64,000 nt of DNA, taken from the NCBI RefSeq assembly GCF_031323975.1, contig NZ_JAVIWS010000001.1, forward strand, positions 1,922,001 through 1,986,000, in the 5' to 3' direction. The notes beneath the pieces were generated by a model. It saw only the letters and a program-made list of their open reading frames with translations. It was not told where the DNA came from and made no database searches. Every line of letters begins with the position of its first letter. The stretch's first letter is position 1. This DNA is from Escherichia ruysiae. Lineage in GTDB: Bacteria; Pseudomonadota; Gammaproteobacteria; Enterobacterales; Enterobacteriaceae. The position numbers and the translations under genes are program-made. Below are positions 1 to 64,000 of the stretch, piece by piece.

Positions 1-80
1 GTGACAAGGTGTTAATTATTTGCCGGCTTTCTTCAACGCGGTATTTAGCTGAAAAAAACCCCTGGCCAAATATATTATAA
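1..80 (+). CDS. yqiJ: YqiJ, C-terminal fragment (inner membrane protein)
   Basis: The first 80 bases read in frame as a protein tail, from GDKVLIICRLS to NPWPNIL, ending at TAA (78-80). This matches the C terminus of E. coli YqiJ, an NfeD-like inner membrane protein of unknown detailed function, as I remember it. The rest of the gene lies before the window. It ends 26 bases before yqiK on the same strand, so the two form an operon. NfeD-like and flotillin-like genes are commonly paired, which supports the call. Confidence is limited by the short visible stretch. Confidence 0.8.
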   Translation, partial: DKVLIICRLSSTRYLAEKNPWPNIL

Positions 81-106
81 ACATTTAATTAAAAGGAAAT
101 TTAGTA

Positions 107-1768
107 ATGGATGATATTGTTAATTTAGTGCCTTCCTGGATGTTTATGGCGATTGTTGCCGTATGCGTTCTATTTATTATTGGTATTATTTTCGCGCGAC
201 TTTATCGTCGGGCATCTGCCGAGCAGGCATTTGTCCGTACCGGATTAGGCGGACAAAAAGTGGTTATGAGTGGCGGCGCAATTGTTATGCCGATCTTCCA
301 TGAAATAATCCCTATCAATATGAATACATTGAAACTGGAAGTCAGTCGCTCGACGATTGATAGTTTAATTACGAAAGATCGTATGCGTGTCGATGTCGTG
401 GTCGCTTTCTTCGTGCGGGTAAAACCGTCGGTAGAAGGCATCGCCACCGCCGCTCAGACGTTAGGGCAACGAACCTTATCGCCGGAAGATTTACGGATGC
501 TGGTCGAAGATAAATTCGTCGATGCTCTGCGTGCCACCGCAGCACAAATGACCATGCATGAGTTACAGGATACACGCGAAAACTTCGTTCAGGGGGTGCA
601 AAATACCGTTGCAGAAGACTTGTCGAAAAACGGTCTGGAACTGGAAAGCGTGTCACTTACCAACTTTAACCAGACCTCTAAAGAACATTTTAATCCGAAC
701 AACGCCTTTGACGCCGAAGGTTTAACCAAGCTGACGCAGGAAACAGAACGCCGTCGCCGCGAGCGTAACGAAGTTGAACAGGATGTGGAAGTCGCAGTAC
801 GTGAGAAAAACCGTGATGCGCTGTCGCGGAAGCTGGAAATTGAACAGCAAGAAGCGTTTATGACACTTGAGCAGGAGCAGCAGGTTAAAACCCGCACCGC
901 AGAGCAGAATGCGAAAATTGCGGCTTTTGAAGCTGAACGTCGTCGTGAAGCAGAGCAGACGCGTATTCTGGCTGAACGGCAAATTCAGGAAACAGAAATC
1001 GACCGCGAACAGGCCGTGCGCTCAAGAAAAGTTGAGGCCGAACGCGAAGTTCGCATTAAAGAAATCGAACAGCAGCAGGTCACCGAAATCGCCAACCAGA
1101 CGAAATCGATCGCTATTGCGGCCAAATCGGAACAGCAGTCACAAGCGGAAGCGCGTGCCAACCTCGCACTTGCAGAAGCGGTAAGCGCCCAGCAAAACGT
1201 GGAAACAACCCGTCAGACCGCCGAAGCCGATCGTGCCAAGCAGGTTGCTCTGATTGCCGCAGCACAAGACGCGGAAACCAAAGCGGTCGAACTGACCGTC
1301 CGCGCGAAAGCTGAAAAAGAAGCCGCAGAGATGCAGGCGGCAGCAATCGTAGAGTTAGCTGAGGCAACACGTAAAAAAGGCCTGGCGGAAGCGGAAGCAC
1401 AACGTGCATTGAACGACGCTATCAACGTACTTTCTGACGAACAAACCAGTCTTAAGTTCAAGCTGGCGCTGTTGCAGTCTCTTCCTGCAGTAATCGAGAA
1501 ATCCGTAGAACCGATGAAGTCTATCGACGGTATTAAAATAATTCAGGTGGATGGACTGAATCGTGGAGGCGCTACGGGTGATGCGACATCAGGCTGCGTT
1601 GGTGGGGGTAATCTGGCAGAACAGGCGTTATCAGCCGCCCTTTCTTACCGCACACAGGCACCGCTTATTGACTCTCTCCTCAATGAAATCGGCGTTTCAG
1701 GCGGTTCGCTGGCGGCATTGACTTCACCATTGACTCCATCGATACCCATCGCAGATAACGTAGAGTAA
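107..1768 (+). CDS. yqiK: Flotillin-like inner membrane protein YqiK
   Basis: A 553-residue SPFH/flotillin-family protein, the usual length for YqiK. One N-terminal membrane segment (about residues 10-30, WMFMAIVAVCVLFIIGII) is followed by a band-7/SPFH domain (about 35-210). A very long charged coiled coil rich in E, R, Q and A runs from about 215 to 450 and should drive oligomerisation. Flotillins form large assemblies at membrane microdomains; the exact YqiK role is not settled. The start follows an AAGGAAATT ribosome site and lies 26 bases after yqiJ. The last residues (after about 500) carry several differences from the K-12 protein as I recall it, consistent with a variable tail. Confidence 0.95.
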   Translation: MDDIVNLVPSWMFMAIVAVCVLFIIGIIFARLYRRASAEQAFVRTGLGGQKVVMSGGAIVMPIFHEIIPINMNTLKLEVSRSTIDSLITKDRMRVDVVVAFFVRVKPSVEGIATAAQTLGQRTLSPEDLRMLVEDKFVDALRATAAQMTMHELQDTRENFVQGVQNTVAEDLSKNGLELESVSLTNFNQTSKEHFNPNNAFDAEGLTKLTQETERRRRERNEVEQDVEVAVREKNRDALSRKLEIEQQEAFMTLEQEQQVKTRTAEQNAKIAAFEAERRREAEQTRILAERQIQETEIDREQAVRSRKVEAEREVRIKEIEQQQVTEIANQTKSIAIAAKSEQQSQAEARANLALAEAVSAQQNVETTRQTAEADRAKQVALIAAAQDAETKAVELTVRAKAEKEAAEMQAAAIVELAEATRKKGLAEAEAQRALNDAINVLSDEQTSLKFKLALLQSLPAVIEKSVEPMKSIDGIKIIQVDGLNRGGATGDATSGCVGGGNLAEQALSAALSYRTQAPLIDSLLNEIGVSGGSLAALTSPLTPSIPIADNVE

Positions 1769-1784
1769 ATCTTCTTATATCCAC

Positions 1785-1815
1785 ATCCCTGGCTCAAAAA
1801 GCCGGGGATTTTTTA
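1785..1815 (+). terminator. Intrinsic terminator after yqiK
   Basis: The stem ATCCCTGGCT/GCCGGGGAT closes a CAAAAA loop and is followed by a run of six T, 17 bases after the yqiK stop. It is a textbook factor-independent terminator for yqiJK. Confidence 0.85.
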
Positions 1816-1962
1816 TATCTGCGTTCCGCTAAAAAGTGCAAATGATCAGCTTGTTACAGCGTTTTGCGAGTCGACTCGGGGAAGGTAAAACTGCATCAGA
1901 AAAAGCATTGCGCGGGGTCTGCCGCTCATCAACAATCGGGGAGTCTGTAAGGGGCTGAAACG

Positions 1963-2105
1963 GGAAAGCCCCTCCCGAGGAAGGAGCCTTACAGAAGGAA
2001 AGGGTTATGATGAAGTTCGTCATCATACTGGTTGTGTTGTTACTGTTAAGTTTCCCGACTTACTAACAACTCATCAGAGGGGGGAGAAATCCTCCCTTAC
2101 CCTTG
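1963..2105 (-). ncRNA. sib: Sib antisense RNA (antitoxin of the Ibs peptide)
   Basis: This is the RNA antitoxin of a type I toxin-antitoxin pair. It is transcribed opposite the ibs reading frame and base-pairs with its mRNA. On the minus strand a near-ideal sigma-70 promoter is visible: TTGACG (2136-2141), a 17-base spacer and TAGAGT (2113-2118), which predicts a start near 2105. The RNA would end at a hairpin around 1964-1990 (AAGGCTCCT pairing with AGGGGCTTT through two wobbles) followed by CTTTCCC. The ends are inferred from the promoter and hairpin and may be off by a few bases. K-12 carries two tandem copies here (sibD, sibE); I see only one. Confidence 0.8.
2007..2066 (+). CDS. ibs: Ibs toxic membrane peptide
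   Basis: A 19-residue peptide, MMKFVIILVVLLLLSFPTY, preceded by an AAGGAAAGGG ribosome site. This is the hallmark of the Ibs peptides: two Met, a Lys, then a single very hydrophobic helix. Overproduced Ibs peptides insert in the inner membrane and collapse the membrane potential; the overlapping Sib RNA on the other strand keeps them silent. The position between yqiK and hldE is that of ibsD/ibsE in K-12. With only one copy present I do not assign D or E. Confidence 0.88.
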   Translation: MMKFVIILVVLLLLSFPTY

Positions 2106-2112
2106 TTCCTTT

Positions 2113-2141
2113 ACTCTAGGTTGAAAAAACAACAGCGTCAA
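2113..2141 (-). promoter_or_regulatory. Sib RNA promoter
   Basis: Minus-strand TTGACG and TAGAGT hexamers with a 17-base spacer, placed to start the Sib RNA at about 2105. Confidence 0.75.
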
Positions 2142-2185
2142 TAGGCCTGCCAGGTACGAAACGAGATCTGTGAACCGCTTTCCGG

Positions 2186-3619
2186 TTAGCCTTTTTTATC
2201 CTGTTGGATCTTCTTGATGATATTGGTCGTCGAGCAACCGTCTTCAAAGTTGAGCACCAGCACTTCACCGCCGTTGGCCCAGACTTCTTCACTCCCGGCG
2301 ATCTCTTCCGGTTTATAGTCGCCGCCTTTCACCAGCAGATCTGGCAAGATGCCGGCGATCAGGCGCTGCGGCGTGTCTTCTTCAAACGACACCACCCAGT
2401 CGACAGCTTCCAGTGCGCCCAGCACAATCATACGCTGTTCGAGCGGGTTAACCGGACGAGAATCCCCTTTCAGTCGTTTGGTGGAAGCATCGCTGTTCAC
2501 TGCGACAATCAGGCGGTCACCCAGTTTGCGGGCGTTTGCCAGATAGGAGACATGCCCGGCATGGAGAATGTCGAAGACGCCGTTGGTCATCACCACTTTT
2601 TCGCCGCGTTTACGCGCCGCCGCTACAGCCAGCTTCAGTTCCTCTTCGGTCATCACGCCAAAGCCGGTGTCCGCACGTCCACGCACCGCGTTTTCCAGCT
2701 CAATGGGAGAAACCGTGGATGTCCCCAGTTTGCCGACCACTACGCCCGCCGCCGCATTGGCAAAGAAGCAAGCTTCTTCCAGCGAATTACCCGCCGCCAG
2801 CGTTGCCGCCAGTACGCCAATTACCGTGTCACCCGCACCGGTAACGTCATACACTTCCTGCGCCTGGGTTGGCATATGCAGCGGCGCTTTACCCGGTTGC
2901 AGCAGCGACATACCCTGCTCTGAACGGGTCACCAGCAGCGCAGAAAGTTCGTAATCGGCAATCAGTTTCATGCCACGTTCAACAATCTCTTCTTCGGTCT
3001 TACATTTACCGACAACGGCTTCAAATTCTGAGAGATTTGGCGTCAGCAGCGTAGCGCCACGGTAACGTTCAAAATCGGTGCCTTTTGGATCAATCAGCAC
3101 CGGAACGCCCGCCTTACGCGCCAGTTGGATCATCTGCTGCACGCTTGCCAGCGCACCTTTGGCGTAGTCAGAAAGCACCAGCGCGCCAATCGAACTTAGC
3201 GCCTGATTAATCCGCTCATGCAGCGGCTGCGGATCAACACCTTCGAAACCTTCTTCGAAATCCAGGCGGATCAACTGTTGGTTACGGGAAAGCACCCGCA
3301 GTTTGGTGATGGTCGGATGCGTTGGCACAGAAACGAAGTCGCATTTTACGTTGACGTCCGCCAGTGATTTACTCAGCGCACGCGCCGCATCATCAATACC
3401 GGTCAACCCGACCAGGCGAGCGTTAGCACCAAGAGAAGCGATGTTCATCGCCACGTTGGCTGCGCCGCCCGGACGTTCTTCAATGGTATTAACTTTAACC
3501 ACGGGCACCGGCGCTTCCGGCGAGATACGGCTGGTGGGACCGTACCAGTAACGATCCAGCATCACATCACCAACCACCATCACTCCTGCACGTTCAAACT
3601 CTGGCAGCGTTACTTTCAT
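2186..3619 (-). CDS. hldE: Bifunctional heptose-7-phosphate kinase / heptose-1-phosphate adenylyltransferase HldE
   Basis: Cytoplasmic enzyme of ADP-heptose synthesis for the lipopolysaccharide inner core, formerly RfaE. The 477 residues match the family length. The N-terminal ribokinase-type domain (about 1-318) shows the GAGDT motif of the sugar kinase active site, here [11 protein letters not shown] near residue 260. The C-terminal nucleotidyltransferase domain (about 345-477) shows [15 protein letters not shown] with the HxGH signature. The domains perform two steps of the pathway, one on each side of the GmhB phosphatase step. It is first transcribed after glnE in the ygiF-glnE-hldE minus-strand cluster and starts 47 bases after glnE ends. 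Confidence 0.97.
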
Positions 3620-3666
3620 TCCTGTCTCCTGAGAGATTCAAAATTTGCGCGCGATAATATCACACT

Positions 3667-6507
3667 TCATTCCTCCACCAGCCACTTCTGCCAGCTTGCC
3701 CGCACCAGTTCACGCTCTGCGGTGAAGCACTCATCCGGCACATGACCCGGTAATTCCTGTAACGCCAGATGATGAAGTTCATCGCGCAGCGTCGTGTAAG
3801 CACGGGTCAGCGCCATCGCTTCCTGCTCTTCCATAATGTCGTTTTGCGCCAGCAGTTCCAGAATGCGCACGTTGTCTGACCAACGCGTTAACTTCGGTTT
3901 TTCATGAGCGTAGCGCAACACCAGATATTGAGTAATAAATTCGATATCGGTAATTCCGCCTTCATCGGCTTTGATATCAAAGCGATCGCGATGTTTATTG
4001 CCGAGATGAGCGCGCATTTTCTCACGCATTTCCCGTACTTCCGTTTGCAGAGTTTTACTTTCACGCGGCAGCATCATAATTTCCCGACGCACCGCGTCAA
4101 AGTGCGCAGTGAGCTGTGGATCGCCATATACCACACGCGCACGAACCAGTGCCTGATGTTCCCACGTCCAGGCCTCGCTTTTCTGATAATCGGCAAACGC
4201 TTCAGCGGATGTCACGAGCATTCCCGCCGCCCCGGACGGACGCAGCCGCGCATCCACTTCGTACAAAATGCCGGAAGAAGTACGCGTACTGAACAGATGC
4301 ATAATGCGTTGCGCCAGACGCAGATAAAATTGCCGCCCGTCGATTTCCCGCTCGCCGTCGGTCATCACATCCATCGGGCAATCATGGAGGAAGATAAGGT
4401 CAAGATCGGAACTGTAACCTAACTCCCAGCCACCCAGCTTACCGTAGCCGACCACCGCAAAACCACGACCTTCGCGTTCGTTCAGGTGATTCGGTTTACC
4501 GTAGCGGGCGACCATTTGAACCCACGCCTGCTGAACGACAGCATCTATCATGGCTTCCGCCAGCCAGGTTAAGTGATCGCTCACTTTCATCACCGGTAGC
4601 GTACCGGCGATATCCGCTGCCGCAATGCGTAACAGTTGCGCCTGTTTAAACTGGCGTAGCGCCTCAAGCTGTTGTTCTTCGTCATCTTCCGGCACGCGCA
4701 GCAAATACTGGCGCAACTCATCACGGTAGGCATCGGTCGCCGTCGGTTGGTAGAGGGTATTTGGATCGAGCAGTTCATCCAGCAATAATGGATAACGCGC
4801 CAGTTGGCTGGCAATCATCGGCGATGCGGCACACAGAGAAATCAAATGCTTAAGTGCCGCCGGAAATTCACTAAGCAACTCAAGATAAGTGGTGCGAGTA
4901 ACAATCCCCACCAACAAGGCGGTAATGCGCGACAGCGTGACAGCAGCGTCTTCACGCGCACAGACATCACTTAGCAGATATGGCATCAGATGGTCGAGCA
5001 CCTGACGTCCTCTCGGCCCGATTGTGCGCTTATCCAGCTCTTTGCGGAAATCAGCAATCAGCGTCAGCACCTTTTTGCGATCATCTTCGCTAAGATGCGC
5101 CAGCACTGGCGTAGTGTCATCTTCCTGCAACGCATCCTGCCACAGCTCACGCCACTGTTCCGACAGCGACTCTTCCTGAGTTTCGCTTTCATCGTCGCCA
5201 ATCAGTTCATTAAATACCCGGCGCACATTGGTCATATGTCCGGTCAACGCCCCGGTCAATTGCGACCAGTCAGCGAAGTCCATCGCCCACGCCAGCCGCG
5301 CACGGTTAAGCTCATCAGCGGGAAGCGTCTGGGTTTGTTCGTCGTTAATGCTTTGCAGCAGGTTTTCCAGACGCCGCAGGAACAGATATGCCATTCGCAA
5401 TTGTTCGGCGTCATTTTCAGAAAGCAGATGCAGTACGGCAATGGCGCTGAGTGTCGGCAGTAAAGAGCGCGATTGCAGCGACGGTTCACGTCCGCCGCGA
5501 ATGAGCTGGAACACCTGGACGATAAATTCAATTTCGCGAATACCGCCCGCGCCAAGTTTGATGTTGTCGGTCAAACCGCGTCGACGCACTTCACGGGCAA
5601 TCATCCCTTTCATGTTGCGCAGCGACTGGATGACGCTGAAATCGATGTAACGGCGGAAAACAAACGGACGCAGCATCGCACGCAATTCGTTAGCATAGAC
5701 GCCATCGCTATCGCCCATAATCCGCGCCTTGACCATCGCATAACGCTCCCAGTCGCGACCCTGCTCCTGGTAATAATCTTCCAGCGCCGCAAAACTTAAC
5801 ACCAGCGGGCCGCTTTCGCCAAACGGACGCAGACGCATATCCACGCGATAGACAAAACCATCTTGCGTCGGTTGATCCAACACTTTAATCAGCCGCTGGC
5901 CCATGCGGGTAAAGAACTGAGCGTTATCCAGTTCGCGGCGTCCGCCCTGCGTACAGCCATGTTCCGGCCAGGCAAAAATCAGATCGATATCTGAGGAGAA
6001 ATTCAGTTCCCCACCGCCCAGCTTACCCATGCCTAAAATCAGCATCGGTTGCGCTTCGCCCTGCGTATTGCACGGCGTTCCCCACTCGCGGCAGCAGGCT
6101 TCATATAGCCAGTCACGCGCCGTGACAATCAGCGTCTCCGCCAGATGGCTGAGCTGCTGCAAAATGCTCTCTTCAGTCACCAGCGCCAGAGTTTGCGCCC
6201 AGGCGATGCGCACCATAATGCGCCGCCGGAATAGCCGCAGCTCGCGCATTAAACTGACTTCATCGCTTACATCACTGAGCGCCTTCTGCAACCATGCAGC
6301 GTAATGCTGCCATTCGTCGGCCTGCGGCGGCTGGCTTTCCAGTTCCGTTAGCCACTCTGGATGCGCAATTACGCTGTCCTGCACAAAATCACTAAAAGTA
6401 AGTACTGACTTCGCCTGTGTGCTAAGTGATTCCTCGGCTAAAGGCGCTGGCAGCCGCTCAACAACGGTCTGCCAGTACTGCTGTAACGGTGAAGAGAGCG
6501 GCTTCAT
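3667..6507 (-). CDS. glnE: Glutamine synthetase adenylyltransferase/deadenylylase GlnE
   Basis: Bifunctional nitrogen-control enzyme that adds AMP to or removes it from glutamine synthetase under PII signals. I place the start at the ATG at 6505-6507 ([12 protein letters not shown]), giving the usual 946 residues. The open frame extends 68 codons further but that part lies inside ygiF. Two nucleotidyltransferase domains are visible. The N-terminal one has [15 protein letters not shown] with Asp173 and Asp175 (deadenylylation half); the C-terminal one has [15 protein letters not shown] with Asp701 and Asp703 (adenylylation half). All four metal-binding aspartates are intact. It lies 22 bases after ygiF, so co-transcription is likely. 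Confidence 0.97.
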
Positions 6508-6529
6508 AAGCGATTTTATCCTTGCCTGA

Positions 6530-7831
6530 TTAACGTTTTCCGCTGTGCAACCAGAACGGTTCCTGATTGTTTGCCTCATTGCGGAAATGTTCAATTTCAA
6601 TGCGTTGCCCGGTCGCAATGGCGTGACGCAGTCCCTGCCAGTTCTCCAGCCAGGCTTGCGCAACGAGAGGATCGTAGTAACCCGCCAGCAACAGTATTGA
6701 GTCAATGTCACGCGTCAGACGTGGTAACTGGTCACGGTAGCGATCGCCCAACGGTTGGCAAAAAACGCTTTTCAGTTCAGCGGCATGGCGGGAAAGATGG
6801 ATATCGGCAAAGCGTTTAAAGGAGTCGCTCATTTTGCCCTGCGCTTTGGCATCTAAAAACGGCTGCCAGGCTTTGCTGACCAGCCATTCGGTCAACGCCA
6901 GCTTCGCCATTGCCGTTTCGGTAGAGTAGACCGCCGTCACGGCAGAAACCGCAGAAGCAATGGTCGCCTCGCATTGGGTCAGCAGGTCACGTAAGTGAGT
7001 GCTCGCTTTTCTTGGCACAATACCACCGAACAGCATCAGCGTATGGCGAACAAGACCGATGGCTGCCAGCACCTGTTCTTTCGCCGCATCGTTGCCGCGC
7101 ACCCACAGCTCTTCATGATACTGCCATTGCGCTAACGCCAGCTCGAGCGCCGCTTCCAGCCCCTGTTCCACATCGGCTTTTGCCGCAACATGCAGAATGG
7201 TGGTGGGTTTGATTTCACGCGTGGGATTGCCCTGCGCCAGATGATAGCCACGCGCTGCTTTACTCAGGCTGCCCTGGCGTAATCCGGTTTGCGATACCAG
7301 TTGGTTCGCCAGTTTCAGCACCGCGCGCGTTTCACCGCTAAGCAGCTCCAGTTCCAGCTCACAGATAGGTTCAGCAAATTCACCGGCTTTCACCTCGCCC
7401 TGATCGAGAGCGATTTCAATCTGGCTGCCATCGACCTCCACCAGCCATTTTTCGCGATAAAAATCGGTGCTGAACAGCGGCTGCACGCAGGACGCGAGAT
7501 CGGCAGGTAACTCACCGTTTGGCCAGACTTCCGTCGGTAACTGCGCCAGATCGAGCGTCGGTTCACTCAACGCCACGTTATATTCCGGGCGCTGGTGCAA
7601 TCCGCCCGTTACCCGTCCGGCAACTTTCATGGTCATCTCATAGCGACCGTTTTCGCCACGAATACGCAGCCCCATGTCGTGCCCACGCAGCCAGTTATCC
7701 GGCGTTTCGTAGTAAATGTTCAGTAACTGCACGGGATCATGATGCTCGCCGCCCAGCGTATTGAGATGGTCACGCAACGCCTCAACGGCACTGTGATTAA
7801 CAATAAACTTTAATTCGATTTCCTGAGCCAT
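6530..7831 (-). CDS. ygiF: Inorganic triphosphatase YgiF (CYTH-CHAD)
   Basis: A 433-residue protein with an N-terminal CYTH domain (about 1-200), marked by the EIELKF signature at the start and rows of Glu/Arg/Lys lining the tunnel fold. A C-terminal helical CHAD domain follows (about 220-430), rich in conserved His and Arg and associated with polyphosphate binding. E. coli YgiF is known to hydrolyse inorganic triphosphate. It is first in the minus-strand cluster ygiF-glnE-hldE and diverges from ygiM across 241 bases in which I see no clear regulatory site. Confidence 0.93.
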
Positions 7832-8072
7832 GGCCTTTACTTATCGGTTATGTCACATAAGTGACGATGAACGGCGAACTAAATGCGATCTTTTTTGTCA
7901 GTAGATAGTATTTTGCGCCAAATTGCCATGCAACGAGCATTTTGACGGGCGTAAAAGTTTGAGACAGTGGCAAAAGCTGACACAGAGGATTCTGATTGAT
8001 ACCGAATGCTTTGCGCAGCAACACTGATGCCACTACTATCGTTCCACTTTCCATGACAATAACGACAGCCTG

Positions 8073-8693
8073 ATGCCAAAATTACGCCTGATCGCACTAA
8101 CTTTACTCGCGCTTAGCGCCACTGCCGTCTCTCACGCGGAAGAAAAACGCTATGTTTCTGACGAACTGAATACCTGGGTTCGCAGTGGTCCGGGAGATCA
8201 TTATCGCCTCGTGGGCACCGTGAACGCCGGTGAAGAAGTGACATTATTACAAACTGACGCCAACACCAATTATGCCCAGGTGAAAGACAGCTCCGGCCGT
8301 ACCGCCTGGATCCCGTTGAAACAACTGAGTACTGAGCCAAGCCTGCGCTCCCGCGTGCCAGATCTGGAAAATCAGGTCAGAACTTTGACCGATAAGCTCA
8401 CCAATATCGATAACACCTGGAATCAGCGCACCGCAGAAATGCAGCAAAAAGTGGCGCAGAGCGACAGTGTGATCAACGGGTTAAAAGAAGAAAATCAGAA
8501 GCTGAAAAACGAACTGATTGTCGCGCAGAAAAAAGTCGATGCCGCCAGCGTTCAGCTGGATGACAAACAGCGCACCATCATCATGCAGTGGTTTATGTAT
8601 GGTGGCGGCGTGCTGGGACTTGGCTTGCTGCTCGGTCTGGTACTGCCGCACCTGATCCCAACGCGCAAACGTAAAGATCGCTGGATGAACTAA
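8073..8693 (+). CDS. ygiM: SH3-domain inner membrane protein YgiM
   Basis: A 206-residue protein. It starts with a signal sequence (MPKLRLIALTLLALSATAVSHA), followed by a bacterial SH3 domain (about 25-95, with WVRSGPGDHYRLVGTV). A coiled coil (about 95-165) and a membrane anchor near the C terminus (about 172-192) ending in basic RKRKDR complete it. This is the TIGR04211-type architecture; the molecular role is not established. It sits 63 bases before cca on the same strand, and the pair is often conserved. Confidence 0.9.
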   Translation: MPKLRLIALTLLALSATAVSHAEEKRYVSDELNTWVRSGPGDHYRLVGTVNAGEEVTLLQTDANTNYAQVKDSSGRTAWIPLKQLSTEPSLRSRVPDLENQVRTLTDKLTNIDNTWNQRTAEMQQKVAQSDSVINGLKEENQKLKNELIVAQKKVDAASVQLDDKQRTIIMQWFMYGGGVLGLGLLLGLVLPHLIPTRKRKDRWMN

Positions 8694-8756
8694 ATCGCCT
8701 TCTTCGTTGCACTGTCTTATTATTAGGAATTGTGTATTTGACGAAGGGATGATGGC

Positions 8757-9995
8757 GTGAAGATTTATCTGGTCGGTGGTGCTGTTCGGGATGCATTGTT
8801 AGGGCTACCGGTCAAAGACAGAGATTGGGTGGTGGTCGGCAGTACGCCACAGGAGATGCTCGACGCGGGCTACCAGCAGGTAGGCCGCGATTTTCCTGTT
8901 TTTCTGCATCCGCAAACGCATGAAGAGTATGCGCTGGCACGTACCGAACGGAAATCCGGTTCCGGTTACACCGGTTTTACCTGCTATGCCGCACCGGATG
9001 TCACGCTGGAAGATGATCTTAAGCGTCGCGATCTGACCATTAATGCGCTGGCCCAGGACGATAACGGCGAGATTATCGACCCGTACAACGGTCTGGGCGA
9101 TCTGCAAAATCGTCTGTTGCGCCATGTTTCCCCCGCTTTTGGCGAAGATCCGTTACGCGTACTGCGCGTGGCGCGTTTTGCTGCGCGTTATGCCCACCTT
9201 GGTTTTCGTATTGCCGATGAAACTCTGGCGCTGATGCGCGAGATGACCCACGCGGGTGAACTGGAACACCTGACACCTGAACGGGTATGGAAAGAGACGG
9301 AAAGCGCCCTCACCACACGCAATCCGCAAGTTTTCTTCCAGGTATTGCGTGATTGCGGCGCACTACGCGTTTTATTCCCGGAGATCGACGCGTTGTTTGG
9401 TGTCCCCGCTCCGGCGAAATGGCACCCGGAAATCGATACCGGTATTCACACCTTAATGACGCTCTCAATGGCGGCGATGCTGAGTCCGCAGGTCGATGTC
9501 CGTTTCGCAACTTTATGCCACGATCTCGGTAAAGGACTGACGCCCCCAGAGCTTTGGCCGCGTCATCACGGTCACGGTCCGGCTGGCGTGAAGTTAGTGG
9601 AGCAACTGTGTCAGCGTCTGCGCGTGCCTAATGAAATCCGCGACTTAGCTAAACTGGTGGCGGAGTTTCACGATCTCATCCACACCTTCCCAATGCTGAA
9701 CCCAAAAACCATCGTCAAATTATTTGATTCCATTGACGCCTGGCGTAAACCGCAGCGTGTCGAGCAACTGGCGCTGACCAGCGAGGCTGACGTGCGCGGC
9801 AGAACCGGTTTTGAATCGGCGGACTACCCGCAAGGCCGCTGGTTGCACGAGGCCTGGGAAGTGGCACAGTCAGTACCAACAAAAGCCGTCGTTGAAGCGG
9901 GATTTAAAGGTGTGGAGATTCGCGAGGAGCTGACCCGACGGAGGATTGCGGCGGTAGCCAGCTGGAAGGAACAACGTTGCCCAAAGCCTGAATGA
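8757..9995 (+). CDS. cca: CCA-adding tRNA nucleotidyltransferase (multifunctional Cca)
   Basis: Adds or repairs the CCA end of tRNAs. The 412-residue protein starts at GTG (8757). It has the class II nucleotidyltransferase head ([10 protein letters not shown] near residue 8 and the DRDW catalytic aspartates near 21-23), and the RRDLTINAL and EDPLRVLR motifs that choose and bind the nucleotide. A C-terminal HD phosphohydrolase domain shows HDLGKG near residue 255. The HD domain is typical of the gammaproteobacterial enzyme, which also has phosphatase and phosphodiesterase activity. The GTG start is supported by GGGATGATG just upstream and by full-length homology. Confidence 0.96.
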
Positions 9996-10021
9996 GTATA
10001 AAACTAAACGTTAGCACGAAC

Positions 10022-10134
10022 CGTCCCCTCGCCCCTTCGGGGAGAGGGTTAGGGTGAGGGGAACAGACCAGCACCGGTGCGAACAATCACCCTCACCCCG
10101 GCCTTCTCCCTACAGAGCGAGGGAGAAAACCAGG
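10022..10134. repeat. Inverted pair of boxC-like GC-rich repeats
   Basis: Between cca and uppP lie two copies in opposite orientation of a repeat with the core CCCCTTCGGGGAGAGGG-TTAGGGTGAGGGG (second copy CACCCTCACCCCGGCC...GCGAGGGAG). The same unit recurs at 46228-46340, also as an inverted pair. This resembles the boxC family of enterobacterial intergenic repeats. It fills the convergent cca/uppP gap and could fold into a large hairpin in RNA. Confidence 0.7.
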
Positions 10135-10157
10135 CCTGCTCCCGAACCTTTTCTCAA

Positions 10158-10979
10158 TCAAAAGAACACAACGTACACCGCAGCCGCCACAATAAAGCGA
10201 TAAATGGCGAACGGGATAAACGAAATGCGCTTAATCAATTGCAGGAAGGTTTTAATCGCTATCAGCGCCACCACAAAAGCGGTGATAAACCCAACGGCAA
10301 ACATCGGGATATCGCCGGTTGTCAGGAAGCCCCAGCTTTTGTAGAGATCGAGCGCCGTTGCGCCCATCATCATAGGCACCGCCAGCAGGAACGAGAACTC
10401 GGAAGCAGCGTAACGGCTCACCCCCATCAGCATCCCACCTGAAATGGTCGCCCCGGAACGGGAGAAACCCGGCCACAGCGCCAGACACTGGAAACAGCCA
10501 ATCATAAACGCCTGACGATACGTCATATCATCCAGACCCGGCGCACGCGGCTCTTTCGGCTTCAGGCATTCAGCGGCAATCAGCAACAGACCGCCAACAA
10601 CCAGCGCATACATCACATTTATCGGGTTAAACAACGACTTAATCGTATCGTGGAACAATAGCCCCAGTACCACCGCCGGGATCATCCCCAGCAAAATGTG
10701 GATCAGCGTTAACCGACCTTTGCTTTCTCCTTCGTGCTGCAACGGACGCCCAAAGTGAATGCCAATCAGGCCAAACAGACGCCGCCAGAACATCACTACT
10801 ACCGCCAGAATTGATCCTAACTGGATCACGACTTCAAAGGTTTTCGCCGTGTCGCCCTCAAATCCCAACAAATGACCGACAATAATCATATGGCCCGTGC
10901 TGGATACCGGCAGAAATTCTGTCAATCCTTCGACCACACCCAATATTGCCGCTATCAGCAGCGAGTGCATATCGCTCAT
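10158..10979 (-). CDS. uppP: Undecaprenyl-diphosphate phosphatase UppP (BacA)
   Basis: Integral membrane phosphatase that recycles the lipid carrier of peptidoglycan synthesis; excess confers bacitracin resistance. The ATG start at 10977-10979 gives 273 residues, the normal length; the preceding in-frame TTG is not needed. The signatures [14 protein letters not shown] (near residue 17) and GFSRSG (near 170), which form the active site, are intact. Eight or so hydrophobic helices are evident. It is convergent with cca across the boxC repeats. Confidence 0.97.
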
Positions 10980-11069
10980 CAATAAACCCCTAAATTATAA
11001 AAATGTACCGCTTGTCCGAACTACTGCAGTATGACCAGGTTATAACCGTTTGGTTTAACAGCTGTAAAA

Positions 11070-11438
11070 TTAATTATTTTCTTTCAGATTATTGCCACGC
11101 TCAATGATGACGCCAACATTCGCCGCACGCGCCACTGCGCCTGGCTTGCTGAGTTTGATACGCACCCACGGCGAGTTAAAGCGAGTCAACAGCAGCTCCG
11201 CCACCTCTTCCGCCACGCGTTCCACCAGTGCAAAACGCGCGCCCTCGACGTGGCTGACCACCGTTTCGGCAATGTCAGCGTAGCTGAGACAATCCGCCAC
11301 ATCATCGCTTTTCGCCGCTTTACGGTTATCCCACGCCATTTCGATATCGAACACCAACTTCTGTTCGATGGTCTGTTCCCAGTCGTAAACACCAATAGTG
11401 GTGATTACCGAAAGTTGCTCTATAAATACAATATCCAT
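11070..11438 (-). CDS. folB: Dihydroneopterin aldolase FolB
   Basis: Folate biosynthesis enzyme that converts 7,8-dihydroneopterin to 6-hydroxymethyldihydropterin and glycolaldehyde. The ATG at 11436-11438 (MDIVFIEQL) gives 122 residues; an in-frame GTG one codon earlier is less likely. The family features are visible: the IGVYDWE motif near residue 15 with the catalytic-site Glu, and the conserved KP near residue 100. It is transcribed divergently from plsY, whose start lies about 104 bases away. Confidence 0.96.
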   Translation of the reverse strand: MDIVFIEQLSVITTIGVYDWEQTIEQKLVFDIEMAWDNRKAAKSDDVADCLSYADIAETVVSHVEGARFALVERVAEEVAELLLTRFNSPWVRIKLSKPGAVARAANVGVIIERGNNLKENN

Positions 11439-11542
11439 CACGTCCTGCCTGCTTTTTGGCTAACCGGATACCACTTCCGGCGAAATGTGCGTATTATCCA
11501 CAGATTCATCGTTGAACACGAATTTTCAAAACGGAACAGCTT

Positions 11543-12160
11543 ATGAGTGCAATCGCGCCTGGAATGATCCTCATCGCGTACCTCTGCGGCTCCATTTCCA
11601 GTGCCATTCTGGTTTGCCGCTTGTGTGGGCTGCCCGATCCGCGAACCAGCGGCTCCGGCAATCCCGGCGCCACCAATGTGTTACGTATCGGTGGCAAGGG
11701 AGCAGCCGTAGCAGTGCTGATTTTCGACGTTCTGAAAGGAATGTTACCCGTCTGGGGCGCGTATGAATTAGGTGTCAGCCCCTTCTGGCTAGGCTTAATT
11801 GCCATCGCCGCCTGTCTTGGACACATCTGGCCGGTTTTCTTCGGTTTTAAAGGGGGAAAAGGCGTTGCCACCGCTTTTGGCGCAATCGCACCAATTGGCT
11901 GGGATTTAACGGGTGTGATGGCGGGAACCTGGCTGTTAACCATTTTACTCAGCGGTTATTCGTCGCTGGGAGCGATTGTCAGCGCACTGATTGCTCCGTT
12001 TTATGTCTGGTGGTTTAAGCCACAATTCACCTTTCCGGTTTCTATGCTCTCTTGCCTGATCCTGCTGCGTCATCATGACAACATCCAGCGTCTGTGGCGT
12101 CGCCAGGAGACAAAAATCTGGACGAAATTTAAAAGAAAGCGCGAAAAAGATCCGCAGTGA
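11543..12160 (+). CDS. plsY: Acyl-phosphate:glycerol-3-phosphate acyltransferase PlsY
   Basis: Inner membrane enzyme that makes lysophosphatidate from acyl-phosphate and glycerol-3-phosphate, formerly YgiH. It has 205 residues with about five hydrophobic helices. The three family motifs are present: SGNPGATN near residue 37 (after the DPRTSGS stretch), [18 protein letters not shown] near residue 93, and a later loop before the basic C-terminal tail. E. coli also uses PlsB for this step, so PlsY is not its only route. It is convergent with ttdR, only 12 bases apart. Confidence 0.95.
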
Positions 12161-12172
12161 TTTCTGGCAGGT

Positions 12173-13105
12173 TTACAAAACCTGATAGCCTTCGGCGGGC
12201 TTGCCCAGCCGTTGCTGGCACCACGCCGCCAGAAACTCTACGCAGACGCGCAACTTCATACTGCGATAGAGTGGCTCCCGATAGACAGCCCAGATATTGG
12301 CGCTTTGTGCATATTCCGGCAATACTCGCACCAGTTTGCCACTCTCCAGAAACGGCAGCACATCCCATTCGGAACGCAGCATAATCCCTTTACCTTCCAG
12401 TGCCCATTGCAGCACTATCTCACCGCTGTTGGAGGAAAGATGCCCGCTTACCTTCACCGATTTTTTCTCCTGACCGTTCCCCAACTCCCATATTCCGTGG
12501 GTCATATCGCGCTCTTTGGTCACCAGACAGTCATGACGACTTAATTCCTGTAAGGATTGTGGCTGGGAATATTTTTGCAGATACTCAGGTGCTGCGCATA
12601 ATATTCTTTTATTTTTTGTCAAAAGATGCGCAATATAATAATCAGGGATTTCATCATTAATACGAATATCCAGATCAATATTATCCTGCACTAAATCAAT
12701 TTGCCGATCGAACAATTCAAAATGCACCTGTAACTCAGGGTAATTGCGCATCAGTTCGGTAATGGCTGGTGCAATATAACTGCGCCCAAAACCAAAACTA
12801 CAGCCAATACGAATCATCCCCTCCGGGCGCGTTTTGATTTGCGTGACGTCATCGACCAGTCGCTGATATTGGGTGAGGATTTCCAGCGCATGTTCGTAAC
12901 AACGTTGGCCACTTTCAGTCAGTGCCACGCCGCGAGCGGAGCGGTTAAGTAGCGTCGTTGCCAGCGTGTTTTCAAGGATTTGGATTCGTTTGGTGACAAA
13001 TGCGGGCGTCTGCCCAAGCGTCGCCGCTGCGGCACTAAAACTGCCGCTATGGACGATTTCTACCAGTACCTGCAAGTCTTTGGCTAAAGGCCAGCTATTC
13101 AGCAT
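12173..13105 (-). CDS. ttdR: LysR-type activator of L-tartrate genes TtdR (Dan)
   Basis: A 310-residue LysR-family regulator. The N-terminal winged helix-turn-helix spans about 10-65 ([28 protein letters not shown] region), followed by a linker helix and a periplasmic-binding-protein-like effector domain. It lies divergent to ttdA with 206 bases between the starts, the classical LysR arrangement. In E. coli it activates ttdABT under anaerobic conditions with tartrate. It was also described as the nucleoid-associated protein Dan. Confidence 0.95.
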
Positions 13106-13311
13106 CGTTAACTATCCGCAATTTTGACTGGCTCAGTGTATTTCGCAAAACATTTCCATTCCCTGCTCTGGCGCAATATTCATTCTTATTTTCGTGTTGA
13201 TTCACGAACTGTTAATTACATTTTCACGGCGGCAAGAAATATAAAACCACATTTTTAGTGGTAGTTTGTGGTGGTGAATTTTTCCAGACAAATAGAAAAA
13301 CTGGAGTTGCC

Positions 13312-14223
13312 ATGATGAGCGAATGTAATAAACAACAGGCAGTGAATAAGTTGACGGATATTGTCGCTAACTTTACCGCCATGATTTCTACCCGAATGCC
13401 TGATGACGTAGTGGATAAACTAAAACAGCTTCGGGACGCCGAAACGTCGTCGATGGGGAAAATCATCTACCACACGATGTTCGATAACATGCAAAAAGCG
13501 ATCGACCTGAATCGCCCGGCCTGTCAGGACACCGGCGAAATCATGTTTTTTGTTAAGGTCGGTTCCCGTTTCCCGCTGCTTGGCGAACTGCAAAGCATTC
13601 TTAAGCAAGCCGTGGAAGAGGCGACCGTCAAAGCGCCACTGCGCCACAACGCGGTGGAAATTTTTGACGAAGTGAACACCGGCAAAAATACCGGTAGCGG
13701 CGTACCGTGGGTTACCTGGGATATCGTCCCCGACGGTGACGACGCGGAAATCGAAGTTTACATGGCTGGCGGCGGCTGCACGCTACCTGGCCGCTCGAAA
13801 GTATTAATGCCGTCAGAAGGCTACGAAGGCGTAGTGAAATTCGTCTTCGAAAATATCTCCACCCTCGCCGTAAACGCCTGTCCACCGGTACTGGTAGGTG
13901 TAGGCATCGCCACCTCGGTGGAAACCGCCGCCGTGCTCTCACGTAAAGCCATTTTGCGCCCGATTGGCAGCCGCCATCCCAATCCGAAAGCGGCAGAGCT
14001 GGAGCTACGCCTGGAGGAAGGACTCAACCGTCTGGGGATAGGTCCACAAGGGCTGACTGGCAACAGTTCAGTGATGGGCGTGCATATCGAATCTGCCGCT
14101 CGCCATCCGTCTACCATCGGCGTCGCTGTCTCTACCGGCTGCTGGGCGCATCGTCGCGGTACGCTGCTGGTTCATGCCGATCTCTCCTTTGAAAACCTTT
14201 CTCACACCCGGAGCGCGTTATGA
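13312..14223 (+). CDS. ttdA: L(+)-tartrate dehydratase subunit alpha TtdA
   Basis: Iron-sulfur subunit of the oxygen-sensitive L-tartrate dehydratase, which makes oxaloacetate from L-tartrate. I start at the ATG at 13312 (MMSECNKQQ), giving the usual 303 residues; an 18-codon upstream extension lacks a good ribosome site. It belongs to the class I fumarase alpha family. Candidate cluster cysteines are in [10 protein letters not shown] (near 71), NACPP (near 190) and [10 protein letters not shown] (near 277). The stop overlaps the ttdB start as ATGA, indicating translational coupling. Confidence 0.96.
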
Positions 14224-14825
14224 AAAAGATCCTGACAACCCCGATCAAAGCTGAAGATCTGCAAGATATTCGCGTCGGCGATGTGATCTACCTGACCGGT
14301 ACGCTGGTGACTTGCCGCGACGTTTGTCACCGCCGCCTGATCGAACTGAAACGTCCGATCCCTTACGATCTCAACGGCAAAGCGATTTTCCACGCTGGCC
14401 CCATCGTGCGCAAAAATGGCGACAAATGGGAGATGGTATCCGTCGGCCCAACAACCAGTATGCGGATGGAAAGTTTTGAACGTGAATTTATCGAACAGAC
14501 CGGCGTGAAACTGGTGGTCGGCAAAGGCGGAATGGGGCCGCTGACTGAAGAAGGTTGCCAGAAATTCAAGGCGCTGCATGTGATTTTCCCGGCAGGCTGC
14601 GCAGTACTGGCGGCAACCCAGGTGGAAGAGATTGAAGAGGTGCACTGGACAGAACTCGGAATGCCGGAGTCGTTGTGGGTCTGCCGGGTTAAAGAGTTTG
14701 GGCCGCTGATTGTCTCTATTGATACCCACGGCAACAACCTGATAGCCGAAAACAAAAAGCTGTTCGCCGAACGCCGCGATCCCATCGTGGAAGAGATCTG
14801 CGAGCACGTCCACTACATCAAATAA
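14220..14825 (+). CDS. ttdB: L(+)-tartrate dehydratase subunit beta TtdB
   Basis: A 201-residue beta subunit of the class I fumarase/tartrate dehydratase family. It matches the C-terminal domain of single-chain class I fumarases and should assemble with TtdA as an A2B2 enzyme. Visible family stretches include [15 protein letters not shown] and GPTTSMRME. It begins inside the ttdA stop codon and is followed 48 bases later by the transporter gene ttdT. Confidence 0.96.
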
Positions 14826-14873
14826 CCCTCACGGAGAGGTTCGCCCCCTCTCCTTTTTCGCAGGCATAACACG

Positions 14874-16337
14874 ATGAAACCTTCCACTGAATGGTGGCGA
14901 TATCTCGCACCGCTGGCGGTCATCGCCATTATTGCTCTACTTCCGGTTCCTGCGGGGCTGGAGAGTCATACCTGGCACTACTTTGCTGTTTTTACCGGCG
15001 TGATCGTTGGGCTGATCCTCGAACCGGTGCCGGGTGCCGTGGTGGCGATGGTGGGTATATCCATCATCGCCATACTCTCTCCCTGGCTGCTGTTCAGCCC
15101 GGAGCAGCTCGCTCAGCCAGGCTTTAAATTCACTGCAAAATCCCTCTCGTGGGCCGTTTCCGGTTTTTCTAATTCGGTTATCTGGCTGATTTTCGCCGCC
15201 TTTATGTTTGGCACTGGCTATGAAAAAACCGGACTTGGACGTCGCATTGCGCTGATTCTGGTGAAAAAGATGGGGCATCGCACGCTGTTTCTCGGCTATG
15301 CGGTGATGTTCTCCGAGTTAGTCCTTGCACCTGTAACACCTTCCAACTCAGCGCGCGGTGCGGGGATTATCTATCCCATCATCCGTAACCTGCCGCCGCT
15401 CTATCAATCACAGCCGAACGACAGCAGTTCGCGCAGCATTGGCTCCTACATCATGTGGATGGGGATTGTTGCCGATTGTGTGACCAGCGCCATTTTCCTG
15501 ACGGCGATGGCACCTAACTTACTGCTAATTGGACTGATGAAAAGCGCATCTCACGCCACGCTGAGTTGGGGCGACTGGTTCCTCGGGATGTTGCCGCTCA
15601 GCATTTTACTGGTTCTGCTGGTTCCCTGGCTGGCTTACGTGCTATACCCACCGGTACTGAAGTCTGGTGATCAGGTGCCGCGCTGGGCAGAGACGGAACT
15701 GCAAGCGATGGGGCCACTCTGTTCGCGTGAAAAACGGATGCTGGGGCTGATGGTGGGCGCGCTGGTGCTGTGGATTTTCGGCGGTGATTATATCGATGCT
15801 GCGATGGTCGGTTACAGCGTGGTGGCACTGATGCTGCTTCTGCGTATTATCAGCTGGGACGATATTGTCAGTAATAAAGCAGCGTGGAACGTTTTCTTCT
15901 GGCTGGCCTCGCTAATCACCCTCGCCACCGGACTCAACAACACCGGTTTTATTAGCTGGTTTGGCAAACTGTTAGCAGGCAGCTTAAGTGGTTATTCGCC
16001 GACGATGGTGATGATGGCGTTGATTGTGGTGTTTTATCTGCTGCGCTACTTTTTTGCCAGCGCCACGGCGTATACCTCCGCTCTCGCGCCGATGATGATT
16101 GCCGCTGCGCTGGCGATGCCGGAAATCCCGCTGCCGGTGTTCTGCCTGATGGTTGGCGCGGCAATTGGTCTGGGGAGCATTCTTACACCATACGCCACCG
16201 GACCCAGTCCGATTTACTACGGTAGTGGTTATCTGCCAACGGTGGATTACTGGCGACTGGGGGCGATTTTTGGGCTGATATTCCTCGTGTTGCTGGTGAT
16301 TACCGGCTTACTGTGGATGCCCGTGGTGTTGCTTTAA
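14874..16337 (+). CDS. ttdT: L-tartrate/succinate antiporter TtdT
   Basis: A 487-residue inner membrane transporter of the DASS (divalent anion:Na+ symporter) family. It brings in L-tartrate in exchange for succinate during anaerobic growth. Twelve or so hydrophobic segments are seen. The family motif SNSARGAGIIYPI lies near residue 162, and a matching C-terminal repeat lies around TAYTSALAPMM. It is the last gene of ttdABT: dehydratase plus transporter give tartrate uptake and conversion to oxaloacetate, then succinate for export. Confidence 0.95.
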   Translation: MKPSTEWWRYLAPLAVIAIIALLPVPAGLESHTWHYFAVFTGVIVGLILEPVPGAVVAMVGISIIAILSPWLLFSPEQLAQPGFKFTAKSLSWAVSGFSNSVIWLIFAAFMFGTGYEKTGLGRRIALILVKKMGHRTLFLGYAVMFSELVLAPVTPSNSARGAGIIYPIIRNLPPLYQSQPNDSSSRSIGSYIMWMGIVADCVTSAIFLTAMAPNLLLIGLMKSASHATLSWGDWFLGMLPLSILLVLLVPWLAYVLYPPVLKSGDQVPRWAETELQAMGPLCSREKRMLGLMVGALVLWIFGGDYIDAAMVGYSVVALMLLLRIISWDDIVSNKAAWNVFFWLASLITLATGLNNTGFISWFGKLLAGSLSGYSPTMVMMALIVVFYLLRYFFASATAYTSALAPMMIAAALAMPEIPLPVFCLMVGAAIGLGSILTPYATGPSPIYYGSGYLPTVDYWRLGAIFGLIFLVLLVITGLLWMPVVLL

Positions 16338-16346
16338 GTGAGGACG

Positions 16347-16372
16347 GTGCCGGAAATTGCTCTCCGGCACCC
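16347..16372. terminator. Hairpin between convergent ttdT and tsaD
   Basis: A perfect 9-bp stem GGTGCCGGA/TCCGGCACC with an 8-base loop lies between the convergent genes. There is no strong T run on either side (GAGAGTTTT downstream on plus), so it is a likely but not ideal terminator. Confidence 0.55.
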
Positions 16373-16379
16373 GAGAGTT

Positions 16380-17393
16380 TTACGCAGCCGGTAACTCCGC
16401 CAGCGGCCAGCGCGGACGCACGCTAACGCCGAGATCCGCCGTCGCGCCTGCTTTAAACCGCACCATTCCGGCATAGGCGATCATCGCGCCGTTATCAGTA
16501 CAAAATTCCGGACGCGCGTAGAACACTTCGCCGCGACGCTTTTTCATCATTTCCGCCAGTTTCGCCCGCAGCGTGCGGTTAGCACTCACGCCGCCTGCCA
16601 TTACCAGTCGCTTAAAGCCCGTCTGATCCAGCGCACGCTTACACTTAATCATCAGCGTATCGACCACCGCATCTTCAAAAGCGCGGGCGATATCAGCACG
16701 CGTCTGGTCGTCGGTGCCGTTATCACGAATCGTGTTCGCGGCGAAGGTTTTCAGACCAGAAAAGCTGAAATCCAGCCCCGGACGGTCGGTCATCGGACGC
16801 GGGAAGACAAAGCGCCCGGCAGTACCCTGAGCCGCCATTTTCGACAGCAGCGGCCCGCCTGGATAATCCAGCCCCAGCAGCTTCGCGGTTTTATCAAACG
16901 CTTCACCAGCGGCATCATCAATGGACTCGCCGAGCAGCTCATACTGACCAATGCCGGTAACGCTGATTAACTGCGTATGACCGCCGGAAACCAGCAATGC
17001 GACAAACGGAAATTCCGGCGGGTTATCTTCCAGCATCGGTGCTAACAGATGCCCTTCCATATGGTGCACCGGAATCGCCGGAACGTTCCAGGCAAACGCC
17101 AGAGAACGTCCCACGGTCGCACCAACCAGCAGCGCGCCGACTAATCCTGGGCCTGCGGTATAGGCCACGGCATCAATATCTTTTGCCGTCAAACCAGACT
17201 CTTTCAGCGCCGCCTGGATCAACGGTACGGTTTTACGCACGTGATCGCGGGAGGCCAGCTCAGGCACCACGCCGCCGTAGTCAGCGTGTAATTTCACCTG
17301 ACTATACAATTGGTTGGCTAACAAACCTTTTTCATCGTCGTAAATGGCGATGCCGGTTTCATCGCAGGAAGTTTCAATACCCAGTACACGCAT
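16380..17393 (-). CDS. tsaD: tRNA N6-threonylcarbamoyladenosine synthase subunit TsaD
   Basis: Essential component of the TsaBDE complex that makes t6A37 on ANN-decoding tRNAs, formerly Gcp/YgjD. It has 337 residues with an ASKHA/Kae1 fold. The start [13 protein letters not shown] and the metal-binding HHMEGH motif (about 110-115) are intact, as are the nucleotide-binding LLVSGGHTQ and [13 protein letters not shown] stretches. It is divergent from rpsU, separated by about 237 bases that carry the rpsU promoters. A tRNA gene of the ANN-decoding class (ileX) lies 5 kb away, though no link is implied. Confidence 0.97.
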
Positions 17394-17455
17394 GACTTGT
17401 TTTACCTCGCTTTATTACCGCGCAGTGTAGGACCAATGCGGGTTGATGTAAAACT

Positions 17456-17488
17456 TTGTTCGCCCCTGGAGAAAGCCTCGTGTATACT
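17456..17488 (+). promoter_or_regulatory. Candidate rpsU-dnaG-rpoD promoter
   Basis: A TGTATACT extended -10 (TATACT at 17483-17488) lies about 140 bases before rpsU, with no close -35 match at standard spacing (TTGTTC lies 21 bases away). Two upstream promoters are known for this operon; I can point to only this one with moderate support. Confidence 0.45.
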
Positions 17489-17591
17489 CCTCACCCTTAT
17501 AAAAGTCCCTTTCAAAAGAGGTCGCGGTGCTTTACAAAGCAGCAGCAATTGCAGTAAAATTCCGCACCATTTTGAAATAAGCTGGCGTTGA

Positions 17592-17846
<255 letters not shown>

Positions 17847-17892
17847 TTCCCTGAGAGCGTTGCTCTCCGATCAGACCGAGTTGTAGTTGTAA

Positions 17893-17927
17893 GGCCGTGC
17901 TTCCGAAAGGAATGCGCGGCTTATTTT
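17893..17927 (+). terminator. Internal attenuating terminator between rpsU and dnaG
   Basis: The hairpin GCCGTGCTTCC-GAAA-GGAATGCGCGGC is followed by TTATTTTC. It sits in the 110 bases between rpsU and dnaG. This is the known partial terminator that keeps dnaG expression far below rpsU in the same operon. Confidence 0.85.
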
Positions 17928-17956
17928 CGTTTATGAATTGCTAAAAATCGGGGCCT

Positions 17957-19702
17957 ATGGCTGGACGAATCCCACGCGTATTCATTAATGATCTGCTGGC
18001 ACGCACTGACATCGTCGATCTGATCGATGCCCGTGTGAAGCTGAAAAAGCAGGGCAAGAATTTTCACGCGTGTTGTCCATTCCACAACGAGAAAACCCCG
18101 TCATTCACCGTCAACGGTGAGAAACAGTTTTACCACTGCTTTGGATGTGGCGCGCACGGCAACGCGATCGACTTTCTGATGAACTACGACAAGCTTGAGT
18201 TCGTCGAAACGGTCGAAGAGTTGGCAGCAATGCACAATCTTGAAGTGCCATTTGAAGCAGGCAGCGGCCCCAGCCAGATAGAGCGCCATCAACGGCAAAC
18301 GCTTTATCAGTTGATGGACGGTCTGAATACGTTTTACCAACAATCTTTACAACAACCTGTTGCCACATCTGCGCGCCAGTATCTGGAAAAACGCGGATTA
18401 AGCCACGAGGTCATCGCCCGCTTTGCGATTGGTTTTGCGCCCCCCGGCTGGGACAACGTCCTGAAACGGTTTGGCGGCAATCCAGAAAATCGCCAGTCAT
18501 TGATTGATGCGGGCATGTTGGTCACCAACGATCAGGGTCGCAGTTACGATCGTTTCCGCGAGCGGGTGATGTTCCCTATTCGCGATAAGCGCAGTCGGGT
18601 GATTGGTTTTGGCGGGCGCGTGCTGGGCAACGATACCCCAAAATACCTGAACTCGCCGGAAACTGATATTTTTCATAAAGGCCGCCAGCTTTACGGTCTT
18701 TATGAAGCGCAGCAGGATAACGCTGAACCCCAGCGTCTGTTGGTGGTCGAAGGCTATATGGACGTGGTGGCTCTGGCGCAATACGGTATTAATTACGCCG
18801 TTGCATCGCTGGGTACGTCAACCACTGCCGATCACATTCAGTTATTGTTCCGCGCGACCAACAATGTCATTTGCTGTTATGACGGCGACCGTGCAGGTCG
18901 CGATGCCGCCTGGCGGGCGCTGGAAACTGCGCTGCCTTATATGACAGACGGCCGTCAGTTACGCTTTATGTTTTTACCCGATGGCGAAGACCCAGACACA
19001 CTGGTGCGCAAAGAGGGTAAAGAGGCGTTTGAAGCGCGAATGGAGCAGGCAATGCCGCTCTCCGCGTTTCTGTTTAACAGCCTGATGCCGCAGGTTGACC
19101 TGAGTACCCCTGACGGGCGCGCACGTTTAAGTACGCTGGCGCTGCCACTGATTTCTCAGGTGCCAGGAGAAACGCTGCGCATCTATCTTCGTCAGGAATT
19201 AGGCAACAAGTTAGGCATACTTGATGACAGCCAGCTTGAACGATTAATGCCGAAAGCAGCAGAGAACGGCGTTTCTCGTCCTGTTCCGCAGCTAAAACGC
19301 ACGACCATGCGTATACTTATAGGGTTGCTGGTGCAAAATCCAGAATTAGCGACGTTAGTCCCGCCGCTTGAGAATCTGGATCAAAATAAGCTTCCTGGAC
19401 TTGGCTTATTCAGAGAACTGGTCAACACTTGTCTCTCTCAGCCAGGTCTGACCACCGGGCAACTTTTAGAGCACTATCGTGGTACAAATAATGCTGCCAC
19501 CCTTGAAAAACTGTCGATGTGGGACGATATAGCAGATAAGAATATTGCTGAGCAAACCTTCACCGACTCACTCAACCATATGTTTGATTCGTTGCTTGAA
19601 CTGCGCCAGGAAGAGTTAATCGCTCGTGAGCGCACCCATGGTTTAAGTAATGAAGAACGCCTGGAACTCTGGACATTAAACCAGGAACTGGCGAAAAAGT
19701 GA
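17957..19702 (+). CDS. dnaG: DNA primase DnaG
   Basis: Makes RNA primers for lagging-strand and origin replication in contact with the DnaB helicase. The 581 residues have the full architecture. An N-terminal zinc-binding domain carries CCPFHNEKTPSF (Cys40, His43) and FYHCFGCG (Cys61, Cys64). The TOPRIM catalytic core has VVEGYMDV and CYDGDRAGRDAA around 265-315. A C-terminal helicase-interaction domain begins at about 435. It is the middle gene of its operon, placed after an internal terminator and with a weak ribosome site, fitting its low copy number. The heat-shock promoter of rpoD lies inside its 3' part. Confidence 0.98.
   Translation: MAGRIPRVFINDLLARTDIVDLIDARVKLKKQGKNFHACCPFHNEKTPSFTVNGEKQFYHCFGCGAHGNAIDFLMNYDKLEFVETVEELAAMHNLEVPFEAGSGPSQIERHQRQTLYQLMDGLNTFYQQSLQQPVATSARQYLEKRGLSHEVIARFAIGFAPPGWDNVLKRFGGNPENRQSLIDAGMLVTNDQGRSYDRFRERVMFPIRDKRSRVIGFGGRVLGNDTPKYLNSPETDIFHKGRQLYGLYEAQQDNAEPQRLLVVEGYMDVVALAQYGINYAVASLGTSTTADHIQLLFRATNNVICCYDGDRAGRDAAWRALETALPYMTDGRQLRFMFLPDGEDPDTLVRKEGKEAFEARMEQAMPLSAFLFNSLMPQVDLSTPDGRARLSTLALPLISQVPGETLRIYLRQELGNKLGILDDSQLERLMPKAAENGVSRPVPQLKRTTMRILIGLLVQNPELATLVPPLENLDQNKLPGLGLFRELVNTCLSQPGLTTGQLLEHYRGTNNAATLEKLSMWDDIADKNIAEQTFTDSLNHMFDSLLELRQEELIARERTHGLSNEERLELWTLNQELAKK
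19499..19541 (+). promoter_or_regulatory. Internal sigma-32 promoter of rpoD within dnaG
   Basis: The block beginning ACCCTTGAAAAACTGTCG, with GACGATATAGC downstream, matches the published rpoD heat-shock promoter in the dnaG coding region as I remember it. The CTTGAAA -35 core is the clear part; the -10 is a weak match to CCCCAT-T. Confidence 0.7.
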
Positions 19703-19896
19703 TTTAACGGCTTAAGTGCCGAATAGCGATCGGGAAGCCCCCGACAGCCGCACTGAGAGGCAGCGGCAATGATATAAGTACGCCCTCGTAATTATCGTTG
19801 GCGGTAAATAACCGTTGGATTTCAGTATTAACGTCTGAATGATATCCGGTCAATCGCCCAACACCAACCTCATGAAATAAGTGTGGATACCGTCTT

Positions 19897-21738
19897 ATGG
19901 AGCAAAACCCGCAGTCACAGCTGAAACTTCTTGTCACCCGTGGTAAGGAGCAAGGCTATCTGACCTATGCCGAGGTCAATGACCATCTGCCGGAAGATAT
20001 CGTCGATTCCGATCAGATCGAAGACATCATCCAAATGATCAATGACATGGGCATTCAGGTGATGGAAGAAGCGCCGGATGCCGATGACCTGATGCTGGCT
20101 GAAAACACAGCAGACGAAGATGCTGCCGAAGCCGCCGCGCAGGTGCTTTCCAGCGTGGAATCTGAAATCGGGCGCACGACTGACCCGGTACGCATGTACA
20201 TGCGTGAAATGGGCACCGTTGAACTGTTGACCCGCGAAGGCGAAATTGACATCGCTAAACGCATCGAAGACGGGATCAACCAGGTTCAATGCTCCGTTGC
20301 TGAATATCCGGAAGCGATCACCTATCTGCTGGAACAGTATGATCGTGTTGAAGCAGAAGAAGCGCGTCTGTCAGATCTGATCACTGGCTTTGTTGACCCG
20401 AACGCAGAAGAAGATCTGGCACCAACCGCCACTCACGTCGGTTCTGAGCTTTCCCAGGAAGATCTGGACGATGACGAAGATGAAGACGAAGAAGATGCCG
20501 ACGACGACAGTGCCGACGATGACAACAGCATCGACCCGGAGCTGGCTCGCGAAAAATTTGCTGAACTGCGCGCTCAGTACGTTGTAACGCGTGACACCAT
20601 TAAAGCGAAAGGCCGCAGCCACGCTGCCGCTCAGGAAGAGATCCTGAAACTGTCTGAAGTATTCAAACAGTTCCGCCTGGTGCCGAAGCAGTTTGACTAC
20701 CTGGTCAACAGTATGCGCGTCATGATGGATCGCGTTCGTACACAAGAGCGTCTGATCATGAAGCTCTGCGTTGAGCAGTGCAAAATGCCGAAGAAAAACT
20801 TCATCACCCTGTTTACCGGCAACGAAACCAGCGATACCTGGTTCAACGCGGCAATTGCGATGAACAAGCCGTGGTCGGAAAAACTGCACGATGTCTCTGA
20901 AGAAGTGCATCGCGCCCTGCAGAAACTGCAGCAGATTGAAGAAGAAACCGGCCTGACCATTGAGCAGGTTAAAGACATTAACCGTCGCATGTCCATCGGT
21001 GAAGCGAAAGCCCGCCGTGCGAAGAAAGAGATGGTTGAAGCGAACTTACGTCTGGTTATTTCTATCGCTAAGAAATACACCAACCGTGGCTTGCAGTTCC
21101 TCGATCTGATTCAGGAAGGCAACATCGGTCTGATGAAAGCGGTTGATAAATTCGAATACCGTCGTGGTTACAAGTTCTCCACCTACGCAACCTGGTGGAT
21201 CCGTCAGGCGATCACCCGCTCTATCGCAGATCAGGCGCGCACCATCCGTATTCCGGTGCATATGATTGAGACTATCAACAAGCTCAACCGTATTTCTCGC
21301 CAGATGCTGCAAGAAATGGGTCGTGAACCAACGCCGGAAGAACTGGCTGAACGTATGCTGATGCCGGAAGACAAAATCCGCAAAGTGCTGAAGATCGCCA
21401 AAGAGCCAATCTCCATGGAAACGCCGATCGGTGATGATGAAGATTCGCATCTGGGGGATTTCATCGAGGATACCACCCTCGAACTGCCGCTGGATTCTGC
21501 GACCACCGAGAGCCTGCGTGCGGCAACGCACGACGTACTGGCTGGCCTGACCGCGCGTGAAGCAAAAGTTCTGCGTATGCGTTTCGGTATCGATATGAAC
21601 ACCGACCACACGCTGGAAGAAGTGGGTAAACAGTTCGACGTTACCCGTGAACGTATCCGTCAGATCGAAGCGAAGGCGCTGCGTAAACTGCGTCACCCAA
21701 GCCGTTCTGAAGTACTGCGTAGCTTCCTGGACGATTAA
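19897..21738 (+). CDS. rpoD: RNA polymerase primary sigma factor RpoD (sigma-70)
   Basis: Housekeeping sigma factor, 613 residues. Region 1.1 lies at about 1-80. Region 1.2 contains [11 protein letters not shown]. The family's large non-conserved insert includes a strongly acidic run near 188-212 ([14 protein letters not shown]). Region 2 has the core-binding and -10 motifs ([27 protein letters not shown] and [15 protein letters not shown]). Regions 3 and 4 end in a helix-turn-helix ([28 protein letters not shown]) that reads the -35. It is the last gene of the operon, followed by a REP element and a strong terminator. Confidence 0.99.
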
Positions 21739-21745
21739 TCGGTAA

Positions 21746-21775
21746 GCCGGATAGGCGTTTACGCCGCATCCGGCA
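21746..21775. repeat. REP element after rpoD
   Basis: The palindromic unit GCCGGATAGGCG-TTTA-CGCCGCATCCGGC is typical of E. coli REP sequences. It lies between the rpoD stop and its terminator. Confidence 0.8.
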
Positions 21776-21790
21776 CTTATCCCTCTGCAC

Positions 21791-21817
21791 AAACGCCACC
21801 TTTTCGGTGGCGTTTTT
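21791..21817. terminator. rpoD: Terminator shared by rpoD and mug
   Basis: An AAACGCCACC-TTTT-CGGTGGCGTTTTT hairpin with A and T tracts on the two sides, so it can act in both directions between the convergent rpoD and mug. It ends at the mug stop codon. Confidence 0.9.
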
Positions 21818-22322
21818 ATCGCCCACGCACGACCAGCGCCTGATCCAGTTCCCGATACGCCTCAACCAGTTTCTCCAGTGAAACGCGACTTAAACCGCTG
21901 GGATTCGGCAACACCCAAATCTGCGTCGAACCAATGGTGAGCGTTTGTTTCCCCCATTGTGCACCGCGCTGGCTGAATCCCTGTTCATATGCTTGTTTGC
22001 CCAGAATCGCCAACGCTTGCGGCTGATAATCTTCAATTTTTTCAATCAGCTTGCGCCCGCCTGCGTGCAACTCCTGCTTTGAAACTTCATTGGCTTGCAC
22101 CGTTGGACGATCTACCAGTTTGGTAACACCGCAACGATAATCCAGCAGATGCTGCGCTTCCTGTGGCTTCAACTGACGGTCGGTAAATCCGGCCTGATAA
22201 ATCACCTTCCAGAAGCGATTTGCCGGATGGGCAAACGGAAAGCCAGACTCTGCGGAAGAAAGGCCCGGATTGATGCCACAAAACACCACACGCAATCCTG
22301 GCGCAAGAATATCGTCAACCAT
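21816..22322 (-). CDS. mug: G/U mismatch-specific DNA glycosylase Mug
   Basis: Base-excision repair enzyme removing uracil and ethenocytosine opposite G. The ATG at 22320-22322 (MVDDILAPG) gives the usual 168 residues; the upstream 17-codon extension is not part of the family. Motif 1 ([11 protein letters not shown], about 16-26) carries the catalytic Asn, and LPNPSGLSR (about 138-146) is the strand-penetrating loop. It is convergent with rpoD and close upstream of ileX on the other strand. Confidence 0.96.
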
Positions 22323-22431
22323 ATTAACTCCTGAACAACACAACCCGCAGGAAGTATAACGAATTGAAAACACGTTGTTTATAAAAACAGCAGCCGCACG
22401 CTAATGGCTGGATCGCGGCACGGAGTTACTT

Positions 22432-22437
22432 TATAAT
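22432..22437 (+). promoter_or_regulatory. Consensus -10 box before ileX
   Basis: A perfect TATAAT ends 10 bases before the tRNA 5' end. The -35 at 17-base spacing (TGGATC) is poor. This is the only promoter candidate seen for ileX. Confidence 0.6.
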
Positions 22438-22447
22438 CCGCTACCAT

Positions 22448-22523
22448 GGCCCCTTAGCTCAGTGGTTAGAGCAGGCGACTCATAATCGCTTGGTCGCTGG
22501 TTCAAGTCCAGCAGGGGCCACCA
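22448..22523 (+). tRNA. ileX: tRNA-Ile(CAU), ileX
   Basis: A 76-base cloverleaf: acceptor GGCCCCT pairing with AGGGGCC, discriminator A, and encoded CCA. The D stem is GCTC/GAGC, the anticodon stem GGCGA/TCGCT with loop CTCATAA (anticodon CAT), and the T arm GCTGG-TTCAAGT-CCAGC. The sequence and position are those of ileX, the minor isoleucine tRNA whose wobble C is changed to lysidine by TilS so that it reads AUA instead of AUG. Confidence 0.95.
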
Positions 22524-22531
22524 GATACCGC

Positions 22532-22562
22532 AAAGGCTGACGAGAAATCGTCAGCCTTTTTT
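22532..22562 (+). terminator. Terminator of ileX
   Basis: The stem AAAGGCTGACGA/TCGTCAGCCTTT is followed by six T, 8 bases after the tRNA. Its T run touches the yqjH stop codon on the other strand. Confidence 0.92.
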
Positions 22563-23335
22563 CATATATCAATCTTTGCGTGCCAGTAAGCCGCTGCGCG
22601 TACCCGCTGTGGGTCATATTGTTCCGCTTCAAAGCGGCGGCTTAAATTCTTAACCACCTTACCTTCGCCGGTTATCCAGATGAAATAATCATCGGCAGGA
22701 ATTTCCAGCTGCGCCAGACGCGCGTCCACCGCCTGCTCATCATGCGCCAGCCACTCGATGTTAAAACCGTCAAGGTGCGCGAGATAATCCTGACAGGCGT
22801 TATCCCGCACGCTGACCAGCGCGGTAACTTGCGGTTTAACGGCAAGTTTGCTCAACGTTTCCAGGCGGCGGCGCAGTGCGGGCATTCCGGATTCATCACA
22901 GACATACAGCTGATACGCGTAATCTTCCGGCACCACCAGCGAACCACGCGGTCCGGCTACTGTGAGTTTATCGCCCGGTTGCGCCTGCATCGCCCAGCCG
23001 CTGGCGACACCGCCGTCATGAATAAAAAAATCGATCGCCAGTTCATGGCGCTGCTCATCATACAGTGGCGTATAGTCGCGCGACGGCGGGCGTGGCCCTT
23101 CCGGCCAGACGATACCCTCTTCTGTTACCGTTGGCGGTACAAAGTGAGCGTCAGGTTGAGGAAAGAAGAGTTTGCTGTGATCGTCAAAGCCGCGCGACGT
23201 AAAACCGTCCAACGCCTCGCCGCCGAGGACAATGCGCTGAAAACTGGCGCTGATGCGCTCAACGCGTAACACGGTCAGTTCACGGAAGCGCAGATCATTG
23301 CGAACGCGCTGTGGGTAGCGGGGAGAGTTATTCAT
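22562..23335 (-). CDS. yqjH: NADPH-dependent ferric-chelate reductase YqjH
   Basis: A 257-residue siderophore-interacting flavoprotein of the ViuB family. It reduces Fe(III) bound to siderophores such as enterobactin so that iron is released in the cytoplasm. The FAD-binding motif is visible as RDYTPL near residue 86. The NADPH domain follows, with VCDESGMPALRR near 165 and FIWITGEG near 222. The last codons run up to the ileX terminator, and the K-12 protein as I recall it is about three residues shorter. It is divergent from yqjI, with operators and a Fur-like box between them. Confidence 0.93.
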   Translation of the reverse strand: MNNSPRYPQRVRNDLRFRELTVLRVERISASFQRIVLGGEALDGFTSRGFDDHSKLFFPQPDAHFVPPTVTEEGIVWPEGPRPPSRDYTPLYDEQRHELAIDFFIHDGGVASGWAMQAQPGDKLTVAGPRGSLVVPEDYAYQLYVCDESGMPALRRRLETLSKLAVKPQVTALVSVRDNACQDYLAHLDGFNIEWLAHDEQAVDARLAQLEIPADDYFIWITGEGKVVKNLSRRFEAEQYDPQRVRAAAYWHAKIDI

Positions 23336-23358
23336 TGTTATCGCCTTCGTGATGGTAA

Positions 23359-23445
23359 TCAGATATATCTAAATAAAATTCGCAAATGATAATGATTGTT
23401 AATCATGATAAATGCAAGCAATTTGTAGAACTGATATATCTGAAG
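23359..23445. promoter_or_regulatory. yqjH control region: two YqjI-type sites around a Fur-like box
   Basis: Two TATATC palindromes (TCAGATATATCTAA at 23359-23372 and CTGATATATCTGA at 23431-23443) flank GCAAATGATAATGATTGTTAATC (in two parts: GCAAATGATAATGATTG and TTAATC, 23382-23404), a good Fur-box match. This fits the known control of yqjH by both the nickel-responsive repressor YqjI and the iron repressor Fur. Confidence 0.75.
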
Positions 23446-23475
23446 TATGTGAAGTCATTCAGCACCGTAGCAAGG

Positions 23476-23511
23476 CTGCCGGATGCGGCGTGAACGCCTT
23501 ATCCGGCCTAC
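23476..23511. repeat. REP element between yqjH and yqjI
   Basis: The unit TGCCGGATGCGGCG-TGAA-CGCCTTATCCGGC is a typical REP palindrome. It lies between the two divergent promoters and may insulate them. Confidence 0.8.
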
Positions 23512-23565
23512 ATGTTGAGTACATCTGAGTTTAAAAATCATTTTTGTACTTGCAGTAATGCTCAT

Positions 23566-23591
23566 ATCAGATATAAATTAGATATATCTAA
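23566..23591 (+). promoter_or_regulatory. YqjI operator before its own gene
   Basis: The palindrome TTAGATATATCTAA (23578-23591) is preceded by a second half-like TATCAGATATA. It is the same motif seen before yqjH, 20 bases before the yqjI start codon, consistent with autorepression. Confidence 0.75.
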
Positions 23592-23611
23592 TTAAGCAAA
23601 AGGAGGCTGAT

Positions 23612-24235
23612 ATGAGCCATCATCACGAAGGGTGTTGTAAACATGAAGGCCAGCCACGCCATGAAGGCTGCTGTAAAGGTGAGAAGTCAGAACACGAGCA
23701 CTGCGGGCACGGTCACCAGCATGAACACGGTCAATGCTGCGGTGGTCGCCACGGTCGCGGCGGCGGTCGTCGGCAGCGTTTCTTTGGTCACGGTGAATTG
23801 CGCCTGGTGATTCTGGATATTCTCTCGCGCGATGACAGCCACGGTTATGAGTTGATTAAAGCGATTGAGAATCTGACCCAGGGGAATTACACCCCAAGCC
23901 CGGGCGTCATCTACCCGACGCTGGATTTTCTCCAGGAGCAGTCGCTAATTACCATCCGCGAAGAGGAAGGCGGCAAAAAACAGATTGCGCTGACCGAACA
24001 GGGCGCGCAGTGGCTGGAAGAAAACCGCGAACAAGTGGAGATGATTGAGGAACGCATCAAAGCGCGTTGCGTTGGTGCGGCGCTGCGCCAGAACCCGCAA
24101 ATGAAGCGGGCGCTGGATAATTTTAAAGCGGTGCTGGACCTACGTGTCAACCAGAGCGATATTACCGACGCGCAGATAAAAAAGATCATTGCGGTGATCG
24201 ACCGCGCCGCTTTTGATATTACGCAACTGGATTAA
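23612..24235 (+). CDS. yqjI: Nickel-responsive PadR-family repressor YqjI
   Basis: A 207-residue regulator. The first 45 residues form a very His- and Cys-rich metal-binding extension (MSHHHEGCCKHEGQPRHEGC and HEHCGHGHQHEHGQCC). A PadR winged helix domain (about 55-135, HGELRLVILDILSRDDSHGYEL then PSPGVIYPTLDFL) and a C-terminal helical dimer region follow. The known protein represses itself and yqjH and is inactivated by excess nickel, linking nickel load to iron reduction. The ribosome site AAAGGAGG is strong. Confidence 0.95.
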   Translation: MSHHHEGCCKHEGQPRHEGCCKGEKSEHEHCGHGHQHEHGQCCGGRHGRGGGRRQRFFGHGELRLVILDILSRDDSHGYELIKAIENLTQGNYTPSPGVIYPTLDFLQEQSLITIREEEGGKKQIALTEQGAQWLEENREQVEMIEERIKARCVGAALRQNPQMKRALDNFKAVLDLRVNQSDITDAQIKKIIAVIDRAAFDITQLD

Positions 24236-24243
24236 TCACCGAT

Positions 24244-24444
24244 TGCCGGATGCGGCGTAAACACCTTATCCGCCTACACCCGTCCACAGGACTGATAAGA
24301 TGCGTCAGCATCGCATCAGGCATTGTGTACCAACCGCCGGATGCGGCGTGAACGCCTTATCCGGCCTACACCCGTTCGTAAAACTGATAAGATGCGCCAG
24401 CATCGCATCAGGCATTGTGCTCCAACTGCCGGATGCGGCATACC
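24244..24444. repeat. BIME: cluster of REP units between yqjI and aer
   Basis: Alternating REP units: ATTGCCGGATGCGGCG then GATGCGTCAGCATCGCATCAGGC, repeated twice and ending with TGCCGGATGCGGCA. It is a typical bacterial interspersed mosaic element filling the convergent gap between yqjI and aer. The two middle copies are almost identical to each other. Confidence 0.9.
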
Positions 24445-24446
24445 GA

Positions 24447-25967
24447 TTAATGCAGCACCGTCACCGCGTCTTCCAGTCGGCTGGCGCGGTGTTTTACCAT
24501 CGCCGACACCTGCGCGCTCTCCTCCACTAGCTCGGCGTTTTTCTGGGTGATCAGGTTAAGCTCATCTACCGCACGGGTCAGGCTGGAAAGCCCATCAGCC
24601 TGTTCCAGCGTTGAATGGCTAATCTGAGCAATTAACTGGGTGACGTTTTTTACCTGCACCACAATATCGTCCATCGTCCGCCCGGCGGCGTGTACCTGTT
24701 GCGAACCGGATTGCACCTTATCTGCACTGGCATCAATTAGCTTGCGAATATCGTTGGCAGCATTGGCGCTACGGCTGGCTAAATGACGTACCTCCCCAGC
24801 CACCACCGCGAAACCTTTGCCTTGTTCTCCGGCGCGCGCCGCTTCCACCGCCGCATTCAGGGCGAGGATATTGGTCTGAAACGCAATATCGTTAATCAGC
24901 GAAGTTATGGTGCCAATGCGCTGGGTACTGTCGGCGATATCGTCCATCGTTTTGATCACCGTGGTCATCGCTTCCCCGCCCTGCACTGCTGCATTACTGG
25001 CAGTGATAGAAAGTTTATCGGCAGCCGACGCCGTAGCAGAGTTCTGTTTCACCGACGCCGCCATCTGGTTCATGGTCGCCACCGTTTGCTGAACGTTATC
25101 AACTGTCTGCTGGGTATGTTCGTTCAGTTCATCAGTGCCTTTCGCCAGCGTCTCGCTGCCGTTTCTGACACTGGACACCTGGCTTGAGACATCATTAATT
25201 AGCCAACGGCACATCAGGCCAAGTTGCCCTACCGCGCGTAATGTCAGCCCCAGCTCATCGCTGCGATTCAAATGCTCAACACTATTACGTTCTCCGGTCG
25301 CCACCTTCAGTGCCTGACGGGCAACATTTTCTATCGGGCGTACAATCTGCCATTCAAAACAGGCACTTGCCAACAACATCACTAGCGCACAGAGGAAATA
25401 CGTCACCACCGGGGCAGCAACAAACCAGAGCATTGCCGCCAGCACGATAAACATCAGCGCCATCACTCCACGCGCCCGCCAGCGAAGCGGCAATGAAGGC
25501 TGTTTTCCCAGCCAGCCTTTACGCACCACCAGACCTTTATGAATACGCTTATTTGTACGTCCGGCATTCAGCGCCTTGTACAGCGGCTCTACCGCTGCGA
25601 TCTCGTCATCCGTCGCCCGTGTACGAATCGACATATAACCACTGATTTTGCCCTCACGCACCATCGGCACCACATTCGCCCGCACCCAATAATGATCGCC
25701 ATTTTTGTGCCGATTTTTCACAATACCACTCCAGGGTTCCCCCTGCTTCAGGGTGTACCACATATCAGCAAAGGCCGCTTTCGGCATATCCGGATGGCGC
25801 ACCATGTTATGCGGCTGTCCCTGTAACTCTTGCAAGGTATAGCCGCTAACCTGCACAAAAGTGTCATTAGCATGTGTGATATAGCTTTGTAGATTGGTAG
25901 TAGACATCAGAGTGGTATCGTCAGCCAGCGGGATATTTTGCTGGGTGACATACGGATGAGAAGACAT
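24447..25967 (-). CDS. aer: Aerotaxis and redox receptor Aer
   Basis: Membrane receptor of 506 residues that senses redox state through FAD and signals to CheA/CheW to guide cells to oxygen. The N-terminal PAS domain (about 1-120, with [15 protein letters not shown] and the NMVRHPDMP stretch) binds FAD. A hydrophobic hairpin (about 166-205) anchors it without a periplasmic sensor domain. A HAMP region and the MCP signalling hairpin follow, whose tip [28 protein letters not shown] is the CheA/CheW contact. Unlike Tsr or Tar, no methylation-dependent pentapeptide tail is present. A sigma-28 promoter lies upstream. Confidence 0.97.
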
Positions 25968-26016
25968 AATCGCGTCCTGTGCAGGTTATATTGTTGTTAA
26001 CTTCTTGTCAGAAGTT

Positions 26017-26043
26017 ATGTCGGCTCCGGTGAGGTTATCTTTA
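26017..26043 (-). promoter_or_regulatory. Sigma-28 (FliA) promoter of aer
   Basis: On the minus strand TAAAGATA (26036-26043), an 11-base spacer and GCCGACAT (26017-26024) match the flagellar sigma consensus TAAA...GCCGATAA closely. It lies 50 bases before the aer start codon, placing aer in the flagellar/chemotaxis regulon. Confidence 0.85.
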
Positions 26044-26161
26044 GTGGTTTAATTTGATTTAGATCGCAATTTTCGATTAAAGCACAAAACCTAATTCCTT
26101 GATTTAAAATACTTTCACTTGGGTACTATCCCGGCACGTTTATTATATTGCCCAACAATCA

Positions 26162-26209
26162 GGCAATTATTGCCCTGACATAGTGCATTTCCTCCTGGAT
26201 AGCAGGAGG
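26162..26209. promoter_or_regulatory. Two palindromes upstream of the patA sigma-54 promoter
   Basis: GGCAATTATTGCC (26162-26174) is a perfect 13-base palindrome. CCTCCTG-GATAG-CAGGAGG (26191-26209) is a perfect 7-bp inverted repeat. They lie about 115-160 bases upstream of the sigma-54 promoter, the distance expected for enhancer-type elements, but neither matches the NtrC consensus well. Function unknown. Confidence 0.4.
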
Positions 26210-26274
26210 TGCGCCCGATAAAAATCGTGCAAAATAACGGCAAGTGTTAACAAATAGCATTAAATATTGCATGA

Positions 26275-27765
<1,491 letters not shown>

Positions 27766-27773
27766 TATCAATT

Positions 27774-27800
27774 CGGATGGCGATGCAACGTCGCCATCCG
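27774..27800. terminator. Hairpin between convergent patA and ygjH
   Basis: A perfect 10-bp stem CGGATGGCGA/TCGCCATCCG with a 7-base loop lies directly after the patA stop. The downstream T content is modest (ATCTCTTTAT), so it is a probable shared terminator. Confidence 0.6.
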
Positions 27801-27806
27801 ATCTCT

Positions 27807-28151
<345 letters not shown>

Positions 28152-28154
28152 TCA

Positions 28155-28237
<83 letters not shown>

Positions 28238-28238
28238 A

Positions 28239-38131
<9,893 letters not shown>

Positions 38132-38140
38132 TTTTCAACG

Positions 38141-38230
<90 letters not shown>

Positions 38231-38329
38231 CCCCCGGGCGTATTCTTTTTGAATCCCATCACAAACCCCGCATTCCCCTTTTCCCTTTTCCCCGGCGACG
38301 GCTAAATTAGAACTCATCCGACCACATAA

Positions 38330-40375
<2,046 letters not shown>

Positions 40376-40390
40376 ATCGTTATTTGACGT

Positions 40391-40421
40391 GCCGGATGCT
40401 GCGTTCATGCCGCATCCGGCA
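40391..40421. repeat. REP element between fadH and higA
   Basis: GCCGGATGCTGCG-TTCA-TGCCGCATCCGGC, a REP palindrome in the convergent gap. Confidence 0.8.
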
Positions 40422-40427
40422 GTTGCA

Positions 40428-40844
40428 TTAATCAATAAACAAGGCGGGAGAAATACCGAATCGCGCTGCCAGTTTTTTAGCGTGTTCCAGCGTTAATTTC
40501 CTCTTCCCGTTCAAAACGCGTGACACCATCGACTTGCTACCAATTTCCGGCAGATCGGAAAGGGTTAAACCGTATTGATCCATCAGGGTACGAATCACAG
40601 CAACACCACCTGGCATGGCTTGAGCCATGGCATTAAATTCAGCAAATTCGGGCGCTGATTCTTCCCACGCGGTTATTTTGGCACACACCAGATCCAGCAA
40701 GGGATTTTCAGGATCGTTAAGCAGCAGATGATCGACCAGTTCCAGCGCCTGGGCGTATTGTTCTTCGTTCTGGATACCCGCCAGAAAAGGTGCCACAGCA
40801 GTTAGCTTTTCTCCCGCCTGCAAGATGTCGGCAATCGCAATCAT
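40428..40844 (-). CDS. higA: HigA antitoxin
   Basis: A 138-residue antitoxin and autorepressor of the type II HigBA module, formerly YgjM. The helix-turn-helix lies in the C-terminal half (YGLTLSDLPEIGSKSMVSRVLNGKR, about 90-114), and the N-terminal part makes the helical toxin contact. The gene follows higB, the reversed toxin-first order typical of hig loci, and overlaps its stop as ATGA. It probably binds the twin repeats upstream of higB. Confidence 0.94.
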   Translation of the reverse strand: MIAIADILQAGEKLTAVAPFLAGIQNEEQYAQALELVDHLLLNDPENPLLDLVCAKITAWEESAPEFAEFNAMAQAMPGGVAVIRTLMDQYGLTLSDLPEIGSKSMVSRVLNGKRKLTLEHAKKLAARFGISPALFID

Positions 40845-41155
40845 TTTTTCCCCTTAGTACGATGAATGGCGGTAAAGAAATCGTATTCTTTGTGCGTCAT
40901 AACTTCGCGTATGTAGCACTTTTGCGATTCAAAAAAGACCATTGCGACAACACGTAATTCATTGCCCCCGACATTGAAAACATAATGCTTATCCAGATAT
41001 TTGAAGTTATCCAGAGATGGGAACACTGCTTTTAATGACTCAGGTTTTTTGAAATATCCCTTAGCAATCGTGTTCCCCAAAGCCACCAGCTCCGTTTTGT
41101 GTTGCGGGTATTTTTCCGCAGCATCTTTCAGTGCTTTTTGAGTGATCAGGTGCAT
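40841..41155 (-). CDS. higB: HigB mRNA interferase toxin
   Basis: A 104-residue RelE-superfamily toxin, formerly YgjN, that cleaves mRNA on the ribosome. It shows the compact basic fold pattern (FPSLDNFKYLDKHYVFNVGGNELRVVAMVFFESQKCYIREVMTHKEYD). The catalytic region ends in the family's HKEYD stretch. It is first in the minus-strand pair; the antitoxin gene is translationally coupled to it. Both frames are intact, so the module should be active. Confidence 0.94.
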   Translation of the reverse strand: MHLITQKALKDAAEKYPQHKTELVALGNTIAKGYFKKPESLKAVFPSLDNFKYLDKHYVFNVGGNELRVVAMVFFESQKCYIREVMTHKEYDFFTAIHRTKGKK

Positions 41156-41169
41156 TCTTCATCATGTCC

Positions 41170-41214
41170 GTTGACAAATTGGCAATATGATAACATTCGT
41201 TGACAGATTGGCAA
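41170..41214 (-). promoter_or_regulatory. Twin direct-repeat operator of higBA
   Basis: GTTGACAAATTGGCAA (41170-41185) and GTTGACAGATTGGCAA (41199-41214) differ at one base in 16 and are 29 bases apart start to start. They begin 15 bases upstream of the higB start codon, as expected for HigA autorepression. Confidence 0.75.
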
Positions 41215-41336
41215 CGAATGAATTTATCTGTATGACGGAAGAATAAACGTTGAGAAATGCCAAACAAGAGAATGCAGGGGGCGGTGACAGGGATTTTTTG
41301 TTTTATGGAAGCGAGATTCCAGAAATGAGCAGCATT

Positions 41337-41358
41337 GCCGGATGCGCCGCATCCGGCA
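41337..41358. repeat. Short REP element before rlmG 3' end
   Basis: GCCGGATGCG-CC-GCATCCGGC, a compact REP palindrome with an almost loopless centre, just past the rlmG stop. Confidence 0.75.
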
Positions 41359-41372
41359 GGTAGTTGCCAATC

Positions 41373-42509
41373 TTACCGACGACGCCCCAGCTTCACCGCT
41401 TTCAGCACCACAAATTTATTATTCGTAGCAATAGTGGTGCAGTTGCCGAAAATTTTCTTCAGTTTATGGAAGTAATCCAGATGGCGGTTGGCAACGATAT
41501 ACAGCTCACCGTTGATTTTCAGGCAGCGGCGGGCGTGGTGGAACATCTCCCAGGCGACGTTATCGGTCAGCGCATGTTGCTGATGAAACGGCGGGTTGCA
41601 GAGCACAGCATTAAAGCGGAAAGGCTCCACGCCGGAGAGCGCGTTGTTGATCATAAACTCGCAGCGATCCAACGCCTCTGGCATGTTGGTTTCTACATTC
41701 AAACGGCTGGAAGCAACCGCCATCGGTGATTCATCGACAAACACCACTTTCGCCTGCGGGTTTTTATCGAGCAATGTCAGGCCAATAACGCCGTTACCAC
41801 AGCCGAGATCGACAATCTCACCTTCGAGGTTCTCCGGCAGATGCTGCATAAAGAAGCGCGCGCCAATATCCAGCCCGGTGCGGGAGAAGACATTCGCGTG
41901 ATTGTGGATAGTCCAGTCAGTACCTTCCAGCTTCCAGCTAACGGTCTGCGGCGCATCGGCCAGCGTCGGCTCGTTGAAAGTGCAATTAATCAGGCGCGCT
42001 TTTTTCCATGCCAGCGTGGTGGTGGTCGGGCCGAGCACTTTTTCGAACAGTTCCAGCGTGGAAGTGTGAATGTCACGGGCTTTGGCACCGGCAATAATAC
42101 GCGTATCCGACGTGACCACTTTGCGCAGCGCACGCAGTTGCTGTTCCAGCAATGCCAGTGTTTTCGGTACTTTGATCAGCACCACACCCGGCTGTTGCGG
42201 GTAGTCGGCAGTGCTGTCGAGAAACTTCACACTCGACTCATCAATCCCGTTGAGACGTAAATTCTCGCGCGTTGCCAGTTCGCTGATATACGAGTCGCCA
42301 ATGCTGTACGGCTTATGTTCTGCCAGCGCACAGCTTAATGCGCCAAAAGCATCATTCAGGATCAACACCGGGCCGCAGATTTCTGTGTCGTCCAACTGTT
42401 GCAGCAGATATTCATCCGCCGCTTCCCACGCCTGTAGCGGGTTAACGTCATCCGTCGCCGGAAAACGTTGTAGTGTCAGTGAACGGAAACCGTTGTCTAA
42501 GTGGCTCAT
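41373..42509 (-). CDS. rlmG: 23S rRNA m2G1835 methyltransferase RlmG
   Basis: SAM-dependent enzyme that methylates G1835 of 23S rRNA, formerly YgjO. The 378 residues comprise a degenerate N-terminal methyltransferase-like domain and an active C-terminal domain. The latter carries the SAM motif [17 protein letters not shown] (near 234) and the catalytic NPPFHQQ (near 310), as in the RsmC family. GGAGGGCC supports the start at 42509. It is divergent from ygjP with a short gap of 84 bases. Confidence 0.96.
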
Positions 42510-42593
42510 CGGCCCTCCTGAATGATAAAATTTCGACGTTGCCCCTGAAAAGGGTGCGTGAGTATACCCTTTTTCTCTTTTTCGTGGGCGGTT

Positions 42594-43097
42594 ATGAGCA
42601 ATCTTACTTATCTTCAGGGTTATCCCGAGCAGCTACTTTCCCAGGTGCGCACGCTGATTAATGAACAACGTCTGGGCGATGTGCTGGCAAAACGCTATCC
42701 GGGAACGCACGACTACGCCACCGATAAAGCCCTCTGGCAATATACCCAGGATCTGAAAAATCAGTTTCTGCGCAATGCCCCGCCGATCAATAAAGTGATG
42801 TATGACAACAAGATCCATGTGCTAAAAAACGCGCTCGGGTTACATACCGCTGTTTCTCGTGTGCAGGGCGGCAAGCTGAAAGCGAAAGCAGAGATCCGCG
42901 TCGCTACCGTGTTTCGCAACGCGCCGGAACCGTTTTTACGTATGATCGTCGTCCATGAACTGGCGCATCTGAAAGAGAAAGAGCACAACAAAGCGTTCTA
43001 TCAATTGTGTTGCCATATGGAACCGCAGTACCACCAGCTTGAGTTTGACACCCGGCTGTGGCTAACGCAGTTGTCGCTTGAGCAGGACAAAATCTGA
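42594..43097 (+). CDS. ygjP: YgjP-like metallopeptidase-fold protein
   Basis: A 167-residue protein of the YgjP/DUF45 family, starting at ATG 42594 ([11 protein letters not shown]). A 12-codon upstream extension is unlikely. The [16 protein letters not shown] segment near 115 is an HExxH zinc-site signature with a downstream His, as in SprT/WLM-type gluzincins. The E. coli protein has been linked to metal-dependent phosphatase or peptidase folds without a firm function. I make no stronger claim. Confidence 0.88.
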
Positions 43098-43174
43098 AAA
43101 TGATGCCAGACGTTATATTTTCAACCATTAACGCCTAAAATCGACGCCCCCTCTTTTCGTTAAGGATAACGACC

Positions 43175-43867
43175 ATGCTGCGCGCATTTGCTCGCCTTCT
43201 TCGCCGCGTTTGTTTTTCTCGCCGGACTCTTAAAATTGCCTGTTTATTGTTGCTTGTGGCAGGAGCGACCATTTTTATCGCCGATCGCGCAATGGTCACC
43301 GCCAGCAAGCAGCTGACCTGGAGCGATATCAACGCCGTTCCGGCGCGTAACGTGGGTTTATTGCTGGGGGCGAGACCGGGTAATCGCTACTTTACCCGAC
43401 GCATTGATACCGCAGCAGCGTTGTACCATGCCGGAAAAGTGAAATGGCTGCTGGTAAGTGGCGATAACGGACGTAAAAATTACGATGAAGCATCAGGCAT
43501 GCAGCAGGCCTTGATCGCTAAAGGCGTACCGGCGAAAGTGATCTTCTGCGACTATGCCGGATTCTCAACGCTGGATTCGGTAGTGCGTGCCAAAAAGGTG
43601 TTTGGGGAAAACCATATCACCATTATTTCGCAAGAATTTCATAACCAACGCGCCATCTGGCTGGCAAAACAGTACGGTATCGACGCTATCGGGTTTAACG
43701 CGCCAGACCTCAATATGAAGCACGGCTTTTATACTCAACTGCGGGAGAAACTCGCTCGTGTCAGTGCGTTGATTGACGCGAAAATCCTCCATCGCCAGCC
43801 GAAATATCTCGGGCCATCGGTCATGATTGGGCCGTTTAGTGAGCATGGCTGTCCGGCGAAAGAATAA
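43175..43867 (+). CDS. ygjQ: SanA/ElyC-type DUF218 membrane protein YgjQ
   Basis: A 230-residue protein. A basic N terminus and one membrane helix (about 23-45, [17 protein letters not shown]) precede a DUF218 domain with [26 protein letters not shown] and [17 protein letters not shown], the family's Ser-Gly-Asp and His-x-x-Arg features. SanA relatives contribute to envelope barrier function; the YgjQ role is unproven. The domain should lie in the periplasm. Confidence 0.88.
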
Positions 43868-43945
43868 TGCGTATCTGCGCACGTCGAAGATGAAAAAGGC
43901 GTGCTACATTGACGACAGAATCCCTTTATGGAGTATCCACGCGTT

Positions 43946-44932
43946 ATGATACGTTTCGCTGTGATTGGCACGAACTGGATCACTCGTCAGTTCGTCGAGG
44001 CCGCCCATGAGAGCGGTAAATACAAGTTAACCGCCGTTTATTCCCGCAGCCTTGAACAGGCTCAGCACTTCGCCAATGATTTTTCTGTCGAGCATCTGTT
44101 TACATCGCTGGAAGCGATGGCGGAAAGCGATGCCATTGACGCGGTGTATATTGCCAGCCCGAATGCCCTGCACTTTTCCCAGACACAACTTTTCCTTAGC
44201 CATAAAATTCATGTGATTTGCGAGAAGCCGCTGGCGTCGAATCTGGCGGAAGTGGATGCCGCCATTGCCTGCGCACGAGAAAATCAGGTGGTGCTGTTTG
44301 AGGCATTTAAAACCGCCAGCCTGCCGAACTTTCATCTGTTACGCCAGGTGCTGCCGAAAGTCGGCAAATTGCGTAAAGTCTTTTTCAACTACTGCCAGTA
44401 TTCCTCGCGGTATCAGCGTTACCTGGATGGTGAGAATCCCAACACCTTTAATCCGGCGTTCTCTAACGGTTCAATCATGGATATCGGCTTTTACTGCCTG
44501 GCGTCGGCGGTGGCGTTATTTGGTGAACCGAAAAGCGTGCAGGCAACCGCCAGTTTGCTGGCAAGTGGTGTAGATGCCCACGGCGTGGTGGTGATGGATT
44601 ACGGTGATTTCAGCGTCACCTTGCAGCATTCAAAAGTGAGCGATTCTGTGCTGGCAAGCGAGATTCAAGGCGAAGCGGGATCGCTGGTGATTGAAAAACT
44701 TTCTGAATGCCAGAAAGTCTGCTTTGTGCCACGCGGCAGCCAGATGCAGGATCTCACCCAACCGCAGCATATTAATACCATGCTCTACGAAGCAGAGCTG
44801 TTCGCTACCCTGGTGGATGAGCATCTGGTGGATCATCCAGGGCTGGCGGTCAGTCGCATCACTGCCAAACTGCTGACCGAGATCCGCCGCCAGACTGGGG
44901 TGATTTTTCCGGCAGATAGCGTAAAACTATAA
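43946..44932 (+). CDS. ygjR: Gfo/Idh/MocA-family oxidoreductase YgjR
   Basis: A predicted NAD(P)-dependent sugar or polyol oxidoreductase. The Rossmann motif is VIGTNWITRQFVEAA right at the start; VYIASPNALH (near 73) and the catalytic EKP (VICEKPLASN near 98) are clear. I prefer ATG 43946 (328 residues) because GGAG lies 12 bases upstream and the family starts directly with the first beta strand. ATG 43928 (334 residues) is the alternative. Substrate unknown. Confidence 0.88.
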   Translation: MIRFAVIGTNWITRQFVEAAHESGKYKLTAVYSRSLEQAQHFANDFSVEHLFTSLEAMAESDAIDAVYIASPNALHFSQTQLFLSHKIHVICEKPLASNLAEVDAAIACARENQVVLFEAFKTASLPNFHLLRQVLPKVGKLRKVFFNYCQYSSRYQRYLDGENPNTFNPAFSNGSIMDIGFYCLASAVALFGEPKSVQATASLLASGVDAHGVVVMDYGDFSVTLQHSKVSDSVLASEIQGEAGSLVIEKLSECQKVCFVPRGSQMQDLTQPQHINTMLYEAELFATLVDEHLVDHPGLAVSRITAKLLTEIRRQTGVIFPADSVKL

Positions 44933-44964
44933 TTGCCAAAGTAAAACAGTGTAAAAGGTATGTA

Positions 44965-45001
44965 ACAGACCATTGACTGGCTGAATGGTCTGTCATACTT
45001 T
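44965..45001 (+). promoter_or_regulatory. Candidate alx promoter inside a 10-bp inverted repeat
   Basis: ACAGACCATT (44965-44974) and AATGGTCTGT (44984-44993) form a perfect inverted repeat with a 9-base spacer. TTGACT (44973-44978), starting at the last two bases of the left arm, is a good -35, with TACTTT (44996-45001) at 17-base spacing or CATACT at 15. The repeat could instead act as the ygjR terminator. Confidence 0.5.
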
Positions 45002-45008
45002 GTTACCT

Positions 45009-45198
45009 GCAAAGGGGAGTAACTTCATTGCCGGTCGATCGTCATTACGATGTGTGAAAAACCACATCCGGTCACCGGGCAACCCGAAAGGAATACGCAG
45101 ACGTATTCCTTTTTTGTTGTAAGTGAGACCTTGCCGGAAGGCGAGGTCTATGCATAAAAAGCAGCGGCTGACGTCTTCCGACGTTGGCCGTTTTTTTT
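45009..45198 (+). ncRNA. sraF: alx leader riboswitch (yybP-ykoY/PRE element, SraF RNA)
   Basis: The leader begins AAAGGGGAGTAAC, the typical 5' part of the yybP-ykoY aptamer, and runs through CCGGTCACCGGGCAACCCGAAAGG. Two terminator-like hairpins follow: AGGAATACG/CGTATTCCT with six T (45089-45115) and CGGCTGACGTC/GACGTTGGCCG with eight T (45165-45198). In E. coli this element controls alx in response to alkaline pH and manganese and is also detected as the SraF small RNA. The 5' end is inferred. Confidence 0.85.
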
Positions 45199-45215
45199 AT
45201 GTGTAAGGAACTTCT

Positions 45216-46181
45216 ATGAATACTGTCGGCACGCCGTTGCTATGGGGCGGATTCGCTGTTGTTGTCGCCATTATGCTGGCTATCGACCTGTTGTTGCAGG
45301 GGCGTCGTGGGGCACATGCCATGACCATGAAACAGGCTGCGGCCTGGTCGCTGGTCTGGGTGACGCTGTCGTTACTGTTTAACGCCGCTTTCTGGTGGTA
45401 TCTGGTGCAGACACAGGGGCGCGAAGTCGCTGACCCGCAGGCGCTGGCCTTCCTCACGGGTTATCTGATTGAGAAATCGCTGGCGGTCGATAACGTCTTC
45501 GTCTGGTTAATGTTGTTCAGCTATTTCTCTGTTCCGGCGGCATTACAGCGCCGCGTGCTGGTGTATGGCGTGCTCGGGGCGATTGTTCTGCGTACCGTCA
45601 TGATCTTCACCGGTAGCTGGCTGATTTCGCAGTTCGACTGGATCCTGTATATCTTCGGTGCATTCCTGCTGTTTACCGGCGTGAAGATGGCGCTGGCTCA
45701 TGAAGATGAATCAGGAATCGGCGACAAGCCGCTGGTGCGCTGGCTGCGCGGTCATTTGCGCATGACCGACACCATCGACAACGAGCATTTCTTTGTGCGT
45801 AAGAATGGCTTGTTGTACGCCACACCGCTGATGCTGGTGCTGATTCTGGTGGAATTGAGCGATGTGATTTTCGCCGTGGATAGCATTCCGGCTATCTTCG
45901 CTGTTACCACCGATCCGTTTATTGTGCTGACCTCAAACCTGTTTGCGATCCTCGGCCTGCGTGCGATGTATTTCCTGCTGGCAGGCGTAGCAGAACGTTT
46001 CTCGATGCTCAAATATGGTCTGGCGGTGATTCTGGTGTTTATCGGTATCAAGATGCTGATTGTCGACTTCTACCATATTCCGATCGCCGTCTCGCTGGGC
46101 GTGGTGTTTGGCATTCTGGTGATGACGTTTATTATCAACGCCTGGGTGAATTATCGGCATGATAAGCAGCGGGTAGAATGA
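45216..46181 (+). CDS. alx: TerC-family membrane protein Alx
   Basis: A 321-residue inner membrane protein with about nine hydrophobic helices, of the TerC/Alx family. The conserved acidic positions DLLLQ near the first helix, [13 protein letters not shown] near 86, [14 protein letters not shown] near 215 are the likely metal path. Alx is induced at high pH and linked to manganese homeostasis. Expression is set by the riboswitch leader, whose last hairpin ends 17 bases before the start codon. AAGGA is the ribosome site. Confidence 0.95.
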
Positions 46182-46227
46182 TTTTTAATCTGCCTGAGCT
46201 GTGTACCCTGTCATCAACATGAGCACC

Positions 46228-46340
46228 GTTTTCTCCCTCTCCCTTCCAGGGAGAGGGTCGGGGTGAGGGTAATTTTTCGCACCAATGCTGGCCTGTTCCC
46301 CTCACCCTAACCCTCTCCCCAAAAGGGGCGAGGGGACTGA
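46228..46340. repeat. Inverted pair of boxC-like repeats between alx and sstT
   Basis: CTCCCTCTCCCTTCCAGGGA-GAGGGTCGGGGTGAGGG and CCCCTCACCCTAACCCTCTC-CCCAAAAGGGGCGAGGGG are opposite copies of the unit also found at 10022-10134. The remaining part of this 399-base gap (46341-46580) is AT-rich and must hold the sstT promoter; I could not fix its hexamers. Confidence 0.7.
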
Positions 46341-46580
46341 CCGGGTACTTTTTTGACGTTGTCATCAGTCTGGAAGCCGCACGTTGGGCTTTATTTTTAT
46401 GTCAAACAAATGTAACCATTAAGTTGCAAAACATGACCTCCCTTTAAAATCCAGCATTTTTCGCTTCCCGAAGCTGTAACTTTCCTTATACTCGACCTTG
46501 CAAACACTTTGTTACATCCTGAAAGATGCGTCGAAAGAACGTACCAGGGATGTACGACAACACAATGAAAGGATCGAAAA

Positions 46581-47825
46581 ATGACTACGCAACATTCACC
46601 GGGGCTATTCCGGCGTCTGGCTCATGGCAGCCTGGTAAAACAAATCCTGGTCGGCCTTGTTCTGGGGATTATTCTGGCATGGATCTCAAAACCGGCGGCT
46701 GAAGCTGTTGGTCTGTTAGGCACTTTATTTGTTGGCGCCCTGAAAGCCGTAGCACCCATCCTGGTGCTGATGTTGGTGATGGCTTCCATCGCTAACCACC
46801 AACACGGGCAGAAAACCAATATCCGCCCTATTCTGTTCCTCTATCTGCTGGGTACTTTCTCCGCCGCACTGGCCGCAGTCGTTTTCAGCTTCGCCTTCCC
46901 TTCTACCCTGCATTTATCCAGTAGCGCAGGCGATATTTCGCCGCCGTCAGGTATTGTGGAAGTGATGCGCGGACTGGTAATGAGCATGGTTTCCAACCCC
47001 ATCGACGCGCTGTTGAAAGGTAATTACATCGGGATTCTGGTGTGGGCTATTGGCCTCGGTTTCGCGCTGCGTCACGGTAACGAAACCACCAAAAACCTGG
47101 TCAATGATATGTCGAATGCCGTCACCTTTATGGTGAAACTGGTGATTCGCTTCGCACCAATCGGTATTTTTGGTCTGGTTTCTTCTACCCTGGCAACTAC
47201 CGGTTTCTCCACACTGTGGGGCTACGCGCAACTGCTGGTCGTGCTGGTTGGCTGTATGTTGCTGGTGGCGCTGGTGGTTAACCCACTGCTGGTGTGGTGG
47301 AAAATTCGTCGTAACCCGTTCCCGCTGGTGCTGCTGTGCCTGCGCGAAAGCGGCGTGTATGCCTTCTTCACCCGCAGCTCTGCGGCGAACATTCCGGTGA
47401 ATATGGCGCTGTGCGAAAAGCTGAATCTGGATCGCGATACCTATTCCGTTTCTATTCCGCTGGGAGCCACCATCAATATGGCGGGCGCAGCAATCACCAT
47501 TACGGTGTTGACGCTTGCTGCGGTTAATACGCTGGGTATTCCGGTCGATCTGCCTACGGCGCTGCTGCTGAGCGTGGTTGCTTCCCTATGTGCCTGTGGC
47601 GCCTCCGGCGTGGCGGGGGGTTCTCTGCTGCTGATCCCACTGGCCTGTAATATGTTCGGTATTTCGAACGATATCGCCATGCAGGTGGTTGCCGTCGGCT
47701 TTATCATCGGCGTGTTGCAGGACTCTTGCGAAACCGCACTGAACTCTTCAACTGACGTGCTGTTCACTGCGGCTGTTTGCCAGGCAGAAGACGAGCGTCT
47801 GGCAAATAGCGCCCTGCGTAATTAA
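46581..47825 (+). CDS. sstT: Sodium:serine/threonine symporter SstT
   Basis: A 414-residue inner membrane transporter of the dicarboxylate/amino acid:cation symporter (DAACS, glutamate transporter) family. It takes up serine and threonine with sodium. The helical hairpin serine-rich loop is seen as [16 protein letters not shown] near 265. The helix 7 signature [15 protein letters not shown] lies near 290, and the C-terminal half ends with [25 protein letters not shown] lies before the start. Its mRNA is a known target of the GcvB small RNA in enterobacteria. Confidence 0.96.
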
Positions 47826-47828
47826 TGT

Positions 47829-48380
47829 TTAACCCCTTTCGTCAACGGCGGAAGGGGTTTTCTCTACTTTAAATGGATCAATTCCCCTTTTCTGCATCCG
47901 CCAGAAACGAATGATATTCAGGCCATTCATTAGCAGAAAACTGCCCTCAATCATCGTGCCGCCAATCGACCCCGCCCAGAAGTTGTGAATCACCCAGCAA
48001 CACGTTGAAAACCACATTACGCAGCGCATGGTCAGCCCTTTACAGCGGAACAGCGCCCAGGTACTGACAATCGTGCCAATAACCGGCAATAGTTCAACAG
48101 GATGATGGAACTTCGCCAGGCCGATTCCGCCAGTCAGCACAATAAATATCGCCATTACCCATAAGCTGCGCGTGCGTAAGGTAATCAACGTACGAATAGC
48201 ATTAAGGATGGCACTGGCACCGGCAGGATAAGTGCCCAGGAGGAAAAAATGCACGCCAATAACGGCGCTATAGACCGAAAGCTGCTTTTTGAAGCGACGT
48301 TCGTCACGGTTAAAAAATGTAGTGATACCAATCAGAAAGGCGATGACACCCACGCCCTGGGCCAGCCAATACGCGGTCAT
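47829..48380 (-). CDS. ygjV: Inner membrane protein YgjV (YgjV/DUF-type, four to six helices)
   Basis: A 183-residue hydrophobic protein with about five or six membrane helices (LAQGVGVIAFLIGITTFF, AVIGVHFFLLGTYPAGASA and later ones) and a short charged tail ending VDERG. It belongs to the bacterial inner membrane YgjV family of unknown function. It is convergent with sstT, leaving only three bases between the stop codons. A hairpin lies about 30 bases upstream of its start. Confidence 0.85.
   Translation of the reverse strand: MTAYWLAQGVGVIAFLIGITTFFNRDERRFKKQLSVYSAVIGVHFFLLGTYPAGASAILNAIRTLITLRTRSLWVMAIFIVLTGGIGLAKFHHPVELLPVIGTIVSTWALFRCKGLTMRCVMWFSTCCWVIHNFWAGSIGGTMIEGSFLLMNGLNIIRFWRMQKRGIDPFKVEKTPSAVDERG
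47831..47863. terminator. Terminator shared by sstT and ygjV
   Basis: AACCCCTT...AAGGGGTT with a 13-base inner part and TTTCTCT after it, starting 6 bases past the sstT stop. It overlaps the last codons of ygjV on the other strand, so the two convergent genes share it. Confidence 0.7.
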
Positions 48381-48408
48381 GATAAATCCTTAACAGGTAT
48401 GGAAAAGC

Positions 48409-48442
48409 AAACGGCGCTTCACATTATGAAACGCCGTTTTTT
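48409..48442. terminator. Terminator of uxaCA
   Basis: AAACGGCG-C-TTC pairs with GAA-A-CGCCGTTT across ACATTAT, with A/T runs on both sides. It lies 21 bases after the uxaA stop and just upstream of ygjV. It can separate the two minus-strand units. Confidence 0.8.
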
Positions 48443-48462
48443 ATTAACAACTCATTTCGACT

Positions 48463-49950
48463 TTATAGCGTTACGCCGCTTTTGAAGATCGCCAGTTCGC
48501 GGAAGTCGTTACGCTCGTTGCAAGTTTGCTTACCGTTGGCAAACTCAACGATGGTATCGATAAATTCTTCCAGCAACTGCGGCATCGCTTTTCCGTGAAT
48601 CAACTGACCCGCGTCAAAGTCGATCCAGTGTTTTTTCTTCGCCGCCAGTTCACTGTTGGTGGCAATTTTCACCGTCGGCACAAAACCACCATACGGCGTA
48701 CCTCGACCGGTACTGAACAGCACCATGTGACAGCCGGCGCCCGCCAGGGCACTGGTCGCTACGGCATCGTTACCCGGCGCACTTAACAAGTTCAGCCCCG
48801 GCGTTTTCAGACGCTCGCCGTAACGCAGCACGTCAACCACGACACTGGAACCCGCTTTCTGGGTACATCCAAGTGATTTGTCTTCCAGCGTGGTGATACC
48901 GCCCGCTTTGTTCCCCGGTGATGGGTTTTCGTAAATGGGCTGGTCATGAGCAATAAAGTACTGTTTGAAGTCGTTGACCATGGTGACCAGTTTTTCAAAC
49001 GTTGCTTCGTCGCGGCAATGATCCATCAGCAACTGCTCTGCGCCAAACATCTCCGGCACTTCGGTCAGTACGGTAGTACCGCCGTTAGCAATCACGTAGT
49101 CAGAAAAACGCCCCAGCATCGGGTTAGCGGTAATACCAGAAAGACCATCAGAACCACCGCACTCCAGACCAAACTTCAGTTCGCTGAGTTTGCCTGGCTC
49201 GCGTTTATCGTTGCGCATCACGTTATACAGCTGATGCAAATGCTCGATCCCGGCTTCGATTTCATCGTCCTGCTGCTGGCAGATCATGAAATGAACGCGT
49301 TCAGGATCGATGTCCCCCAGCGTTTCACGGAAGACATCGACCTGATTGTTTTCACAGCCCAGACCAATCACCAGCACCGCACCTGCGTTCGGGTGGCGCA
49401 CCATGTTTTGCAGCATAGTGCGGGTATTGATGTGATCGTCACCCAGTTGTGAGCAGCCGTAGGTGTGGCTGAAGAGGAACACGCCGTCAGTACCTTCAGC
49501 GTTGTTGGTCTCTTTCAGGAAACGGTTCTGGATCTGCCGCGCGATGCCGTTGACACAGCCCACGGTTGGCAGGATCCACAGCTCGTTACGCACCCCGACA
49601 TCGCCGTTAGCGCGACGATAGATCTGCACTTCACGATCTGCCGCTTGTGCTGGCAGATCGTGAAAATCAGGTTGATAGCGATACTGATCCAGATCGCTCA
49701 GATTCGTGCGCGTATTGTGGGCGTGAACGTGTTCCCCCGCCGCAATATCCGCCAGTGCATAACCAATCGGCAGGCCGTATTTAATAACGTTGGCCCCTTT
49801 TGCGATATCCGTTAACGCAAATTTATGTCCTCGAGCGACATCCTGGCGCAGCGTAACGGTTTGGTTATCGACACTGACTTCTGTGCCTTCCGCCAAATCT
49901 GCTAAAGCAACCGCGACGTTATCCAGTGCATGGATCTTGATGTATTGCAT
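48463..49950 (-). CDS. uxaA: Altronate dehydratase UxaA
   Basis: Converts D-altronate to 2-keto-3-deoxygluconate in galacturonate breakdown. It has 495 residues of the UxaA/GarD family: a small N-terminal SAF-like domain (about 1-75, binding the metal through the HKFALTDIAKG region) and a large catalytic domain with VGCVNGIARQI, HTYGCSQLGDDH, GLGCENNQ and LECGGSDGLSG motifs. The iron-dependent family has conserved Cys and His as seen here. It starts 14 bases after uxaC in the uxaCA operon. Confidence 0.97.
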   Translation of the reverse strand: MQYIKIHALDNVAVALADLAEGTEVSVDNQTVTLRQDVARGHKFALTDIAKGANVIKYGLPIGYALADIAAGEHVHAHNTRTNLSDLDQYRYQPDFHDLPAQAADREVQIYRRANGDVGVRNELWILPTVGCVNGIARQIQNRFLKETNNAEGTDGVFLFSHTYGCSQLGDDHINTRTMLQNMVRHPNAGAVLVIGLGCENNQVDVFRETLGDIDPERVHFMICQQQDDEIEAGIEHLHQLYNVMRNDKREPGKLSELKFGLECGGSDGLSGITANPMLGRFSDYVIANGGTTVLTEVPEMFGAEQLLMDHCRDEATFEKLVTMVNDFKQYFIAHDQPIYENPSPGNKAGGITTLEDKSLGCTQKAGSSVVVDVLRYGERLKTPGLNLLSAPGNDAVATSALAGAGCHMVLFSTGRGTPYGGFVPTVKIATNSELAAKKKHWIDFDAGQLIHGKAMPQLLEEFIDTIVEFANGKQTCNERNDFRELAIFKSGVTL

Positions 49951-49964
49951 ATCAACCCCAGACC

Positions 49965-51484
<1,520 letters not shown>

Positions 51485-51590
51485 AAACGTAGTTAAAAAA
51501 ATTACTCTCAAAGTGGTAAATATCGCTGCAAGCCGCGCCGTTACTGGCCTCGCTATCATCGTGTAATGTCCCTACAAATATTCGCACATT

Positions 51591-51606
51591 TGTGATGGCT
51601 CTCACC
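51591..51606 (+). promoter_or_regulatory. CRP site of exuT
   Basis: TGTGATGGCTCTCACC is a strong match to TGTGA-N6-TCACA. It lies just upstream of the exuT operator at 51611. Confidence 0.65.
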
Positions 51607-51610
51607 TTTT

Positions 51611-51630
51611 AAAGTTGTATGACAAGTTAT
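51611..51630 (+). promoter_or_regulatory. ExuR operator of exuT
   Basis: AAAGTTGTATGACAAGTTAT, a symmetric variant of the ExuR-type sites before uxaC and exuR. Confidence 0.7.
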
Positions 51631-51701
51631 CTTTTTGCCGTCGCAAATCATAAGTCGACGGAATGCAAATTGCCGATTCATTCTCTGGATGGATTGGATT
51701 G

Positions 51702-51767
51702 ACCGGTACGGAAGCCGAATTAGCACGAAACTTTCATGGCAACGTTCGGGGCGTGCCGGTTTTTTTT
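51702..51767 (+). terminator. Possible leader terminator/attenuator before exuT
   Basis: ACCGGTACG (51702-51710) can pair with CGTGCCGGT (51752-51760), with eight T immediately after. The T run ends 89 bases before the exuT ATG, so it would lie in the mRNA leader. A competing pair GCACG (51723) with CGTGC (51752) uses the same right arm, giving two alternative structures. Confidence 0.4.
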
Positions 51768-51855
51768 CGGTTACCCGGTCGTAAGTAACATCTTCAGCCT
51801 CTGGCGGGATGATGGCCGCGATTACTGCGGATATAACAAAACGATGAGGTTTTAC

Positions 51856-53154
51856 ATGCGTAAAATTAAAGGGTTACGTTGGTATATGATCGCACTGGTG
51901 ACGCTCGGCACCGTGCTCGGTTACCTGACGCGTAACACTGTGGCGGCAGCTGCGCCAACTCTGATGGAAGAGTTAAACATCTCCACCCAACAGTATTCCT
52001 ACATCATCGCAGCTTATTCTGCTGCTTATACGGTCATGCAACCGGTAGCGGGTTATGTACTGGATGTTCTGGGTACAAAAATCGGTTACGCGATGTTTGC
52101 CGTGTTGTGGGCTGTGTTCTGTGGCGCTACCGCGCTGGCAGGTAGCTGGGGCGGCCTGGCGATTGCTCGTGGTGCGGTAGGTGCTGCTGAAGCAGCAATG
52201 ATCCCAGCGGGTCTGAAAGCCAGTTCCGAATGGTTCCCGGCGAAAGAGCGTTCCATCGCAGTAGGTTACTTTAACGTTGGTTCTTCAATTGGTGCGATGA
52301 TTGCACCGCCGCTGGTGGTATGGGCAATTGTGATGCACAGCTGGCAGATGGCATTTATCATCTCCGGTGCGCTGAGCTTTATCTGGGCGATGGCATGGCT
52401 GATTTTCTATAAACACCCGCGCGACCAGAAACATCTGACTGATGAAGAACGCGAATACATTATTAACGGTCAGGAAGCCCAGCACCAGGTTGGCACGGCG
52501 AAGAAAATGTCCGTTGGTCAGATTCTGCGTAACCGTCAGTTCTGGGGTATCGCGCTGCCGCGTTTCCTGGCTGAACCGGCGTGGGGGACTTTCAACGCGT
52601 GGATCCCACTGTTCATGTTTAAAGTTTACGGCTTTAACCTGAAAGAGATCGCGATGTTCGCCTGGATGCCGATGCTGTTTGCTGACCTCGGTTGTATCCT
52701 CGGTGGTTACCTGCCGCCGCTGTTCCAGCGTTGGTTTGGCGTGAACCTGATCGTCTCCCGTAAGATGGTAGTCACGCTGGGTGCGGTGCTGATGATTGGC
52801 CCAGGTATGATCGGTCTGTTCACCAATCCATATGTGGCGATTATGCTGCTGTGTATCGGTGGTTTTGCTCACCAGGCACTGTCTGGCGCACTGATTACGC
52901 TCTCTTCTGACGTGTTCGGTCGTAACGAAGTGGCAACGGCAAACGGTCTGACCGGGATGTCCGCATGGCTGGCAAGTACGCTGTTTGCCTTGGTTGTTGG
53001 TGCTCTGGCTGACACCATCGGCTTCAGCCCGCTGTTCGCAGTGCTGGCAGTGTTCGACCTGTTAGGCGCGCTGGTTATCTGGACGGTATTGCAGAACAAA
53101 CCGGCGATTGAGGTGGCGCAGGAAACACATAACGATCCCGCCCCGCAACATTAA
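51856..53154 (+). CDS. exuT: Hexuronate transporter ExuT
   Basis: A 432-residue proton-coupled MFS transporter (anion:cation symporter family) that imports galacturonate and glucuronate. I start at ATG 51856 (MRKIKGLRWYM) with GAGG 8 bases upstream; the longer open frame has no ribosome site. Twelve hydrophobic helices and MFS features are visible, such as YLTRNTVAAAAPTLM near the start and GYVLDVLGTKIGY between helices 2 and 3. It feeds uxaCA, with which it shares ExuR and CRP control. A fimbrial operon, not exuR, follows it here. Confidence 0.96.
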   Translation: MRKIKGLRWYMIALVTLGTVLGYLTRNTVAAAAPTLMEELNISTQQYSYIIAAYSAAYTVMQPVAGYVLDVLGTKIGYAMFAVLWAVFCGATALAGSWGGLAIARGAVGAAEAAMIPAGLKASSEWFPAKERSIAVGYFNVGSSIGAMIAPPLVVWAIVMHSWQMAFIISGALSFIWAMAWLIFYKHPRDQKHLTDEEREYIINGQEAQHQVGTAKKMSVGQILRNRQFWGIALPRFLAEPAWGTFNAWIPLFMFKVYGFNLKEIAMFAWMPMLFADLGCILGGYLPPLFQRWFGVNLIVSRKMVVTLGAVLMIGPGMIGLFTNPYVAIMLLCIGGFAHQALSGALITLSSDVFGRNEVATANGLTGMSAWLASTLFALVVGALADTIGFSPLFAVLAVFDLLGALVIWTVLQNKPAIEVAQETHNDPAPQH

Positions 53155-53176
53155 CGCTTAGCGTGAGTTTTAATGT

Positions 53177-53210
53177 CGAAGCCGCCTGTTCAGGCGGCTT
53201 CGTTGTTTAT
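53177..53210 (+). terminator. Terminator after exuT
   Basis: A perfect 12-bp stem CGAAGCCGCCTG/CAGGCGGCTTCG with TT loop and TTGTTTAT after it. It separates exuT from the convergent fimbrial operon. Confidence 0.85.
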
Positions 53211-53236
53211 ATAGAACGTTTGTCCGGCCTGGAGGG

Positions 53237-54322
53237 TTAATTGATAGTTGGCAAGGACGGAGTAAAGACCACCGACAGTTTACCCATGTAGTACCCGGCC
53301 TGCTTATCCATCACGCTGAACTTCTCTACCGCCAGGGTTAATGGCGTCGGCACACACATAACAGCGTAACGAATACCAGGCAGTACAACCGGACGAACGC
53401 GCTTCAGGTTAATACTGTTCCAGACCATATTTTCATTATTGCGCACGTCAATTTGCCCGCCCGTTTCCGGGTTATACATTTTTACGCGGTAATCAATACG
53501 TTCTGAGGCATCTGTCGATGTTCCTCCCTGACGATAAATCGAGAAGTCGCCATCTCTTCGCCCGGCAGCCGGGCGACCTTCATCTTTAAGCTGGATTTCA
53601 TAACTGATGGCGTTGCCGTTAAAACCATCGTACAGGCACATATCCAGCGTGGTCAGATCCTGAGCATAGTTACTGCCATTGACGCTCCCCGTCGGGTGTA
53701 GATCCAACTGTACCCGTGGCGTGGCGTGGGCAAACTCCGGAAAGAAGATATCGATATGGTTGGGATCGAGCGTATTAAGCGTGATATCCGCAAAATAATC
53801 TGCTCCAGGGTAGGTAAAATGCATTTTAACGGAACCTTCCCAGACGCCACCAATCGGTAATTTTTTCATTTCTGCTTGCTCAAGATAGAGCGTTAACAGT
53901 TTTACATTGGCATTATAAGCACCGCTATTAGCTATACATCGACGAGTAGTTGTACTATCTAAAGGGAATTGCGCCGACCAGCCATCACAGTCCCCTCCGG
54001 GATTGCGGACCACAAAATTCGTATATCCTTTAAGGTTAACTGGCCAACGCATACCACTGCGCTTTTCTGTCATATAAATTTTCACGTTTGAATAATTACC
54101 AGATGGTGTACAAATCTGCTGTCGATCAGGAAAATTGCACTGATAACTTGACCATGCGGTGTCGTAGTTTATAGCAGGGGGTTCTTCCTTGTTCCAGATG
54201 TAATAATCTGCCCTGCCGACTGCCAAATCATAAGTAATTTCAGCCGTAACGTTGGGCGATGCCTGAACACCTGCAACCGAGCCCAAAAAGCAAAATAGTA
54301 TGGCAATCAATCGCTTTCTCAT
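53237..54322 (-). CDS. CS1/CFA-I-type fimbrial tip adhesin (CooD/CfaE-like)
   Basis: A 361-residue secreted protein with signal peptide (about 1-21, IAILFCFLGSVAGVQA). It is last in the fimbrial operon and its start overlaps the usher stop as ATGA. The size and order are those of CooD/CfaE minor subunits, which nucleate assembly and bind the receptor. The N-terminal half would be the adhesin domain, with cysteine pairs such as CNFPDRQQIC and GDCDGW/RRCIAN. The C-terminal half from about 205 looks like a pilin domain and holds LDMCLYDGFNGNA, close to the MCLYDGY stretch in CfaE as I remember it. The receptor cannot be predicted. Confidence 0.85.
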   Translation of the reverse strand: MRKRLIAILFCFLGSVAGVQASPNVTAEITYDLAVGRADYYIWNKEEPPAINYDTAWSSYQCNFPDRQQICTPSGNYSNVKIYMTEKRSGMRWPVNLKGYTNFVVRNPGGDCDGWSAQFPLDSTTTRRCIANSGAYNANVKLLTLYLEQAEMKKLPIGGVWEGSVKMHFTYPGADYFADITLNTLDPNHIDIFFPEFAHATPRVQLDLHPTGSVNGSNYAQDLTTLDMCLYDGFNGNAISYEIQLKDEGRPAAGRRDGDFSIYRQGGTSTDASERIDYRVKMYNPETGGQIDVRNNENMVWNSINLKRVRPVVLPGIRYAVMCVPTPLTLAVEKFSVMDKQAGYYMGKLSVVFTPSLPTIN

Positions 54323-57003
54323 GGTGCAACCTCCCTTTGCGCCGTTTGTACGCTCTCACGTAATTTAGGCTGTTTTAACTGCGCCTGAACCTGAATCGAC
54401 TCTGGCAATTGCGAATAACTCACGACGCTACAAGTCACATCGCCGCTGTAACGAATGCTGGCGCGTTTCTTCACAACAGTCAGCGGACATTTAAGGAATT
54501 CGTGTCCGGAAAGCAGATACAATTCTTTATCATTGCCGCTAATTTCCAGCGTAAATCCGCCATCTTCAGCCACCAATAACATGGTGCTGTTCAGACCAAT
54601 CAGCGGGAATTTCTCTACTGATGCTGGCAATAACAAGCGACCAATATAGTTGTAGTTAAAGCTGGCAGTGACTTCGCGATAACGTAACTTACCGGGCAGC
54701 AACATTAATTCCCGGTTTCCCGCGCCATTGATAATATTGGTTGTTCCCTGCTGGTTGCCCTGGTTGCTGTCCCTGACGTCAACAAAGCCCGACTGGAATC
54801 CAGCATAGGGGAACAACACACTGTCACTTTGACCAAGTTGCAGAGTTCTGCTGCCCGCAACCCGAGCTTCGAATTGCAGATCCTGGCTCTCTTCATCCTG
54901 TTCAGTAAATCCTTTTACATCGACTAATACAGCGCCGAGCAGATCATCTGTTCCACTGGCTCCCAGATTAATTCCGTAACGACTCACCGCCAGTGTGGAA
55001 CTGTAAGACCCTGTAAAGGCAGAAAGATGATCATGGTTCTTGCGATCGTAACTGTCTGATACGGTGCCGTTGAGATTACCGTACTGCCCTTCCCAACGAC
55101 CATTAACCGCACTGTTTATGGTATCGGTGTTCAGGCCACCGACGGTTACGCCAAGTTCTTTATGGCTGAATGAATCGTTATAAAAGGTATGCGATAACTG
55201 CCATGAAGTTTGGTCGCCATCCTGATCGCTATAGCGATAGTCAGTCGAAACATTGGTTGAGTGACTGTTATTATTGCTGTCCATCGTTGGTGTATCAGAT
55301 AACGAAAACGATAAGTACAATCCGTTGTCGTCGTTATCTCCGCCGTTGTCGTTACGATGGAAAACCCCGACAGAAGTGCTCAAAATCCAGTCACGCATTA
55401 CAAAAGCGCGAGACGCGCTAAGCTGTACGGTTTCAGAAATACTTTGCGCAGAAGTCTGGCGAAGATAGTTATTTTCAAAACTCTGCTGTTTGTCCCAGCG
55501 TAAGCTGTCGTCGGTGTTATTTTGCGTGCGGGTATAACCCAGCATCATGTTCCAGCCGATAAGATTCTGTGAAATCGTAGCGGATATGCTTTCATAACAG
55601 CTTAAGGCGTTGTAGCTATCTCTGCTGTCGGTTGTACAAGCATCTCCGTCGGAGTTGGTACGATAAAAGCCCAGCGTCGGCCATCCCGAATTACTCCAGT
55701 TAACCTGCTGCATATCACCTTTGCCGCCATCGTCATTGCGGAACAGACTGGCACCTATGGCAAGATTCCCCACCCCGCCTAAATCCGCCGTCCAGTTATT
55801 ACCTAACTCGAAAGCATTCACATCATCGGCATTCGCCAGCCCTGCGTAGAACTCATATTGTGGATGTAACGGCAGGCGAAAACCCAGTTGATAAGCTGAA
55901 CTTTCGTCATCGGCAGCCTGGGAGGTGGTTTTACCGGCCTGTAAGAACCACTGCGCATTTCCGTCCGTCAGCCCCCCTGTTTTGGTAAAAGGGACAAGTT
56001 CAGTGCGGGTGAGTTGGTTGTTCTCATAAACTTTTAACGCCACGCTGTAGCTGCCTGGCGGAAAGGAACCAGTATCAATAAATTGCGAACCACTATTGAG
56101 ATAAAACGATCCCAGAAGTTGTTCATTACGATAAGCGTCAACACGAGAATTGCGCGAAAGCAGGACCATTACTGGCGTTCCTTGCTGACTCTGCGCCTGG
56201 TTTAAATAACTGAGTGTTGACCCGATACGCATTCCATCGATTGCACCGAGTGGCAGAAAGTTAAAAGTAAAATTCCCGCCTTGTGCATTAAATAGCGTGC
56301 GGTTGTCCATTCGCCCCGCCTGCACATAATAACGACGTAAAAAATCATAACGATAATAGAGATCGCTGACATCAGCATTATTATCGCTGACATCTTCTGC
56401 CTCATAGCCATTGAAATTCCAGTGCCCGCCAATATAACTATTCTCTGTGACACCCAGCGCACCATTGCCCTGAATGGAGAACGATTGGTAATCATCCTGC
56501 ACCAGCACGTTAATATCCTGCTGATGAATAAATGCATTAATCGCGTTTCTGTCTGGATTTAAATATAGCGATTTTGAATTTAACGAGGAACTCCATTGGG
56601 GATTCAGAAAGAGGGTGGCGGAACTCTCTTCATCATTAAAAATAATGTCAACAGAATCGGTATTGAGAAAGCCACATCCTGAATCGGTCTGCGCAAAACC
56701 ACAAGCCAGTTCACCATGACGCGCCAGTGGTTGTGCCAGTCTCGCTTTTACGGCTTGAGTGATTTTTTGGTCTTTGGTATCCAGCTCCAGCTTATTATAT
56801 AAACTTGCTGAATCCAGAAATGTTACCGCATCAAGATTAACCATTGCATAATATTTACCGAGACTTTTCCCGGCATAATAGACTTCAATATACTCCTGCT
56901 GTCCCTGTGCAATAACCTCAAACCCAGCGGGAATTTTAGTTAATGCTGCCTTTGCCGGGCTGAGACTCGCCAGGATCAAAAGAGCCAGTAATTTTTTATC
57001 CAT
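54319..57003 (-). CDS. CS1/CFA-I-type fimbrial usher (CooC/CfaC-like)
   Basis: Outer membrane usher that receives chaperone-subunit complexes and assembles the fimbria. I start at ATG 57001-57003 (MDKKLLALLILASLSPAKAA), preceded by AGGG; the open frame extends 18 codons to a TTG, with no better ribosome site. It has 894 residues, near the 870 of CooC. A signal peptide (1-19) and an N-terminal chaperone-binding domain precede a beta barrel with the family pattern LGSFYLNSGSQFIDTGSFPPGSYSV (near 315, the plug region). It is rich in aromatic strands (RYDFLRRYYVQAGRMDN), with C-terminal domains at the end. The alpha-family relationship is inferred from gene order and partners. Confidence 0.88.
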   Translation of the reverse strand: MDKKLLALLILASLSPAKAALTKIPAGFEVIAQGQQEYIEVYYAGKSLGKYYAMVNLDAVTFLDSASLYNKLELDTKDQKITQAVKARLAQPLARHGELACGFAQTDSGCGFLNTDSVDIIFNDEESSATLFLNPQWSSSLNSKSLYLNPDRNAINAFIHQQDINVLVQDDYQSFSIQGNGALGVTENSYIGGHWNFNGYEAEDVSDNNADVSDLYYRYDFLRRYYVQAGRMDNRTLFNAQGGNFTFNFLPLGAIDGMRIGSTLSYLNQAQSQQGTPVMVLLSRNSRVDAYRNEQLLGSFYLNSGSQFIDTGSFPPGSYSVALKVYENNQLTRTELVPFTKTGGLTDGNAQWFLQAGKTTSQAADDESSAYQLGFRLPLHPQYEFYAGLANADDVNAFELGNNWTADLGGVGNLAIGASLFRNDDGGKGDMQQVNWSNSGWPTLGFYRTNSDGDACTTDSRDSYNALSCYESISATISQNLIGWNMMLGYTRTQNNTDDSLRWDKQQSFENNYLRQTSAQSISETVQLSASRAFVMRDWILSTSVGVFHRNDNGGDNDDNGLYLSFSLSDTPTMDSNNNSHSTNVSTDYRYSDQDGDQTSWQLSHTFYNDSFSHKELGVTVGGLNTDTINSAVNGRWEGQYGNLNGTVSDSYDRKNHDHLSAFTGSYSSTLAVSRYGINLGASGTDDLLGAVLVDVKGFTEQDEESQDLQFEARVAGSRTLQLGQSDSVLFPYAGFQSGFVDVRDSNQGNQQGTTNIINGAGNRELMLLPGKLRYREVTASFNYNYIGRLLLPASVEKFPLIGLNSTMLLVAEDGGFTLEISGNDKELYLLSGHEFLKCPLTVVKKRASIRYSGDVTCSVVSYSQLPESIQVQAQLKQPKLRESVQTAQREVAP

Positions 57004-57093
57004 GGCAACCCTGAAATCCATAATAACGACTAAAATAGTTAAAATAAGGGAGGACAAGCCCCCCTTTATTACGTATTAATTCTGTTATCCGGA

Positions 57094-57594
57094 TTAGATA
57101 TCCTGGGACAGATAGATGCTTACCACACCACGGTAAATACCGGTTTCCAGTACACCTTTGGTAGTCTGAGCAAACATCAGGTTTTTAGCCAAAGAACCGT
57201 TGGTTAAAGCATCGGAAGCAAAAATTTTGGTTGCTTCAAAAGTGGTAGCGGCATCGGACTTGATTTCAGTACCACCCCAGGTCACAGTCAGCGGAACAGT
57301 TTTGCTGCCGTCCAGGTTATGAACCAGTTGCGCAGGGGAAACCAACTGCATTTTAATGTCTTTAGTCACATCGTTAGACCAAATTTTAGTCATCAACTGA
57401 TAAGATTGCAGACCCTGACCCGGCAGATATTGCATTTCAACTGCTTTCGGCAGTGCGCTGTTATCGGTTTGCGTCATATCCAGAGCGGCATCAACGTTAG
57501 CTGTTACAGTAATATCTTTTTGTACTGCTAACGCGGAGCCTGCTACAGAGAATAACGCTGCTACCAGAAGAGATTTTGCAAATGCCTTTTTCAT
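57094..57594 (-). CDS. CS1-type major fimbrial subunit (CooA/CfaB-like)
   Basis: A 166-residue pilin. After the signal peptide MKKAFAKSLLVAALFSVAGSALA the mature protein begins VQKDITVTANVDAALDMTQTDNSALP, closely similar in pattern to CooA/CfaB (VEK-I-VTA-VDP--DL-Q-DGSALP). That N-terminal strand donates to the neighbouring subunit. No cysteine is present in the mature chain, which is typical of alpha-type pilins. It ends TGIYRGVVSIYLSQDI. The second gene of the operon, with GGAATAG before the start. Confidence 0.9.
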   Translation of the reverse strand: MKKAFAKSLLVAALFSVAGSALAVQKDITVTANVDAALDMTQTDNSALPKAVEMQYLPGQGLQSYQLMTKIWSNDVTKDIKMQLVSPAQLVHNLDGSKTVPLTVTWGGTEIKSDAATTFEATKIFASDALTNGSLAKNLMFAQTTKGVLETGIYRGVVSIYLSQDI

Positions 57595-57623
57595 TACTAT
57601 TCCTTCGTTTATGACAATGATAA

Positions 57624-58340
57624 TTAATGGATCGCCAGCTCAAACTCGCCATTATCCTTAGTGATCCAGTTATTATATTTGACAACGATCTTGTCGTGGC
57701 CAGATATGCTTTCAAGATTTATTTCCTGACCAGGGAAGATATTTTTATTTACGGTCTGCATCTTACAATTATCTTTGCTATTATTTTTGCAATAAGCGAT
57801 CGTTAAAAGTTTTAAACGTTGATTCCCTGCATTAAATAATTTTTTGGCAGGATTTACTTCTAACTTAGCAATAGGTTGTTGGGGTGGAACACTAACAACA
57901 ATCCCCCAAATCAAGTTAACTGTTAACTGCATAGAGAGATCTTTTTTATCTGTGGCAACGTCATCAATACTGGGAACTGCTTCAAATTTAACGCGGTAAT
58001 TTTTCTCTTTTTGCTCTGGTTCCATTGCGACAAAGCGCACGGTTTTGCTGCTACCGGCTGGTAAGGCGAATTTGGGTGGCATAACGACCAGATGATTTGC
58101 ATCACCGGATTTAATCTCAACTTCATTTTCCTGAGGCGTCGATGGATTATCGATACGGAATACTGTCGCCTTGATATACTGAACTTCATTACTTTTAGAT
58201 ATTACACGAACGTTGCCTTCACCCTGACTATTAATAGAAACAGCCATAGGATAAACAGTCATATTTGACTGTGCAAAAAAAGGAGCGAACACGAATAAAA
58301 GCGGCGTAAGCCGTGATAAGAGTTTAATTTTCGCCACCAT
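57624..58340 (-). CDS. CS1/CFA-I-type periplasmic fimbrial chaperone (CooB/CfaA-like)
   Basis: A 238-residue first gene of the fimbrial operon. A signal peptide (about 1-24, LLFVFAPFFAQS) is followed by two immunoglobulin-like domains. NMTVYPMAVSINSQGEGNVRVISKS and EVQYIKATVFRIDNP resemble the start of CooB/CfaA (IYPIS...VRVYSKSKEIQYIK), and LPAGSSKTVRFVA is the subunit-binding G1/F strand region. A Cys pair (CKNNSKDNC) lies in the C-terminal domain as in its relatives. The chaperone-first order is typical of class 5 operons. Confidence 0.88.
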   Translation of the reverse strand: MVAKIKLLSRLTPLLFVFAPFFAQSNMTVYPMAVSINSQGEGNVRVISKSNEVQYIKATVFRIDNPSTPQENEVEIKSGDANHLVVMPPKFALPAGSSKTVRFVAMEPEQKEKNYRVKFEAVPSIDDVATDKKDLSMQLTVNLIWGIVVSVPPQQPIAKLEVNPAKKLFNAGNQRLKLLTIAYCKNNSKDNCKMQTVNKNIFPGQEINLESISGHDKIVVKYNNWITKDNGEFELAIH

Positions 58341-58589
58341 ATAGAATTGATCTTACAAAATTGTTTCAAAAAAGTTAGTGCATTAGAAATGTAGATTTAT
58401 TGTAAGTCAATATAAAAAAGCATTTTTAGTTAATATTAATTTAAAAAGCGAAAAATTAAGTTACTGAAACATAGTAATTTTCACAATATCGACGCTTAAT
58501 TTTTAGGAATTTATAAATATTCACAATGCTAATTAAATACATTATTTCAATCACCATATTTATATATGAACAATGGCATACCCATAAAT
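58341..58589. promoter_or_regulatory. AT-rich intergenic region with the fimbrial promoter
   Basis: About 250 bases of strikingly AT-rich DNA upstream of the minus-strand chaperone gene. The composition contrasts with the GC-richer core genes around it and suggests H-NS-type silencing and foreign origin. Several A/T stretches (TTTATAAATATTCAC, TAATATTAATTTAAAAAG) could serve as promoter elements, but I cannot single out one. There is no recognisable phase-variation inverted repeat or GATC pair. Confidence 0.5.
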
Positions 58590-58609
58590 AAAGTGGTATG
58601 ATAACTTTG
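58590..58609 (+). promoter_or_regulatory. ExuR operator before exuR
   Basis: AAAGTGGTATGATAACTTTG, 26 bases before the exuR start. It is the same type of site as before uxaC and indicates autorepression. Its presence right at the edge of the AT-rich block suggests the fimbrial insertion left exuR control intact. Confidence 0.75.
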
Positions 58610-58635
58610 TCCGCATTCCATTCCGGGAGACGCAT

Positions 58636-59412
58636 ATGGAAATCTCTGAACCACGCCGTTTGTACCAACAACTTGCTGCTGACCTGAAAGAGCGCATTGA
58701 GCAGGGCGTCTATCTGGTGGGTGATAAACTGCCCGCCGAACGTTTTATTGCCGATGAAAAAAACGTCAGCCGAACGGTCGTTCGTGAAGCCATCATCATG
58801 CTGGAAGTTGAAGGCTATGTGGAGGTGCGTAAAGGTTCAGGTATTCACGTGGTTTCCAACCAGCCGCGCCATCAGCAGGCGGCTGACGATAATATGGAAT
58901 TTGCCAATTACGGCCCGTTTGAACTGCTACAGGCTCGCCAGCTTATCGAGAGCAATATTGCCGAGTTTGCCGCAACCCAGGTGACCAAGCAGGACATCAT
59001 GAAATTGATGGCCATCCAGGAGCAGGCTCGCGGCGAACAATGCTTCCGCGATTCCGAGTGGGATTTGCAGTTCCATATTCAGGTTGCCCTGGCGACGCAG
59101 AACTCAGCCCTGGCAGCCATCGTTGAGAAGATGTGGACCCAGCGTAGCCATAACCCGTACTGGAAAAAACTCCACGAACACATTGATTCCCGTACCGTCG
59201 ATAACTGGTGTGATGACCACGATCAGATCCTTAAGGCGTTAATTCGCAAAGATCCCCATGCCGCTAAGCTGGCAATGTGGCAGCATCTGGAAAACACCAA
59301 GATAATGTTATTTAACGAAACCAGCGACGATTTCGAGTTCAACGCCGACCGTTACCTGTTCGCAGAAAACCCGGTTGTGCATCTGGATACGGCCGCCAGC
59401 GGCAGCAAATGA
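58636..59412 (+). CDS. exuR: Hexuronate regulon repressor ExuR
   Basis: A 258-residue GntR-family (FadR subgroup) repressor. The N-terminal winged helix (about 8-75, [45 protein letters not shown]) is followed by an all-helical FCD effector domain with conserved His residues (near 148 and 194-200). It represses exuT, uxaCA and uxaB and is released by hexuronate intermediates. In K-12 as I recall, it directly follows exuT; here it is split off by the fimbrial operon. GGGAGA precedes the start. Confidence 0.96.
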
Positions 59413-59425
59413 AATTCCCATCGGG

Positions 59426-59445
59426 CAGGCGCTACAACGCGCCTG
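59426..59445 (+). terminator. Hairpin after exuR
   Basis: A perfect 7-bp stem CAGGCGC/GCGCCTG, 14 bases after the exuR stop, followed by TACGCTTTG without a long T run. It is a weak terminator candidate. Confidence 0.5.
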
Positions 59446-59755
59446 TACGCTTTGTCAGTAAGCAAAAAGTATAAAGTGTCAGCCTGTGTAAATCCTCTCG
59501 CCACCCTCCCCTGCAATCAGCAAAATCAGACTCCACGGACATGTAATTTTGATAACGAACAACGTTGACCTTTGTTACAATTAGATTCAATTTGAATTTA
59601 TGCTATTAAATGTTTTCTTATCTCACGTTTTAACAGGGAATAGTTCAGGCCGTGTTGGTGCTCCGACCCGCAATCCATACAAAAACAGCAATAATCTGGC
59701 GGGAGTGCATCATTTAAAACCGGCGTGGCGTTAACCGATTCACCAGGAATAATGA
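59446..59755. other. Intergenic region exuR-yqjA
   Basis: About 310 bases without an open frame. I see a perfect palindrome ATTCAA-T-TTGAAT (59585-59597) and AT-rich DNA that should hold the yqjA-mzrA promoter. A loose CpxR-like pattern (GTAAGCAAAAAGTATAAAG near 59459) lies farther up, consistent with known Cpx control of yqjA, but the match is too weak to call. Confidence 0.4.
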
Positions 59756-60418
59756 ATGGAACTTTTGACCCAATTACTGCAGGCCCTGTGGGCGCAGGAT
59801 TTTGAAACGCTGGCCAATCCGTCGATGATTGGCATGTTGTATTTTGTCTTGTTTGTAATTTTGTTCCTTGAAAACGGCTTGCTTCCGGCAGCCTTTTTAC
59901 CGGGCGACAGCTTACTGGTGTTGGTCGGCGTATTGATTGCTAAAGGCGCGATGGGTTATCCACAAACGATTTTGCTATTGACCGTAGCCGCCAGCCTTGG
60001 CTGCTGGGTCAGTTACATACAGGGGCGATGGCTGGGCAATACCCGCACTGTGCAAAACTGGCTTTCCCATTTACCCGCGCACTATCACCAACGCGCACAC
60101 CATCTTTTTCACAAACACGGTTTGTCGGCGCTATTAATTGGTCGCTTTATTGCGTTTGTCAGAACACTGCTGCCGACCATTGCCGGGTTATCAGGGCTGA
60201 ATAACGCACGCTTTCAGTTCTTCAACTGGATGAGCGGTTTGTTGTGGGTGTTGATCCTGACAACCCTGGGTTACATGCTCGGCAAAACGCCGGTATTTTT
60301 GAAGTACGAGGATCAGCTAATGTCATGCCTGATGCTGCTCCCGGTGGTACTGCTGGTATTTGGCCTGGCAGGTTCTCTGGTCGTGTTATGGAAAAAGAAA
60401 TATGGAAATCGGGGGTAA
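59756..60418 (+). CDS. yqjA: DedA-family membrane protein YqjA
   Basis: A 220-residue inner membrane protein of the DedA (VTT/SNARE-associated) family. The hallmark F-[F/Y]-x-x-R-[F/Y]-hp signature is seen as [19 protein letters not shown] near 124, with the acidic [15 protein letters not shown] near 40. YqjA acts with YghB in membrane energetics, cell division and drug/alkali tolerance, and may behave as a proton-linked carrier. It is followed by mzrA three bases later, so they are one operon. Confidence 0.95.
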
Positions 60419-60421
60419 AGG

Positions 60422-60805
60422 ATGCAAATACCTCGCATGTCGCTTCGCCAGCTAGTCTGGTTCGGCGCTGCTTTATTGCTGGTCGGCACGCTGTTGCTGG
60501 CCTGGTCTGCGGTTCGTCAGCAAGATTCAACGCTGGCGATCCGTGCCGTTCATCAAGGCATGACAATGCCAGACGGTTTTTCCATCTGGCATCACCTTGA
60601 CGCTCACGGCATTCCTTTCAAAAGCATTACCCCCAAGAACGACACTCTGTTAATTACGTTTGACTCCAGCGACCAGAGTGCCGCCGCAAAAGCAGTCCTC
60701 GACAGAACATTGCCCCATGGCTACATCATTGCGCAGCAGGACGATAACAGTCAGGCCATGCAGTGGCTGACCCGGCTGCGGGATAATTCTCATCGCTTCG
60801 GATAA
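60422..60805 (+). CDS. mzrA: EnvZ/OmpR regulon modulator MzrA
   Basis: A 127-residue protein formerly called YqjB. A single N-terminal membrane helix (about 10-30, LVWFGAALLLVGTLLLAW) precedes a periplasmic domain ending LRDNSHRFG. MzrA binds the EnvZ sensor kinase and links the Cpx envelope response to OmpR control of porins. It is co-transcribed with yqjA (three-base gap). Confidence 0.93.
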   Translation: MQIPRMSLRQLVWFGAALLLVGTLLLAWSAVRQQDSTLAIRAVHQGMTMPDGFSIWHHLDAHGIPFKSITPKNDTLLITFDSSDQSAAAKAVLDRTLPHGYIIAQQDDNSQAMQWLTRLRDNSHRFG

Positions 60806-60951
60806 CTTCCTGTTATCCGAAACATATCACTCACTTTGGTGATTTCACCGTTACTGTCTATGATTAATGAGGCGGTGGTTAACACTACCGCTTCGTTGTC
60901 TGGACAATCGTTCCTTTGTAATAGGTTCGAGTCACAATGGAAGGTTCAAGA

Positions 60952-61320
60952 ATGAAATACCGCATTGCTTTAGCTGTTTCTCTTTTTGCTCTTAGTGCCG
61001 GTAGTTATGCCACTACCCTGTGTCAGGAAAAGGAGCAAAATATCCTTAAGGAGATCAGCTATGCCGAAAAACACCAAAACCAGAATCGTATTGACGGTCT
61101 GAATAAAGCCCTGAGTGAAGTCCGGGCCAACTGTTCAGATAGCCAGCTTCGCGCCGATCATCAGAAAAAAATCGCTAAGCAGAAAGATGAGGTGGCGGAA
61201 CGCAAGCAAGATTTAGCCGAGGCGAAGCAAAAAGGCGATGCGGACAAGATTGCCAAACGCGAACGGAAACTGGCAGAAGCGCAGGAAGAGCTGAAAAAGC
61301 TGGAAGCGCGCGACTACTAA
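60952..61320 (+). CDS. yqjC: Periplasmic DUF1090 protein YqjC
   Basis: A 122-residue protein starting at ATG 60952 (MKYRIALAVSLF), with GGAAGG 7 bases upstream; an earlier ATG would add five residues and lacks a ribosome site. A signal peptide (about 1-20, ending SYA) is followed by a highly charged helical coiled coil (KQKDEVAERKQDLAEAKQ...). Two cysteines (LCQEKEQ and ANCSDS) could form a disulfide. It belongs to DUF1090; function unknown. It leads the small-protein series yqjC-yqjD-yqjE-yqjK. Confidence 0.9.
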   Translation: MKYRIALAVSLFALSAGSYATTLCQEKEQNILKEISYAEKHQNQNRIDGLNKALSEVRANCSDSQLRADHQKKIAKQKDEVAERKQDLAEAKQKGDADKIAKRERKLAEAQEELKKLEARDY

Positions 61321-61357
61321 TTCACAATAGTCATTACTTACTCACCTGGAGAAAACT

Positions 61358-61663
61358 ATGTCGAAAGAACACACTACGGAACATTTGCGTGCAGAGTTGA
61401 AATCCCTGTCTGATACGCTGGAAGAAGTACTAAGCGCCTCAGGAGATAAGTCGAAAGAAGAGTTGAGTAAGATTCGTAGTAAAGCAGAGCAGGCGCTAAA
61501 ACAGAGCCGCTATCGCCTGGGTGAAACTGGCGAGGCAATTGCCAAACAGACTCGTGAAGCGGCGGCGCGTGCCGATGAGTACGTGCGTGAAAATCCGTGG
61601 ACGGGTGTGGGCATTGGCGCTGCAATCGGTGTAGTGCTCGGCGTTCTGCTGTCGCGTCGTTAA
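61358..61663 (+). CDS. yqjD: Membrane-anchored ribosome-binding protein YqjD
   Basis: A 101-residue protein of the ElaB/YgaM/YqjD (DUF883) family. The amphipathic helical N-terminal part (about 1-75) ends in a glycine-rich membrane anchor (VGIGAAIGVVLGVLLSRR). E. coli YqjD is tail-anchored in the inner membrane, binds 70S ribosomes in stationary phase and inhibits growth when overproduced; it is RpoS dependent. It lies 37 bases after yqjC and two bases before yqjE. Confidence 0.94.
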   Translation: MSKEHTTEHLRAELKSLSDTLEEVLSASGDKSKEELSKIRSKAEQALKQSRYRLGETGEAIAKQTREAAARADEYVRENPWTGVGIGAAIGVVLGVLLSRR

Positions 61664-61665
61664 TT

Positions 61666-62070
61666 ATGGCGGACACTCATCACGCGCAAGGGCCCGGTAA
61701 AAGCGTTCTGGGCATCGGGCAGCGAATAGTCACCATCATGGTCGAAATGGTGGAGACACGTCTGCGGCTGGCGGTGGTGGAGCTGGAAGAGGAAAAAGCC
61801 AATCTCTTTCAACTGTTACTGATGCTGGGCCTGACGATGCTTTTCGCTGCATTTGGTCTTATGAGCCTGATGGTGCTGATTATCTGGGCGGTTGATCCGC
61901 AATATCGCCTGAATGCGATGATTGCCACCACCGTGGTGTTGCTGCTACTGGCACTGATTGGCGGTATCTGGACGTTACGCAAGTCACGGAAATCGACACT
62001 GTTGCGCCACACGCGCCATGAACTGGCGAACGATCGGCAACTGCTCGAGGAGGAGTCCCGTGAGCGGTAA
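61666..62070 (+). CDS. yqjE: Holin-like inner membrane protein YqjE
   Basis: A 134-residue protein starting at ATG 61666 (MADTHHAQGPGK), two bases after the yqjD stop. The longer open frame overlaps yqjD and is unsupported. Two membrane helices (about 45-70 and 82-103) are flanked by charged amphipathic parts, the Phage_holin_3_6 (YqjE) family layout. It probably partners YqjD and YqjK at the membrane; function unproven. Its stop lies inside the yqjK start region. Confidence 0.9.
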   Translation: MADTHHAQGPGKSVLGIGQRIVTIMVEMVETRLRLAVVELEEEKANLFQLLLMLGLTMLFAAFGLMSLMVLIIWAVDPQYRLNAMIATTVVLLLLALIGGIWTLRKSRKSTLLRHTRHELANDRQLLEEESRER

Positions 62071-62359
62071 AGTCGAACGTGAACGCCGCAAGGCACAACT
62101 ACTTAGCCAGATCCAGCAACAACGGCTGGATCTTTCCGCCAGTCGTCGAGACTGGCTGGAAGCAACAGGCGCTTACGATCGTCGCTGGAATATACTGTTG
62201 AGTCTGCGCTCCTGGGCGCTGGTTGGCAGTAGCGTGATGGCTATCTGGACAATTCGCCATCCGAATATGCTGGTTCGCTGGGCCAGGCGCGGTTTTGGCG
62301 TATGGAGTGCCTGGCGTCTGGTTAAAACCACCCTCAAACAGCAACAGCTGCGCGGTTAA
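62060..62359 (+). CDS. yqjK: YqjK-family small protein
   Basis: A 99-residue protein starting at GTG 62060, with a strong GAGGAGGAG ribosome site inside the end of yqjE; it overlaps yqjE by 11 bases. The sequence is basic and helical (SGKVERERRKAQLLSQIQQQ) with one probable membrane segment (about 48-65, LRSWALVGSSVMAIWTI). It belongs to the YqjK-like family of unknown function. The tight overlap with yqjE and yqjD suggests one membrane complex made in stationary phase (inference). Confidence 0.85.
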   Translation: MSGKVERERRKAQLLSQIQQQRLDLSASRRDWLEATGAYDRRWNILLSLRSWALVGSSVMAIWTIRHPNMLVRWARRGFGVWSAWRLVKTTLKQQQLRG

Positions 62360-62544
62360 CGTCTTTCTGGCCGGAGCCATTCCGGCCTTATCCCTCAAAA
62401 TTTTTGAAAAAATTTGACAGTTTTCCTTGCTAACAATCACCATTCACTACGTTTATGCTTCTCTCCATCGACAGCAACGACGCTAATACCGCGTCAATGC
62501 ACAAAAAAACAATCAGCAGCCTGAGCGGCGCAGTGGAGAGTAAG

Positions 62545-62937
62545 ATGAAAAAATTAGAAGATATTGGTGTACTGGTAGCGCGTATTTTAATGCCGATTCT
62601 GTTTATTACGGCAGGCTGGGGAAAAATTACAGGCTACGCGGGTACGCAACAATATATGGAAGCAATGGGCGTCCCCGGCTTTATGCTGCCGCTGGTGATT
62701 TTGCTTGAGTTTGGCGGTGGTCTGGCAATTCTGTTTGGTTTCCTGACTCGTACCACGGCGCTGTTTACCGCTGGCTTTACACTGCTGACTGCGTTTTTAT
62801 TTCACAGCAATTTTGCAGAGGGCATGAACTCGCTGATGTTTATGAAAAACCTGACCATTTCTGGCGGATTCCTGCTGCTGGCAATTACGGGGCCGGGCGC
62901 ATTCAGCATCGACCGCCTGCTGAATAAAAAGTGGTAA
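62545..62937 (+). CDS. yqjF: DoxX-family membrane protein YqjF
   Basis: A 130-residue protein from ATG 62545 (MKKLEDIGVLVARI), preceded by GGAGAG; an open frame reaching 30 codons further up is unlikely. Four membrane helices of the DoxX/SURF4-like type (ILMPILFITAGWGKITGYAG, FMLPLVILLEFGGGLAILFGF and two more) are seen. DoxX proteins are often linked to redox or thiol systems; it precedes yqjG, a glutathione-dependent reductase, which fits that picture. Confidence 0.92.
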   Translation: MKKLEDIGVLVARILMPILFITAGWGKITGYAGTQQYMEAMGVPGFMLPLVILLEFGGGLAILFGFLTRTTALFTAGFTLLTAFLFHSNFAEGMNSLMFMKNLTISGGFLLLAITGPGAFSIDRLLNKKW

Positions 62938-62966
62938 GCAGAGACTATACTTAACGATATTTGTTG

Positions 62967-62998
62967 GTCGGATAAGATGCGTAAGCATCGCATCCGAC
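62967..62998. repeat. REP-like element between yqjF and yqjG
   Basis: GTCGGATAAGATGCG-TAAG-CATCGCATCCGAC palindrome of the REP type in the 138-base gap. Another small hairpin, ACGAGGAG/CTCCTCGT (63032-63050), follows it with a TTTTTG tail and may be the yqjF terminator. Confidence 0.75.
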
Positions 62999-63075
62999 AA
63001 TCAAAAATGTGCACTTTGCCAGCAATCTGAAACGAGGAGAAACACTCCTCGTTTTTGCTATTGGAGGAGAGAAAA

Positions 63076-64000
63076 ATGGGTCAACTGATTGACGGCGTCT
63101 GGCATGACACCTGGTACGACACCAAATCCACCGGCGGTAAATTTCAACGTTCAGCTTCCGCATTTCGTAACTGGCTCACCGCTGACGGCGCACCAGGACC
63201 TACCGGCAAAGGCGGTTTTGCCGCAGAAAAAGATCGCTACCATCTCTATGTTTCACTCGCCTGCCCGTGGGCGCACCGCACGCTGATTATGCGTAAACTC
63301 AAAGGTCTGGAACCGTTTATCTCCGTTTCCGTGGTGAATCCGCTGATGCTGGAAAATGGCTGGACCTTTGATGACAGTTTTCCGGGAGCAACCGGTGATA
63401 CGCTCTATCAACATGAGTTTCTGTATCAGCTTTATCTCCACGCCGATCCACACTATAGCGGACGTGTCACTGTTCCCGTGCTATGGGACAAAAAGAACCA
63501 CACCATTGTCAGCAACGAATCGGCGGAAATCATCCGCATGTTCAATACCGCGTTTGATGCACTGGGCGCGAAAGCGGGAGATTATTATCCTCCTGCGCTG
63601 CAAACTAAAATTGACGAACTTAACGGCTGGATTTACGACACCGTCAACAATGGCGTGTATAAAGCCGGTTTTGCTACCAGCCAGGAAGCCTACGACGAGG
63701 CGGTGGTGAAAGTGTTTGAATCGCTGGCGCGACTGGAGCAGATCTTAGGTCAGCATCGCTATCTGACCGGTAACCAGTTAACCGAAGCTGATATTCGCCT
63801 GTGGACCACGCTGGTGCGTTTTGATCCGGTGTATGTCACCCACTTCAAATGTGATAAGCACCGCATCAGCGATTACCTGAATCTGTATGGCTTCCTGCGC
63901 GATATCTACCAGATGCCGGGAATTGCCGAAACTGTCAATTTTGATCACATCCGTAATCACTACTTCCGCAGCCATAAGACCATCAACCCTACGGGGATTA
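63076..64000 (+). CDS. yqjG: S-glutathionyl-hydroquinone reductase YqjG, N-terminal part
   Basis: Starts at ATG 63076 after TTGGAGGAGAG and runs off the window after 308 codons (K-12 length about 328). It is a Xi-class (omega-like) glutathione transferase that reduces glutathionyl-hydroquinones. The thioredoxin-fold active site is LACPWAHRT with the catalytic Cys63. The helical C-terminal domain begins at about 165, with LTEADIRLWTTLVRFDPVY near 235. The last 20 or so residues lie outside. Confidence 0.95.
   Translation, partial: MGQLIDGVWHDTWYDTKSTGGKFQRSASAFRNWLTADGAPGPTGKGGFAAEKDRYHLYVSLACPWAHRTLIMRKLKGLEPFISVSVVNPLMLENGWTFDDSFPGATGDTLYQHEFLYQLYLHADPHYSGRVTVPVLWDKKNHTIVSNESAEIIRMFNTAFDALGAKAGDYYPPALQTKIDELNGWIYDTVNNGVYKAGFATSQEAYDEAVVKVFESLARLEQILGQHRYLTGNQLTEADIRLWTTLVRFDPVYVTHFKCDKHRISDYLNLYGFLRDIYQMPGIAETVNFDHIRNHYFRSHKTINPTGI

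Follow-up and report, generated by a model that had tools for sequence, protein, structure and literature searches.

A named alpha-type fimbrial operon between exuT and exuR of Escherichia ruysiae and evidence for exchange of its adhesin binding domain

The stretch of 64,000 nucleotides of Escherichia ruysiae analysed here (the window) harbors between exuT and exuR the operon already named eaf (E. coli alpha-type fimbria), now found in another Escherichia species. According to the reading we favor, with a probability of roughly 0.85, this operon specifies a rod of CS1-type pilin with a two-domain tip adhesin, the whole block is gained and lost by homologous recombination, and the binding half of the adhesin is swapped on a kept backbone. 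The new element here is the exchange affecting the adhesin, its binding domain in particular. In detail, and by analogy to CFA/I, the chaperone would escort pilin and adhesin across the periplasm, the usher would thread the subunits with the adhesin first, and the subunits would join via donor-strand exchange. Gain and loss of the operon would take place between exuT and exuR, and the adhesin gene, chiefly its receptor-binding half, would be exchanged separately. A conserved rod may in this way be re-aimed, with variants probably binding different ligands.

Results and Discussion

Gene content and annotation of the locus

The sequence-only reading of this DNA had described an alpha-type operon of four intact minus-strand genes for chaperone, pilin, usher and tip adhesin in the order CooB-A-C-D, inserted between exuT and exuR. 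All of this was borne out, since the four ORFs are present, open and on the minus strand, their order and Pfam families (PapD_N, Fimbrial_CS1, Usher_TcfC, CblD) agree, and the flanking genes encode an MFS transporter, identified as ExuT via its E. coli orthologues, and ExuR. The genes fill an exuT-exuR interval of 5481 bp and are arranged as follows:

51856..53154, plus strand: exuT, hexuronate transporter, left flank (MFS_1; E. coli orthologues annotated exuT, 1299 nt)
53177..53202, plus strand: terminator hairpin after exuT (11-pair stem; present in empty and occupied sites)
53237..54322, minus strand: tip adhesin, CfaE/CblD type, 361 aa, operon gene 4 (Pfam CblD, 1e-100)
53240..53710, minus strand: adhesin pilin domain, residues 205-361, with conserved protein and high silent divergence
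53711..54256, minus strand: adhesin receptor-binding domain, residues 23-204, hypervariable putative exchange cassette
53891..54034, minus strand: most variable adhesin stretch, residues 97-144 (32 sequences)
54319..57003, minus strand: outer-membrane usher, alpha (TcfC/CooC) type, 894 aa (Usher_TcfC, TcfC E-set; start from orthologues)
57046..57066, minus strand: GC-rich stem-loop followed by a T-run, between pilin and usher genes
57094..57594, minus strand: major pilin, CS1 type, 166 aa, with donor-strand-like N-terminus (Fimbrial_CS1; alignment to CfaB structures)
57624..58340, minus strand: periplasmic chaperone, alternate (TcfA/CooB) type, 238 aa (PapD_N; TcfA model)
58341..58635, no strand: AT-rich divergent control region between operon and exuR (25% GC; 12-allele alignment)
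58636..59412, plus strand: exuR, hexuronate regulon repressor, right flank (NCBIfam ExuR equivalog, 562 bits, cut-off 396)

The Pfam scan covered six proteins around the locus. It assigned the usher to PF17271 Usher_TcfC (5.7e-60) and PF16967 TcfC E-set (1.8e-19), with PF15976 at 0.00049 lying under that model's cut-off, the pilin to PF04449 Fimbrial_CS1 (8.1e-23) and the chaperone to PapD_N (1.1e-7). With a TcfC/CooC-type usher, a CS1-type major pilin, a CblD/CfaE two-domain adhesin and the gene order chaperone-pilin-usher-adhesin, the operon belongs to the alpha clade. The nearest NCBIfam models are TcfD for the adhesin, TcfC for the usher, CblA and TcfB for the pilin and TcfA for the chaperone (2.3e-40), all of them scoring under the equivalog cut-offs. 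Matches in the PDB are CfaE and CfaB, and the fold predicted for the gene 4 product is the CfaE-like two-domain fold of a tip adhesin. Gene content, order, domains and the donor-strand-like start of the pilin are evident from sequence and model.

The usher start was corrected from 57057, a TTG chosen by the ORF finder, to the ATG at 57003, which gives 894 aa, the usher length (2685 nt) annotated for the E. coli orthologues. An ATG is found at this position in 16 of 16 loci and the codons preceding it are unconserved. The reading frames of usher and adhesin overlap by 4 nt at the adhesin start. As had been noted from the sequence, the DNA is more AT-rich than its neighbours, most strongly upstream: the GC content is 45.2% in the operon, 38.8% in the chaperone gene and 25.1% in 58341-58635, compared to 54.2% in exuT, 51.9% in exuR and 51.8% in the window.

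The operon in the published record

The genome paper of E. coli W (PMC3032704) introduced in 2011 the name eafABCD for a novel cluster of the alpha type located between exuT and exuR, and reports its presence in W and in Crooks (ATCC 8739) and its absence from K-12 and B. For W, ATCC 8739 and K-12 this distribution agrees with the genomes read here. The W operon occupies the same exuT-exuR site with the same four genes, and its proteins are 95% (chaperone), 93% (pilin), 91% (usher) and 73% (adhesin) identical to those of the window. Location and four orthologous genes make the window operon a member of eaf. Its binding domain belongs to a different family, termed K type below, whereas that of W is of the Q type.

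The W paper also states that the cluster is without a tip adhesin (PMC3032704). In contrast, Pfam, fold and the current W annotation identify gene 4 as a tip adhesin; this amends the published description and opens the organelle to testing. The full-text literature search on eafABCD revealed one further report, in which the operon appears in a list of fimbrial operons in the discussion of a bacteremia strain (PMC11394720); other literature searches yielded none besides. The terms exuT, exuR and eaf do not occur in the main text of a survey of chaperone-usher fimbriae in E. coli from 2013 (PMC3559732), figures aside. The operon is barely studied and is carried by about one third of complete E. 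coli genomes.

Distribution and movement of the operon block

The operon has matches in 1909 of 5426 complete E. coli genomes, in 1896 of them over at least 80% of its length, and the 1913 places in this species are all chromosomal (0 on plasmids). It is neither a new nor a rare insertion. The window operon itself is likewise chromosomal, since the window sits in a contig of 4.54 Mb. Presence in essentially all E. coli including K-12 had been named beforehand as the outcome that would speak against an inserted operon; besides the count given above, K-12 lacks the operon, and exuT and exuR are adjacent there as the sequence-only reading had stated (129 bp lie between the end of exuT at 3246522 and the start of exuR at 3246652). 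The uxaC-exuT stretch of the window has a match in 5370 of the 5426 genomes (4026 at 95-99% and 1344 at 90-95% identity; 94.6-95.3% among the 12 matches listed).

Twelve Escherichia genomes were compared, consisting of the window's own, a second one of the same species (G007, strain E69) and ten counted as other species. An usher orthologue is found in six and exuR in all twelve; a seventh usher match is a different usher with 23% identity. In all six carriers the operon adjoins exuR, and in one of them (G008) the contig breaks off within the adhesin gene, before exuT. Among the reference E. coli chosen by strain, the site is occupied in W, HS and SMS-3-5 and empty in K-12, CFT073 and Sakai, and the strains fetched as operon matches, ATCC 8739 included, are occupied except HH97.

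Occupied exuT-exuR intervals (n=17) measure 5465-5495 bp and clean empty intervals (n=9) 129 bp in eight cases and 124 bp in one. HH97 (NZ_CP116409.1, L058) was left out of the empty-site count; its interval of 652 bp contains long poly-C runs and is probably a sequencing or assembly fault. The eight 129-bp intervals come from several species and match K-12 without gaps at 107-129 of 129 positions, and such similarity does not look like the product of many independent deletions. As judged from four occupied loci, only the ends are common to occupied and empty sites, on the left up to the exuT terminator and on the right from about 47 bp before exuR.

Occupied and empty sites can be flanked by nearly identical genes. 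The synonymous divergence (dS) of exuT and exuR is 0.039 and 0.025 between HS (occupied) and Sakai (empty), 0.032 and 0.032 between Trh52 (occupied) and CFT073 (empty), and 0.013 and 0.157 between HS and K-12. In strain NCTC_13148 the first 51 bp past exuT equal the empty site of K-12 and are followed by an occupied allele, the switch point falling at the exuT terminator hairpin. From these flanks and this junction it follows that the block most likely moves by homologous recombination in the flanking genes. The route of arrival had been called unclear by the sequence-only reading; recombination via the flanks probably accounts for movement in and out, which answers the question in part.

Other candidate routes and marks were rejected. 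Against insertion by a mobile element stand the edges of the locus, which, as had been noted, are free of tRNA and transposase genes: the sole tRNA in the window lies at 22448-22523, no transposase was seen by eye among ORFs of at least 90 aa in 48-64 kb, and the longest exact repeat common to both 400-bp edges has 9 nt. Linked divergence of exuR does not mark the operon, as the dS of exuR is high (0.65) among empty sites too. A plasmid origin was also rejected: of 108 matching records in the plasmid collection, two carry an usher at 90-95% identity, one being PN43 (353 kb) and the other having 4.8 Mb. The PN43 record (NZ_MG591698.1, L016), called a plasmid, holds the chromosomal gene run from tdc to ygj including exu and eaf, and is likely a mislabelled or mis-assembled piece of a chromosome. 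Record NZ_CP026085.1, labelled as strain DH5alpha, carries eaf, which is absent from K-12 MG1655; as DH5alpha derives from K-12, the labelling is questionable.

State of the genes

Of the 16 occupied loci checked, 14 have open reading frames in all four genes, and the window is one of them. The two broken loci are G004 (L032), with a stop inside the usher gene, and AUSMDU00014361 (NZ_CP045827.1, L054), with a frameshifted adhesin gene. Among the open loci, the chaperone gene of G010 (L037) lacks the aligned ATG near 7769 and opens only from an in-frame alternative start; its product is 75.6% identical to that of the window, though the ushers are 91% identical. In several E. coli strains an IS1 or IS2 element lies inside the operon. 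Because some loci are broken or interrupted by IS elements, the operon appears to be dispensable in some strains. A protein of 406 aa found on seven contigs (P0029) joins the usher start to the pilin domain of the adhesin and looks like an in-frame deletion within the operon.

These broken copies, together with the 25% GC of the control region, which may point to silencing, would fit a decaying or cryptic relic whose genes are unexpressed and whose adhesin varies through lost constraint. We consider this improbable. Besides the 14 loci with open frames, the ratio of non-synonymous to synonymous divergence (dN/dS), calculated with our own Nei-Gojobori script as medians over the 78 pairs of 13 alleles, is low in every gene; for the two adhesin domains it is 0.155 (binding) and 0.032 (pilin). 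Moreover, relaxed constraint would not push the dS of the adhesin above that of the neighbouring usher.

Regulatory elements and the hexuronate site

All 12 alleles examined preserve the stem at 57046-57066, except for one loop-side pair in a single allele, and one of its pairs is G-U in six alleles and A-U in the other six. This stem-loop is a putative attenuator or processing site that would lower the usher relative to the pilin, and it probably holds usher levels low. A scan for sigma-70 promoters found 12 where 11.2 were expected and was therefore uninformative.

The constant location invites a functional connection, in which the adhesin would bind uronic-acid polymers of plant pectin or host glycans and the operon would be co-regulated with ExuR. 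The site is fixed in the 17 measured occupied intervals, 12 occupied alleles share an almost unchanged exuR leader that differs from the one of empty sites, and another E. coli chaperone-usher adhesin, YehD, is described in an excerpt of the respective report as binding pectic galactan and hyaluronic acid (PMC12778044). However, the invariant leader block may serve exuR alone, and inspection by eye against the FadR-subfamily rule as given in part of PMC4494728 yielded no ExuR operator there that we would claim. In addition, operons with 50-54% identical ushers occur without exu genes within 19 kb in five genomes. Taken together, such a functional connection seems quite improbable.

Exchange of the adhesin binding domain

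The adhesin domain had been singled out from the sequence as the most divergent part of the operon, and this claim can now be quantified. For the 78 pairs, the median amino acid identity is 99.5% for ExuT, 98.8% for ExuR, 89.9% for the chaperone, 95.8% for the pilin, 93.6% for the usher and 76.5% for the adhesin, and the corresponding median dS values are 0.18, 0.44, 0.69, 0.44, 0.61 and 1.53, those above 1 being near saturation. Within the adhesin, residues 23-204 show a median identity of 64.1% and a dS of 1.50, and residues 205-361 an identity of 93.6% and a dS of 1.44. Because dS is high in both halves, the exchanged stretch often takes in the pilin domain as well, whose protein sequence is held by selection.

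Pairwise comparisons in 150-bp windows locate the divergence. SMS-3-5 and SWHEFF_68 are 92-100% identical over 7 kb apart from a dip to 45% at the binding domain. Between ATCC 8739 and W a dip at the binding domain is accompanied by a second one near the chaperone; between 2020CK-00188 and G004 it extends across the entire adhesin gene into the neighbouring end of the usher gene, being deepest at the binding domain, and for SMS-3-5 and Trh52 it is likewise wider or joined by extra dips. The window and E69, both of the same species, are 84-97% identical in places in or just behind the adhesin gene, which is more divergent than most of the remainder, and dS amounts to 0.18 in the adhesin and 0.02 in the usher.

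A set of 32 Escherichia adhesins, 15 from the loci and 17 from the top of a list of 125 hits, was clustered; these alleles were picked non-randomly from ranked hit lists and include near-duplicates. The binding domain (residues 35-178) forms 17 clusters at 80% identity and the pilin domain four clusters at 95%. In 38 of the 496 pairs the pilin domains are at least 98% identical and the binding domains less than 65%. Residues 97-144 have on average 5.4-5.8 distinct residues per column.

Fifteen loci were labelled by sequence as K (TEKRSGMRW, nine loci) or Q (TEQRSGMRW, six loci), a label chosen in view of the adhesins and not of the ushers. AUSMDU00014361, with its frameshifted adhesin, and E22, whose adhesin accession is the same as that of SMS-3-5 and 1428, were left out of this set. 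The K type also includes a protein (P0004) named from E. albertii. K and Q form a single split in the binding-domain tree (97/95). On the usher tree four changes are needed, with 139-149 of 500 shuffles equally low, and an usher tree in which the Q carriers are forced together is rejected (AU p 1.9e-5). The binding-domain families are in conflict with the usher tree.

W-like binding-domain DNA occurs in 1445 of 5426 E. coli genomes at 80% or more of the query, and the types of ATCC 8739, SMS-3-5 and Trh52 in 223, 134 and 92, respectively; best places with at least 95% identity number 1425, 226, 83 and 46 in the same order, where the identity bands are rough as short partial matches are counted in. 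The binding domain of the window has a match in a single one of the 5426 genomes (81.6% over 83% of the query). Its adhesin allele is without a close match in this collection, which may omit records very near to the window's own genome.

Fast point mutation under positive selection would be the explanation that dispenses with exchange, and the dN/dS of the binding domain is indeed higher than that of the pilin domain. Nevertheless, dS climbs along with dN, strains with near-identical flanks differ chiefly in the block, and the trees of binding domain and usher disagree, so that point mutation as the sole cause is highly improbable, although diversifying point mutation may contribute part of the extra divergence of the binding domain. 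As far as the alleles compared here indicate, allele exchange, beyond faster point change, explains most of the divergence of the adhesin domain.

A wider proposal is that eaf represents a chromosomal platform with an interchangeable tip, in which binding domains, divided into two deep families with 17 or more variants, recombine across Escherichia species, the diversity is kept by selection and the same rod is aimed at different glycans. For this proposal as a whole we see slightly less than an even chance. If the binding domains swap targets, eaf would provide a natural series for studying how fimbrial lectins change their specificity. For typing schemes that use adhesin genes as stable markers, it is relevant that the eaf adhesin is mosaic.

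Comparison with other fimbriae

The operon had initially been assigned to the CS1/CFA-I type (class 5), and this holds for gene order and alpha type. The Coo operon has the gene order CooB-A-C-D. CfaABCE likewise has the order found here (PMC7531860), and both share with eaf the CS1-type pilin and the two-domain CfaE-like tip adhesin. A closer kinship did not hold. The window usher is 30.1% identical to that of CS19 and 29.5% to that of CFA/I, and several ushers outside class 5 are nearer: in the plasmid collection those of Pantoea and Serratia reach 34.5%, CblC 33.1% and Salmonella records without gene names 32.5-32.7%. A recent plasmid origin of eaf is excluded by this low identity to CfaC/CsdC.

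The receptor pocket also differs. In the published account of CfaE it consists of R67, H140, R181 and R182 (PMC7573445, seen in part). The window adhesin has W57 in place of R67, T126 in place of H140 and a shorter loop at R181/R182, and so lacks the basic pocket of class 5, with the reservation that the CfaE numbering offset of 22 was derived from the fit and that the alignment of the pocket loop is uncertain. Among 46 aligned sequences, R occupies the position of R67 in two, and H is never found at that of H140. T126 is adjoined by R127-R128, possibly a different basic patch.

Class 5 pili are controlled by activators of the Rns/CfaD type and agglutinate erythrocytes. No AraC-type regulator of this kind was seen by eye among the ORFs in 48-64 kb. 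Class 5 pili are moreover plasmid-borne, whereas eaf is chromosomal. Therefore a true CFA/I-CS1 colonization factor that moved from an ETEC plasmid to the chromosome and kept the same host receptor is the least credible explanation, despite the identical four-gene order, the CfaE and CfaB matches and the CfaE-like fold.

Among the named systems, the NCBIfam models of Tcf of Salmonella enterica (TcfABCD) rank first for adhesin, usher and chaperone and second for the pilin, all scores being far under the equivalog cut-offs. The pilin best matches the CblA model of the Burkholderia cable pilus (1e-36, under the cut-off); the 33.1% usher identity quoted above refers to CblC of B. ambifaria, and the sequences are distant.

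The usher family was searched in 295 genomes and detected at E values up to 1e-100 in 32, two of them Escherichia, with 54% identity for the best usher outside this genus. Alpha operons with all four genes in order were found in Citrobacter gillenii (L012, the same contig as L074), Lelliottia nimipressuralis (L013) and a further genome (L073). Compared to the window, their usher is 53%, their pilin 57-63%, their adhesin 42-43% and their chaperone 49-54% identical. No exu genes were found near the operons of C. gillenii and L. nimipressuralis, nor within 19 kb in the five genomes mentioned above. As seen by eye, the operon of L073 is flanked by a racemase-like gene and, at its opposite end, by genes resembling lysR and lysA. 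Another related operon (L077, genome G295) appears to possess two adhesin-like genes, one on each side, at 5530-6624 and 10933-12015.
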